This document shows, in pieces, positions 1 to 64,000 of a DNA stretch of 64,000 nt; position 1 is the stretch's first letter; the number at the start of each line of letters is the position of its first letter. This DNA is from Argentina anserina. Its lineage: Eukaryota; Streptophyta; Magnoliopsida; Rosales; Rosaceae. Position numbers and translations under genes: made by a program. The notes under the pieces were generated by a model. That model was not told where the DNA came from, searched no databases, and was given only the letters and a program-made list of their open reading frames with translations. The stretch covers positions 31,008,501 through 31,072,500 of the forward strand of contig NC_065874.1 of the NCBI RefSeq assembly GCF_933775445.1, written 5' to 3'.

Positions 1-1102
1 AGTTATTTATTTCCGAGATGAATAATCTCCGAATTTATACATTACATGAGTTCAGTCCCGTTCACACGGTCAGTAGTTGACTATGGAATCAATGCTCAAC
101 CACTATTGGATGTAAATCCAAGGGTGAGGAGAATCTTTTTTAAAATTGAGTTATTTTGTTTTCAACCCTTAGATTTACATCTAATAGTGGTTGAGAGATT
201 GTACATGAGTTACATCACCTTACAGGGGCAGATAGCCAAATAGTGTAGTAGGCTATTTGGGTCGACGAAAATTTAGTTAAAAAGATATGTGAAATTAAAA
301 CAAAATTGGTTTAAGGGTCCTTGGTTTAATTGGCAATCTGGCCAACTCTCTTCCGGCATTACATCATTCGGATGCCGTTACATATCCGGTCGATCATAAA
401 TATGAGTCAAATCATACATATACCAGAAAATAATGTAATAAATAGTTTATACAAGTCCACCTTATCCTTTGCAAAATGTCCACAATGCATGGTAAACATA
501 CACGGAGGTTCTGAGATTTTTTCATGTGCAATCATCTATTCCATGTGGCGCTAACCTCCATTTGAGCATCACGTCATTAGTATCTGAGTGATGAAGCATA
601 CTAGCTAGATGCACCTAATAAATCTTTATATAGTTCACCTGGGTTTCAGAGCTTGAAAGTTGAGTGGAGTGATGACATTGTAGCTATTGCATACCTGTGA
701 TTTCCCATTTCTTGTCAAGTGTGATGTGTGTGTATCTCCACTTGGACCACTATTGCAATTCAGTTTAACAAAAGAGAGATTATGTCGTCAAGAAGGACAT
801 GTTAATATGTTATCATCCAAAAAAAATATTTGAAATGTTCCCCTTCGTGAGAGTAGCGGCGCTCTATCCTAAGGTTTGCCGAGCGCTCTCTCCTAGAGTC
901 CCTATGTTTCCTCTTTAAATTCGGTGGTCCTCTATTTCTTTTGTCGCCCGTCTTTATGAGGTCTTGTTGGTACAGATCTAGGCAAGGGCAGCGTTTTGGT
1001 GCGGAGGTGCAACTTGGGTCTTGCCTGGGGTGTGTTGACTGTTGTGGTGTCTGGAATGTGAATGTCAACGGCGAGCCAAGAGTGGATTGGATCTGTTGCT
1101 GG
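1..1102. other. Left-edge non-coding region, no gene recognised
   Basis: No open frame here resembles a known protein. The stretch from about 840 to 1100 is more GC-rich than its surroundings and appears to continue after the hAT-like element at about 2305-2430, so the element seems to have inserted into an older sequence of unknown type. That host sequence could be a retroposon leader or an old gene fragment; I cannot tell which. Confidence 0.4.
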
Positions 1103-2296
1103 TAGGGTTGTTAATCAGTTCCAGTTTCTTAAAGAACTATTGGAACCAAATCAATTAAGAGGAGTTCAGTTGAAAAAATAATTATGCACTTTTCACTAGA
1201 TCTGAACCGTATAAATAATAAATGTTTGGTTCAGTTCCTTATTTGAAATTCATCAAGAACCGTTAGATCTCAAGCTTTATTCTTGGCCTTTAAATTTTTG
1301 TGTTTAGGTGATGAATTATACTAGTATACTACGCGGCCGCACAAGACCTTAGCTTCTCGTTCTCGTTCCAGACCTTGACTTCTCGTTCCATTCCCAATTT
1401 CTGGTCTTGTGCCTCAGTGCCTCGGTGGCTCGCCAACGAAAGCTATTCATCATCATCATCCCTTCTTGTTCTAGACCCAAGCAACCTACATCGGTTGAGT
1501 TTGGCCTAAATTATGAGCTTAAATTCTCAAATAATTTAATCAAGGTGTTTGATTAATTAACTTATTTCTTAAGTTCATGAACTCCAATACAACTTTTAAA
1601 CAAATTATGAAATCTACAAAATGAAGCTTTTAGAACCTGCTGATTAAATCTACAAATGCATATTTTTCCAATTGCACCTCGGGGCCAATCTGGGCCATCA
1701 TCATCTCCCAATTTCTGGTCCTGGGCCTCAACTTCTCTATTCTCATTCGGATCGGACCCAAGCAGTTCAATTCTCAACCTACATCATCATCTCTCTTCTT
1801 CCACCATCAAGCACTTCAATTCTCAGGTATGATTCAAATTGCTCTTGCTATTCTTCTTTGTATTGGATTTGGGTTCCATGTGTTTCCTCTTTACGAATTT
1901 ACTGATTCACATCTCAATCTACTAGTCTTTTATGATACTGATTCACTTCTCTCTCTTTTAACAACAAGAACAATTGAATACAAAATTTAGTCTCTAATTG
2001 ATTGAATCTGGATTGATTTTGAGATAAGACTCCATAAGTTTATTACCTCATACATACAACCATTCAATTCAATTGATCTGCAACTTAGATATCAATTTTC
2101 ACATATTCCTTGCAGGTAGTCGATGTTTGGATAAGAGAGAAACTGAAATAACCATTTACGAATCAGAACTGTAACAGTTCCTAATGGTTTGGTTCCTTAC
2201 AGTTCCTACTTTCAAAAACACAAAATCCGAAAAAGTTCACAATTTAGTTCATGGTTCAGGTTATTTTTAGTGGTTTTGGAACCGTTAACAACCTTA
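1103..2296. mobile_element. Non-autonomous hAT-like DNA transposon (1194 bp)
   Basis: The ends are near-perfect terminal inverted repeats: TAGGGTTGTTAA at the left, and its complement with one change at the right. An 8-bp flank GTTGCTGG (1095-1102) is repeated as GTTGTTGG (2297-2304), a target duplication with one mismatch. An 8-bp duplication with a TARGG-type end is the signature of the hAT superfamily. The subterminal parts on both sides share GGTTC/GTTCC motifs in opposite orientation. No transposase is encoded, so movement would need an enzyme supplied in trans. A segment around 1390-1420 is repeated in diverged form around 1705-1735. The superfamily call rests on the ends and duplication only. 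Confidence 0.62.
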
Positions 2297-2304
2297 GTTG
2301 TTGG

Positions 2305-2980
2305 TGGAGATCGAGTGGAGCTGTGCAAGAAGGAGACTCTACCTCTCCAAGGATCTTGGTGGTGATGATGCTGGCACGGAGCATGAACAGCTGGCCACCT
2401 AAATCGTCGTCTAGTGATCCGACACGGTGGTCAATTGGTCATGTGATTAGGCCCAGGGGAATTTCCCGTTAAGGGAATTCGGTTAGGGGCTACCGAAAAA
2501 GAACGCCGCGTTTGTTCGTATGTGCATCGTAATAAAGAAAATTAAACCCATTCCTTTCGAACCCGGCCCCCTAGAATTTCCTTTCCGGCACCTGGACACT
2601 CGCCCATGCGGCTGAGGTTACGAAGTAAGCTGCAATTGGAATAGAAGCTTCTGAAGTGACTCGATCAGGAGCTATTTGAGGCGGATTTTCTGGTTATGGG
2701 CCCGTGCAGCATTTCCACGATATCGTTATGATCAATTAATGGGACTTGGCCTTTTAGGCCTCAATTCAATCCTGGACTAAGCTATATATGCTTGGAAGTC
2801 AAGTTCTGGCTCGGGATCAGGCCTGCAAGCCTGACTTTGGTGGTGTTTACTAGTGCACTGGGGACACTCTATATGGATATTTAATCTCTATAAATATGCT
2901 ATGAGGAAGTCTGAACGGGCTTGTACCACAATCGCCTGCTAGTCAAATATCTGATTTAGATCTATTAATAAATAAAATAC
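2305..2980. other. Intergenic, no gene seen
   Basis: This is mixed-composition sequence between the hAT-like element and the 5' LTR of the copia element. The first ~120 bp seem to continue the sequence interrupted by the hAT-like element. No coding similarity, RNA gene or clear repeat end was recognised. Confidence 0.4.
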
Positions 2981-3164
2981 TGTTCCGGGAGAATTACTAT
3001 TCTACCCTTGTGTGTGTCTTAGCCTAATAGGTTTCCTGTTAGGAGATAGATTAGCATCTCCGTAATAGATTAGGACTCCGAATCTTACGGGATTGTGGTT
3101 TTGTAATGCCTATATATAGGCCCCCATATCATTCAATAATACACAATTATTTCATCCTGAAACA
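2981..3164 (+). repeat. 5' LTR of copia copy 1 (184 bp)
   Basis: It begins TGTTCCGGGAG and ends in CA, immediately before CGTTATCAGCACG, which occupies the primer-binding-site position. The length of 184 bp equals both LTRs of copy 2. A TATA-like CTATATATAGG lies near 3110, suitable as the LTR promoter. Confidence 0.82.
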
Positions 3165-3180
3165 CGTTATCAGCACGTTG
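3165..3180 (+). promoter_or_regulatory. Putative primer-binding site of copia copy 1
   Basis: CGTTATCAGCACG follows the LTR directly. Copy 2 has the related CGTTATCACGCACG at 26699. The position fits a minus-strand primer site, but it is not the standard initiator-tRNA match TGGTATCAGAGC found in the other copia elements of this window. The priming tRNA is therefore not identified. Confidence 0.4.
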
Positions 3181-3299
3181 CTCTAAAACCCTGAACTTTT
3201 AGAGCCCTATTTTTTTTTCTCTCTCTCTCCTCCGCCGGCCGCCGTCGATTCCAAGCTCCGGCATCTCCTCGCCGGCGCACCTCCTGCAGCCGCCGCACC

Positions 3300-3690
3300 G
3301 CAGCCCCCCCCCCCGCAGCCCCTGCCCGCAAGCCCTGCATGCAGCCCCGCAACCCCTGCGTGCTGCCCCTGCAGCCCCGCGCGCAGCCCCTGCGTGCTGC
3401 CCCCGCAGCCCCGCGCGCAGCCCCTGCGTGCTGCCCCCGCAGCCCCTGCGTGCTGCCCCCGCAGCCCCGCGCACAGCCCCTGCATGCTGCCCCCGCAGCC
3501 CCGCGCGCAGCCCCTGCATGCTACCCCCGCAGCCCCGCACGCTGCCCTGCCCTGCAGCCCCGCACGCTGCCCTGCCCTGCAGCCCCCGCAACGCAGCCCT
3601 GCACGCACGCATGCTGCCCCGCACGCAGCCCTGCACGCACCCCTGCAGCCCCCCCTGCCCCTGCACGCAGCCTCCGCAGCCCCGCAGGGT
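3300..3690. repeat. GC-rich minisatellite in the leader of copia copy 1
   Basis: Tandem, imperfect repeats are built from GCAGCCCC and CTGCCCC blocks. The clearest unit is 34 bp (GCAGCCCCGCGCGCAGCCCC followed by TGCGTGCTGCCCCC), repeated several times between about 3368 and 3540. The block sits after the primer site, so it is leader sequence. It opens long Ala/Pro/Cys/Gly-rich frames on both strands, which are artefacts of the repeat. The same kind of block occupies the same place in copy 2. Confidence 0.75.
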
Positions 3691-6000
3691 ATCCTCCGCA
3701 TTCGCTCCGCAAAAACATCTTTTTGCCCCGAAAAACCCCGCATCAGAGGATTCAAAATTGCTCATCCCGCATATATACGCAATGAAAGCGAACTGCACAA
3801 GCAAACTCTTCGCTCAAGAGAAGCTACTCCCGTCTTCTCTACCCTTTTGGGCCTTTAAACTATTTCTCTTTTTTCCTTTTTATTTTCCTATTGCTTATTA
3901 AATCGTTTATTTGCACGTTTTCGTTTTCTAACTATGTTTCACGTGCTTGCATAGGAAAAGTGATCACTCGTCGTACTATGGTGATGACATTCATGCCGAG
4001 ATGGATGATACTTTTGTCATCTACATACGATTTTGATCGTACCATCCCAACATTTTATGTCATCGGACGAAGATCGAAAAGGAATTCAACAAGCAACTTC
4101 ATGCATGACGATCGATTTGCAGAGCAATTTACTTATATGCGGTCTATTTGGCAGACCAACAAGTATGTTTTTCTTAAAGTTGCTGCTTTTGAAGATATAT
4201 ATATAAATTATCGGGCGTTATTAGCCTTTTTTTTTCATGTCTTCTTTTCCGGCCTTTCTTATAACGCCGATGAGACCAAAGAGGGATATGATTCCCCTCT
4301 TGGTCGACGTTTTTCGTGTGACGGTCCTGGGGGAGTCACGTTATTATTTAAAAAGGAAGATATCGATTTCGTGTGGTCGCCTGAGTGCACCGCTGTTTTG
4401 GGTGCGATCATGAGAATCGCCGATATGCATCGATTATTTTGTGACCATATACATCACAACCCTTCTAATTCCGGTTACATACTTGAATATTTCGATTATT
4501 CGAAACCTATCCAACCCTCGTTTCTTATGGATGCGTCGCCATCGCGACTGTTATTTGAATGCTTGAGTTTTCTTAAACTCATGCCTATAAACGATAATCC
4601 CAAGGTCTACGTACTCATTTATTTGAGTTGATTCATTACTCTGATGCAGCACTATTTGCTGACAAAAGATCCCAAAAATAAAGAATTCTATGGGACACAC
4701 TTAAAGTGATTTAATGAACGTCTATGACGTTGTATTATCAGAGTTGACCTTGATGCATACTCCACATCCAAGAAACGCATGCCCTTTTTGGCACCTGTAT
4801 CTATTTCTTGAGGGAATTTTGGAGATGGAAAAGTAACATTCTTCCATTCTCAAGTAAGCAAACATTTTTGAGCCTCAGGCTAAAGCTCCGCCCGATCCGA
4901 TATGCAAGATTTTGTTGCTACGGACTTTTGATTAGTCAATCTATTTTGACTATGTTTTCTGCTTACTATTTTTCAAGTATGACGTTGGCATTGCCATGTT
5001 TCTTGTTCGACTTTAGCTTAAGTCGTCTATTGGAATTGGAAGTTTGGTTGTGTTGTATTAAATATTGGCATATTCTATAAAATTTCTCGTCTTTCTTGGA
5101 CTTGTGAGAATTTTATTTGCCTTGGCTTAGCATGCATGGTCAACGTTTACAACTCACGTGGTTTTTAAATTGGCCGCTTTTGGGTTACATGGGACCCCAA
5201 TAGCACTACATTGTGATTTTGGACTTTGAAATTTGGAAAACGGACCTCGGAACGTCAAAATTGACGTCGTTTTTCCCGGTTATTGTTCCGGCGTTTCCGG
5301 AACGTTTTTTTGACGTTTTACCGGCGTATTCACCGCCTTCCGGCCATATTCCGGCGTTTCCGGCACCGCCATCCTGTTCCGGACGGCGTTCCCTGTCGGA
5401 CCTGAAGTTACGGCCTCCATACCGGCCGGATTTCCGGCACTCGGTGCCGCCGGCTTCCGACGAGTTTTTCCGACGATTTTTTTTTCCGTCGTTTCTCGTC
5501 ATGTTTTCCGCATATTTCAGCAGTTCTTGCTGCCAAGTTTTCCTTGTCCAAATTTCACCCGGTTTTGAGTTATATTGACATGGTTTTCCGGTTAATTTTC
5601 CGGTTTTCTCCAAGTCGTTTCATAGCTCAAATGATTTTATTATTATTGGTGACCACCCGCACCAATTGGATGGTTTTTACAACCCAGATCGTTTGGTATT
5701 CAACTGCTCCAATACAATGTTTTTCCAACTCTTGAGTTGAAGAATGTAGTTCTATTGCCATGTGATACATTCGATGGGATTGCCATTTGTTTCAATCCCC
5801 TCTCTTACAATATCCTACGGCGTATTGTGTAGAGAAGTTCACCGCGTTGTTGACTCTCTTAATCTTCATTTTGAGAATGTCCCGTCGTGAAATCGAGTGT
5901 CTTGCTAATTGCGTAACCACCCACACTGTCCTACGGCGCAGGTAGTTGTTTTACGGATCTCGTGCGGAGATTGTGTTCTATATCTTCGTGCCTTGCTAAG
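3690..6000 (+). other. Internal region of copia copy 1 without recognisable protein
   Basis: This matches the internal region of copy 2 (about 27190-29550) over its length, so it belongs to the element. Several frames of up to about 250 codons are open, but none shows Gag, protease or zinc-knuckle motifs. The piece at about 5265-5490 is unusually rich in TTCCGG/CCGG motifs and homopolymer T, which again opens frames on both strands. I see no support for a real protein. Confidence 0.5.
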
Positions 6001-6298
6001 TTTTAAAGGCCATACATGCCAATGATGGATTTCCATCTTGATATTTGTGTTAAGAATGGAGAGGAATAAATCTGTCAGATTTCATTGACAGTATCTTTTT
6101 CAAGCTTCGACAGTAGCTTTGTTAGCATGCAGACATCGTTTTGCTTGCGTGCAGCAGTAGCTTTATGTAACTCAAGATTCTTTGAATCATGGGTTCGGTT
6201 TTACTGTCTTCTCGATTTTGACATGATCGTTTTTTGGTCATTTTGAACAAGATATGATAATTCGAGTTCTTTGAAATTCACATTATCATCTATTTTTC

Positions 6299-7130
6299 AT
6301 GTTCACGAAGCGATTGGAGGACCACCTCACCCATGCTCCACACGGTGAGGCCGAGCCTGCCTATTTCGGAGGCTCCATGGCATTAAGGCCGTCGGTGGCG
6401 GCATCCCCTCCTTCACAGGAGCTTGTGATGCCTCCCGTGTCTTCTAATGCCTCCATGACAATCTCTGATGCCAATCGCTCATTTTGCAAAGCTTGTTCTT
6501 TTGCTAGATTTCAAGGAAGTCCTTATTTGCTAAGGCTCCAACCGAGAACATTCCATTCTTACAAAGTATTTAAGGTGACATTAGTGGACCCTATCCAACC
6601 GAATACCGACATTTTTTGGTATTTTTATGCTATAGGTTAAGAGCATCGACGCGTTGGTCACACGTCGCTTTGCTTTCCACAAGAAACGCTGCATTCGCTA
6701 AAGTTTTTAGCTATGATCATCATCCTAAGGGCTCACCACCCTTCCTATCCTCTCAAATCTATTTGATTGGATATCGTTGGAGAGTTCACCTCCACGACTT
6801 TGATGATTTCGTTTTGCATATCTACGGGGATCGTCGTTGAACATATTATTCCTCATGTCCATTCACTGCACGATCTAGCAGAGCTCGGACTTGGTTATGG
6901 GTACTAACCTGCCGATTTTGGCATGGAGATATGTAATGATTTTGCATGCAGCAACACTTATTCGTTTCAGACCCACAACTTGCCAAGCGTTTAGTGCGTA
7001 CCAGATGGTCACTGGATACAGTCCCAACGTTCTTTTCACTAACGCCTATTTGGTTAAAGTTATTTATGTGCCCCTATTGTAGTTATCTCAATGGGTCTAC
7101 TTGAAACGATTAAGTATTCTGGTTGGTTAT
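6299..7130 (+). pseudogene. Copia integrase-region relic (copy 1, forward arm)
   Basis: The reading changes frame several times. Its pieces are a pre-integrase linker with TKRLEDHLTH, then CKACSFARFQGSPYLLRLQP, then (about 6650-6690) STRWSHVALLSTRNAAFAK, then (about 6890-7080) a distal integrase piece containing RFRPTTCQAFSAYQMVTGY. These match the order in plant copia integrases of the kind with a long linker before the core. The DDE core between the blocks is not intact. Stops and frame changes at about 6640, 6838 and 7082 make it non-functional. The same relic occurs inverted at 9087-9976 and forward in copy 2. Confidence 0.72.
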
Positions 7131-7186
7131 GATTTATGAATCACCAACACTTGTCCGCTATTTCCAATCTACAACCGTTGATCTCT

Positions 7187-7226
7187 ATTCTACCCTTATG
7201 TGTGTCTTAGCCTAATAGGTTTCCTA
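7187..7226 (+). repeat. LTR fragment of the 184-bp family
   Basis: About 40 bp (TATTCTACCCTTATGTGTGT through TAGGTTTCCT) match the early part of the 184-bp LTR in the same orientation. The fragment sits exactly where the forward arm of the large inverted repeat stops and shortly before the inverted segment begins. It probably marks the rearrangement junction. Confidence 0.65.
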
Positions 7227-7234
7227 TGCAATGT

Positions 7235-10200
7235 TCTGAAAAGTAGGTATCAGCGAACCGTAAAATGTTCTGAAAAGTAGACACCCGTGGCTTTCCAGTG
7301 ACATAAGTTTCACAACCTCATCCAATCGGAGCAGTTCACAATGCTCTGTCGAAGTTGACTGACTTGCAAATTTCCGGACAGGACTGTCCTACTTTGCTAA
7401 AACGGCCATAACTCACTCAATATGATAACTATGAACGAATGGTTGATGTCCATGGAAAGTATACACATAGGCCTTTCCAACGGTACCAATTTCACCATAT
7501 TTCATCGAGCGAGCTGTCCTGTAGGTCTCGTTGAAGTTGACCTACGAAACTGGACAGATTCTGATTTGTCACATTTAATGTGTCTTTCGCGAAGAGAATG
7601 GGGGAATGGACCAATGAAGGACTGATTTTGGTCCAAGACGGAACCGTACGCATCCTTTACGCTACCAGTGTCGACTGCTACACCAAGGCGTACGTTGATG
7701 TTGCTGGAGCTGCTGGCGGCATTGGTGTGGATAGGATTTGTGTTGGTTCACTAAGTGTAGAACTAAACCCATGTCAAAGAAGCAATGCAAGTCCAATGAC
7801 AATGCATAGGCGCATAGCTAATCACGTCATAATGAAAGCAATAATGTCCCAATAACACTAACATGTATGAATGTATAGCTCATTGAATCTCTTCATCATC
7901 TATACTTAGACGGAATAGAGAATCAAGAATTAGCTTCATATGAACACATATGGGTATGAGTTCTTGCAACCGATTGTACTACGTTCTCTCGAACGTCGCA
8001 ATCTGATTACGTAAGCTCTCCGTGGTCTGGAGGCATTTAAAGTCCCTCGGGCACTCTCATATCTGCGTCAAGATCCCTTTACAGATATGCAATGACCACT
8101 ATCATATGCTGCAAATCAGTTTTCATGGACACTACTACTGATCAAGTAGCGGAAAACAATTATGTCCATAACGAGAGAATATAACTCATCGTAGTCAATA
8201 CTAGGATAATGAGACAATATTTGCGCCATAAGTCCTGCGTATATCGCATGACTTCATCTTTCTCATTACACTTACGAACAACGACCAACATAACAAGTCT
8301 AGTTCAGCCTGTATTGATTCTTTCTACTTCGGTCAAGTTGCTCATCGTTGATGCTTTACAACGGAATAAGAGCATAAGCGAATACATCATCAATCATGGG
8401 AGATCAATACATTAAACACACGCGCGCGCTGTATACGATCAATTCGTGAGATTTCTATTCTTCTCTAACATCAACAAAAGGAGTCTGTAGCGTCCCACAG
8501 AAACTTAGTTGATACACATGTTTCGAGAATATCTCTTGATGATGGGCGAAATACTTGTGCCTACGCACTTCGCTTCTTTCTAGTTTTGATTCTAGAGAAT
8601 AATGGTCTCCCCCTTATCTAGGCAGGATCCAAGACCGAAGCTATGACCCTTACTAGTCCATCTTTGCGTTTGCCGCCCTTGTTTTGTGGTGCAATGCCAC
8701 GGGCGCCGACAACAGCACAGCGTACGATGGTGCTATCGCCGGCTTCCTTCCCACTGTCAGGGATGGTGCCAACAGTGCTAGGACCAGGTCATATGAAATT
8801 CTCTCATATTCTGAGAGTTCCAACCTTACCGGCACATCACAGCATTTATGTGCGATCTCGTCACTTTCGCAATATCGGTAAAGTCATTAAGCATCGAATC
8901 TTTGACTTTCTGGAGGTCGATAATGCGTTGCACATTTGCTCACTTTGAGTAGTGCGGGATCTTAATGAGACATAGTGCCACACCACGTCAATTCCTGGCG
9001 TTAAAACCAGAATGGGAGCATTCCATATCTCCCCCTAACGACGGGAAATATGTCTCATCAAAGTGACCGTCTGCTAATATCGCAGGATAGAGATCAACGG
9101 TTGTAGATTGGAAATAGCGGACAAGTGTTGGTGATTCATAAATCATAACCAACCAGAATACTTAATCGTTTCAAGTAGACCCATTGAGATAACTACAATA
9201 GAGGCACATAAATAACTTTAACCAAATAGGTGTTAGTGAAAAGAACGTTGGGATCGTATCCAGTGACCATCTGGTACGCACTAAACACTTGGCAAGTTGT
9301 GGGTCTGAAACGAATAAGTGTTGCTGCATGCAACATCATTACATATCCCCATGCAAAAATCGGCAGGTTAGTACCCATAACCAAGTCCGAGCTCTGCTAG
9401 ATCGTGCGGTGAATGAACATGAGGAATAATATGTTCAACGACGATCCTAGTAGATATGTAAAACGAAATCATCAAAGTCGTGGAGGTGAACTCTCCAATG
9501 GTATCCATTCAAATAGATTTGAGAGGATATGAAGGGTGGTGAGCCCTTAGTATGATGATCATAGCTAAAAACTTTAGCGAATGCAGCGTTTCTTGTGGAA
9601 AGCAAAGCGACGTGTGACCAACGCGTCGATGTTCTTAACCTATACCATAAAAATACCGAAAAATGTCCGTATTCGGTTGGATAGGGTCCACTAATGTCAC
9701 CTTAAATACTTTGTAAGAATGGAATGTTCTCGGTTGGAGCCTTAGCAAATAAGGACTTCCTTGAAATCTAGCAAAAGAACAAGCTTTGCAAAATGAGCGA
9801 TTGGCATCAGAGATTGTCATGGAGGCATTAGAAGACACGGGAGGCATCACAAGCTCCTGTGAAGGAGGGGATGCCGCCACCGACGGCCTTAATGCCATGG
9901 AGCCGCCGAAATAGGCAGGCTCGGCCTCACCGTGTGGAGCATGGGTGAGGTGGTCCTCCAATCGCTTCGTGAACATGAAAAATAGATGATAATGTGAATT
10001 TCAAAGAACTCGAATCATCATATCTTGTTCAAAATGACCAAAAAACGATCATGTCAAAACCGAGAAGACAGTAAAACCGAACCCATGATTCAAAGAATCT
10101 TGAGTTACATAAAGCTACTGCTGCAGGCAAGCAAAACGATGTCTACAGGCTAACAAAGCTACTGTCGAAGCTTGAAAAAGATACTGTCAATGAAATCTGA

Positions 10201-10274
10201 CAGATTTATTCCTCTCCATTCTTAACACAAATATCAAGATGAAAATCCATCATTGGCATGTATGGCCTTTAAAA
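7235..10274 (-). mobile_element. Inverted segment of the same copia family
   Basis: Read on the minus strand from 10274 down to about 7235, this follows copy 2 from about 29535 to about 32060: leader-proximal sequence, integrase relic, pol linker, decayed reverse transcriptase and distal region. It keeps about 500 bp of pol (about 8800-9320) that copy 2 lacks, so it is not simply derived from copy 2. The reverse transcriptase region is scarcely readable. Together with the forward copy it forms a head-to-head arrangement. It has no LTRs of its own, so it is a fragment placed by rearrangement or by insertion of an incomplete copy. Confidence 0.65.
8650..9976 (-). pseudogene. Copia integrase and pol-linker relic (inverted copy)
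   Basis: Minus-strand reading gives the pre-integrase linker and zinc-region relic (9976-9635), the distal integrase piece (9384-9193), and then (about 8960-8650) a pol linker with RIIDLQKVKDSMLNDFTDIA and KVTRSHINAV. That linker is characteristic of the stretch between integrase and reverse transcriptase in this copia group. Frame changes and stops separate the pieces. The linker is absent from copy 2, so this is the only place in the window where it can be read. Confidence 0.65.
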
Positions 10275-11245
10275 AATCCATCATTGTTTACTTGGGTACA
10301 TTTGTTCGATTGAGAGTTTTTGATCTTAATTCATTTTTTGCTTCGATAATAAGCGTGATGGATAATGATTGTAAGCTAATAAATAGGAATGAAATTCTCG
10401 TTAAAGAAAACATATCGAAAAGAATAATAATGAGTCTTCTTAAGGATAACACTGGAATTAACCAAAAAAATAAAAATAAAGCATAACACTGGAATACTTA
10501 TAGAGAGGATCCTAAGTTTAGGGCTGCAAAACACAATTGCAAATAAGCCTTTTAAGACGTGATAACCATTTGACTTTCAGATTCAGTGGGCTTATTAAAA
10601 AGCCCAATGGATTTTGTATCAACCCAAACTAAGTGCTGGACTCGTGTTACAGGTAATAAAATCTTGCCTTATTGTCAACGTCAAGCTATGATTTTTTTTT
10701 CTCAAGAAAAAAGTCAAGCCATGATTGATCGATGATAGCACCAGCAAAACTCAAAGTTTTGATTAACCCATGAGTCCATGACAATCGAAAATGGAAGAAA
10801 TTCTATCAAAGAATAGCGACATGGCAGCCCAGTTCTACCATAAACTCATAGATATCAACCAGTAGCTTTAGTAGCTACAAGGCGGCGCCAAGTTCTAAAT
10901 TTCTAATGGTTCTAATATGATCGTACTATGAAATTTCCGCGGCAAGTTTTTCAAAGGACACTAATATATCAACGAAGCTACAATAGTCGCAGTGGACTCT
11001 GAGATCCCAAGCGTGCTCTCGAGTCTCGAAGACTTGTCTGAGAGGGGGAAAATCTAGAAGAGAAGCTAGAGAGGGTTCAGACTTCAGACTGATCGACCTC
11101 GGCATGCAATTTATGTATGAACACGGTTAAGAGTCTTTTCAAATTAGCAGTACAGCTTAGTCATGTTCAAGGTGATCCAAGCTAGAAAGACTACAACTCC
11201 ATAACGTTCGCTCAACCAACTCGATCAACTAATAAATCTGAGGAT
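10275..11245. other. Intergenic, no gene seen
   Basis: AT-rich sequence between the inverted copia segment and the microsatellite/MITE cluster. Open frames are short and have no recognisable motifs. Confidence 0.4.
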
Positions 11246-11306
<61 letters not shown>

Positions 11307-11318
11307 AATATATATATA
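11246..11318. repeat. Compound (CA)n-(TA)n microsatellite
   Basis: About 50 bp of CA dinucleotides (one interruption near 11260) pass into about 22 bp of TA. The TA tract borders the first foldback MITE. Confidence 0.9.
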
Positions 11319-11710
11319 AGGCCCTAGGGATCCCTATTTTTAGTTAAAAAAAATGATAGCTCATTCACCAACTTTTCGATTACATTTTCACATCTTCACC
11401 GTTCAACTTTTAAAGTCTAATGTGTAAATTACCTCTGTAAAATTTCAGTCAAAATGGTTATCGTTAAGGTATCAAACTTGGTGAAAACAATGGACGCACC
11501 AAATCTGTCAAACGGGAACCGTTCACATTTATAAGTTTAAATTCCAGTTTTGAATGCCTTAAGAACCTCCATTTTAGCTGAAATTTTACAGAGGTGATCT
11601 ACACATTAGGCTTTAAACATTGAACGGTGGAGATGTGAAAATATAATCGAAAAGTTGGCGAATGAGCTATCCATTTTTTAAACAAAAAAAGGGATCCCTG
11701 ATTGGAAGGG

Positions 11711-11711
<1 letters not shown>
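11319..11711. mobile_element. Foldback MITE 1 in a TA microsatellite
   Basis: The two halves are imperfect reverse complements. The left half has AGGGATCCCT, then AGCTCATTCACCAACTTTTC, then TTTCACATCTTCACCGTTCA. The right half has the complements of these in reverse order, ending AGGGATCCCT near 11700. The element is about 393 bp, has no coding capacity, and is flanked by TA repeats on both sides. This matches MITE families that target TA microsatellites. The superfamily is not determined. Confidence 0.65.

Positions 11712-11749
<38 letters not shown>
11712..11749. repeat. (AT)n microsatellite
   Basis: About 37 bp of uninterrupted AT between two foldback MITEs. Confidence 0.9.
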
Positions 11750-11755
<6 letters not shown>

Positions 11756-12146
11756 ATCCAGAGTGAAGCTTCACTCTGAAATTACAGAGTGAAGTTCCAA
11801 TTTTGACACACTTTTCGGTCATTTTTTTCACCATAAGCGATTCAATATTTAGGTATGTTATTCAAGATCATCGCTACAAAGTTTCATCCAATTTAACAAT
11901 GGTTTGAGTTTTCAAAATTGAGATTTACACGAACGGTTCACGTTGAACAGTTTTAATTCATTCATTGATTTAATCTAATTTCAATACCTTAACGATATCC
12001 AAATTAGATGAAATTTTGTACATATGATCTTGAATAGCATACCTAAATATTGAATCATTTATGGTGAAAACAAATGACTGAAAAGTGTGTCAAAATTGGA
12101 ACTTCACTCTGTAATTTCAGAGTGAAGCTTCACTCTGGATAGAGAC
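11750..12146. mobile_element. Foldback MITE 2 in a TA microsatellite
   Basis: Ends are GTCTCTATCCAGAGTGAAGC and its exact complement at 12127-12146, with long imperfect inverted arms inward (TTGACACACTTTTCGGTCAT near 11814 against its complement near 12080). The length is 397 bp, with no protein. TA repeats lie on both sides. Size, setting and the internal GAACGGTTCAC motif suggest it is a relative of MITE 1. Confidence 0.75.
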
Positions 12147-12148
12147 TG

Positions 12149-12175
<27 letters not shown>
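12147..12175. repeat. (TA)n microsatellite
   Basis: About 26 bp of TA immediately after the right end of MITE 2 and before MITE 3. Confidence 0.9.
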
Positions 12176-12179
<4 letters not shown>

Positions 12180-13070
12180 ATATTTATTCTTATGGTACAG
12201 ATTTTCATTTTTGACCAACTTTTCGATTAAGTTTTCACATCTCCACCATCCAATATCTAGATAATAACGTATAGATCATATCCACAAAATTTCAGCTATT
12301 TTAATAACCGTTACTATTTCTCATATGTAAGCCATTTTGGTACCTGAAGTTCTCATATGTAAGCCATTTTGGTACCTCTATCAATTTTGATCATATTTTT
12401 AGGGTTATTTTCGTCATTCTAGCCCTAAACTCATTAAATTCACATTTTCTTCATTTATTTCTATAATTGACTCTGTTTGGAGATAATTAAATTGATATAT
12501 CTACTCCACTTAGCATCTACTTCGCATAAATCGAAAATAAATTTTTTTCTTAATATACTTATTGTATCCTAATTATTTTTTGCAAAAGAAATAAATTGTC
12601 TTTATGCAATTGTAAATTTTTATTAAAATATATATTTTTAATTACTTATAATTAAAATTAATTTAGATTGATAGTTGAATTATGAAAAATTATATACGTA
12701 AATCATCACAGATACTAAATGGATGAGTTATCAAATTTTTAGTGATAATTTAGAGGTAATTTGAAGATATTGTGAAAAAATAAAGTAAAGTAGAGATAAG
12801 ATGACGGAAATAACCCTGAAAATATGATTAAAATTGACATAAGTACAAAAATGGCCTAAATTTGAGAACTTTAGGTACCAAATTGTCCGTTTTCATACAT
12901 CAGGTACCAAATTGTCCAAGTAGCCAAACATTAGGTACCATAGAAGGAATTTACCCTTTTCTCATAACTTCGATTTTCTACTCAAAATATGAACGATTCA
13001 GGTTCAGCAGAATTCAATTCGTCCATTGTTTTTTATTAGTTCGATATCTTAACAATTATCATCACATACC
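12176..13070. mobile_element. MITE 3, interrupted relative of MITE 1
   Basis: The left part (12210-12300) contains CCAACTTTTCGATTAAGTTT and CACATCTCCACCATCCAATA, closely similar to MITE 1. The sequence is interrupted at 12326 and resumes at 12958 (TCATAACTTCGATTTTCTAC, then a middle section with GATATCTTAACAATTATC). The right inverted arm is not present, so the element is truncated. Its right boundary is approximate. Confidence 0.5.
12326..12957. mobile_element. Nested TIR-type element (632 bp) inside MITE 3
   Basis: A 9-bp direct repeat TTTCTCATA flanks it (12317-12325 and 12958-12966). A 9-bp duplication is typical of Mutator-like elements. Inward of the ends the two sides are reverse-complementary (around 12370-12420 against around 12790-12850, for example GGGTTATTTTCGTCAT against its complement). 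They also share repeats of a TTTGGTACCT motif. The left side carries a tandem duplication of a 32-bp unit (about 12318-12381), and the outermost bases do not pair well, so one terminus may be altered. No protein. Confidence 0.5.
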
Positions 13071-14213
13071 CTAACGTGCCAAGCTATGGATCGATCGAGG
13101 TTCGATTCATTTTCGATCCTTCCCTATCATCATCACATACACAAGCTAGGTAAGTGTTAACGAACCATCATTAGTGAGTACGACGCACAATTTCACCATC
13201 AGTTGTCTTTTAAACTAAAATTAGCATGCATGCATCTACTAACCAACGTTGTTTAATCTAATCTCGGTCATTAAGACCGCGACTAGCAATGAACTTGAAA
13301 CGAAAACCCCAACCAATTCTTGTCCTTTTTTCCACAAAAATAACGACGTCTTTTGTAGGAACTCACATTTGGACGACGACAACTACCCAAATACACGATG
13401 AGAAAACGAGCCCGAAAATTCGAGGCTATATTATATCATGTGTATATAGTTGTATATATAGTTACTTGGACTAGTGGATTTAATGACATTGTGAAATCAG
13501 TTTTCCTTCTCCATCCTTGTACAATGGCACGTTAGGGTGTTCCATTTTGAATGCGACGTATGAAAATAAAAGCATTGGAGAAGGGTCCATCTAATCTAAG
13601 CTAAATCTTTACCTCATAAGGGGGATATGAACAAAAGAAATGGACCACATGACCTGATTGATTGGTCTAAATCATGGAAATTGAGAATGAGAGTCACATA
13701 CAAGAAGGACACTCGAGGGTGGCACCTAATTAAGGAAATCTTTCGAGATTTTATGTCACCTTATATGATAGGAACAATACATTCAAACCCCGATCGATTG
13801 TATACTCGTGAAAAATCATGGCATGTACTTATAGAAATATCAAATAATATGATGTGGTGTTGAAATGAGTTACATATCTCTCGATTAATCTCTCTCAATT
13901 TATTCTTAAAGTTATAATTCGGTACGCCGAGAAAGAATGACACGTGATTTGATTTAATAAATTGAACTAAAATGTGGTTAAAAAAAGTTTATAATCGAGT
14001 AGCCTCGAGAGATTTATAAGCTTGTTATGTAGAGTTAACTGAAATTCGAGTTGAAACAGACTAATTAAGAAGATCGATTTAGGGTTCATTTGGATTAATC
14101 TCATTAATTACTGATATCTCTCTTCCGTCAAAAAAAAAGTCATGCATATTATTGTTTACAACCGTAGCCATCACATTATGGCCTAATGGGTTTGATCAGG
14201 TACTTCTTTGTCA
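13071..14213. other. Intergenic, no gene seen
   Basis: AT-rich sequence between the MITE cluster and the copia element. No coding motifs or RNA gene were recognised; open frames are all under about 80 codons. Confidence 0.4.
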
Positions 14214-14218
14214 ACATT

Positions 14219-14881
14219 TGATAGGGTCAATTCCTCCTTAATGGAGGTGTGAAAACTATGTGATGTTCACATGAGTAAATCAAGCACACCTATTGCATTG
14301 GTGACCTATTAATTAATGGAGTTGATTTTGTTGAAACTTGGAGCAACATTTGTTGAAGGTAATAAATAAATCTACAACCTTATGGTGGTAGGTGGTTGAT
14401 TTGTTTGACAAAGAAAAAAGAATGCATTGATGAGCATGCCAACATTGAGCATGAATCAAGGAAGAAGATTGACTTTGCTTCCATGCATGTTACATGCAAA
14501 TGCATGAATTGCACAAAGATGTTTGCCTATATAAAGGCATGAGAAGTGGTGCAATAAACATAGAAGAACAATAAGGGAGAGATCATCTTGTGTGTGATCA
14601 AGAGTGAGAGATAGAGAGAAAACTTCAAGTAGAGAGTTTTGTGGGTGTAGCAAAATAAAGTGTGTGAGAGTGTATCCCTTCAAGTGTGAGTCTTGTAGTA
14701 GTGTTTCTCTCGGTGTAACATTTCTTCATATAGTGGAGGTTCTTTATTGTTGCTACCCGTGGACGTAGGCACTTTGCCGAACCACGTTAAATCCCGGTGT
14801 TCTCTTTCATTTTATTTTCGCTTGTGGTTGTGAGTTATTTCGATTTCCATTCTCCAGTTCATTCTTCCGCATTCCCTAACA
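14219..14881 (+). repeat. 5' LTR of copia I (663 bp)
   Basis: Starts TGATAGGGTC and ends CCCTAACA. The candidate TATA region GCCTATATAAAGGCATGAG lies at about 14525-14543, so transcription would start roughly 30 bp further on. Preceded by the target duplication ACATT. Confidence 0.95.
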
Positions 14882-14882
14882 G

Positions 14883-14894
14883 TGGTATCAGAGC
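14883..14894 (+). promoter_or_regulatory. Primer-binding site (initiator tRNA-Met type)
   Basis: TGGTATCAGAGC one base after the 5' LTR, the standard complement to the 3' end of plant initiator tRNA-Met used by copia elements. Confidence 0.92.
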
Positions 14895-14921
14895 TCCTGG
14901 TTCTGACTGGGAGCTGCTAGA

Positions 14922-16505
14922 ATGGAAGGATCACGGAGTACCATGATCAGACTCAACCACTCCAACTGGATTACCTGGAAGCCGAGAATGGAGGATATTC
15001 TCTATTGCAAAGATTTGCATGAGCCGATCGAGGGAGACGATGCCAAGCCAAGTGAGATTTCACCAGCAATTTGGACGAAGAGGAACCGCAAAGCCATCGG
15101 TCATATTCGTGAATGGGTGGACGATAGTGTATTTCACCATGTTGCCAATGAAACCAGCGCGCATGAGCTTTGGTTGACATTGGAGTCCTTATTTGAGAAA
15201 AAGACTACTGCCAAGAAATCTTTTCTCATTAAAGAGCTCGTCAACATGAAGTATCGGGGAGGCGTTCGAGTGACCGAGCACCTCAACAACTTTCAGAGTG
15301 TACTCAATCAATTAGCAACGATGAGCATGAAGATTGATGATGAGTTACAAGCGTTGCTGCTGCTCGGGTCGTTACCAGATAGCTGGGAGACATTTGTTGT
15401 CACTGTAAGTAACTCTACTCCTAATGGTGTATTATCTATGGAAAATATTAAAGATAATATGTTGAACGAAGAAACAAGAAGGAGTTCTTCATCAAGTTCA
15501 GAAAATGGTCAATTCTTCGTTGCGGAGAGGAGAGGAAGGAGCAAGAGTAAAGGACCCAGAGGTCACGAAAGGAGTATTAGCAAATCCATAACAAAGTTCA
15601 ACGGAAAGTGTCATCATTGTGGTCTTCTAGGCCACATGAAGAAAAATTGTAACAAATTGAAGCGGGAATTCAAAGAACCAAGAGAAGACACTACTCATCA
15701 ACAAAAGGAGGACACAAACAATGTTGTTGCTATGGTGTCTCGTGATGAGTGTGAGTTTCTGTCACTTGGAGGTGAATGTCTACTAGTAGATAATCCTGGA
15801 GTTCAATGGATCGTTGATTCTGGAGCCTCGTTTCATGCCACTTCTCACATAGAGTTCTTCAATACGAACAAAGCAGGTGACTTTGATAAAGTGAAGATGG
15901 ACAATGACAGCTACTCTAATATTGCTGGGATTGGAGATATTTGCTTGCAGACAGATGTGGGCTGTCAGTTATTGTTGAAAGATGTGAGACATGTTTCTGG
16001 TCTACGTCTCAATCTTATGTCAACTGGTGTACTTGATCGACAAGGCTTTCATCATCATGGTGGTGATGGAAATTGGAAGCTTACCAATGGATCTCTTGTA
16101 GTTGCCAGAGGAAAAATGTGTTGCACACTCTACAAGACCTATGGAAAGATATGCAAGAGTGAGTTGAATGCAGTCGATGAATCTTCTTCAAGTTTGTGGC
16201 ATAGACGTCTTGGCCACATGAGTGAGAAAGGACTGCAGTTGTTGGCAAAGAAGTCGCTAATTCCTGTTACCAAAGGTAACTCACTAGACTCTTGTGATTA
16301 TTGTTTATATGACAAGAATAAGAAAATTAGTTTTTCAAAGACTTTCACTAGGAAAGAAAATATTTTAGATCTTGTACATTCAGATGTGTGTGGCTCGATG
16401 GAAGAAGAATCATTAGGTATGCATAAGTATTTTGTTACTTATATCGATGATGCTTCGCGAAAGGTTTGGGTTTATTTGTTGAAATCCAAAGACCAGGTGT
16501 TCTAG
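14922..16505 (+). pseudogene. Copia I gag-pol, first part: Gag, protease, integrase N-terminus
   Basis: The frame opens at the ATG at 14922, 40 bp after the LTR. A copia Gag (UBN2-type) domain covers about residues 10-200. A CCHC zinc knuckle CHHCGLLGHMKKNC is at residues 230-243. The aspartic protease has its catalytic Asp in DSGA at residue 299. The pre-integrase zinc region has LWHRRLGHMSEKGL near residue 425, and the first integrase core residue lies in LVHSDVCG near 485. The frame stops at a TAG at 16503-16505 in the middle of the integrase core. The family makes one Gag-Pol polyprotein that is cut by its own protease, so this copy would give only a truncated product. Confidence 0.92.
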
Positions 16506-18946
16506 ACATTTACAATTTTCCACACTATGGTGGAAATGGAGACTGAAAGAAAATTGAAGTGCATTCTAGTGATAATGGCGGAGAGTACATAACGCACGAA
16601 TTTAGAGATTATTGTGCAAAGCATGGCATCAGACATGAGAAGACAGTTCCTGGCACCCCTCAACATAATGGCATAGCAGAGCGGATGAATCGTACCATTA
16701 TGGAGAAAGTCAGATACATGTTGAAGATGGAAAAATTATCAAAAGAATTTTGGGGAGAAGCTATGAAGACTGCGTGCTACCTAATCAACAGAGCACCGTG
16801 TGTACCTTTGGAATTTAAGACTCCAAATGAAGTCTGGACCGGGAAAGATGCATCCTACTCACATTTAAGAGTATTTGGATGTAAAGCATTCGCACTTGTA
16901 TCCAAGGAGAATAGGAAAAAGCTGGATGACAAGGCGACACCATGCATATTTTTCGGCTATGGTGAAGCAGAGTTTGGCTACCGGTTGTGGAATCCAAAGA
17001 TGAAGAAATTCATAAGAAGCAAAGATGTGGTGTTCTATGAAGACCAATCTATTGCAGATTTCGACAAAGAGGTACTACCAAATGCAACAAGTGATAGTCG
17101 CATTTATGATTCACCATTGCAGCAGGAATACAACGTTGGGCTGCAAGGTGATAGAGTTGAAAATATACCTGACACGGGAGATGCTGAAGTCGAAGATGAA
17201 GGGGAGTTTGATCAGGGGGAGCAACATGTGAATAATCAAGTAGTTGTTCGTAGAAGCACCATGAGGCAAATTCTATCCACCAAGTATCCATCATCTCAAT
17301 ATATTTTGGTGACTAATGATGGAGATGATCCTTATGCAAATTACATCCTTTTGACCAGTGACGGAGAGGCTGAAAGTTACAGGGAAGCAAAGATTCATCA
17401 AGACCACAACAAATGGAGGCTAGTCATGGAGTCTGAGATGGAGTCTTTACTAAAGAACGACACCTATGAGTTAATGAAGCTTCCTAAAGGCCGAAAAGCA
17501 CTCAAGAACAAGTGGGTGTTCAAGTTAAAGCGAGATGAGAATAAGAAACTGGCAAAATTCAAGGCTCGCTTAGTTGTCAAAGGATTCACCCAGAAAGAAG
17601 GAATTGATTTTGATGAGATTTTCTCACCCGTTGTCAAGATGACTTCGATTAGAGTCATTTTGGGCATGGCTGCGAGCATGGATCGAGAGGTGGAGCAGAT
17701 GGACGTGAAGACTGCATTTCTTCATGGTGATTTAGATGAAGAAATATATATGAAGCAACCAGAAGGCTTCGAAGTCAATGGAAATGAGCATATGGTTTGC
17801 AAGTTGAAGAAAAGCTTGTACGGATTGAAGCAAGCACCAAGACAATGGTATAAGAAGTTTGACTCTTTCATGGTGAGTCATGGGTGCAAAAGAACGTCAG
17901 CAGATCCGTGTGTTTATACTCAACAACCGCTGGAGGTAATTTTATCATCTTACTACTTTATGTAGATGATATGTTAATTGTCGGCAAAGATACTGTTATG
18001 ATTCAACAGCTAAAGACAGATTTATCAAAGTTCTTTGATATGAAAGATTTGGGACCAGCCAAGCAGATTTTGGGCATGGAGATTGCCCGTGATCGTGGAA
18101 ATAAGAAATTGTGGTTATCACAAGAAAAGTACATTGAGAAGGTACTAGAGCGTTTCCAAATGGAGAAAGCAAAACCAGTTGCTACTCCACTTGCTAGTCA
18201 CATGAAGCTCAGCTCAAAGCAGAGTCCTACGAGTCATAAGGAGGAGGAAGAAATGGCAACAGTGCCATATGCCTCAGCAGTAGGGAGCTTGATGTACGTG
18301 ATGGTTTGTACTAGACCAGACATAACACATGCAGTTGGTGTTATTAGCAGATTCTTATCTAATCCAGGCAAGGAGCACTGGAATACTGTTAAGTGGATTC
18401 TGAGATACTTGCGAGGAACTTCAAAGATGAGTATATGCTTTGGAAGTGGCAAGTCTGAACTAGTTGGCTACACAGATGCAGATATGGCCGGCGATATTGA
18501 CACGAGAAAGTCCACATCCGGATACCTGATCACGTTTTTAGGGGAAGCTGTCTCGTGGCAATCAAAGCTACAAAAATGTGTTGCTTTGTCAACTACAGAA
18601 GCAGAGTACATTGCAGCTACTAAAGCGTGCAAAGATATTTTGTGGTTAAAGAGATTCCTACAGGAATTAGGTCATACACAACAAGAGTTTGTCTTGCATT
18701 GTGACAGTCAAAGCGCGATTCACTTGAGCAAGAATTCGAGTTTTCACTCGAGGTCAAAACACATTGATGTGAGGTATCACTAGATATGTGATGTGCTGGA
18801 AGCTAAGGAAATGATGCTGAAGAAAATTCATACAAACAAGAACAGTTTAGATATGATGACGAAGTCTCTACCGAAGGAGAATTTCGAGTTCTGCAGAAGC
18901 GCGTCTGGAATGGCGCATCCCTCCATCCAAGTCGGGAGGGGGAGAT
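16506..18946 (+). pseudogene. Copia I pol, second part: integrase core, RT, RNase H
   Basis: After the stop at 16503 the reading shifts frame near 16560 and continues to 17965 with the remaining integrase core residues (SSDNGGEY; HNGIAERMNR) and the RT N-terminus (KWVFKLKRDENKKLAKFKAR). A second frame change near 17925-17935 leads into the YVDD catalytic box (about 17960) and RNase H (YTDADMAGDIDTRKSTSGYL, then ALSTTEAEY), ending at a TAG at 18781. Homology to the family's C-terminus continues past that stop to about 18940. At least two stops and two frame changes make it a pseudogene. The RT resembles the Tork/Tnt1-like group, but lineage is not certain. Confidence 0.9.
18934..18945 (+). promoter_or_regulatory. 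Polypurine tract of copia I
   Basis: GGGAGGGGGAGA directly before the 3' LTR, the site that primes plus-strand DNA synthesis. Confidence 0.85.
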
Positions 18947-19609
18947 TGATAGGGTCAATCCCTCCCTAATGGAGGTGTGAAAACTATGTGATGTTCATAT
19001 GAGTAAATCAAGCACACCTATTGCTTTGGTGACCCATTAATTAATGGAGTTGATTTTGTTGAAACTTGGAGCAACATTTGTTGAAGGTAAGAAATAAATC
19101 TACAACCTTATGGTGGTAGGTGGTTGATTTGTTTGACAAAGAAAGAAGAATGCATTGATGAGCATGCTAACATTGAGCATGAATCAATGAAGAAGATTGA
19201 CTTTGCTTCCATGCATGTTATATGCAAATGCATGAATTGCACAAAGATGTTTGCCTATATAAAGGCATGAGAAGTGGTGCAATAAACATAGAAGAACAAT
19301 AAGGGAGAGATCATCTTGTGTGTGATCAAGAGTGAGAGATAGAGAAAAAACTCCAAGTAGAGAGTTTTGTGGGTGTAGCAAAATAAAGTGTGTGAGAGTG
19401 TATCCCTTCAAATGTGAGTCTTGTAGTAGTGTTTCTCTCGTTGTAACCTTTCTTCGTATAGTGGAGGTTCTTTATTGTTACTACCCGTGGACGTATGCAC
19501 TTTGCCGAACCACGTTAAATCCCGGTATTCTCTTTCATTTTATTTTCGCTTGTGGTTGTGAGTTATGTTGATTTCCATTCTTCAGTTCATTCTTCCGCAT
19601 TCCCTAACA
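18947..19609 (+). repeat. 3' LTR of copia I (663 bp)
   Basis: Same length as the 5' LTR and differing by scattered substitutions. Ends CCCTAACA followed by the target duplication ACATT. It lies about 150 bp beyond the stop codon of the minus-strand HLS1-like gene, so that gene's 3' untranslated region may run into it. Confidence 0.95.
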
Positions 19610-19760
19610 ACATTTGGGTTTAGTATCTCCACGTTCTTGAAACACTTGTCACTCAATTAGGGATGGAGAGAGTGATAATTATATAATTATGTACAATCCC
19701 GATAGACAAAAATACTCACCGGGGTGAGAGACCGACATCATATAGTCACCACTCATACGA

Positions 19761-21097
19761 TCACACCTCTCTTGGATCTACAAAAAGAGCTTTATTTATA
19801 TGTGGGGTTTTAGTCAATTCATGAAGGCTGGTTATGTCTGCTTCATTCTTCTTCATGGCTTTTATGCACCACAAATCCTCTGAGCAAGAGAGCAACTTCC
19901 AATGTGGTATGTTATGTCTTAGTATCGAGTCACAACCCCCCACTTCGGTGACTACAACCTTGCAGCGGCAGTTCTTAATTGTAGTACTAGCCATGTTGTG
20001 CACAAAGTGGCACAAATTCCTCACCAGTTTCCCTGACAATGGCCCTTCATGGTACACCCCATACATGAAGTAAAACCCAAAGGGGTTGAAAAAATCAGGC
20101 ATAGAAGGCAGTAATTTAAAGCAAGGCAAAAACCTATCCATCAGTCTCCAGCTTTTTGCATATAACAGACAAGACAGTGGTGCCTTCCCTAGCCTCAATT
20201 TGAAAACCTCACCGCTGTTCCATACACTAATCATCGCCCAACTATTTGGTAGAGCTTGCCCATTTGACCTGATATTGCAAAACTCTCCCCTCGGATAAGC
20301 AACCCAAGTCCCCAAGCTCAGTTTGTTACCCAGCACCTTGTCTATGTCATGAGGAAAGAAATCAGTCGAAGCCATACACTTTCTGTAAAGAAACTCAGCT
20401 TCTTCTACCTTGAGCTTCGTGATTTCAACGTTGGAAGAGACATGGCAGGGACGATAACGAACCGGATTCACCAGAATTGCAGGGGTCCTGAACTTGAGGT
20501 AGCCAAACTTCTCCATGAAAAGCCTGGCTGAAGCTTCATTGTCCTTCTCGGTAGCCATGTATGAGTAATCTACGTCGTTGGCTATGAACCAATCTTCTAA
20601 ACAACACACCATTCTGGAAGCAATCCCTTGTTGACGATGGAGTGGTGCCACCCTCAGGCCGAGGATGTAGCCCACTCTGGCCAGATTGGCCTCATGCTGT
20701 CTAGGCAGCGCCTTATCATGAACCGTCACCCACTTTATCGAGCCTTGAATGACTCCAACCAACTGGTTGTCCAACTCGGCCACCTGCAAAACATGATGAC
20801 CAAGAATCATGATAGCTGTGATCGAAAAGTCGACGAATATGTTTCGATAATGAGAATGATAAGACGTTCGATGTTGGAGAAATTAGAGAAGAAGATTATG
20901 AAAAATGGAATGTTCATACGTACCAGCATCTTATGCATCGGACTGTTTCTGATCCTACATATGGGGTCACCCATAGTGTCTGTGAAGAGATTTACTCGCT
21001 CCGTTGGTCCTACCTCGCATCTTCGTTCAAACTCTTCCACTCTAGCTCTGTCCGCTTCACTATCGTAGCATCGAATTTCAGCCTGCTTTAATCTCAT
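19761..21097 (-). CDS. HLS1-like: HOOKLESS1-like N-acetyltransferase (GNAT family), 2 exons
   Basis: Minus-strand gene. Exon 1 is 21097-20924 (58 codons from the ATG at 21097). The phase-0 intron is 20923-20784 (GTACGT donor, TTTGCAG acceptor). Exon 2 is 20783-19761 (340 codons plus TGA). The 398-residue product is about the length of Arabidopsis HLS1 (403). Exon 1 carries FERRCEVGP and LFTDTMGDPICRIR, and the exon join restores MLVAELD. The acetyl-CoA loop is RQQGIA at about residues 108-113 within LGLRVAPLHRQQGIASRMV, and the C-terminus ends LFVDPREV, as in the HLS1 family. HLS1 is a nuclear acetyltransferase-like protein controlling apical-hook formation and auxin/ethylene responses; this paralogue's role is inferred. 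Upstream in-frame codons lack an ATG. No stops or frame breaks are seen. Confidence 0.92.
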
Positions 21098-21235
21098 TTG
21101 TGAAACCCTAATTAACCTCTCCAGATATAAGATACGTACGTACGTATCAGGAGTACGTTGTAGTAGAAGAAGGGATGAAAGCAAGAAAGGAAGATAAAGA
21201 AAAAAATGGAGGTTTGGTTTGTACTTTCTAAAGCT

Positions 21236-21252
21236 CAGCTATAATATGCAGC
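21236..21252 (-). promoter_or_regulatory. Possible TATA box of the HLS1-like gene
   Basis: On the minus strand GCATATTATAGCTGAGC lies about 145 bp before the ATG. Between it and the ATG is a CT-rich leader, as in many plant 5' untranslated regions. The match to a TATA box is only moderate. Confidence 0.35.
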
Positions 21253-22528
21253 TAGCTAAGTTTGGCTTTGCAATATGATCGTGGAGCATTTATATGGTTC
21301 TGGAAATGTTCTTCTAGCTATCATCAACATCGATCACCCTACGCCAGGCTTCAAAGTAATAATATAGTAATAATATACCATAAAGGTATCTAAATAATAG
21401 AATGTGTTCTTTGTCTCTACTCGATCTCTAGCAATTTAATTAAGGATTTGAAGCTTTAATTAACTAAGCTATATATCCACGAACGTTAGGATAACCTCAG
21501 GCTCACGCCACATATGCACGCCTAAGAATATGTCGTTGGCCATCACCACCAAATTTATCCATCTATTTTCCAAAACCACTGGTCCAATATATTGGTCCCC
21601 ATTGGTTATGAGGTCATATTAATACATTGTGTACCACTTATGCCTGTATATTTTAAGTTATACGTACCCCACCGCATCACATACCCTAATGATCGATACA
21701 TATCGATCGTACAGTCGGCAGAAGTGTATATATAGTACTATCTGGAAATGGATATTGAAGTTTATGCTTGTAGTTAAACTAATCGATGATGTAATTTAAT
21801 TAGATTGAACACTTAGATTCTGTCAGCGGGGCAACTACGTACGTTCGTGCCCTCTTTTTCATTTGTTTAAGACCCAGCGAATATATTAATTTGAGAACGA
21901 CAAAAGAAATTCACGATTTGTGCATGTATATCGTAATGTCATAGCATATTATACGTTTTTCACTAATTCGAGACTCTTTGTAGCACACAGAACCAAATCA
22001 TATATGATTTCTATTTTTCGACCAAATAGAAATTGTGGAGTTTTATGTGACCCGTACTTTCATTTAATTAATTAGTTAATAGATACTTAATTAATCGAAA
22101 ATGATAGTGAAACTCCACTAACTAATGGAATAGGTAGATTGGCTTTGGCATCTTTAACTGTGATAACAAGCTATTTTTACTTATATTTGGCTAAGATTGA
22201 ACTATATGTAGTTGTTATTGAATCCAGTTCCAGCAATATATCAAACTTAAATTAATTATATTATAATTTGAACACATGAAAAACAGTTAATTTATCTCTC
22301 TACGATCTTTAGCCATCAATATATTTTTTTTTTTTGGATAAACGGAGGATGTGCAAGATGCTCAAACCCTCTATTGAGTTTTAGTAAAGGTGGGAGCATG
22401 AAACCTAACTCCACAGAGAGAAAAGAATGAAACTTAGCTACAACTAAATTAACATTTCAACTCTTCTGCTTCTGCTAGAGATCAATAAACTTGGTATAAA
22501 ACTTGCTATATCATTTTAGAATACATAT
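21253..22528. other. Upstream region of the HLS1-like gene, no other gene seen
   Basis: AT-rich, with several GATC/TACGTA palindromes and no recognisable protein. It should contain the regulatory sequence of the HLS1-like gene, but I can name no specific element. A small T-rich insertion at 22322-22480 is listed separately. Confidence 0.45.
22322..22480 (-). mobile_element. Possible short retroposon remnant with poly-A tail (minus)
   Basis: On the minus strand a ~150-bp sequence ends in CCGTTTATCC followed by a run of about twelve A. A short direct repeat ATCAATA lies on both sides (about 22315 and about 22482). This is the form of a 5'-truncated LINE or SINE. No polymerase III boxes were recognised, so the class is open. 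Confidence 0.3.
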
Positions 22529-22537
22529 AAATTAAAA

Positions 22538-23590
22538 GGCATAAATGCCGATTTGCACCCCAAATTTGGCTGAAATTGTCAATTTACACCCCGAACTTGC
22601 ATTTGAGTCAATTTACCTCCTAAACTTGGTAAAAATTGCCGATTTACACCCCGAACTTGTATTTGAGTCAATTTATCTCCTATACTTGGTAAAAATTGCC
22701 CATTTGCACTTATCCGTTAAATTTAACTGTTTCTATCCAATTTTGCGTCACATGTCATGCATTTAAGGGGTAGTATTGTCATTATATATTTATATTTTTC
22801 TTAAAATAAATAAAAATATTCTTTAAAATGAGGATTATTTTGTTAATCAAATTATTTATTTACATCTTTTTTTCTACCTACTTCACCCTACTTTGAATTA
22901 TATATTTAATATACCCACCCATTCAAATATAGTGTGTTGTGTATAAATATATTTTTATATATACACATTGTTGGAGGATGAACAAAACGAGAATAATAAC
23001 GACGTAATAGAACAGAACGTAACCGTTTATTGATTGATAATGAGGCCAATATATAGGCATTACATAACCACAATCCCGTAGGATTCGGAGTCCTAATCTA
23101 TTACAGAGATGCGAATCTATCTCTAACAGAAAACCTAATAAGGCTAAGACACACACAATGGTAGAATAATAATTCTCTCGGAACACACATTTATTTTAAT
23201 TTTCAATGTATTTATTTATTTATATATTTTTCTAATATCTTTTAACATACCATATCACATAAAATAATAAATATATAAATCAATAACATGTTTCGAAAAA
23301 ACAAACATTGTAGCAAGTGTTCCTCTTAAGTAATTTTATTAATTTATTTCATTATTCAATATGAATAAATATATTATGACAATACTACCCCTTAAATGCA
23401 TGACATGTGACGCAAAATTGGATAGAAACAGTTAAATTTAACGGATAGGGTGCAAATTGACAATTTTTACCAAGTTTAGGAGGTAAATTGACTCAAATAC
23501 AAGTTCGGGGTGTAAATCGGCAATTTTTACCAAGTTTATGAGGTAAATTGACTCAAATGCAAGTTCGGGGTGCAAATTGGCATTTATGCC
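22538..23590. mobile_element. Long-TIR DNA element (1053 bp) carrying a solo LTR
   Basis: The ends are GGCATAAATGCC and GGCATTTATGCC, followed inward by long inverted arms (about 22538-22785 against about 23378-23590). Both arms contain tandem ~60-bp units with TTTGAGTCAATTTA and CTTGGTAAAAATTG; the left arm has extra repeat sequence. The flanks AAATTAAAA (22529-22537) and AAATAAAAA (23591-23599) match at 8 of 9 positions, compatible with a 9-bp Mutator-type duplication but low in complexity. No transposase. The middle is interrupted by a solo LTR. Confidence 0.68.
22969..23185 (-). repeat. Solo LTR (217 bp), relative of the 184-bp copia LTR
   Basis: On the minus strand it begins TGTTCCGAGAGAATTATTAT and ends CATCCTCCAACA. 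The 5-bp duplication CACAT flanks it (22964-22968 and 23186-23190). The first ~150 bp follow the LTR of copia copies 1 and 2, including AGATTAGGACTCCGAATCCT, while the 3' end differs and is longer. It is thus a sister subfamily. With no internal sequence between duplications, it is the product of LTR-LTR recombination. Confidence 0.85.
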
Positions 23591-24030
23591 AAATAAAAAA
23601 TGATCAACAAACTAGCTAGCTGAGATTTAATTTTTTGGGAAATGGTATGTTTTGGAAGCATTAAAATAAAATAATATATATATATATAATTATAAATTAT
23701 ACAAAAAATAAATAAACATTATTGTAAATTTTTAGTTCAAATAACTCAAATAACTTGAATGACTTAGTGTTCTACATTCGAATAATACATATCTAATAAA
23801 GACAATACTATTTAAACATCATCTTCATTCTCATTATCCTCAATATTATCAAATAAAACGACTTCTAATCGCGGTTCATCAAGTGAAAGCTTCTGACTGC
23901 TTCAGTCAAGGTTCTGTAGTGGTTCCACTTCGAAAGCAGAAAATGTAGTTGAAGGTAAGTTTTCGTGCTACATAGTTTACCACATGTGGGCATTTGCTTT
24001 CTTCCAATCTCAAGTCTCAATCCCACGCGT
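23591..24030. other. Intergenic, AT-rich, no gene seen
   Basis: Mostly A and T, with a short TA run near 23675. No coding or repeat feature was recognised. Confidence 0.4.
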
Positions 24031-24042
24031 TGTGTCAAGATT

Positions 24043-25532
24043 TTTTTTTAGAAGACATGATAATAATTTTATTAAAGCAAGTAAGATAGAAGATAGCAGT
24101 CAATTACAAGAAGATAATCACGAACTGGAAATAAGTTCCTATCTAGCAACAAAGAAACTACCCTCCAAACCCATAAGCATACAACACAATTAATGAGTGA
24201 AAAGCCGGAACGACCAATAAAATATATGCCTCATTGTCATACTTCATAAAAAGGTTAAAAAGGAAGAAAACAAAACCTAAACTTATTCAACCAGGCCTAG
24301 GCCGTCACCCCTAAGCACAATCTCAGAGTGAAAACGAAAACTAAGCAAAATCTACAAACAAAAGAGCCCACAAACTAACAACCAACCCAGTAACAAGGCT
24401 CAAGAGAGAAGCCCAAAGAAGCACAGTCAACCTTCGTAGGAACTAGGTTGAGCTACTGCCTCCCATCACCATTGGTGACGTCGACTGGAAGAGACTTGCA
24501 ACTAAGAGGAGACAGTAGAAGCTGACCAAATCCATCTCTCCAACATTATCACAACTATAAACCTAACAAAGGTAGATCAAAGCAGCACCATACCCATAAG
24601 AGCGAAACAACACCGCCGAAGATGATGAAGATTGTTGGCATAGGCTAGCCATAATCAGCGCGACTATTATCACACTTAGGCTCAAAATCAGCCCAACCCC
24701 GTAGTATAGGCATGGAGCCAGCTAGACCAGTTGTGTAACAAGCCACCCCATGGCTCAAACCAACTACGGACGCGCCCACACGCGTATCTCAAAGGAAGCT
24801 CTAGAGAATACCACAATTGGACTAAGTTCCACATCAGAGGATGAGTGAATGATCTATCTTAACTTAACTATTAAAGGTCAAACACTTGACCTCATAAGGT
24901 AAACAATCCAGACTACTTACTGTTATTCTGTAGAAATTACTACACATCTGACTTAAGCATCGGAGAATTGAAGACCACGTCGCCGTGGTCTTTACTCTAA
25001 CGGGCTGCGTTATTTGTGACAGGGAGAATAGTAAGGAATACGATACATCTCGGATCAGCGTAGTGGAGTGAACTACACCACCGTAGTATACTGCATTAAC
25101 AAAGATAATGCCATGCCAAATGGGAACACAACTCAAAAATAGAAAATTTGGAGTCAGAATTGAACACCAGCAAGACTCAACCCAACCAATCTTGAATAAG
25201 AGCATCGGCAGATCCGAACTAATGAATCTAACCAGAAAAGACCCAAATCCATAATCAATCGGGGGACTCAACAACATTAAAAAAGAAATAAAAGGTAAAA
25301 GAGGTAAGCAAAACGAAGACATGCTTCAGGTGAACGTCCATGGAAGACGAGATGATGCCACCGCCGTTGGAGACTGAGGAGGGGCAGAAGAGGATGAAGC
25401 AGAGGCCCCTCCCGAATCGATGCACAGCGACAGTGCCGTCGACACTCGACCGGAAGGGGAGGAAAGGCTCAAATCTGGTTTATCTCACTCAAATCTAGAG
25501 AGAGAGGCCTGGCCAGTTTTTCAATTCATGGA
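24043..25532 (-). mobile_element. LINE-like retroposon (about 1.5 kb, minus strand)
   Basis: On the minus strand the sequence starts near 25532 with a GC-richer leader (about 25520-25340, with CTCTCTCTCTAGATTTGAG) and ends at 24043 in a short A-run after TTTAATAAAATTATTATC. The target-like repeat TGTGTCAAGATT (24031-24042) and TGTGTCAGGATT (25533-25544) flanks it, 12 bp with one mismatch. A poly-A end plus a 12-bp duplication is what target-primed reverse transcription leaves. No endonuclease or RT reading was found, so it is either internally deleted or a non-autonomous retroposon. Confidence 0.5.
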
Positions 25533-25544
25533 TGTGTCAGGATT

Positions 25545-26324
25545 TGGTATAATCATATCATTCACATAAAAGCAACAGAAATATGGAACAGAAACCGCAA
25601 TAGGAATAAGCACAATCATCTCTCACTTATAATCCTCTAAGCACCCGATCACATTCACAAAGTGGCTCGCACGAACCCTAAACGTCGCTATCGTCTTCTT
25701 TTCCTGTCATCTTTCGATTTTCTCCTCCCTATTTTAATCAGACCAAAAATCACGGTCCCCCTTCAAATTATATCTTAAACAAGTTCCATCCCAACCTACT
25801 AGCTCACTGTTCTTCACTAGTCATCAGACATCCCATTATGAACTTTTTTTACGTTTGAGAAAGCATTATAAACCGTAAAAATTGACACGAATGCCAATCG
25901 GCCCGAACCCACTACCACTTCGTGATCTTCCCCATTCATTCATTTTTTTCTTTGCATGCATTATGTTGTCCTCTACATGTTTTTTATCGACTAGTTGGAT
26001 GCTTTGGAACTTAGCCCTAGCATCATAATATGCCCCAAATGAGTAGCTGGGGTGGGATCCAGTACACTTCGTATGGGGCTGCTGTACAACTTCTCTTGAG
26101 AGCTAGAGTTCAAGGGCATAGATTTTTACTTTTTTGGGAGCTTGTAATATGTGATTGGATTCTTTATCATTCATTCTTGTTCTATATGGATCAAATGGGG
26201 AAAACTTTCAGACATTGCATGTGACATTCGATCATATGTACTTCTCTATTATTGATGTATTGTGATGCCTTACTGCTAAATTTTAAGCCAGTTATATGTA
26301 TCAAGTGATCCATATACAGTGTTG

Positions 26325-26367
<43 letters not shown>

Positions 26368-26390
26368 GATGGTGGTGTTGTTTACATTAT
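25545..26390. other. Intergenic with (AT)n microsatellite, no gene seen
   Basis: No protein motifs. An AT dinucleotide run of about 33 bp lies at about 26330-26363. A TIR element begins at 26391. Confidence 0.45.
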
Positions 26391-26514
26391 GAGAAGTTTT
26401 AAATACACATCTCATTTATCTTAATACACACTCACTTCTTAAAACACTACCAATCTAAAATTTCATGTAAATTCTTCTCTAAATACACACCTCAAAGTAC
26501 CAAAATTACATTTT

Positions 26515-26698
26515 TGTTCCGGGAGAATTACTATTCTACCCTTATGTGTGTCTTAGCCTAATAGGTTTCCTGTTAGGAGATAGATTAGCATCTCCGTAAT
26601 AGATTAGGACTCCGAATCCTACAGGATTATGGTTTTGTAATGCCTATATATAGGCCCCCATATCATTCAATAATACACAATTATTTCATCATGCATCA
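26515..26698 (+). repeat. 5' LTR of copia copy 2 (184 bp)
   Basis: TGTTCCGGGAGAATTACTAT to ATGCATCA, directly after the duplication ATTTT. Confidence 0.9.
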
Positions 26699-26819
26699 CG
26701 TTATCACGCACGTTGCTCTAAAACCCTGAACTTTTAGAGCCCTAGAAATTTTTTCTCTTCTCCACCGCCGGCCACCGTCGTCTCTGGCCTCCGACATCTT
26801 CCCGTCGACGTTCCTCGTC

Positions 26820-27190
26820 GGCGCAGCCCCGCTGCCCCTGCAGGTCCCCCTGCAGCCTTGCACGCAGCCCTCCCCGCAGCCCCTGCAGCCATCCCTGTAA
26901 ACAGCCCTGCACGCTGCCCCTGCATGCTGCCCCTGCAGCCCCGCGCGCAGCCCCTGCATGCTGCCCCCGCAGCCCCGCGCGCAGCCCCTGCATGCTACCC
27001 CCGCAACCCCGCACGCTGCCCTGCAGCCCCCGCAACGCAGCCCCGCACGCACGCACGCACCCCTGCTGCCCCCGCATGCAGCCCCACACGCAGCCAGCCC
27101 CGCACGCAGATTCTGTCCTGCGGCCCCTGCTGCCCTGCAGCCCCTCCGACCCCCCTGCTGCCCCTGCACGCAGCCTCCGCAGCCCCGCAG
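26820..27190. repeat. GC-rich minisatellite in the leader of copia copy 2
   Basis: Blocks of GCAGCCCC and CTGCCCC alternate in the same position as in copy 1, but with a different number and order of units. The array is therefore variable between copies. Open frames on both strands here come from the repeat. Confidence 0.75.
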
Positions 27191-29560
27191 GGTATCCTCC
27201 GCATTCGCTCCGCAAAAACATCTTTTTGTCCTGAAAAACCCCGCATCAGAGGATTCAAAATTGCTCCTCCCGCATATATACGCAATGAACGCGAACTGCA
27301 CAAGCAAACTCTTCGCTCAAGAGAAGCTACTCCCGTCTTCTCTACCCTTTTGGGCCTTTAAACTATTTGTCTTTTTTCCTTTTTATTTTCCTATTGCTTA
27401 TTAAATCGTTTATTTGCACGTTTTCGTTTTCTAACTATGTTTCACGTGCTTGCATAGGAAAAGTGATCACTCGTCGTACTATGGTGATGACATTCATGCC
27501 GAGATGGATGATACTTTTGTCATCTACATACGATTTTGATCGTACCCTCCCAAGATTTTATGTCATCGGACGAAGATAGAAAAAGAATTCAACAAGCAAC
27601 TTCATGCATGACGATCGATTTGCAGAGCAATTTACTTATATGCGGTCTATTTGGCAGACCAACAAGTATGTTTTTCTTAAAGTTGCTGCTTTTAAACATA
27701 TATATATATAAATTATCGGACGCTATTAGCCTTTTTTTTCATGTCTTCTTTTCCGGCCTTTCTTATAACGCCGATGAGACCAAAGAGGGATATGATTCCC
27801 CTCTTGGTCGACGTTTTTCGTGTGACGGTCCTGTGGGAGTCACGTTATTATTTAAAAAGGAAGATATCGATTTCGTGTGGTCGCTTGAGTGCACCGCTGT
27901 TTTCGGTGCGATCATGAGAATCGCCGATATGCATCGATTATTTTGTGACCATATACATCACAACCTTCTAATTCCGGTTACATACTTGAATAGTTTCGAT
28001 TATTTGAAACCTATACAACCCTCGTTTCTTATGGATGCGTCACCATCGCGACTGTTATTTGAATGTTTCAGTTTTCCTAAACTGATGTCTATAAACGATA
28101 ATCTCAAGGTCTACGTACTCATTTATTTGAGTTGATTCATTACTCTGATGGAGCACTATTTACTGACAAAAAGATCCCAAAAATAACGAATTCTATGGGA
28201 CACACTTAAAAGTGATTTAATGAACGTCTATGACGTTGTATTATCAGAGTTGACCTTGATGCATACTCCACATCAAAGAAACGCATGCCATTTTTGGCAC
28301 CTGTATCTATTTCTTGAGGGAATTTTGGAGATGGAAACGTAACATTCTTCCATTCTCAAGTAAGCACATTTTTGAGCCTCAGGCTAAGGCTCCGCCCAAT
28401 CCGATATGCAAGATTTTGTTGCTACAGACTTTTGATTAGTCAATCTATTTTGATTATGTCTTCTGCTTACTATTTTTCAAGTATGACGTTGGCATTGCCA
28501 TGATTATTGCTCGACTTTAGCGTAAGTCGTCTATTGGAATTGGAAGCTTGTTTGTGTTGTATTAAATATTGGCATATTCTATAAAATCTCTCGTATTTCT
28601 TGTTTACAAGATTGACTCGTGAGAATTTTATTTGCCTTGGCTTAGCATGCATGGTCAACGTTGCAACTCACGTGGTTTTTAAATTGGCCGCTTTTGGGTT
28701 ACATGGTACCCCAATAACACTACATTGTGATTTTGGACTTTGAAATTTGGAAAACGGACCTCGGAACGTCAAAATTGACGTCGTTTTTCCCGGTTACTGT
28801 TCCGGCGTTTCCGAAACGTTTTTTGACGTTTTACCGGCGTATTCGCCGCGTTCCGGCCATATTCTGGCGTTTCCGGCACTGCCATCCGGTTCCGGACGGC
28901 GCTCCCTGTCGGACCTGAAGTTATGGCCTCGATACCGGCCAGGTCCGGCCACTGCTGGCCGGATTTCCGGCAATCGGTGCCGTCGGCTTCCGACGAGTTT
29001 TTCCGACGTTTTTTTTTTCGTCGTTTCTCGTCATTTTCCGGCATATCTCAGCAGTTCTTTCTGCCATGTTTTCCTAGTCCAAAATTCACCCGGTTTTGAG
29101 TTAATTTGACATGGTTTTCCGGTTAATTTTCCGGTTTTCTCCAAGTCGTTTCATAGCTCAAATGATTTTATTATTATTGGTGACCACCCGCACCAATTGG
29201 ATGGTTTTTACCACCTAAATTGTTTGGTATTCAACTGCTCCAATACCATGTTTTTCCAACTCTTGAGTTGAAGAATGTAGTTCTATTGCCATGTGATACA
29301 TTCGATGGGATTGCCATTTGTTTCAATCCCCTCTCTTACAATATCCTACGGCGTATTGTGTAGAGAAGTTCACCGCGTCGTTGACTCTCTTAATCTTCAT
29401 TTTGAGAATGTCCATCCGTGAAATCGAGTGTCTTGCTAATTGCGTAACCACCCACACTGTCCTACGGCGTAGGTAGTTGTTTTACGGATCTCGTGCGGAG
29501 ATTGTGTTTTATATCTTCGTGCCTTGCTAAGTGTTAAAGGCCATACATGCCAATGATGGA
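27190..29560 (+). other. Internal region of copia copy 2 without recognisable protein
   Basis: Runs parallel to 3690-6000 in copy 1, including the TTCCGG-rich stretch (about 28785-29050). The frame at 27536-28135 is open for 199 codons, but the corresponding frame in copy 1 differs by shifts. That argues against selection on a protein. Confidence 0.5.
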
Positions 29561-29829
29561 TTTTCATCTTGATATTTGTGTTAAGAATGGAGAGGAATAA
29601 ATCTGTCAGATTTCATTGACAGTATCTTTTTCAAGCTTCGACAGTAGCTTTGTTAGCCTACAGACATAGTTTTGCTTGCCTGCAGTAGTAACTTTATGTA
29701 ACTCAAGATTCTTTGAATCATGGGTTTGGTTTTACTGTCTTCTCGGTTTTGACATGATCGTTTTTTGGTCATTTTGAACAAGATATGATGATTCGAGTTC
29801 TTTGAAATTCACATTATCATCTATTTTTC

Positions 29830-30506
29830 ATGTTCACGAAGCGATTGGAGGACCACCTCACCCATGCTCCACACGGTGAGGCCGAGCCTATCCGTGCCAT
29901 GCACGGTGAGGCTGAGCCTGCCTATTTAGGCGGCTCCATGGCATTAAGACCGTCGGTGGCGGCATCCCCTCCCGTGTTTTCTAATGCCTCCATGGTAATC
30001 TCTGATGCCAATCGCTCATTTTGCAAAGCTTGTTCTTTTGCTAGATTTCAAGGAAGTCCTTATTTGCTAAGGCTCCAACCGAGAACATTCCATTCTTACA
30101 AAGTATTTAAGGTGACATTAGTGGACCCTATCCAACCGAATACGGACATTTTTCGGTATTTTTATGGTATAGGTTAAGAGCATCGACGCGTTGGTCACAC
30201 GTCGCTTTGCTTTCCACAAGAAACGCTGCATTCGCTAAAGTTTTTAGCTATGATCATCATACTAAGGGCTCACCACCCTTCCCATCCTCTCAAATCTATT
30301 TGATTGGATACCGTTGGAGAGTTCACCTCCACGACTTTGATGATTTCGTTTTGCATATCTACTGGGATCGTCGTTGAACATAGTATTCCTCATGTTCATT
30401 CACTGCACGATCTAGCAGAGCTCAGACTTGGTTATGGGTACTAACCTGCCGATTTTTGCATGGAGATATGTAATGATGTTGCATGCAGCGACACTTATTC
30501 GTTTTA
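29830..30506 (+). pseudogene. Copia integrase-region relic (copy 2)
   Basis: Opens with the linker TKRLEDHLTH, which has a partial duplication of HGEAEP relative to copy 1, then CKACSFARFQGSPYLLRLQP, stop at 30175, then a frame-shifted STRWSHVALLSTRNAAF and a distal fragment. The sequence breaks off near 30506, where about 500 bp present in the inverted copy are missing. Non-functional. Confidence 0.72.
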
Positions 30507-32521
30507 GATACTTATTTCATATGACCTGGTCCTAGCACCGTTGGCACCGTCCCTGACAGTGGGAAGGAAGCCGGCGATGACACCATCGTACGCTGTGGTG
30601 TTGTCGGCGCCCGTGGCATTGCACCACAAAACAAGGGCGGCAAACACAAAGATTGACTAGTAACGGTCATAGCTTCGGTCTTGGCTCCTGCCTAGATGAG
30701 GGGGAGACCATTATTCTCTAGAATCAAATCTATGAATAAGTGAAGTGCGTAGGCACAAGTATTTCGCCCATCATCAAGAGATATCCTCTAAACGTGTGTA
30801 TCAACTAAGTTTCTGTGGGACGCTACAGACTCATTTTGTTGATGTTAGAGAATAATAGAAATCTCACGAATTGATCGTATACAGCGCGCGCGTGTGTTTA
30901 ATGTATTGATCTCCCATGATTGATAATGTATTCGCTTATGCTCTTATCCGTTGTAAAACATCAACGATGAGCAACTTGACCGAAGTGGAAATAATCAATA
31001 CAGGCTGAACTAGACTTGTTATGTTGGTCATTGTTCGTAAGTGTAATGAGAAAGATGAAGTCATGCAATATACGCAGGACTTATGGCGCAAAGATTGTCT
31101 CATTATCCTAGTATTGAGTACGATGAGTTATATTCTCTCGTTATGGACATAATTGCTTTCCGCTACTTGATCAGTAGTAGTGTCCATGAAAACTGATTTG
31201 CAGCATATGATAGTGGTCATAGAATATCTGTAAAGGGATCTTGACGCAGATATGAGAGTGCCCGAGGGACTTTAAATGCCTCCAGACCACGGAGAGCTTA
31301 TGTAATCAGATTGCGATGTTCGAGAGAACGTAGTACAATCGGTTACAAGAACTCATACCCATATGTGTTCATATGAAGCTAATTCTTGATTCTCTATTCC
31401 GTCTAAGTATAGATGATGAAGAGATTCAATGAGCTATACATTCATACATGTTAGTGTTGTTGGGACACTATTGCTTTCATTATGACGTGATTAACTATGC
31501 GCCTATGCATTGTCATTGGACTCGCATTGCTTCTTTGACATGGGTTTAGTTCTACACTTAGTGAACCAACACAAATCCTATCCACACCAACGCCGCTAGC
31601 AGCTCCAGCAACATCAACGTACGCCTTGGTGTAGCAGTCGACACTGGTAGCGTAGAGAATGCGTACGGTTCCGTCTTGGACCAAAATAAGTCCTTCATTG
31701 GTCCATTCCCCCATTCTTTTTGCGAAAGACACATTGAATGTGACAAATCAGAATCTGTCCAGTTTCGTAGGTCAACTTCAATGAGACCTACATGACAGCT
31801 CGCTCGATGAAATATGGTGAAATTAGTACCGTTGGAAAGGTATATGTGTCTACTTTCATGTGACATCAACCTTTCGTTCATAGCTATCATATTGAGTGAG
31901 TTATGGCCGTTTTAGTAATGTAGGACAGTCCTGTCCGGAAATTTGCAAGTCAGTCAACTTCGACAGAGCATTGTGAACTGCTCCGATTGGATGAGGTTGT
32001 GAGCCTTATGTCACTGGAAAGCCACGGGTGTCTACTTTTCAGAACATTTTACGGTTCGCTGATATCTATTTTGACGAAGAAGTTATGGCCGTTTAAGTGA
32101 GTGAAGGTCATTATACCCGAGAATCTGATTTTCATTGTAAACTCTTGTTTTGAGTTGTTATGCAATCTTGTTTCCTAAGATCTAAGTTTGACTAAGTATA
32201 GCATGGATGATCTAAGGATGTGTGGCTAGATTAATGATTAATCATTAGCCCAAGACTACGTTTGAGAAGCATGTAATGAACGTTGTATACGTTGTTCTTT
32301 GTACTCCATGATTATGGCAATAATCAGGGGGAGTTGTTTCGTAGACTTCAGGAGGAGTCTAGCTCACATGATGCTATCAAATGTAGACGGTGCGTTGTGC
32401 TGTTTTTACCTTCGATCAAGCTTTTGTTTTTACCCAAGAGGTTTTTATTTTGCTTGACAAGGTTTTTACCGAGGCAACGATGTGTGCACCATGCAACCTA
32501 GGCATGCGACACAAGGGGGAG
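30507..32521 (+). pseudogene. Decayed distal pol (RT region) and 3' untranslated part of copia copy 2
   Basis: Corresponds in order to the inverted segment 8800-7235. Fragments such as MKTDLQHMIVVIAYL, and a later VPEGL near 31260, recall the copia RT region before the catalytic box. The frame is broken almost everywhere and no YVDD box is readable. After about 32060 the sequence is non-coding up to the polypurine tract at 32513-32521. Confidence 0.5.
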
Positions 32522-32705
32522 TGTTCCGTGAGAATTACTATTCTACCCTTATGTGTGTCTTAGCCTAATAAGTTTCCTGTTAGGAGATAGATTAGCATCT
32601 CCGTAATAGATTAGGACTCCGAATCCTACGGGATTGTGGTTTTGTAATGCCTATATATAGGCCCCCATATCATTCAATAATACACAATTATTTCATCCTG
32701 CATCA
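32522..32705 (+). repeat. 3' LTR of copia copy 2 (184 bp)
   Basis: TGTTCCGTGAGAATTACTAT to CCTGCATCA, followed by the duplication ATTTT. Few differences from the 5' LTR. Confidence 0.9.
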
Positions 32706-33112
32706 ATTTTATCTATATATCATGAAATATTTTATTATTTAGTATAATTATAATTTAACTAACATAGACTTTTTCAAATCTTTCACGTATTTTGTTAGAA
32801 ACATTTGATCATACATGAAAGGATTCATATAAGGTCCTTCATATAATTATCTTAATAGCCAAAACTCAATTCATGCTTTATGGAGAAGGGATAGTAAAAA
32901 ACAACTCAACAAAGACGTATGAGGTATAGAAACAAAGACGTCTAAGTAAATTCAGTTTTTCTTTTATGTTTCCTCTTTTTTCTTTTTTAATAATAATATG
33001 TCTATTATGGTCATTTAACCTACTTAAATCATATTATGTGATAATTAAAATAACAGGGTGTGTATTAAAAGATATAGGGTGTGTATTTAAAACCTCTCGT
33101 ACATTACATAGT

Positions 33113-33477
33113 TGTTAACACCTCCTCCTGGACGGGATAATTACCGGTAAGATTCCCTCTCATTTTGGCTGCCAGGCCAGCCGAAGTTAACCCAGCAAGG
33201 CGAGGCACTGAGCCAGCAGGGCAGCCACCCCGCCCTAGCTCATGCACCACCGCCAGCACAGCCCAAAGTAGCACGCCAAGGCAGTAAAAGTATGTCATAC
33301 GAGCTCACTCTCCCACATCGGGAAAAAGAAGTAGCACTTCCCCAAATGTGCCTATAAAAGCAACCAAAAATATCCTAAAAAGAGTAATGTATTCTTAAGT
33401 TCTTAACTTAACTTAAGTTTTGGAGAGTCATAGGCCGATGCACCGCTGGCCCTTGACCTGAACTCTAGTTTTGTGCA
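33113..33477 (+). repeat. Probable 5' LTR (or its remaining part) of a Tat-lineage gypsy element
   Basis: TGTTAACACC near the TIR-element edge, CTCCCACATCGGGAAAAAG at about 33310, TATAAAA at 33353-33359, and an end in GGCCCTTGACCTGAACTC...TTTTGTGCA at 33477 all look like an LTR with promoter and U5. No matching 3' LTR was found, so the left boundary is uncertain. It may be cut by the neighbouring TIR element. Confidence 0.5.
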
Positions 33478-34189
33478 GATTGAATGGACCGAAAGTTGAG
33501 TACAAGCTGCATGAAAAAAACCCATGTACTTGTAACAGTTGACGCTAGAAGGAGGGTCCTCGTCAACACGACTCTGCCAGTTTCAACAATGGTCCTCATA
33601 AATGAAAACGAGGAAAATCGGTCCCCCCCCCCCGAGACAACGATGACGAAACTGGTGACATGTTCAACCAAATGAATGGCACCGGGGAACTGTCTCGGGT
33701 CCCTTACCCAAACCCTGCCACTGCTAGAAGCAGCTCTCAGGGACATCCAAAGCTTTCGGGTCGAAAGAGATGAAGAGCAGCAGATTCCCTGGCCACTTTG
33801 GCGGAGCTTGAAAAGGAACAAAAACTCCTTAGAGGACGGACGCGGTGTTGTAGCCCCCAACCAGCGCTTACTCCCTCCAAACGTACAGGCGATGGGCGCA
33901 CTAGCCTCATCTGGAGCACCCCTACTACTAGGACCGAATCGGCCAACCGTATTTGTCTCCCAGTCGGTGTTCTTCGCATCCATCCCCGGGGCCACCCCCG
34001 CATTGCATTTCATAAGTAGATCAGAGCTCCGATCAAACTGCTCTGACCGAGCTTTCGCCCTCATCGGATCTCCAAACCCGGCTCCTTTTGCAGGTGAGCA
34101 AGACGTTGAATACCTGGGCACCATGATGGATGGAATTGAGACCCGGAGCATGCCATGACCGCTGCATAGGGGATATGACGGCCGAGATG

Positions 34190-34994
34190 GACTCTTTGCC
34201 CCGCAGGTGCAGGCCAAGCGTCGGGGACAAACCTTCAAGATCACCAAGTATAACGGGCGCTCGGACTCGTGGACTCACGTGGAGAACTTTTAGTCTGTCT
34301 TAGCGTGTACCACACCGATACTATGGCTTGTCATGCCTTTCAGGAGACTCTCTCGGATGATGCCTTGAGTTGGTTCATGAATATCTCACAGAACTCGGTG
34401 GAAAACCTTGAACAACACACAGAGAAGTTCTTTAATCGGTTTATCCTCCAAACTAGTATCTACCATTCCTCCAACACCTTGTTTAAGATCCAACATTGGA
34501 AGGATGAGAGCCTTCAGGATTTTGTATCCAGATGGCAGACTGCCACGGCGCTGTGCCACGGCTTCGATTGCACCATTGCGGAAATAATGTTTTGTCAAGT
34601 TGTCCGCCTGGGGATGTTTCTTCTAAAAATCAATGAGAATCCTCCATCCTCCTATGAGGCGTTGACGGCCACCCGGTGGGCTCAAGTTGAGTACCACACC
34701 TATGAGAATCTCAATGCCTCGGGCACTTTCTCGCACGTTAGCTATCCAGTCCGCTTGGGCCAGGGCATGGGCAATAATCTGCCCAGGAGAAAAATGACTC
34801 TCAAGACTCACGCTGACAAACCGCCCGGGAAGGAGAAAGACACCGTGACAGGGGTTATGATAACTGGGATCAGCGGGATAACCGGAGCCATGTTGACCCA
34901 AACCCGGTGGGAGACTGTAAATCCCCGCCGAGACAAAGACCAGCGAATCCGCTTTGAAATGAGGTCTTCACAAATCTCGCCATCTCCTATGTAG
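34190..34994 (+). pseudogene. Gypsy (Tat) gag relic
   Basis: A short piece FKITKYNGRSDSWTHVENF is followed by a stop (TAG at 34291-34293). A frame shift then leads to the capsid-like segment with DALSWFMNIS, FNRFILQTS, and LQDFVSRWQTATALC. This is the retrotransposon-gag pattern of a tryptophan after the DAL motif and the later basic segment. No intact CCHC knuckle was found downstream, so the nucleocapsid part is decayed. Confidence 0.7.
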
Positions 34995-35589
34995 AGATAT
35001 ACAAGCGCCACAAAGATCTCTTGCCGCCACCTCAATGATGAAAGTTTGTCAAGTAGCTGGCCCGTGGCGGCACCAGGAAATATTGCGCCTACCACGTAGA
35101 CACAAGACATAACACATACATGTGTTATACCCTACCACATAGAGGAATTGGTCTAGTTCGGGAGGTTGGAATAGTACAAGACCCCAAGGAATAACGCCAA
35201 TGCAATCCAAGTTTACGAAGTGATTATGCCTCTGCGGGCCGGAGGTGTCCGACCACCTCATAAACTAGCAAAGCGCTAGAGGACCTTTGAGCTCTTCAAG
35301 TTCCACTAAGGGGTTTAGGCTGCCCTGTTTCTTGGGATACAATCTAGTTCTCCAACCAATAAAACTGCGGTCCGGACCACCCAGAATCATCATTTGCTAA
35401 TGACGGTGCATGTAGATCACTATGCATGCCTGAGGGCACTAGTCGAAATATGAGCAACAGTCAGTGTCATGTTCGCAAGTTGCTACCGTGAGCCGCTGGT
35501 TAGTTTCTTCATGAAGATTGTCTAACCACTCGGGTCGGATCGCTTGACGTTCTCCCTGGGCCATGGGTCCAAGTAGACGACGATCACCA

Positions 35590-35760
35590 CCCGGTTCCTC
35601 ATCGTCGATTGCCTCTCCTCCTACAACATCATCCTAGGTCAAGATGTCTTATGGGGACTCTAATGTGTTATTGCCGGACACATGCTCCTACTAAGAGTGC
35701 CCACCCCGGGTGGGATCTTAAGGATCGCCGGAGCTAGAATGGACATGCTCCAAAATCACC
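35590..35760 (+). pseudogene. Gypsy (Tat) protease C-terminal relic
   Basis: RFLIVDCLSSYNIILGQDVL, followed by a piece with LLLRVPTPGGILRIAG. This corresponds to the end of the gypsy protease and the linker to RT. The catalytic Asp region upstream is not readable. Confidence 0.6.
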
Positions 35761-35899
35761 TAGATCTTATCACCGCTTGGCCGGGCTGACACGAAATGAT
35801 GCCAGTAACACCGGCTAATGTAATAGATGATCCCCGAGATAACTCTGAATAGAGGAATGTTCCAAAACATGAGCCAAGAAGCACAACAAGCACCCTATG

Positions 35900-36680
35900 C
35901 AGGCTCGACCGGCTTTGGTGGAAGAGACGAAATGGATAGTTCTTTTTAAGGTAGACCTGGACATGAAGCACTGGATTGGAATCAGATTGAAACCCAGTCT
36001 CCGGGATCAGCTCGTAACATATCTCTGGGACCACCAACATGTTTTCGCCTGGTTGTGTGCAGATATGTCTGGCATTTCAAATGACTTCATTTCCTACAAG
36101 CTTAATATTCTATAAGATTTCAAATCAAGAGAAATATCAGGCCATTCAGGCAGAAGTTCAATGGCTAGGGGATATTAAGTTTATCCAAGAAGCTCACTAC
36201 CTAACCTGGGTCTCTAATGTGGTGGTGGTCAAAAAGCCGAATGGGTCATGGCGGATGTGTGTGGACTACACAAACCCAACTGTCAGCTTCCCCCTCCCCC
36301 GGATTATGGGTCAAAAATCTCACTACCTAACCAGGAGGACCGCAAGGAGCTCCCAGTGTATTATAGGGGCAAAGATTTGAACGACGCCAAGACCAGTTAT
36401 CCGGATATCAAGAAACTCGCCCTAGCTTTGATCATTCAGGCACGGCAACTTCACAAATATTTCCAAGCCCACACTATCCATGTTCTAACAAACCAGCCAC
36501 TTCGGCAAGTCTTTCAGAAACCAGAGACTTCAGGGTAATTGGTGAAAAGGACCATCGAACTTGGGGAGTTTAATATCTATTTTAAGTCTTGAACGACATT
36601 GAAGGGTCTGGTATCGACTGATTTCATAGCCGAGTTTATTCCACCAGAGGTAGGCCCAGTAGGAACCGCCCCCGAGGTCA
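35900..36680 (+). pseudogene. Gypsy (Tat) RT N-terminus joined to RNase H
   Basis: DHQHVFAWLCADMSGI, then a stop at 36113, then VVVVKKPNGSWRMCVDYTNP in a shifted frame. Directly after this the reading jumps to RNase H (NDAKTSYPDIKKLALALI; TIHVLTNQPLRQVFQKPETSG). The catalytic YxDD part of RT and the rest of the palm are missing, so an internal deletion of several hundred bases is inferred near 36290-36330. Confidence 0.75.
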
Positions 36681-36699
36681 CTAACCTGGCGTCCACTTA

Positions 36700-37110
36700 G
36701 AACTTTTACGTTGGTGGCTTGGCCAACAAAACATCCAATGACACCGGTATAATTATCATAGATCCAGAGAGAAACAAATATCCGTATGCCCTAAGGTTTG
36801 ACTTTCAGGCGTCCAACAATACTGCAATGAGGCCCTATAGTTGGAATACAACTATGTCGTGAGCTTGGGGTAACAAATGTCCGCATTTTCAGTGACTCTT
36901 AATCGGTGTTCAATCAAGTTAGGGGGGACTGTCACTCCAACCATCCTCATCTTGTCTTCTATCAAAAATTGGCCGGGTCATTAAATCAGAAGTTTGATTC
37001 CTTCGAACTCAACCAGATACCCTGGGCCAAGAATTCGAGGGCGGATGGATTGGTGCGGTTGGCCACATCAGACCTCAACTTTATTCCTCCAGACGTCCAT
37101 GTTGAAACCA
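36700..37110 (+). pseudogene. Gypsy (Tat) archaeal-type RNase H relic
   Basis: NFYVGGLANKTSNDTGIIII, YALRFDFQASNNTA, and after a frame break FDSFELNQIPWAKNSRADGL. This second RNase H between the RT/RNase H and integrase is known from Tat-lineage elements. Several stops (around 36860-36920) break it. Confidence 0.72.
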
Positions 37111-37139
37111 TAGATATGCCCAGCATCTCAAAGCTCTAC

Positions 37140-38400
37140 TCTGAGATATTTGCGGTTGAACAGTTCCCGCCAATGTCATGGATTGATCCTTTCATTGGGT
37201 ATTTGACAAAGAAGAATTTGCCCGCGAACAAATCTGAGGCCAAGCGCTTGTGGCACAAGGCCGCTCTTACATGGTCCAGGACGACCGCCTCTTCTGGAGA
37301 GGACAATCGTTCCCTCCACTCAAGTGTCTTACCCTGAAGCAGGATCGCCATGTATTACTTCTCTACATATTGGCATCTGTGGTAATCACGGCGGAGTAGG
37401 AAACCTGGCATTCAAGGCACTCCAGACCGGGTATTATGGGCCCACAATGGAGAAAGATTCAAAAGACATAGTCGGTTCGTGCATGCACTGTCACAAATAT
37501 GCCAACTACAGCAACAAACCATCGGTCTCAATCTTCATCATTGTCTCCCCGATTCCTTTTGCACAGTGGGGTTTGGATTTGATTGGATAACTACCAACCG
37601 CCCAGGGGAAGTTATGGTATGCAATCGTCGTAGTCGACTACCATACCAAGTGGATTAAAGCCAAGCCTATATCCAAGATTACCACGGAAAAAATAATACG
37701 TTTCATGTGGCGCTCCATTTACTGCCATTTCAGTGTCCCTCAAACGTTCATCACGAACAATGACATGCATTTCGATAATGACAAGTTTCGTCATTTGCCT
37801 GAAACAACGGCACCACCATCTTGTATGCTTCCCTGGCATATCCCCAGACCAATAGTCAGGTAGAAGCCATTAACAAGCTTACCAAGAAGAATTTGAAGAA
37901 GCGGTTGGACTCTGCCACGGGCTTGTGGGCTAAGAAACGTCCAGAGGTCCTATGGGTGCTCCAGACTACTTCCACGGAGGCAACATGTAAATTTCCATTT
38001 CTCCTGGCCTTTGGAATAGAGGCGGCGGTCCCAGTTGATACAAAAGTCCCAACACCACGGGTGGCCACCTATGACCCGATACAAATACAGTCGGCCTCCA
38101 ACTTAATATGGATTTGCTCGAGGAACGCCGGGAGAAGGCGCACCTCCGGAACGTAAAGATTAAGTAACGTATCGCCAGACACTACAACAAAAATGTACTT
38201 CCACGGAACTTCGCCATGGATGATTGGGTCATGAAAGCAGTGATCTCCAAATTGTTGGGACTTAAACCCAAGTGGTAAGGCCCTTACGAGATTGGTAATT
38301 GTGCCAGACCGGCCACATTTTACCTCTGGGACAATGATGGCTGAGACCTCCCCCATCGTTGGAAAGCCTAGCACCTCCATCTCTTCCCCAAATATGAATT
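37140..38400 (+). pseudogene. Gypsy (Tat) integrase relic
   Basis: The zinc-binding region HIGICGNHGG followed by CMHCHKYANY is at about 37348-37510. The core begins FAQWGLDLIG (about 37558) and continues in a shifted frame with VVDYHTKWIKAKPISKIT. A later piece has AYPQTNSQVEAINKLTKKNL. The C-terminal GPYEIG at about 38280 is the GPY/F motif of Ty3-type integrases. Stops lie at 37588, 38156 and near 38275, and frame changes between blocks make it inactive. Confidence 0.78.
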
Positions 38401-38789
38401 GTCCGGAGTGAAACATGCCAATTTTATTATTCGCCAAGTTTATTTTCTCTAATGTGATCACCATTATACTATTTGTCTTACGGACTTCGTCAATTATTAA
38501 CATTATCAATAACAACAACATTGTCCGCCAAGTTTATTATCTCCAAATTATCGCCAAATTCAATAATATTTTGCCTCGGATTTGCGACAACAACAATTTT
38601 ACTCCAGAAAATCGATCACCACCTGGAATGCAACTATGAGACTAAAGCGGAAGCAATAACAATGACAAAGTAAACAAGTTGATTGTTCTTTGCTCGGTCA
38701 AACCATAATTGGTTTACATTTTAAAAAAAAAAGTATTGCCCCTCTGACTTCAGCAACATCTTTTCACACCTATACACCCCTGCCCCAAC

Positions 38790-39720
38790 CTCACCTAACT
38801 CCCCGCCCCACCAGCATTTTTTGCCACACTGGCAGGCTCGTGGCGCTCCCTCGACCAGAGGACCCTACTCCGGTTATTGTAGAGGGTGGTTGTGTCACAG
38901 CCTGAGATCGGCTATGGCCTCGCCCCGTTGTAAGAGCACTGTTCCGGTAAACCCTCATTAGAGGCGGCACAAGTAGGTTACGGCTTGACCCAGAGATGGA
39001 TACTGACGCCCAGTCATGGGCCTTCTTCTTCCTATTTCTCCACCCAGCTGCTGCCTCGTTAAGGTAAAGTTGTCCTTTGGCCGTGTCAATAGAGTCCAGC
39101 TCCACCCTGATTTTGTAAAACTCGTCACACCTGAGGGCCACTCCCGGTAAGCTGCAATGACATCTTCTCTCTCTGCCTTCAGTCTCCCCACAAATACCTC
39201 CTCCCGGGAGTCCCATTTGATCTGAAAACTTCACCGCTCCTCCCCTAGTTTGGCATTTATCGACCCATCCGCGGAAACTTTTAACTGGGACTTCATCCCC
39301 TCCACCTTATCCTTGTAGTCCCTCTCCAGCCTGGCTGTATCGTCTTATTTTTCTCCACCAGCTCAATCTCTTTCTTCGCCCATTCTTTTGCCCGCTGCCG
39401 TACAGAGGCCTCTGACTTTCACAACTTTTCATTCTCCACCGCTAGTGCTACCATCTCATTATCCTCCTTGTTATCTCCTCTCACATGCGCGCCACCTTTG
39501 AGTCACTAGCGAACAGTGAATCCTGGTTCTTCTTAGCCGCGCTTCGCAGCTCATCAACCACCCCTCTAGCTCATCAAACACTAGTTCTCCATCGTCATCA
39601 GTGTCCGGCCTAGCTGCTGGTTCGCCATGATATATTAAGCGATATCCTAGTCCTTCTTGGCCACCTCCCTCTAATAGTGAGCCAAAAAATTATATCGGGC
39701 ACCATAAATCCCTGACACAG
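38790..39720 (-). pseudogene. Antisense coding relic of the Tat element (distal part)
   Basis: On the minus strand, open pieces contain KFSDQMGLPGGGICGE, LKAEREDVIAAYRE, CDEFYKIRVELDSIDTAKGQ and QLYLNEAAAGW. The composition is charged, alpha-helical and rich in E/K/R, recalling the coiled-coil part of the extra antisense protein of Tat elements such as Grande. Frames alternate and stops occur. The region is split from its upstream part by the solo LTR 39903-42158. The function of such proteins is unknown. Confidence 0.45.
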
Positions 39721-39902
39721 CCTACCACCACACTTGGTTGGAAAACAAACAACAAGAATTCAAAGGGAAGGAGAAACACACTCACCCGCACTAGTTTCTT
39801 TTATTTTTCCCAGAAGTTCTCTACCAGGTTGTCATTATACCGCAGCGTTAGCCCTTGGCACCTATGGCGCATGTCTTCCACCATCTGGCGAAAGTGGGGC
39901 TC

Positions 39903-42158
39903 TGTCACCCGAAATTCCGAGTTATAAAACTCGGAATCGAAGCCATAAAAACTCTAAAACAATCTCAAATATATTGAAATCATCTTATAGTCACAGTGTA
40001 TCGAAACTGAGTTCAATGTATGACTCAATCGATTTGATTATTACAAAACCAATTTATAATTCAAGTATTATAACAAATGGAAATGTAAAATCCTCTCAAA
40101 CCTCATCAGAAATAGAATAAATAAACTTCGACAATCTTCAGAAAAAGTCCTCCAATTCTGTTAATCCACACCTGCAGAACTATCCCTTACACCATCGAAT
40201 AGGTGCACCGGGATTGTAAACACAAACTCGGTAAACTTTGCAGCTCGTATGAGTAAACCAATAGTATAACACACATCGCATACAAAAGAAAATACTTATG
40301 ATATTTAAAAATAAATGTACACGTAAAACATTGGACGATCCATCTGGTTGTCCAATAACATATGAAAGTATAGGTACTCATGACACATTGGGCAACGCAT
40401 CTGTTTACCCAATTACATTTAAATACGGGTGCTCGTAAGAGCCATGTACTCATCTGTTACCCCTCATATAGTACGCCGACAGATAATGGGCAACCCATAT
40501 GTTCCCAATATCACACAAAAATATGGGTACTCATGAAACCCAGACAACCCATCAGTTACCTCTCATGCAGTACACCGACAGACATATTAGAACTCTAACT
40601 GATCATAACTGACACCCGTCCAAGGCTTGGTTCCGATTACTGCCAACAACGTCCGAAGACCAGAAAACATTTTAACAAGACTCAATGTTAAAACCACGTA
40701 CAATATAACAATCAACACATGTTTATTGTACTATAACCAAGCAACTCTTGCTCAATAATATAAATATAGATGCTACAGTTCAAACTCATCTGGAAATAAA
40801 AACGTAACAGTATATAATATAACAACCCATATATATGTATCGTATTTACCATTTATACACATACATAAACCATTATATTATATACATGACATAGTTAAAT
40901 CTTTTTAAGAAAACGTAAATATAAGTCACCGAGATTTACTCACTTTATTGCCTGAGTGCAATTTCTACGACACCGAGAGCAATTCTCTCACTCGTTTTGT
41001 TGGTCACCTAATTACATAATAAAGCGTTTAGAAATGATACGTAAAACCTCAGGTGCCGATTCAGTACAACTGATTACTATTCAACAAATTTCGATTTTTT
41101 ACGTAATTATTGTTCATGTAATTACTGTTCACGTAACTACTGTTCACCAAATCATTGTTCATCAAGTAACTATTCAGGAATTACTTTTACAATTTACTGT
41201 TCAGAAATTACTTTTACAATTTATTGTTTACAATTACTACTCACGCGACACCTCAAATCGCGTGCGTGGCTTTCCCATGACCACCCAAATTCACTCCTCA
41301 CCTCTCTTGATCCCTTCCACGGCCTAATGTCGTCTCTCCTCCACCCCATTTTCTCTCACGCGCCACCCTAGGCGGCGGCACGAACTCCCCCTCCTCCTCC
41401 TCCTCCGAACCTCATCAAACCACAATACAATCAACACCAAAAATGTAGGTCACACGATTTGAGACATTTTCGTATCTATATTGGACCCTAGAACCGCCGG
41501 GAAGTCGCCAGAGGAGCTCGAGATGTTGATGGTGGTTGATTTCGTGGATGACGAAGTGGCGGTGTGATTTGAACTCCAATTCACTTGCAGGAGGAAACGG
41601 AGGTGAGGATCGGTGGAGAGAAGCTATCCCCGAGCGCTCGCGTCGCTAGAGATAGAGCTTGGACGGCGGCGAATTGCAGAAGCTTCAAGTTGTCGATCGA
41701 GCTTCGATGCAGCGAGCGGCAGCGTGTCGCGTCCAAAGGTAGGAGCTGCAAGCCGTGTGGTGGCTTTGGGTTTGAGAGAGAGAGAGAGAGACTGTTTCCT
41801 TTTTTGGAAACTAGGGTTCCCAAAAAACCTCCTTTTATACATTTTCCAAATTTGGAAACCAATTCCGTCGAAAATATCTTCCACATACGATGTCCGATTA
41901 TGGCGCGTGACATGTCTACGAACTCCTATTTACGAGCTCTACAACATCCGTGAATGAAGTTTTCGAAGGCGAGTGACGAAATAAAAGTTGACTCTCGAGT
42001 CATAGAAAACATAATGTTTTTCAATTTAAATTTCCAAAGTCGGTTTCGTTTCATTTGACATCGACGAGAAAACGAAAAAATGCGATTTTATTATATTTCC
42101 AAGTTAAATAGCCTACAAGAATTTATACGAAATAAACCCGAAAATGCGGGGTATTATA
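39903..42158 (-). repeat. Solo LTR (2256 bp) of a gypsy family, nested in the Tat element
   Basis: Plus-strand ends are TGTCACCCGAAATTCC and GGGGTATTATA. A perfect 5-bp duplication GGCTC flanks it (39898-39902 and 42159-42163). It matches the long LTR at 51481-53965 over its length (for example TGGTTGTCCAATAA, AATAGGTGCACCGGGATTGT). Using that element's orientation, it reads on the minus strand. The terminal A/T in place of CA is a single change. No internal sequence remains, so it arose by LTR-LTR recombination. Confidence 0.88.
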
Positions 42159-42179
42159 GGCTCTAACTTGCCAATATTG

Positions 42180-43640
42180 GAAAAACTAGCTGTGATGCAC
42201 ACCCGAGTCTCCCCACTTGTGGAATGAGAGCTTCTCTTGGCCTTCTTGTGGGCCCTCTTCAACCCTTACTCGTCTTCTTGACCCCTCTTTAACCCTTACT
42301 CGGGTTCCGCTGTGCTGGCCTTCGCCCGTCTCGAGTTGCCTTCCACATCGATCAACTCTAGCAGAAGAACCAGACACAGTATGTTTGAAGCGTCCATTGG
42401 TTGTTTCGCCCGAACCCTCTGCCACAGGCGTTACCTCAGGCCCCTACTCCGGAGTCGCTTCCTCCACCTCCACCTCCACCACCACCTCGGAGAACCTCCT
42501 CATCCAAGATATTGTCGTACACGCTCAGTTTCTTCCTCTACGACATCAAAACCCTCCACCAGAGCCGCTGCGAGAGAAATCGTTAAACTGAGGCCAGGCG
42601 CATAACAGAGAACAAGAATAAGAAAAACTTACTAGGCATCACTCACATCCGATAGTGTTCATACACAGCAAACTGGCATAGTTGGTGTGAATTCCGGGCA
42701 GGGGCAGGAAATTCCCGGATGCACCTTGCCAACCGCTTCTCCATTAGCGGCGTGAGGCTAGCCGCTATGAACACTGCAAATAGCCGACATGTGTTGGCGA
42801 AAACCACAAATTTCAACTGTAGACCCGGGGAAATCCCCCGGATACACACTTATAGATTGATTGGACGTTCTCGTGAACTTCGAAGAATGTGTTTCCCCTT
42901 ACCACGGACCCCCACGACAAACACCTAGTCCCACTATTGGGTCAAAGTGTAGTTGGGGCAATCGTTTCTGAGGGGCGAGTACTTCCGTATCGAAAAGATC
43001 AACTTTTTACAGCCTCCACTCTACGCCTTGTCGTTGTACTTGAGCATCCAGCATGACAAGAACTTCTACCAACACGGCATCTACTACCTCATCGCTTTAA
43101 AAATCACGTCAATCATGAGTAGTTGCCTCTACATATTTGGCGTAACCAGCCCTTACGCCACATTCAGAAAATTAAGCATGTACTGAACGAAGTTGGCAAC
43201 GAGAAGGTTAATTCGCACGCCATTGCGAACTCCAACACGCAGGAAGTCCCCAGAGCCGAGTCGTGTGCTAACTCGCCCTCCGCCAAGAGGTGCAAAATAA
43301 TCTCCTACGGCACTGGAAACAACATCCGGATAGCCTCCAACTCATCCGGATTTCCACATGCTCTCGTTGGATTGATTACTTGGTCACCCAGGTAATATTG
43401 ATTATCGGCCCCGCTCGCCTTGGCTTCTACATCTCTCATTTCCGCCATATCTTCTATAACCTGTACCAAAAGGCCCAACGGGTTATTTGCCGACCTCGCA
43501 TCACTTAGCATGGACAAACTCCTCGGACCGCCCTCTCCCAAACTAACAGCCTGATACTGCGTGCTCGAACCCGGGACAATCGAAATCAAAACCTCGACTC
43601 CCCCGTTCACAAACAATCTGGCTAGCTTTTCCATTGCTAC
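42180..43640 (-). pseudogene. Antisense coding relic of the Tat element (proximal part)
   Basis: The best minus-strand piece is 43634-43305, from an ATG, with VEVLISIVPGSSTQYQAV and LGLLVQVIEDMAEM. Further pieces (42849-42643, 42425-42186) have no motif I can name. Together with 38790-39720 this would be one antisense frame before the solo LTR inserted. Assignment to the element's antisense gene is by position and strand, not by a confirmed domain. Confidence 0.35.
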
Positions 43641-43699
43641 AACCCCCCATATACACAGTTAGCCCAGAACCACCAAAAATCCGGCTAAAAAAATACACA

Positions 43700-44225
43700 A
43701 ATCAAGAAAAAGATTGAAAAATATCTTGAATGGTTGGAGTTGGAGTACCCAGTTGATTTTTGCGGTTGCAGCAACTCCGATGGGTCTTTCATTTCTCTAG
43801 TTCTCTCTCTCTCTCTCTCTCCGCCAACAATCCTTCTCCAAATGCAAATGAGAGCACCAGTTTTCTCTCCCTCTATATATATAGGCACTAAATTGATCCG
43901 AGCCGTGAATTCAAATAGTCTCAAAACCGCTCGATAAAAGCCACGTGCCCCACTAACTCTCGACCCCTCGGTTTCACAAAACCACGCGCTGCACGCGCAC
44001 GCAACCCCCCTATAAACAAGGCTTTTCTAAATGGGTTTCCTCGTTGTGACCGCATATGATCGGTGATAAAAATTAGGTGGTTTCAAATATGTAAATAGTT
44101 TTCGGCATTCGCATCTTGGTAATGGGTCCTCCCTTACGGCATATTAGTGGTGTTTTTGGTTTACCGGAAATTTCGACGGTTAAACGAGGTCCGAATTGGA
44201 TGAAATTTTTATAGCATCACTAAAT
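43700..44225. other. Junction between gypsy elements, no gene seen
   Basis: Contains a CT dinucleotide run (about 43803-43822) and a TATATATAG near 43873. It could hold part of a 3' LTR, but no second copy exists in the window to prove it. Confidence 0.35.
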
Positions 44226-44241
44226 ATATATACCGATCACA

Positions 44242-44860
44242 TCAGCTAGTGTCGATTGATCCCGAGAAGTTTCCTTCATATAGTCGTTGTGCCCAAGTCA
44301 TATCTCGAACATGTCTGGTAGCAATTACAATTTCCCACCAGTTGTCAGCTTCTCCAGTCATGCAATGTAGCGCAAACTGTATTTGATACTCAAGTGGAGT
44401 GTGTACTATCCCCTGAAGCTTTCTAATTTGTTTCAACCAGTTGTCTGCTTTTATGGCATCGCCAAGGCCTTTGAACTTGGGAGGATCCAATCGTAAGAAA
44501 TCTTTTAAACAAGCAGATCTCTTATTTTGCTCAATCTGTTGAGGGTTAGGAGGTTGTGCATTATTCATGGCTTGAAATGTTTCAAGCAGCTCAAGCCATG
44601 TTTTGAGGTGGTTGGCGATGAGGTGGCATCTTGTATTGTTACTGTAAGAGAAACAATATTAGTTGTTGAATTCAACGTTCAACATTGGAAAGTATGACAA
44701 TATATTGTAATCTCTGAAATTTGGAATTAATGAGGAAAGAAAACAAGGACAACGCACTGCTTGTAAGAACTCAATGACTCGAGAAAAACAAATGGGTTGT
44801 GTGGAAAGAACAAGGAAGGTACTCAGAACGATGCTCTGATACCAAGTAATTACTGTCACA
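44242..44860 (-). pseudogene. Gypsy gag fragment (minus strand)
   Basis: From about 44568 the minus strand reads DFLRLDPPKFKGLGDAIKAD, WLKQIRKL, and LHCMTGEADNWWE, the retrotransposon-gag domain of chromovirus-type gypsy elements (GEADxWWE). The sequence breaks off at about 44242, so the C-terminal gag and all of pol are missing. A primer site and LTR edge lie just upstream on the same strand. Confidence 0.72.
44833..44844 (-). promoter_or_regulatory. Primer-binding site of the gypsy fragment
   Basis: TGGTATCAGAGC on the minus strand, nine bases after the LTR edge at 44854. Matches initiator tRNA-Met. Confidence 0.8.
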
Positions 44861-45300
44861 TCCCGGAACCACTTCTGGTATCGAATATGTTTCTATTTAG
44901 ATATATATTAATATATATATTTTTAATATATATATATATTAATGTTCTTCTTCTTCACACCTAGCAGATTCTCAACAGCTAAATCTTTCTGGGGTTCTTG
45001 AATTCCAGAGAGACCCACTTCAATTCCCACCACAAAATCACATATAAGACTTTTTTTGCGTCGTCCTCTGCTTTGAAGCAAAATAGAAGGAAAGTTGTGA
45101 GGTGGGAACTGAGTGTTAAGGCTTAGGGCTTAGGTTTAAAAAAATTTAAATTGCTGATTTGTCGTGTCGGAAACAGTAGGTGACGTGTTGGTCAACGTGT
45201 CGGGCCGTGTCAAAAAAGTCAACATTTTCTGACACGCCACGTGGCGTGTCGGCTGAAGTGTCAGTGCTACATAGCTACACACACTTGGCAGGGGAAGTGC
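44854..45300 (-). repeat. 5' LTR (end portion) of the gypsy fragment
   Basis: The plus strand begins TGTCACATCCCGGAACC at 44854, i.e. on the minus strand the LTR ends ..GGGATGTGACA, followed by the primer site. A TA-rich run lies at 44900-44940 and short repeats of CGTGTCGG/CGTGTTGG at 45165-45260. The other LTR end was not found; 45300 is a nominal limit. Confidence 0.5.
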
Positions 45301-47188
45301 AAGCTGGTACTCCTGGCAGGCCTTGAGCTCTACAGGAAAACCCTTTGAATTCTACGCAGACATCACCCCTTGAATTCTAGGAAGACTCTTCGGTAACCCA
45401 ACCCTATCTCGCTCTGAGATACATCCATGCAGATCTGCAGTACCTCGAGATCCCATGCCTCTGAAGAACTCATAGTCCCTGATCAGAGACTAGACTACAA
45501 CGCCGATTTCGGCCTTTGGAGATCCCATGTCGACATGATCTCCATTGCTGCAAAATCCGCTACGTCCTTATTGGAGTTATAATGGATATGCAGAGGGTCG
45601 GCAGGGGCCTTAGGGTCTTGCAGGCTGGCCTGCAGAAGCTGCAACCAATTAGTTTTTACGTTTCCATCTCCGTTCAATCTCACTACGATAATTTTTCTGA
45701 ATTTGCATGATCCAATTAAATGAGAATACTGCACCAACTAATGTAGAAGGGATCACTATAGACTAGAAATCTAGCTCTCCCAATTTTCATCAAAGTCGGT
45801 TCTGCATGTGTAGCTGGACCAAATAAATTGAGAATTGACTGACACAACTTATTATGATGTGAAAACTAAGGTGGATTATCTGGCCTTAAGGCAATTGTCT
45901 TCTCTAAGCTTCTTGATCAAAGATCAAGCAAAGTAAGACTTTTATCTCAGGCTTTTCATTAAGTTTGAGGATATGCAGTAAAACTTGTATCTGGTAATGC
46001 GTCCTCATGGTTGTAGATTTACCCCCTAATAATGAATGACTAGTGGTGAGGCCGCGCGCGGTGTTTGCTAGCGTAATTACAGTTTACAGATGAAAGAAAA
46101 GATTAGTTTTATTTATATATTTTTTGGTCGCGGCATTACACTTCATAAGACAGTGGCCAGTTCTTTATTACATAAAAAAACAAATAAATGCAAACTGGTA
46201 GACATAGTTCATATGTTTGAACCATCACTAAACCTATTTCTACACGAACGCCACCATCTGTTTGTCTTTCACTATCAACATTGAAAGGCTTACACATATA
46301 AGCCTACAATTCACTCTAGATAGTAGATAGGAAGACTCATTACCCATTAGCATTGCAATAGTGCCAGCTCGGTTACCATTCATGTGTCGAGTGAGTTACT
46401 CACTTCTAAGTCAAGGTTTTAGATCAAAGAGACAATTATTTATGTACACAGAAGTGGCTAACTGTTCATATCATCATGACTATTCTGTTAATTATATTTT
46501 CACTTTGAGAGGCAGTAAGATATAATAATAGTTTAGTTCAATTAGTTATGTCTATACAATGTCATTACAGTAGCCGACTAAGTGAAGTACTCTAAATGAA
46601 ATAAAGTTTACTTCTAAGTGATATCATTATAACAAACCAGTATGAGAACCCCAAACCCCTGCATCACCCCAAGTAAGAGACAGTTATATCTCCTTCTATC
46701 TCTTTCACTTTCAAATGTTCCAGACTTTACATATTATAAATAGGCTGGGTCAGTCTTTGTTGAAGTGGAAAAAATATGCTAATCTCTCTAGCTAGGATTT
46801 GATGCTAAATCTGTATCGGATATCAGTACTCTTGCTATTATATGTACTGTATTGAAGTTGTCACTGTTACTGTCTTAGGACATGTTTCATAATCACTGCT
46901 ACTTTGCCCTCACTGCTTAAATATCATATTCAGGATCTTATTTCTTTGAGATCCAATTGAGATGAATTGTGAGTTAGAGAGTTAGAGTTCCAATTTGCAT
47001 AGAGTTACAGAGTTCATAGACTTACATAATTACTAATTAGAGTTCCAATTTGCATTATGTTTTGTGTTCCAATTTGCTATGCTTCTGTATATAATGATAT
47101 TTGTTTCAAACTGATTTGTTAGCAATGCTTTTGAATATAATGATAGTTATTTCAAATTTATTTGCTATGCTTCAGTCCCATGTTTTAT
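45300..47188. other. Intergenic, no gene seen
   Basis: No protein or RNA gene was recognised. Open frames are short. Part of this may belong to the LTR of the preceding gypsy fragment. The right end is the insertion target of the gypsy element at 47194. Confidence 0.4.
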
Positions 47189-47193
47189 ATTTT

Positions 47194-47318
47194 TGTCACG
47201 ACTCCGAATTTTGAATGATAAAAATTCGAATTCGAAGCCATAAAAACTCTAAAACAATTTCAAGCATATTGAAATCATCTTATCATAACAGTGTATCGAA
47301 ACTGAGTCAACATCATGA
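47194..47318 (-). repeat. 3' LTR remnant of the minus-strand gypsy element
   Basis: The plus strand begins TGTCACGACTCCGAATTTTG and follows the start of 51481 for about 125 bp (to GTGTATCGAAACTGAGTC), after which the similarity ends. About 2.3 kb of this LTR is missing, although the outer end and target duplication are intact. Confidence 0.78.
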
Positions 47319-48539
47319 CCACAACTGAGATATACCCTACCCCCTGATTCATGCATACCTCAAATGCATGACACATGGCCCCACACAAACGCCCAAGTGG
47401 TATCATCTAAAGTATTGGTTTCCTCACAGTTGTAGTACTAATAAGTTCAGTAATCACTTCAACAAAAACCTGATATTGGGTCCACCATCTCTTCCAGACT
47501 AACCCAAAATTATTGCTTCACTACCATTCTAAACAGTTATTTCTTTACTTTCATCAAGAACCCTCATGGCCACCGAATTATTTTGAGAAGTCAAATGCTC
47601 ATGTTCAATTGTCAAAGCATTTGGCCAAGCAACTGCTCGGTAAGCAGCAATTAAAGGATCACTCCCTTATGGTAAAATTTAGCCATTGTTGAACTCTTGA
47701 GTTAACATCTCCTTATCCAACAATAACTAACATGATGCATGGAGAGAACTGAGCCTTTAAGTCTCCAACACTAAACACCACTTGTACTTGGAAGAAGTAT
47801 TCGGTCCTCAACCGCTCCTTTACCAAAGTGAGAAGGCCATCGTTACGATAAATTCATTAAAACACCACTAAGCTAAGGTTATCTCATTCTTTACCTTCAA
47901 TAGAATTACTTCACCGCCACTGCATCTCATTTGCATCAGTGGTATAGCTAAGATCCAATTCACAACACCAGATAAATGATTAATTTCATGAAAGATCAGC
48001 ATTCTCAATTAAATGCTCGTCTAGCAAATAATTTAATCATAATGTCGTAAATGAAATTTTCCCAACACTTTGGATTTCTTGGTCAGCCAAGAAAAATATG
48101 TAACATCAATTGTCTATGGCCTAACCAAAACAAGTTGAAACACAACCGCAATATAATGTGAATCTCAACTTAAGAATTGAGTCGCCACATTAAGGATGTA
48201 TCACACACCCTACCACTCCATTACCTAATGTTTGAAATGATTGTCACGAAAATTTTCGTTAAACCACCTCCAACATATGGTCTTCACATTTCTTACCTTA
48301 AAAACAATACTTCAACCTCATTGGGCCTCAATTTAGATTAGTTGCATAACTAAAATCCAGTCCTTAGCATTGAAACACTGAATATTTCTCAATGCAAGAT
48401 CAACGCTCTCCATCAAGACTTCTTGATAAGTCTCTACCCTGATGGAAATCTATATACTCAAACCAGTTAGCATTCCTGTAACTTCTTCACCCTGAGTTGA
48501 TGGTAACTGGATCTCAGGTCAATCTTAGAGCGTATTGTA

Positions 48540-49330
48540 ACCCCTCTAAGCTGATCAATCCTAGGCAAATGATACATATTCTTGATGGTCACCTTATTCA
48601 ATTCCCTATAGTCCACACACAACCGCATGGAACCATTTTTCTTTTCACGAATAACACCGGCGCACCCTAAGGTGGGACACTAGGCCTAATGAACCCTTGG
48701 TCCAATAGGCCATTTATCTACACTTTCAATTCTTTAAGCTCGTTGTACCCCATCCCATAAGGCGTCTTCGACACAGGTGTTATACTAGGTACAACATCAA
48801 TAAAGAAATCGACAACTCTCTGAGGAGGTAAACTCGGTATCTCCTGGAACACCTCACTATACTCGGATACCACAACAATGTCTGTGATAGATACTTCTTG
48901 ATCCACAGACTCCACAAGTGCCAAGACTCCTACTCTCATGGCATTATCCAACTTGAGGCAACGCTAACGAAAAACTGGCTCCCCCCAGGACTATGGAAAA
49001 ACACTACCATGTCCAAACAATCAATCAAAACATGATGTGACCTCAACCAATCAATTTTTAAGATCACATCATAGGTGTGGTCGAGAATCACTATTAAGGA
49101 AGCATGGAATTCTCTATCCCTAATGACAATAGGACAAGCCTTGCATATTGTCTCAAGCTCAAGAGACACTCCAAAAAGTGAAGTAACACATAAAGAGCTT
49201 TTAAGAGATGTAGGAATCAACCTTAACACCTCTATTACCGAACTAGCAATACAAGAGCGTGATGCTCCCGTATCAAACAGTACTCTAGCAAGGTAGTCAA
49301 AAATAGATAATGTACCTTCTACTCCTGTGT
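48540..49330 (-). pseudogene. Gypsy protease and RT N-terminus relic (minus strand)
   Basis: Minus-strand reading gives the aspartic protease active site FDTGASRSCIASSV (about 49290-49230). The protease body with VILKIDWLRSHHVLIDC follows (about 49060-49010), then after a gap the RT start with EYSEVFQEIPSLPPQRVVDF and a proline/leucine segment ending NELKELKV (48718). A weaker continuation with [20 protein letters not shown] sequence runs to about 48540. Stops and frame changes separate the blocks. The remaining RT, RNase H and integrase are not readable downstream. Confidence 0.75.
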
Positions 49331-51253
49331 TGATAGGAGCACTTTGTGCTACGTTCTTAATATGTTTTTACCTCTATTTGTACTTTGCTTAGCCCTTACT
49401 GTTGTAATATCGAGTCATTGAGTCACAATAGGAGTCTAGGACGGTTATGGATGTGTCTTTGTGCTTAAACGAGTTTAAAAACGAAGAATTGGCCTAGAGT
49501 CCTAGTTTGAGTAGGAATCCTTATAGGACTAGGAAACCTAGTTGGATTAGGAGTCTTCATCTTTCTTTGTTTTAGTCACATTGGTGATATCTTGAGAGTC
49601 ATGTTTGCATTAGGAATCCTTGTTAGATTAGGAAACGTACCATTTTGGAAAGTCATACTTGAACTCAAACTCTTATTATGAAACTTTCCTAAATAAACTT
49701 TCATGTTCTAGTAACTTACTTATTCTACTAAGTTTCATTTTTGCAAATTAGAAACTTTCCTAATCTAGTTGAGTTCATCTATTACATGTGTCTTTTTAAG
49801 ACAACAAATGTCTAGATTAAGACATAATTTTCGAAAGAATTATCTCTTACGTATGTTTTTCTTTTCTTATTTTCAGATCTGAAGAGATAATTCAAGGAAT
49901 TTAAAGAGAAGCCGTGCAAGGGAAAAAGAGTCCAATCCGTGATTAATTCTTGAGCTTGTGAAAGAATACTTTGCCGTGCCTAGCAATCAGCCCATGAGAA
50001 GGAGAGCCCAGCCCATGCCGTGTAACCCTACAGAAATAAGGAGATAAGAGCTTGTTCTACAAGAAAAAGAGGGGCAGCCATTCGATGTAATTAAAGGGAA
50101 AAGATCCTAGCCGTACATACATGGATCAGCCCATTCAAAACCCTAACAGCCCCTTCTCTCCTCCTTCCTCTATAAAAGGCATGGCCTCCCTTGATATTTG
50201 GCATCTCTATTCTCTCACAAACAAAGCCGAATTGTTGCCTAAATAATCCAGAAAATTCAAGCCAAAAACCTTCATCCATCATCACCAAACCGTGCTCATC
50301 TTCCTCCTCCACCAATTCGAATTCATCCTTGATTCATCCTAGAAGATTTCTAATGTGTGATTCATCCATGGCTTGTAATCTTTCTTTTTATTTTCTGAAA
50401 TTTTCGATTTTATTGTATGAATTCTTGGATGTTATTTTCGGTTTTATATATGAAGAATATAAATTCAAACTTCTTTGGTTTTATGTTTTGATTGTATGAA
50501 CTCTTGAATATGTGTTTATGCCGTGTATAATTGCTATGGGCAGTAGGATTTTCGAAATTAATTTAGGTTTTATTTCGATTTATTCCTTGAATTTGTACAT
50601 CTAAATCAATGCTTGAGGAAGCCAAGGCCATGGTTCTCCTAAGGTTGCGATTTCATTCACCAAAGTATTCTTTGATTGAGTATGCGCTTCGTGTTTCAAT
50701 TATTGATACTTGTTTAGGGTTGTGATAGTTCTAGGAATTTGCATGTTTAATCAAGATGAGTGACGCCATGCTTGCTTACATGTCTCCAATTCGACTTAAT
50801 GTGCTTATGTGCTACCTTGTTGTTTAACTAGAATGCTTCGTTATGTTGAACTCTTTTTAGCATATGTTTAGGATTGAACGCTTCGTCGATTCTAAATATT
50901 TAAGAAGTCTTAACGATTAAATGAACCGCTTCGGACTCTAATTAGAATTGGAATTGAAATGGACTTAGAAATAATCGAAAATATTTGTTGCCTATATGTT
51001 GTTCTATGCGTGTCATACATGTTTCTTGAGTAGAATTCGTGTTTTGGTTATGCGATGAGTGGTAGATCAATTGTATATAAGTAATTTATGATTTATTTTA
51101 AGTAGTAGTTTTAGAATCCAACTCAAATCCCCCAATAACATGATAAGTTTTGAGTCCCCTTTGATTCCCCGGACTGAACGATTCCTGCTTATTCTATACT
51201 AACGATGATGTTTTATACGGTTTATTATAGACGTTCTAACCAAGAGTCTATCA
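49331..51253 (+). repeat. Solo LTR (1923 bp) nested in the gypsy element
   Basis: The ends are complementary, TGATAG and CTATCA, and a perfect 5-bp duplication TGTGT flanks it (49326-49330 and 51254-51258). A TATAAAAGG at 50171-50179 followed by a T/C-rich leader suggests a promoter on the plus strand, so the LTR probably reads plus. The beginning (GGAGCACTTTGTGCTACGTT) resembles Athila-type gypsy LTRs. It interrupts the gag-protease part of the host element and carries no protein. Confidence 0.8.
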
Positions 51254-51466
51254 TGTGTCCCGCTATTAACCAAGATATTTATAGGGAAGATGAATCATCG
51301 AAGTATCACAGTACTTCTACTCAGAGGACCAAACCTTCAGCTGTGGCTCCTAATACTCTTGTGTACCCATCGACATATCAATACCGAAGAGCATGTAATG
51401 AGGGTCCGCTGCAGTCGGGCCATCGGTCCTGGATGATATTGATAGATCACCAAATACGCAACCTAC

Positions 51467-51478
51467 GCTCTGATACCA
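51467..51478 (-). promoter_or_regulatory. Primer-binding site of the minus-strand gypsy element
   Basis: TGGTATCAGAGC on the minus strand, two bases after the 5' LTR end at 51481. Matches initiator tRNA-Met. Confidence 0.85.
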
Positions 51479-51480
51479 GC

Positions 51481-53965
51481 TGTCACGATCCCGAATTTCG
51501 AATGATAAAAATTTGAATTTGAAGCCATGAAAACTCTAAAACAATCTCAAGCATATTGAAATCATCTTATCATAACAGTATATCGAAACTGAGTCCACAT
51601 CATGACTCAGTCGACTTGAATAATACACAACCAATGGAAATGTAAAATTCACTCAATCCTCACCTCTAACAGCAGAAAGAAATCTCCGACAATCTTCAGC
51701 GAAAGCCCTCTAATTCTGCTAATCCACACATGCAGAACTATCCCCTACACGATCGAATAGGTGCACCGGGATTGTAAACACAAACCCGATAAGCTTTGCA
51801 GCTCGTATGAGTAAAACAACTATATAACTCGTGTATAAATACAAAAGAAAACTACTAAAAACATTTAATTATAAATGTACTCATGAGTCATTGGACGGCC
51901 CATCTGGTTGTCCAATAATATCTGAAAATATAAGTGCTCATGAGAAATCGGGCAATGCCTCTGTTTACCCAAATACATTTATAATACTGGTACTCATGAG
52001 CGCTGGTACACCTCTGTTACTCCTCATGTTAGTACGCCTTCCGACATTGGGCAACCTATCGCTACCAAATATCCAAAAGAAAAATACTGAAAACATTTAA
52101 TTATAAATGTACTCATGAGTCATTGGACGGCTCATCTGGTTGTCCAATAATATCTGAAAATATAAGTGCTCATGAGAAATCGGGCAACCCCTCTGTTTAC
52201 CCAAATACATTTATAATACGGGTACTCATGAGCGCAGGTACACTTCTGTTACCCCTCATGTTAGTACGCCGCCCGACATTGGGCAACCTCTCGCTACCCA
52301 ATATCCAAAATATAGGTACTCTAAGCGCTAGTACACCTCTGTTACCCCACATGTTAGTACCCGGCAAACAGACTAGAGCTCTAACTGAATCGTAATTGTC
52401 ACCCGGCCAAGGCTAGGTCCCAACATGCCAACACGTCTGAAGACTGGTCCCTAGACCAGAAAAACGTTTTAACATAACTCAAGTTAAAACCACGTACAAA
52501 TAATCATCGCATGATATTGTACAAATCAATCGAAATGCTCAAATAATAAACATCAACGCTATAATGAACTCATTTGCAAACGGAAATTACGACAGTATAT
52601 AATATAGCAAACCATATATATGTACCTATTTTACCAATTATACACATACACAATCCACTATATCATAATAATCATATACTTATCATAGTTCATTCTTTTA
52701 AATTTAGCATAATCATGAATCTCCGCAAGGGTAGATTCGTCACTGTGAGATTTTACTCACCTTCTTTCGTGCGTGCAACTTCCACGACACCGAAAGTAAT
52801 TTCCTCACTTGTTTCGTCAGTCACCTAATAGCATGATAAATGCATAGAAAACGATACGTAAAATATCAAGTGACGATTTTCAGTACAACTAAATGTTGTT
52901 CATAAAACATTGTTCACAGAACACTATTCATATTTTACTGTTTTACTCATCAATGTTCCAATGTACTGTTTTACTAAAATATTGTTCATAGTTACTGTAT
53001 TACCAAAACACTATTCACAGTTACGGATTTACCAAACACTGGTCAAAGCCACTGTTTACCAAAACACTGTTCATAGTACTATTCATGCGGCGTCATTGTT
53101 CACTGACCGCCACCAATAACCATCAAATTTCACCACCACAATCTAAATAACATTCCTAACAACTTCCTAGTTCACCACAAAGTCTAATTCTGAGCTTAAA
53201 CACTTCAATTTAACAAGAACCGAAAAGCCCCAATTTATAAACCTAGGATTTCTTTTCTTCGATTCTCCTAGCACACAACGATTGGGGTTAAGTCGTTTGA
53301 AGGGTTTGTAGTATGGAATGAGACCTTCAAAATGGGACAAGAATCGTACCGATTGGTTGCCGAAGGAGGGAGATCCGACGAGTTGAAGTTCGGCGAAATA
53401 TGCTTTTTCGGGAGAACTTCCGGGCTTCACCGCTCCTAAACGGTGGCGAGATGGCGGGTGGCGCTACCACCAATCGACAGGAGATGCATCAATCTTTCAA
53501 ACGTAACCGGTGCGCCGCTCTATGGTGGCCGGACGACGGAGATCCCGCGGCCCAAAGTCAGTTACTCAAAGAGAGAAAAATCTGGGATTTTCATGTATGA
53601 ACAGTACCCGATCCGAAATTTCTGATTTTTCTCCATTTTTCTCTTTAATTCCCTTATTTATACTATTTTCCAAAAATGTCCAAATATCTTTTGATTCGTA
53701 ACTTCTTCATACGAACTCCGATTTAGGCGTGTCACGTGTCCCCGAATTCGTATCGACGAGCTCTACGACTTTCATGTAAGAAGTTTTCTAAGAAACCAAA
53801 TGAGTCAAAAGTCAACTCTTAGACTCGTCAAATTGAATGTTTCTGAACAAACAATATTTCAAACCCTTTCGTTTTCATTCTCGGCTAATAAAATTGGACA
53901 ATAACCAACTTAATAATATCCGGGAACTCATTGGAAATTATATATGAATTTTTCGGGGTATTACA
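51481..53965 (-). repeat. 5' LTR of the minus-strand gypsy element (2485 bp)
   Basis: The plus strand runs from TGTCACGATCCCG to TCGGGGTATTACA. Inside, a block of about 245 bp (about 51870-52110) with ATTGGACGGC and CTCATGAG motifs is tandemly repeated at about 52110-52350. Near 52880-53100 short repeats of ACTGTT/TTACC occur. Same family as the solo LTR 39903-42158, which has fewer of the repeat units. Confidence 0.87.
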
Positions 53966-53970
53966 ATTTT

Positions 53971-55156
53971 ACTCTTACAAATGTATATACTTTCATGCTT
54001 TGATTAGATAATAGATATATATAACTTCACTGATTTCAGAAAGTGCGTGTCTGTGGACTGTGGTTTATTGTCTACTGACCTTTAATCTTCTTTCATTTCA
54101 CCTAAGATTGCATATCATATTCGACTAGCTAAGATAATAACTTTATCAATTCCCTATGCCAGTGGAAATTTGCTTTTATTTCCCTAGGCCGTGTAAGATA
54201 TCTTCCTGGCTAGGAGGTGATATCTAGTTGGTTTCAGGTGAGTATATAAGAGATTCAGTGATATGTTATTAATTTCGCTCTTCTCTTTTAATATACTTGT
54301 GTTCTTCACTTTGTTCTTCATCTGCCTGTATAGAGAAGAGAAGCTTCTTGTGATTGTGATGAATATCTAGGACTGGAGAACCAAAAGAGTGATCATAACA
54401 GACAACTTCTTACCAGTATTAAACATGTAAGATGCACATTTTATTTACCTACAGTAGTTCCAGTTCCAGACAACACTGAGTCACTGATTAAGGTTTCAAT
54501 AGTGCAATTTAGTGCATTGCCGCCATTGCGTATATCTGGTGTTTTGGATATGCATATGCTTTAATGTTGAACAAATGCAATAATATAATTTTCATTTTTT
54601 GTAGGACTCCCGCCCAAAGTGGGAAGCGAATAAGAGTTGGGAAATGATCTTTCACCAAATACGTACTAAGCGACCTGCGACCGTTCATCGTTCACTGTAT
54701 GATTTTGCATATGGATTGGCATCATGTGCTAGTCAAGATTTTAATATATATAAGTTTTACTTTTTTAAAACACCACGGTGGTGGTGTCAAATCCATTAAT
54801 CTTCTATTAATAAAGTATATTGAGAAGTTTCGTGATTAAATTTTTGAATTATTTAAAATGTTCATAATTTATATATTTCTAAATCATGTCTAGATATAGT
54901 GCTAAGAATATGATTATAATTTACAGATTATAAAAGTGAAAATAACTTATATAATGATGATTTCTACAGAACAATAAGGAGAAAACCACTATTGTAAATA
55001 TAAGTACGTAAATTACTCATTATCATTTTATTTATTTTCATTAAATTTAAATTTTTGTTTTATTTTCCTACAACGTCTAATAATAGAAATAAAGAAAAAG
55101 TCAAATAGTAACATACACGGAGTGTGTCTCACGAGGCTAGTGTAATATAAATTGAT
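53971..55156. other. Intergenic, one possible orphan exon
   Basis: No gene was recognised. At 54604-54720 a short open stretch follows an intron-like TTTTTTGTAG and reads DSRPKWEANKSWEMIFHQI, unlike its AT-rich surroundings. It might be an orphan exon of a deleted gene. The rest is AT-rich. Confidence 0.3.
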
Positions 55157-55265
55157 TGTTGGCGTGAATCACGGGGGAATTGAAAGTTAAAATGTAGGTT
55201 TACTAATTATATATAGGATATTAGTGTGTATAGGTTGATTAAGGCAGTGTAATATACTTTTCCTC
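55157..55265 (+). repeat. Truncated 5' LTR of copia II
   Basis: TGTTGGCGTGAATCACGGGG to TACTTTTCCTC, collinear with the first ~108 bp of the 3' LTR. It then passes straight into the primer site. The remaining ~58 bp expected from the 3' LTR are missing, so a deletion removed the end of this LTR. Confidence 0.75.
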
Positions 55266-55266
55266 T

Positions 55267-55278
55267 TGGTATCAGAGC
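55267..55278 (+). promoter_or_regulatory. Primer-binding site of copia II
   Basis: TGGTATCAGAGC, matching initiator tRNA-Met. Confidence 0.88.
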
Positions 55279-55612
55279 AGTGCTCTGTTTTTTCTGGGTT
55301 TGTTTTTTGCGGTTTTTTGGTGCGAGCTCGTCAGCTGAGCTTGCTGCCACCCTCCCTGGAGCTCGTCGGCGACGTCAGCAAGCCACAAGCCTTGCGGTTC
55401 GGCAACGATAGCAAGCCAATTGCACCACTGCAAGCATAATCAGTCGGTATACCAGACTCGTCCCCGCATCCTCGCCCAGCTCACCCAACTCCTGACGTGC
55501 TCACCTGATCTCCCGATGTGCTCCTCCTCGAGGGACTGCATTACAGCCGGTCTCCGATCTCCTCCCCGCCTCGATCTCGCTCCGACGACATCTCGCTCCG
55601 CCACTGCCTTCG

Positions 55613-55820
55613 CGTCGAGCTCTCCTCCTCTCCTTTCGTTTCCGCCGCTGCAAGCGTTCCACCGGCGACATCTCTATCCTCCACCAGAGCCGCCGCGTCG
55701 AGCTCTCTTCCTCTCCTTTCGTTTCCGCCGCTGCAAGTGTTCCACCGCGACATCTCTATCCTCCACCAGAGCCGCAACGTCGAGCTCTCCTCCTCTCCAC
55801 CAGCGCCGCCACATCAAGCC
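55613..55820. repeat. 83-bp tandem repeat in the copia II leader
   Basis: A unit beginning CGTCGAGCTCTC starts at 55613, 55696 and 55778 (periods 83 and 82 bp). The first two copies are nearly identical and the third is partial. The whole leader from 55300 to 55980 is C-rich, opening Ser/Pro/Arg-rich frames on both strands that are not supported as genes. Confidence 0.8.
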
Positions 55821-56089
55821 GTCGTATTCGCCTTTGAAATCGCCGCTGCCGAGCTCCGGATTTGGATCCGACCTGCCCGGTCCGGCCCGGCCCAAATTCG
55901 ACCCGATCCGGACCCGACTCGACCCAGATTCGACCTGACCCAACTCGGACGAACCGGATCTGACCCGGCCCAGAATTGGTAGTCTTGATTGTCAGTGTAG
56001 GTTCACCGACAGTGCACGTGCATCCAAGACAGGTTTATATCAGTTGTTTGGTAATTCCGCTGCATAATTCTTGATTGTTTCAAATTCAT

Positions 56090-57010
56090 TTTCAATAGGT
56101 TCTGGAGACGAAGCTGATATTCCGAAATTTGAATTATCTGTCAAGAGTTCTGACAGTGGGTCCTTTGGGTGAACTAAACTCAATGGGACCAATTTTCGTG
56201 AATGGAAGCGACTTATGACGGCTCATCTTCGAGGCATGCACAAGATGAGACATATGACCGGAGTAACTACGGCTCCTAGTGCAGATGATATTATTGCCTA
56301 CACTAAGTGGGACGACGATGATGGCCTTGTGATGTCAGTCTTGTGGAAAGCTATGAATGAATAAATAATTGATCTGGTGGAGGCATGTAACACTGCGCAG
56401 GCAATATGGCTGACACTTAAAGGCTTATATACTAATGACTCTGATTTCATACAGGTTCATGAGTTAATGTGCACCGCTTTGGTGATGCAACAAAATGGAC
56501 AACCGATGGCGCAATATTTCACCAAACTAAAAAAATATTTGGGCTGAGATTGATGTGAAACGTCATTGCATGATCAAACATCAGGAGGATATTCTTTGGT
56601 ACCAGCGTGAGAAGGAGTTTGAGCGAGTTTACCATTTCCTAAAAGGTCTTGATGCCAAGCATAACAGTGCGAAAGGGGAATTGCTCCGACAGAGCGAACC
56701 CCCTAGCCTACTTACAGCTTTTACATATATCCGTAAGGATGAATCTCACCGGGAGAGCATTCATCAGACACAAGTTGAAGTTTCCAGCCTTACTGTTCGT
56801 ACTAGATCTTCAGCACCACCCCTTTAGCAGACCACTTCAGCTCCACTTCATCAGCGAGGACCACCACCAGGCTTCGGGAATCAGCCCGCCCTCCTTGCTC
56901 TTATTGTCATGATACTAACCATACTCGTGCGACCTGTTGGAAGCTGTATCCACACCTTCGGCCTAAGCGGCCTAATTATCATCCCAAGGCGAAAGCAGCT
57001 ATCCAATTCG
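56090..57010 (+). pseudogene. Copia II gag relic
   Basis: Pieces in changing frames: KLNGTNFREWKRLMTAHLRG (about 56180), FLKGLDAKHNSAKGELL (about 56635), and a CCHC knuckle CSYCHDTNHTRATC at 56896-56937. At least three stops (for example near 56172 and 56362) break it. The knuckle spacing C-x2-C-x4-H-x4-C is still complete. Confidence 0.78.
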
Positions 57011-57109
57011 TCTTGGAATCTGATCTCTATGGTGTGGTTGGATAGGATCATCATACAGCAGGCGGAGCAATACCTACCGCATCCATAGCTGGTAGTTGCA
57101 GAAATTGGT

Positions 57110-58880
57110 ATGGCTTTAAATATTTCTCACTTTGTTGGTGTTGATACATGGATTATTGATTCGGGTGCGTCTGATCATATGACTTATGACAAATCTTATT
57201 TTACTATATTGTCTCCTCCACTAGTATCCTATGTTACTAATGCTAATGGTGAGGCATTCCACGTATTAGGAAAATGGTCAGTTCGTATTACCCCCACAAT
57301 AGAGCTTCACAATGTGCTCTATGTACCTGTTTTATCTCATCATTTGATATATGTTCCCCAATTGAACGCTGACGCCAAGTGCTATGTGACATTTTTTCCT
57401 ATGTATGTGATATTTCAGGATCTTCTCACCGGGGAGTTAATTGGTCGGGGTATCTGAGGGGCCGGTTGTTTCATCTGGATCAGACATATGCGGGGGAGAA
57501 ACCAGGGGCACAGTCTCGGACCGCTTTAATCTTCACTTCTGACAAGCTAAGTGAAGTTTTGTTATGGCATCGTCGCTTAGGGCATCAATCTTTTAGTGTT
57601 ATGAAAAAAATATATGCCTACTTTGTTTATTAGTGTGGATGAGTCACTTTTACGTTGTGAGACATGTGTTTTGGGCAAGAGTCGTCGTTCTACTTATTCC
57701 CCTAGTACTTCTATTAAACGTATTATTCCTTTCGAATTAATTCATTCTGATATTTGGGGACCCTCCAAAGAATCTACTGTGTCATGGATGCGGTATTATG
57801 TGTCATTTATTGATGATTGAACCCGTCTTTCATGAATTGTTCTCCTCAAAACTAAAGATGAGGTTTTTCACGCTTTTCAAGCCTTCTATACCACTGTCCA
57901 AACAAAATATAATGCCACAGTTAGAGTTCTTCGTTCTGATAATGGGGGGGGAATATGTGAATCATGTCTTTCAGGAGTTCCTTTGCACACACGAAATTGT
58001 TCATCAAATAGCGTGACCTTATACACATGAGCAGAATGGAGTTTCTGAAAGGAAAATCGTCATTTACTTGACATGGCTCGGTGTATTCTTTTTAGTGCCC
58101 ATATGCTCAAATACCTTTGGGGTGATGCTGTCATAACTTCCGCCCACCTCATTAATCGTCTTCCCTCTCGTGTCCTTCAAGGAAAAGTTCCATATGAGGT
58201 GCTTGCATCTCATGTCTCCTTACTCTTTTTTCATAATCTTCTTGCCCGTGCTTTCGGTTGTGTTGCTTTTGTCCATCTTCCAAAACACCAGAGATCTAAG
58301 TTGGATACCCTGGCCGTTAAATGTGTGTTTGTTGGGTATGGCGGACATCAGAAAGGGTACCGGTGCTATCATCCGCCTACCAGGAAGTACTATGTCACTA
58401 TGGATGTTACTTTCTTTGAGGACATGAGTTATTTTCCCTCTTCCGATACTACTCTTCAAGGGGAGAATTCATACTTTGAAGAGATGTATCATGGAGACGG
58501 GGAGAAAAGTAAGCCAGTAGATATGGTGACAGGATCAATTGAGATTACCAATGTGTCCGCTATACATGCACCACCGAGTGATTCCGGTATAGTCACTCCA
58601 GAGATTCAGGTACCAGAAGATGACAACACAACTGCCCCTCATGACTCTCGTACTACTGTTTATACACCTGACCAATGCTCTCCTGGTACGGAAGATCACT
58701 CATCTGAGGTTAGTCATTCTATTGGGACTAATACTAATGAGGCTAATAGCAGACAATATGTCTTGCCAAATAGGTCTACTCGGGGTCAGCCAACAAAAAA
58801 ATATGAACCTACCCTTCAGGCTAAAACTAAGTATCGTGTGGAAAATTTTATGTTTACTAAAAGATTGTATAAGTCATAAG
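57110..58880 (+). pseudogene. Copia II protease and integrase relic
   Basis: Protease active site WIIDSGASDHMT at about 57150. Pre-integrase LLWHRRLGHQSFSVM at about 57560. CETCVLGKSRRSTYS and LIHSDIWGPS follow in a shifted frame, then SDNGG with a frame break at about 57940, then the C-terminal integrase piece (58073-58880) with YLWGDAVITSAHLINRLPSR and VKCVFVGYGGHQKGYRCYHP. The core residues are spread over three frames, with stops near 57817 and 58013. Confidence 0.82.
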
Positions 58881-58929
58881 AATCATTTGTGAATCAAATA
58901 TCTACTATATCAGTACCTAACAAAGTTCA

Positions 58930-60400
58930 GGATGCATTGAGAGATCCAAAATGGAGGAAAGTAATGGAGGAAGAGATTGAAGCATTACAAAAGAACAATA
59001 CTTAGGAACTTGTATCTCTACCACATGGCAAAAAGACTGTAGGATGTCGTTGAGTGTTTACAGTGAAGCATAATCCAGATGGCTCAGTGAGCTGGTATAA
59101 AACACGCCTAGTAGCAAAATGGTTCACCCAGATATATGACATAGACTATGATGAGACATTTGCACATGTTGCAAATATGAGCACTATTCTAGTTTTGCTC
59201 TCTTGTGCTGTTAGCTTAAACTGGCCACTTAGACAGTTTGATGTTAAGAATGCATTCCTTCATGGAGAACTTACAGAAGAAGTGTACATGGATCTTCCAC
59301 CGGGATATGCGGCCGCTTCTCCAAGTAACTTTGTATGCAGATTGAGGAAATCTTTGTATGGTCTTAAACAGTCACCTCGTGCTTGATTTGGAAGATTATC
59401 ACAATTCATGAGGATAATTAGCTACAAACAGAGTAATTCAGACCACACATTATTTCTCAGACATCAACAAGGGAATGTAACAACCCTAATTATATATGTT
59501 GATGATATGGTAGTTACTGGGAATGATATTGTTGAGGTGGATAGATTACAAAAACAGCTAGCCACAGAATTTGAAAGACCTAGGAGCACTCAAGTACTTC
59601 TTGGGCATTGAGGTAGCCCGGGGAAGTGATGGTATCTATCTGTATCTGAGGAAGTACATCCTTGATCTACTAATAGAGACCGGTATGCTGGATTACACTC
59701 CCATTGATACTCCTATTGAGCAGAACCATCGGTTAGCAGAATATCCATATCAAATGCGTATTGAAAAACCTCGTTATCAGAGGCTAGTTGGACGTCTGAT
59801 TTATTTATCACATACCAGACTAGATGTTGCGTATGCAGTGAGTGTAGTGAGTCAGTTCATGCATAATCTCAGTGTGGACCACATAGATGTTGTTGTAAGG
59901 ATTTTGAGGTACTTAAAGTCAGCTCCAGGGAGAGGAGTAATGTTCTCTAATCACAATAATATCCTTGAGGTTTGTGGCTTCACGGATGCAGACTGGGCTG
60001 GAAATATAACAGCTCGGAGATCTACATCAGGGTACTTTACCTTTGTTGGGGTAAACTTGTTAAATGGAAGAGTAAGAAACAAAAAGTGGTAGCTCGATCT
60101 AGTGCTGAAGCAGAATACAAAGATATGGCTCAGGGAGTGCGAATTATTATAGCTTAGAAATTTGCTACAAAATTTGGGTATTAAGCCTAAGTATGCTATG
60201 CAGCTGTAATGTGACAACAAGACAGCTATTGATATTTCCCAGAATCTTGTGTAACATGATCGTACAAAACATGTGGAAGTTGATCGTCACTTTATAAAGG
60301 AGAAGCTAGACGCAAAAATCATAAGTTTTCTTTTTGTTCCTATAGAAGAGCAACTTGCCGATATGCTCACAAAATGAGTGTCTAAAAAGGCCTTTTATGA
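58930..60400 (+). pseudogene. Copia II reverse transcriptase and RNase H relic
   Basis: RT starts near 58950. [20 protein letters not shown] and [20 protein letters not shown] follow, then [11 protein letters not shown] (stop at 59384), the catalytic box IIYVDDMVVTG at about 59490, a frame change near 59575, and RNase H with FTDADWAGNITARRSTSGYF and (shifted) RSSAEAEY. Further stops lie at 59005, 60090 and 60156. The order and motifs are complete enough for a clear copia assignment. Confidence 0.85.
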
Positions 60401-60453
60401 TTCACTTAGCAAGTTTGGCATAGTTGATATGTATGCACCAACTTAAGGGGGAG

Positions 60454-60620
60454 TGTTGGCGTGAATCACGGAGGGAATTGAGGGTTAAAGTGTAGGTTTA
60501 CTTATTATATATAGAATATTAATGTGTATAGGTTGATTAAGGCAGGGTAATATACTTTTCCTCTTTGTTTAAATAGAGGCCACCCTCAATTAATAAATCA
60601 GATCTCAAAATTCTCTAATA
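60454..60620 (+). repeat. 3' LTR of copia II
   Basis: TGTTGGCGTGAATCACGGAG directly after the polypurine tract. Collinear with the 5' LTR for 108 bp and continuing through TTTAAATAGAGGCCACCCTC. End estimated. Confidence 0.7.
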
Positions 60621-61079
60621 CGAATCCTGGTCATAAAATAGGGGTAGGTCAGTGGTGGATGCATGTGGAAGATCTCTTACCAATATATAATATGTAAGTA
60701 CTTGGAAATATTTAAAGAACCTTTAGTTCAGTTGGTTAGTTGTCTTGTACATGTTCTTAGGAATCGTTATTAACTCAGTTTTTAATTGTCTTTTTTTTTT
60801 CTCATATATTATATTTTTCTCCCTTTAAGTCTTTAACCACACGGTCACACACTTTGTCCTCCATTTCTTATTTAATGTATCATGCAATTTTTTCCCTTCT
60901 CATTTCCTTCTTTAGTTAATATATTTTGAAATATGTTTTTGCCAAATTTTTACTTTTTGATTAATTTCAATGAAATTCTAAAATGTTTTATCATACACAC
61001 TTCCTTAGTGTTTTTAATAAAATTTTCCTGTGATGAGTTTCTAATATAAAAATATATACATCAAGAAATTGTAAAGAAA
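60621..61079. other. Intergenic, no gene seen
   Basis: T-rich sequence between copia II and the decayed Gag-UBP copy. No features recognised. Confidence 0.4.
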
Positions 61080-61790
61080 ACACCGCCGCGCTGCGTCCCT
61101 CCTGGAGGTCCTCATGGACCACTTCACTAAACCCTCAATGTCCGGAGACTGGTCAAGTTCAGGCGCTACGTGGAGCACAAGTTGCCCGCCGGCTGGGCAA
61201 ATCGGTAGATGAGCGCGTACAGGAGATGACTTTCAGGGCTGCAAAGCTAGACAGTGAGGGAGTGGAAAGTCTTAGAGGAGTTGCAGGTTTTGATGTTGAT
61301 GAATAGTTTGCCGGAAAGGCCGGAAGAGACGGTTGAATGGCGACTGGTGAACATGGATACATATGAAATGTGTCTCGACAAGGTGATTGAGAGGCTCGCT
61401 CATTTGCGCTAGTACAAGGGTTTGGAAACAAAAACAGAAATGACCATCTAAGACTTAATTTCCAGCTTTGATTAGTCGTCATTGTTTGCTTATGATGATC
61501 GACTCATATAACAAATATAGGTACTTTTTTTTTTGAAAGGAAAGCCCTAACTATTATATGTTGCCTGAGAAACTTTGATTTCGATCGACCTTGTGAATCA
61601 TAAGAAAAGTCAGCATAGTTTTTTGTATTTTGATTTTTGAAGGAGACACCATTAATTTAGTATTATTAATTAAGATTAATTTTCTTGTTCAATTCAAACT
61701 CGAATACTCGATTATAAAATAATCTTGATTCAGTTGACTGTATTCTTGTCCCTGCCATCTTTTGCTCTGCTTACAGTTGAAATAAGTGTG
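61080..61790 (+). pseudogene. Decayed tandem copy of the Gag-UBP12/13 chimera
   Basis: About 330 bp (61080-61411) follow exon 1 of the chimeric gene from about residue 104 onward (compare CACTTCACTAAACCCTCAATG with 62370). A part collinear with its first intron comes next, then a remnant of exon 2 (about 61560-61670, with GACCTTGTGAATCATAAGAA and GAAGGAGACACCATT), and then about 110 bp of the next intron. The first ~100 codons and the promoter are missing. A net length change near 61185 shifts the frame and a stop lies at 61408. Because both the Gag-like part and the UBP part are present in the same order, the copy arose after the fusion. Confidence 0.8.
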
Positions 61791-61928
61791 CTTTGCTTCA
61801 AGATCGCAATGTAATAATTCACACACCGACTAGGACAAACCAAATTCATGTCTTGTAAATTCGTATTAAAATTTGTACGTAGACATGTAGATACGATTCA
61901 TTATACGGATAACCTGATGTGAAATCCC

Positions 61929-61938
61929 CTATAAATAG
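61929..61938 (+). promoter_or_regulatory. TATA box of the Gag-UBP chimeric gene
   Basis: CTATAAATAG, a near-ideal plant TATA box, 88 bp before the ATG at 62026. A C-rich stretch follows where transcription would begin (about 61960). Confidence 0.7.
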
Positions 61939-62025
61939 AAACTACCCACCCTGCTCCAAATCCCTAAATTTTGGCAGCAAGGCAGACCCAGCGGTCAAAC
62001 TAGAGTGATCAGTTCAGTTGAAACC

Positions 62026-63511
62026 ATGCTGAGTTCAATCAAAAACATGGTGTCTCGTAACGTAATTCCCAATAGGTGGAGAACCTCAGACGAGACTTCA
62101 GTCCTGAACTGCAAGGCCAATTTCGGCAACTGGAAGACCAAGCTTGAGTCTGTCCTCAAGTTGAACCACGTCGACTACGTCCTCACCGAACCAAAGCCTC
62201 CCGAGCCCACCACCGTAACCCCTCAAACTGGCGTCGCTCGCCACCAGAAATGGCTCGTCGACGACTCCCTCGCCCGCGGGCTCATCCTTGAAACACTCGA
62301 CGCAACGGTTTACGTCTCTTATCTCCACCACCCCACCGCCGCGTCCCTCATGAAGGCCCTCACGGACTACTTCACTCAACCCTCAATGTTCCGGAGGCTC
62401 GTCAAGTTCAGGCGCTACATGGAGCACAAGTTCGGGGAGGGCAAATCGGTAAATGAGCATGTGAAGGAGATGGGTTCCTTGGCTGCTGAGCTGGAGAATG
62501 AGGGAGTTCAAGTTCCGGAGGAGTTGAAGGTTCTGATGCTCATCAATAGTTTGCCGGATAGGTGGAGAGAGACTATTGATGGGCTAATGGTGAACATGGA
62601 TAAAGATGGTCCAGGTGAAATGGGTCTTGACAAGGTGACCAAGAGGCTCATTGACTTGGGTTTGAAGAAACACAGAGAAGAAAATCCAGACCTGTATGCT
62701 ACTATAAAGGTTCAAACCCTCTCTTCAATACATTTCAAGCTGCATTGATCATTTGTTGCTTCTGATGATTTATATAACTATTATAGGTTTCCCGGGAGGA
62801 GGATCTTTTTGAGCAGATTGGAAAAGACATCTTTTTCGGCCTTGTGGATCATAAGAAAATCAGAAGTTTTTGTATTTTGAAGGAGACGCCATTTGACCAA
62901 TTTAAGGTTCATTAGTATTAACTGTATGAATAAGATTTATTTTCTTGTTCAGACTCCATCGTAATTGATTATCAATATGATCTGGATCGTATTCTTGTAT
63001 GAGTTGTCTCTGCTATCTTTTTCTCTGTGATATCAGCATAGTTACAATGCGCGCAATTTCATTCAACTTGGTCATTTTTGTTTGATGATTTTCCTTACGG
63101 GTTTAGGAAATAGGATTGAAGATCTTACAGTTCAGCTAAGATATGCAAGTACCAATCTAATGCAGCCTACGTTACATGATATCATATTACTAGAAGCATT
63201 AAATATATGCAATTAGGAATTTAGGATAATGTTTCTGTGGTATAAGCATTAAATCAGACCTCAGCTGAACAACTCTGTTTCAGAAATACTATCTACTCTT
63301 AATGCTAGAAAATATTGTTTTACACAATTATCTATGATATTATGTTCTGTCTTGCACTCATTATTGTTCTCCATAATGATTCATCCAGGAGGAGGTTGCG
63401 AAGGAGTTTGGCATACCAGTACAATATCAGAGGTACTGGAAATCGGATGAGGGTAAAATCAGTGAAAATCGCCCATGGCGTCGGTTGACACTTATGGAGG
63501 AAAGAGCATCT
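62026..63511 (+). CDS. Chimeric gene: copia Gag (UBN2-like) domain fused to UBP12/13 C-terminal segment (partial)
   Basis: Exon 1 is 62026-62709 (228 codons, first in-frame ATG), exon 2 62787-62906 (40 codons) and exon 3 63389-63511 (41 codons). All joins are phase 0 with GT/AG borders (62710, 62786, 62907, 63388, 63512). Residues ~28-205 form a copia Gag/UBN2 domain (NFGNWKTKLESVL; VKFRRYMEHKFGEGKSVNEH; LMLINSLPDRW). From about residue 212 the sequence is that of plant UBP12/UBP13 (PDLYATIKV; then EQIGKDIFFGLVDHKKIRSF; then EEVAKEFGIPVQYQRYW), the region related to the ICP0-binding domain of USP7. UBP12/13 are deubiquitinases, but the catalytic domain is absent here. Introns are retained, so the UBP part came by DNA duplication. 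No further exon was found by 64000. Expression and function are unknown. Confidence 0.8.
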
Positions 63512-64000
63512 GTAATTATCTTCTGCTCTGATATCTTTGTCTGTAATTAATGTTCTTTTTGATGCATTTCTTTTGGTCAGACTCCGATGATAGTTGACTG
63601 ATCTGTTTGGTGATTGTCATCTTGTAGATGTTATCAGTACATACAAGTTACAATCTGATACTTTTACTAGTGTGCTTCTGTAAAGGAAAAAAATGCTATG
63701 ATTTCAGTACATACAAGTTACAATCTGTCTTAAAAATGCTATGTTATCAGTTAAGTTCTTTCATGTTGTACTTGGGTTTGATTTTCTTTGTTTCCTCGTA
63801 ACAAATTTACATAAAAAGCCCACAAATTGTCCAGACCTTCCATTTACACATTCGTGTTTATGCTGCTGATGTTTCTTTCTGCTATCTGTTTTCTTTGTTT
63901 CCTTTGATGAACTTTTATGGGACAGGTGTAATTTCTATATCTTCATTTGGTGCTTTTCATGTGCTACATGATTTCCGCACACTAGCCAATAAGCTACATT
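63512..64000 (+). other. Presumed intron 3 of the chimeric gene, runs out of the window
   Basis: Starts with GTAATT at the exon 3 border. T-rich sequence typical of a plant intron, with a short direct repeat AGTACATACAAGTTACAATC at about 63639 and about 63707. The next UBP12/13 exon, expected to begin with a Gly-Gln-Leu-Arg-like segment, was not recognised before the window ends. Confidence 0.5.

Follow-up and report, generated by a model that had tools for sequence, protein, structure and literature searches.

A copia-type Gag joined to the UBL1-UBL2 region of a UBP12/13 deubiquitinase in silverweed and rose

Introduction

A relative of the protein considered here, as to its N-terminal part, is the Gag of Copia, a working element of Drosophila, which binds RNA via a zinc finger; Gag without its nucleocapsid part (NC) does not assemble alone and joins particles with intact Gag (PMC11835246). 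In animals, host genes have arisen from Gag without pol, as in the case of Arc and the mammalian metavirus-derived capsid genes, and these domesticated Gag genes derive from Ty3/Gypsy-type or metavirus elements (PMC6525542, PMC11011659). In plants, UBN2/Gag domains have been annotated in NLR immune receptors of several families, including Rosaceae, and the authors considered the evidence insufficient to state that transposon activity made the NLR-UBN2/Gag fusions (PMC4759884).

UBP12 and UBP13 are the plant deubiquitinases of the USP7 type. In USP7, an acidic loop (758-DELMDGD-764) enables UBL2 to grip KxxxK peptides from ICP0, GMPS, and UHRF1, and binding of the ICP0 peptide is lost when E759, D762, or D764 is changed (PMC4457826). 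The substrate BES1 of Arabidopsis UBP12 contacts the N-terminal half of the enzyme and not the UBL half, and the N-terminal half has no enzymatic activity by itself (PMC9483116).

Silverweed (Argentina anserina, also Potentilla anserina) carries on chromosome 3 a gene in which these two kinds of sequence are joined. Its Gag part lacks a zinc finger, unlike Copia Gag. It resembles the animal domesticated Gag genes in being a host gene built from Gag without pol, but it is of the copia type, occurs in plants, and is combined with a deubiquitinase region. With the NLR-Gag proteins it shares a copia-type Gag placed within a host protein, the partner being an NLR in the former case. No Gag-UBP fusion was found in the literature on Gag domestication or fusion, searched mostly outside subscription journals.

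Gene structure and encoded protein

The gene starts near the end of the window, a 64,000-nucleotide stretch of chromosome 3 (C3:31008501–31072500), comprises eight exons, and encodes 454 residues. Its spliced product is identical, letter for letter over all 454 residues, to the public protein P0001, listed for Argentina anserina as "ubiquitin C-terminal hydrolase 13-like isoform X2"; the name "ubiquitin C-terminal hydrolase 13-like" is misleading and hides the nature of the Gag-UBL proteins. Exon 1 (62026–62709, forward strand; window numbering throughout) is open for 228 codons identical to P0001 residues 1–228, and codes for a Gag capsid domain (residues ca. 27–212) and the first UBP-derived residues (ca. 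213–228). The preliminary description of the locus had recognized in this exon 228 stop-free codons with a copia-type Gag turning into UBP sequence near residue 210. Pfam bears out the Gag assignment (PF14223, Retrotran_gag_2, E 8.1e-22 and 77.9 bits against a cut-off of 27 in the three-exon product), and the switch was located at residue ca. 213–214, where the sequence is rich in K and E and can be aligned to the beginning of a UBP12/13 exon.

Exon 2 (62787–62906, forward strand, residues 229–268), in which the UBP12/13 UBL part begins, was delimited from the splice model and the matches to UBP12/13 genes, and exon 3 (63389–63511, forward strand, residues 269–309), in which it goes on, from the splice model and exon-wise comparison. 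As anticipated, both match UBP12/13 genes and are bounded by GT-AG sites in phase 0. The three-exon model was correct in its exons but too short, five more exons lying past the window end at 64560–64622, 64704–64792, 64917–65025, 65426–65494, and 65608–65715; all seven introns follow the GT-AG rule. Intron 3 contains a 30-bp direct repeat (63628–63657 and 63698–63727, 93%). A TATA-box-like TATAAATA at 61930..61937 of the forward strand, 96 bases upstream of the ATG, may serve as a promoter element, and the 336 bases preceding the ATG have a single match in the genome, namely themselves, in a DNA search skipping very common words.

In the whole P0001, PF14223 (2e-21) and PF12436 (USP7_ICP0_bdg, 1.5e-26) were the only families above the Pfam cut-off, and the best match of the UBP part among USP7 UBL structures was 4pyz (E 4.8e-18). 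The binding part without the protease, as had been proposed, is what was found: neither the catalytic domain nor the MATH family is among the Pfam matches of P0001, and tblastn with a query holding only the end of the UBP catalytic domain detected no such end in the window or in the next 40 kb, up to C3:31112000. The 454-residue protein has no catalytic USP domain, no further UBLs, and no zinc knuckle. Compared with UBP12/13, it has the same UBL1-UBL2 exons and intron places but lacks the end of the catalytic domain and the further UBLs, and bears Gag at its N terminus. The silverweed UBP part ends with a stop within an insertion, just ahead of the position at which the parental exon carries GTAAG.

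A profile built from 15 members of the Gag family, all 15 of which match PF14223 and which include three of the fusion clade (the silverweed fusion, copy B described below, and P0003) as well as P0007, shows homology to the solved capsid of Drosophila Copia Gag (PDB 8vvw) with an E of 4.1e-15, the match spanning capsid and knuckle.

Origin of the UBP part

The sole other matches of exons 2 and 3 in the silverweed genome are two UBP12/13 genes, at C3:19.09 Mb and C6:13.30 Mb. The fusion is nearer to the gene on C3 (58.7% protein identity, vs 54.7% for that on C6), with which exons 4 to 6 can be aligned together with the introns between them, so that the UBP piece was acquired by DNA duplication. 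A retrocopy was ruled out, since the introns are kept and partly alignable. At the positions corresponding to USP7 E759, D762, and D764, the silverweed fusion has E/E/D, and both the rose fusion described below and the parental UBP have Q/D/D; thus, at D762/D764, silverweed has E/D and the other two D/D (from printed alignments, the parental residues by sequence).

The fusion in rose and the age of the junction

The Rosa rugosa protein P0002 has the same architecture as P0001, with both PF14223 and PF12436, and the two proteins share 299 of 426 residues (70%) and a common junction, no gaps being needed to align them. P0003 also reads across the junction, into a similar intron start. In silverweed, rose, and P0003, the joint is common and falls a few bases into the UBP exon that encodes LKKEQEEK...LYTIIK, and the same nine residues are missing relative to the UBP12/13 exon. 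A 6-row tree places the UBP parts of both fusions in a single clade (100/100). From the architecture, joint, and nine-residue gap common to both species and from the single UBP clade, we read the fusion as one event that predates the Argentina–Rosa split. The suggestion that the locus is a single gene of one architecture is supported by the rose fusion, which is likewise joined; in the orthologues, Gag and UBP did not occur as separate units.

Exon 3, in which 25 of 41 residues are the same in silverweed and Rosa, contains a stretch strongly diverged in silverweed. A compensated frameshift was looked for here and rejected, no indel having been found relative to the two UBP genes. The rose protein carries at residues 438–469 an RG-rich basic tail, absent from the silverweed protein, which possibly substitutes for the lost nucleic-acid-binding knuckle.

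The tandem cluster in silverweed

Among the 150 candidates scored per search, the Gag part of the fusion has three relatives of more than 40% identity in the genome, all within 30 kb, so that a cluster of four is formed, while the other copia Gags of this genome are at most ca. 31% identical to it (ca. 28–31% for the closest). Directly upstream of the gene lies a decayed tandem copy comprising a Gag part (61081..61406, forward strand; 77% nucleotide identity over 327 columns with 16 gap positions, one TGA and three TAG falling within the protein match) and a remnant of UBP exon 2 with the following intron (61585..61769, forward strand; 68% nucleotide identity to 62836–63027). Its composition indicates that the joined Gag-UBP unit is tandemly duplicated at the locus.

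In copy B (C3:31079987–31080634, L035:7988–8635), the Gag frame is open and lacks a knuckle, UBP exon 2 is shortened, and the donor site has been lost, so that this copy is a Gag-only derivative of the fusion gene; directly ahead of it, an LTR-like stretch was seen by eye only. Copy D (C3:31.098 Mb, L037 about 5963–6570) is broken by a stop and frameshifts, has no knuckle, and is nearest to the stand-alone Gag type represented by Rosa LOC133734579. No knuckle-bearing family member was found elsewhere in the silverweed genome among the candidates scored.

The fusion Gag is accompanied by no pol and no repeated-element context, its family forming a single cluster of four in this genome and the stretch ahead of the ATG being single-copy. 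Recent insertion of a Gag beside a UBP was ruled out, both by the identities (not more than ca. 31% to the scored copia Gags of the genome, vs ca. 50% to the stand-alone Gag of other plants) and by the joined unit being duplicated locally and common with rose. Just upstream of the cluster, positions 57741–60640 hold copia pol frames that are broken and, behind them, an LTR-like stretch. The retrotransposons of the window had been described as decayed and full of stops, which holds for the broken frames at 57.7–60.2 kb but not for a copia gag match at 14988–15494, which is free of stops and forms part of an open frame of 532 aa; not all retrotransposons of the window are therefore decayed.

Stand-alone Gag proteins of other eudicots

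Alignment searches identified stand-alone Gag relatives in Rosa rugosa (LOC133734579, 249 aa), Pterospermum, Pistacia, Corchorus, Cinchona, Lonicera, Hibiscus, Acer, and others. The protein search was limited to lengths of up to 1.75 times that of the query, the longer Gag-pol proteins of other species lying outside its scope. In 12 of the 21 matches, a zinc knuckle (scored as C..C....H....C) is found 2–9 residues before the protein end, and 11 of these 12 proteins are 242–254 residues long, one having 263. The knuckle is farther from the end in two matches (P0026 and P0028) and absent from seven (P0003, P0007, P0017, P0021, P0022, P0023, and P0027); P0011, outside the 21-match set, has one knuckle cysteine changed. 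P0009, P0013, P0015, P0016, P0018, and P0024, from Rosaceae, Malvaceae, Sapindales, and Dipsacales, are stand-alone copia-type Gag proteins of ca. 247 residues ending just past the knuckle. P0017 of Cinchona calisaya (399 aa), a protein without the knuckle, seemingly contains two Gag units (by eye).

The stand-alone proteins, such as those of Rosa rugosa LOC133734579 and Pistacia vera LOC116130227 (both "uncharacterized"), have the same capsid part as the fusion, with ca. 49–50% identity to it for the rose and lgn representatives, but, unlike it, carry a CCHC zinc knuckle, stop just past it, and have no UBP part. In the fusion, UBL1-2 occupies the place held by the knuckle in the stand-alone Gag. 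LOC133734579 and the rose fusion are presumably on the same chromosome, their contigs being equally long (72,780,665 bases).

The tree of these Gag proteins has 19 rows, including two from silverweed, and its groups match plant family or order, in keeping with vertical descent. Eight rows around Rosa and Argentina split from the rest (100/99), with the fusion clade (100/99) nested in the Rosa–Argentina part, and the asterids Lonicera and Cinchona (100/98), Malvaceae (95/97, one further row inside), and Sapindales (85/90, two further rows inside) are also recovered. P0011, P0012, P0020, P0025, P0026, P0027, and P0028 were omitted from the tree as fragments, a near copy, or distant or divergent matches, and only the C-terminal half of P0017 was used. 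A tree with copia outgroups was rejected as uninformative owing to long branches: the domesticated rows did not fall on one side of a branch, and one copia row, whose branch measured 2.72, stood among them.

On the basis of these alignments and trees, the fusion Gag did not come straight from a neighbouring retrotransposon but belongs with the stand-alone Gag of Rosaceae, Malvaceae, Sapindales, and asterids. In our reading, the stand-alone Gag is a eudicot host gene of considerable age, as far as can be judged from proteins of up to 1.75 times the query length. A paper of 2021 by Wang and Han reportedly deals with co-opted Gag genes in eukaryotes, and the stand-alone gene may already have been described in it.

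Selection

Selection was estimated with a codon model on 236 codons of the UBP part and on 185 codons of the Gag part compared between the fusion gene and copy B. For the fusion branch of the UBP part, which includes any pre-fusion time, dN/dS is 0.41, differing from 1 (p 4.5e-4) and from a single value common with the two UBP12/13 genes (p 1.4e-5), which by themselves give 0.107. For the Gag comparison it is 0.56 (p 0.024 vs 1), or 0.62 by counting, the latter only weakly below 1 (bootstrap 0.38–1.01). A ratio near 1 had been named beforehand as evidence against such a gene; both codon-model estimates lie below it.

The Gag exons of the fusion gene and copy B are 80.4% identical, and all five gap runs between them are multiples of three; the introns are 68–69% identical, with seven of ten gap runs not multiples of three. 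This control is weakened by exon 2, dead in copy B, both gap runs of which are multiples of three too. When the silverweed coding sequence was mutated neutrally to the silverweed–rose protein identity, a stop appeared in each of 300 runs (mean 6.2); taken by part, the result is weaker, as 6.3% of the runs were stop-free for the Gag part and 2.7% for the UBP part. The share of conservative changes, 0.386, is within the neutral range (mean 0.294, maximum 0.437). The intact frame and the dN/dS values of the UBP and Gag parts point to selection, weakly for the Gag part alone.

The silverweed copy has changed faster than that of rose. In the UBP part, 36 changes are silverweed-specific and 10 rose-specific (p 1.6e-4), and the tips of the UBP tree measure 0.43 and 0.09, respectively. 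In the Gag part, with four outgroups, the silverweed/rose changes amount to 22/6, 16/7, 15/7, and 18/7 (p 0.004, 0.09, 0.13, and 0.04).

Proposed origin and mechanism

The reading we prefer, though with our confidence evenly divided, is that of a genuine host gene that arose in two steps and works as a Gag-UBL decoy or scaffold, its function being deduced from the architecture. In the first, old step, a copia-type Gag would have become a stand-alone gene of ca. 247 residues with capsid, zinc knuckle, and its own stop, as suggested by the similar length and stop place of the present-day proteins and by a tree following plant groups. In the second, before the Argentina–Rosa split, a duplicate of this gene would have been joined at the DNA level, with introns kept, to the UBL1-UBL2 exons of a UBP12/13 gene, at the point where the knuckle would begin; the common junction, the common nine-residue gap, and the intron homology argue for it.

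As the fusion Gag is without the RNA-binding knuckle, it would oligomerize mainly by co-assembly with knuckle-bearing Gag, like Copia Gag without the nucleocapsid part. The UBL2 pocket, in which acidic residues are retained at the two USP7 positions gripping KxxxK peptides, would load the Gag assembly with UBP12/13 ligands. Overall, this would yield a multivalent decoy or scaffold, devoid of a protease and in competition with full-length UBP12/13 for partners. Counter to this picture, the D762 position is E in silverweed and the E759 position is Q in rose, and BES1 binds Arabidopsis UBP12 outside the UBL half. Since the N-terminal half of UBP12 alone is inactive, the UBL half may modulate activity, so that the fusion might also influence how active UBP12/13 is. 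The roles put forward in the preliminary description, a dominant-negative partner or a Gag-derived adaptor, are likewise hypothetical.

Rose has both the fusion and a knuckle-bearing Gag annotated, and its fusion is slow-changing; silverweed has a broken knuckle-type gene and a fast-changing fusion. This coincidence, from two species only, fits the co-assembly picture. With copy D broken and copy B lacking a knuckle, co-assembly fits rose better than silverweed. A silverweed leaf RNA-seq data set, ERR9435015, exists (PMC11162522).

A bolder version of the two-step reading, which we regard as unlikely, is that the eudicot copia-derived Gag still forms RNA-binding capsid-like particles and that the duplicate of the rose subfamily swapped its knuckle for UBL1-2, so that mixed particles dock deubiquitinase ligands.

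Three other explanations have to be weighed. The faster change in silverweed, with the tip lengths given above, the state of the cluster, in which the upstream copy and copy D are broken and copy B has lost the UBP part, and the lack of a knuckle-bearing member elsewhere among the scored candidates of the genome would all suit a decaying relic, i.e., a fusion functional once and still so in rose, the constraint on which was relaxed in silverweed after loss of the partner Gag, its frame not yet being broken. We consider this somewhat unlikely, as all eight exons, the splice sites, and the frame are intact, the Gag exon shows no frame-breaking gap vs copy B although ca. 31% of intron sites differ and most intron gaps are frame-breaking, and dN/dS of the fusion branch is below 1. 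That the joined model is an annotation artefact in both species, with Gag and UBP pieces merely adjacent, is brought to mind by the protein names, which resemble those of automatic annotation. The junction, however, lies inside exon 1 within one open frame and not at a splice site, it is common, with its nine-residue gap, to silverweed, rose, and P0003, and a decayed copy of the joined unit adjoins the gene, so that this explanation is most improbable.

Fv1 and the Ty1 p22 fragment are restriction factors that act by capsid poisoning. A knuckle-less Gag with a foreign arm has a plausible form for such a poison, and copia elements with long open frames exist in the genome; the gene might accordingly be taken for an anti-retrotransposon factor whose UBL arm recruits the ubiquitin machinery. 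The closest scored copia Gags are only ca. 28–31% identical to the fusion Gag, which makes co-assembly with living elements doubtful and this explanation quite unlikely, although less so than an annotation artefact.

Significance

The locus points to a copia-type Gag that Rosaceae, Malvaceae, Sapindales, and asterids have retained as a short protein standing on its own. The fusion adds a second innovation, in which the RNA-binding end gave way to the ligand-binding part of a deubiquitinase. Should the proteins assemble, they would provide a testable plant system for the host function of Gag and a natural capsid scaffold tied to ubiquitin control. If the bolder version of the two-step reading were true, the mixed Gag/Gag-UBL particles would be a plant counterpart of Arc and PEG10 wired into ubiquitin signalling.
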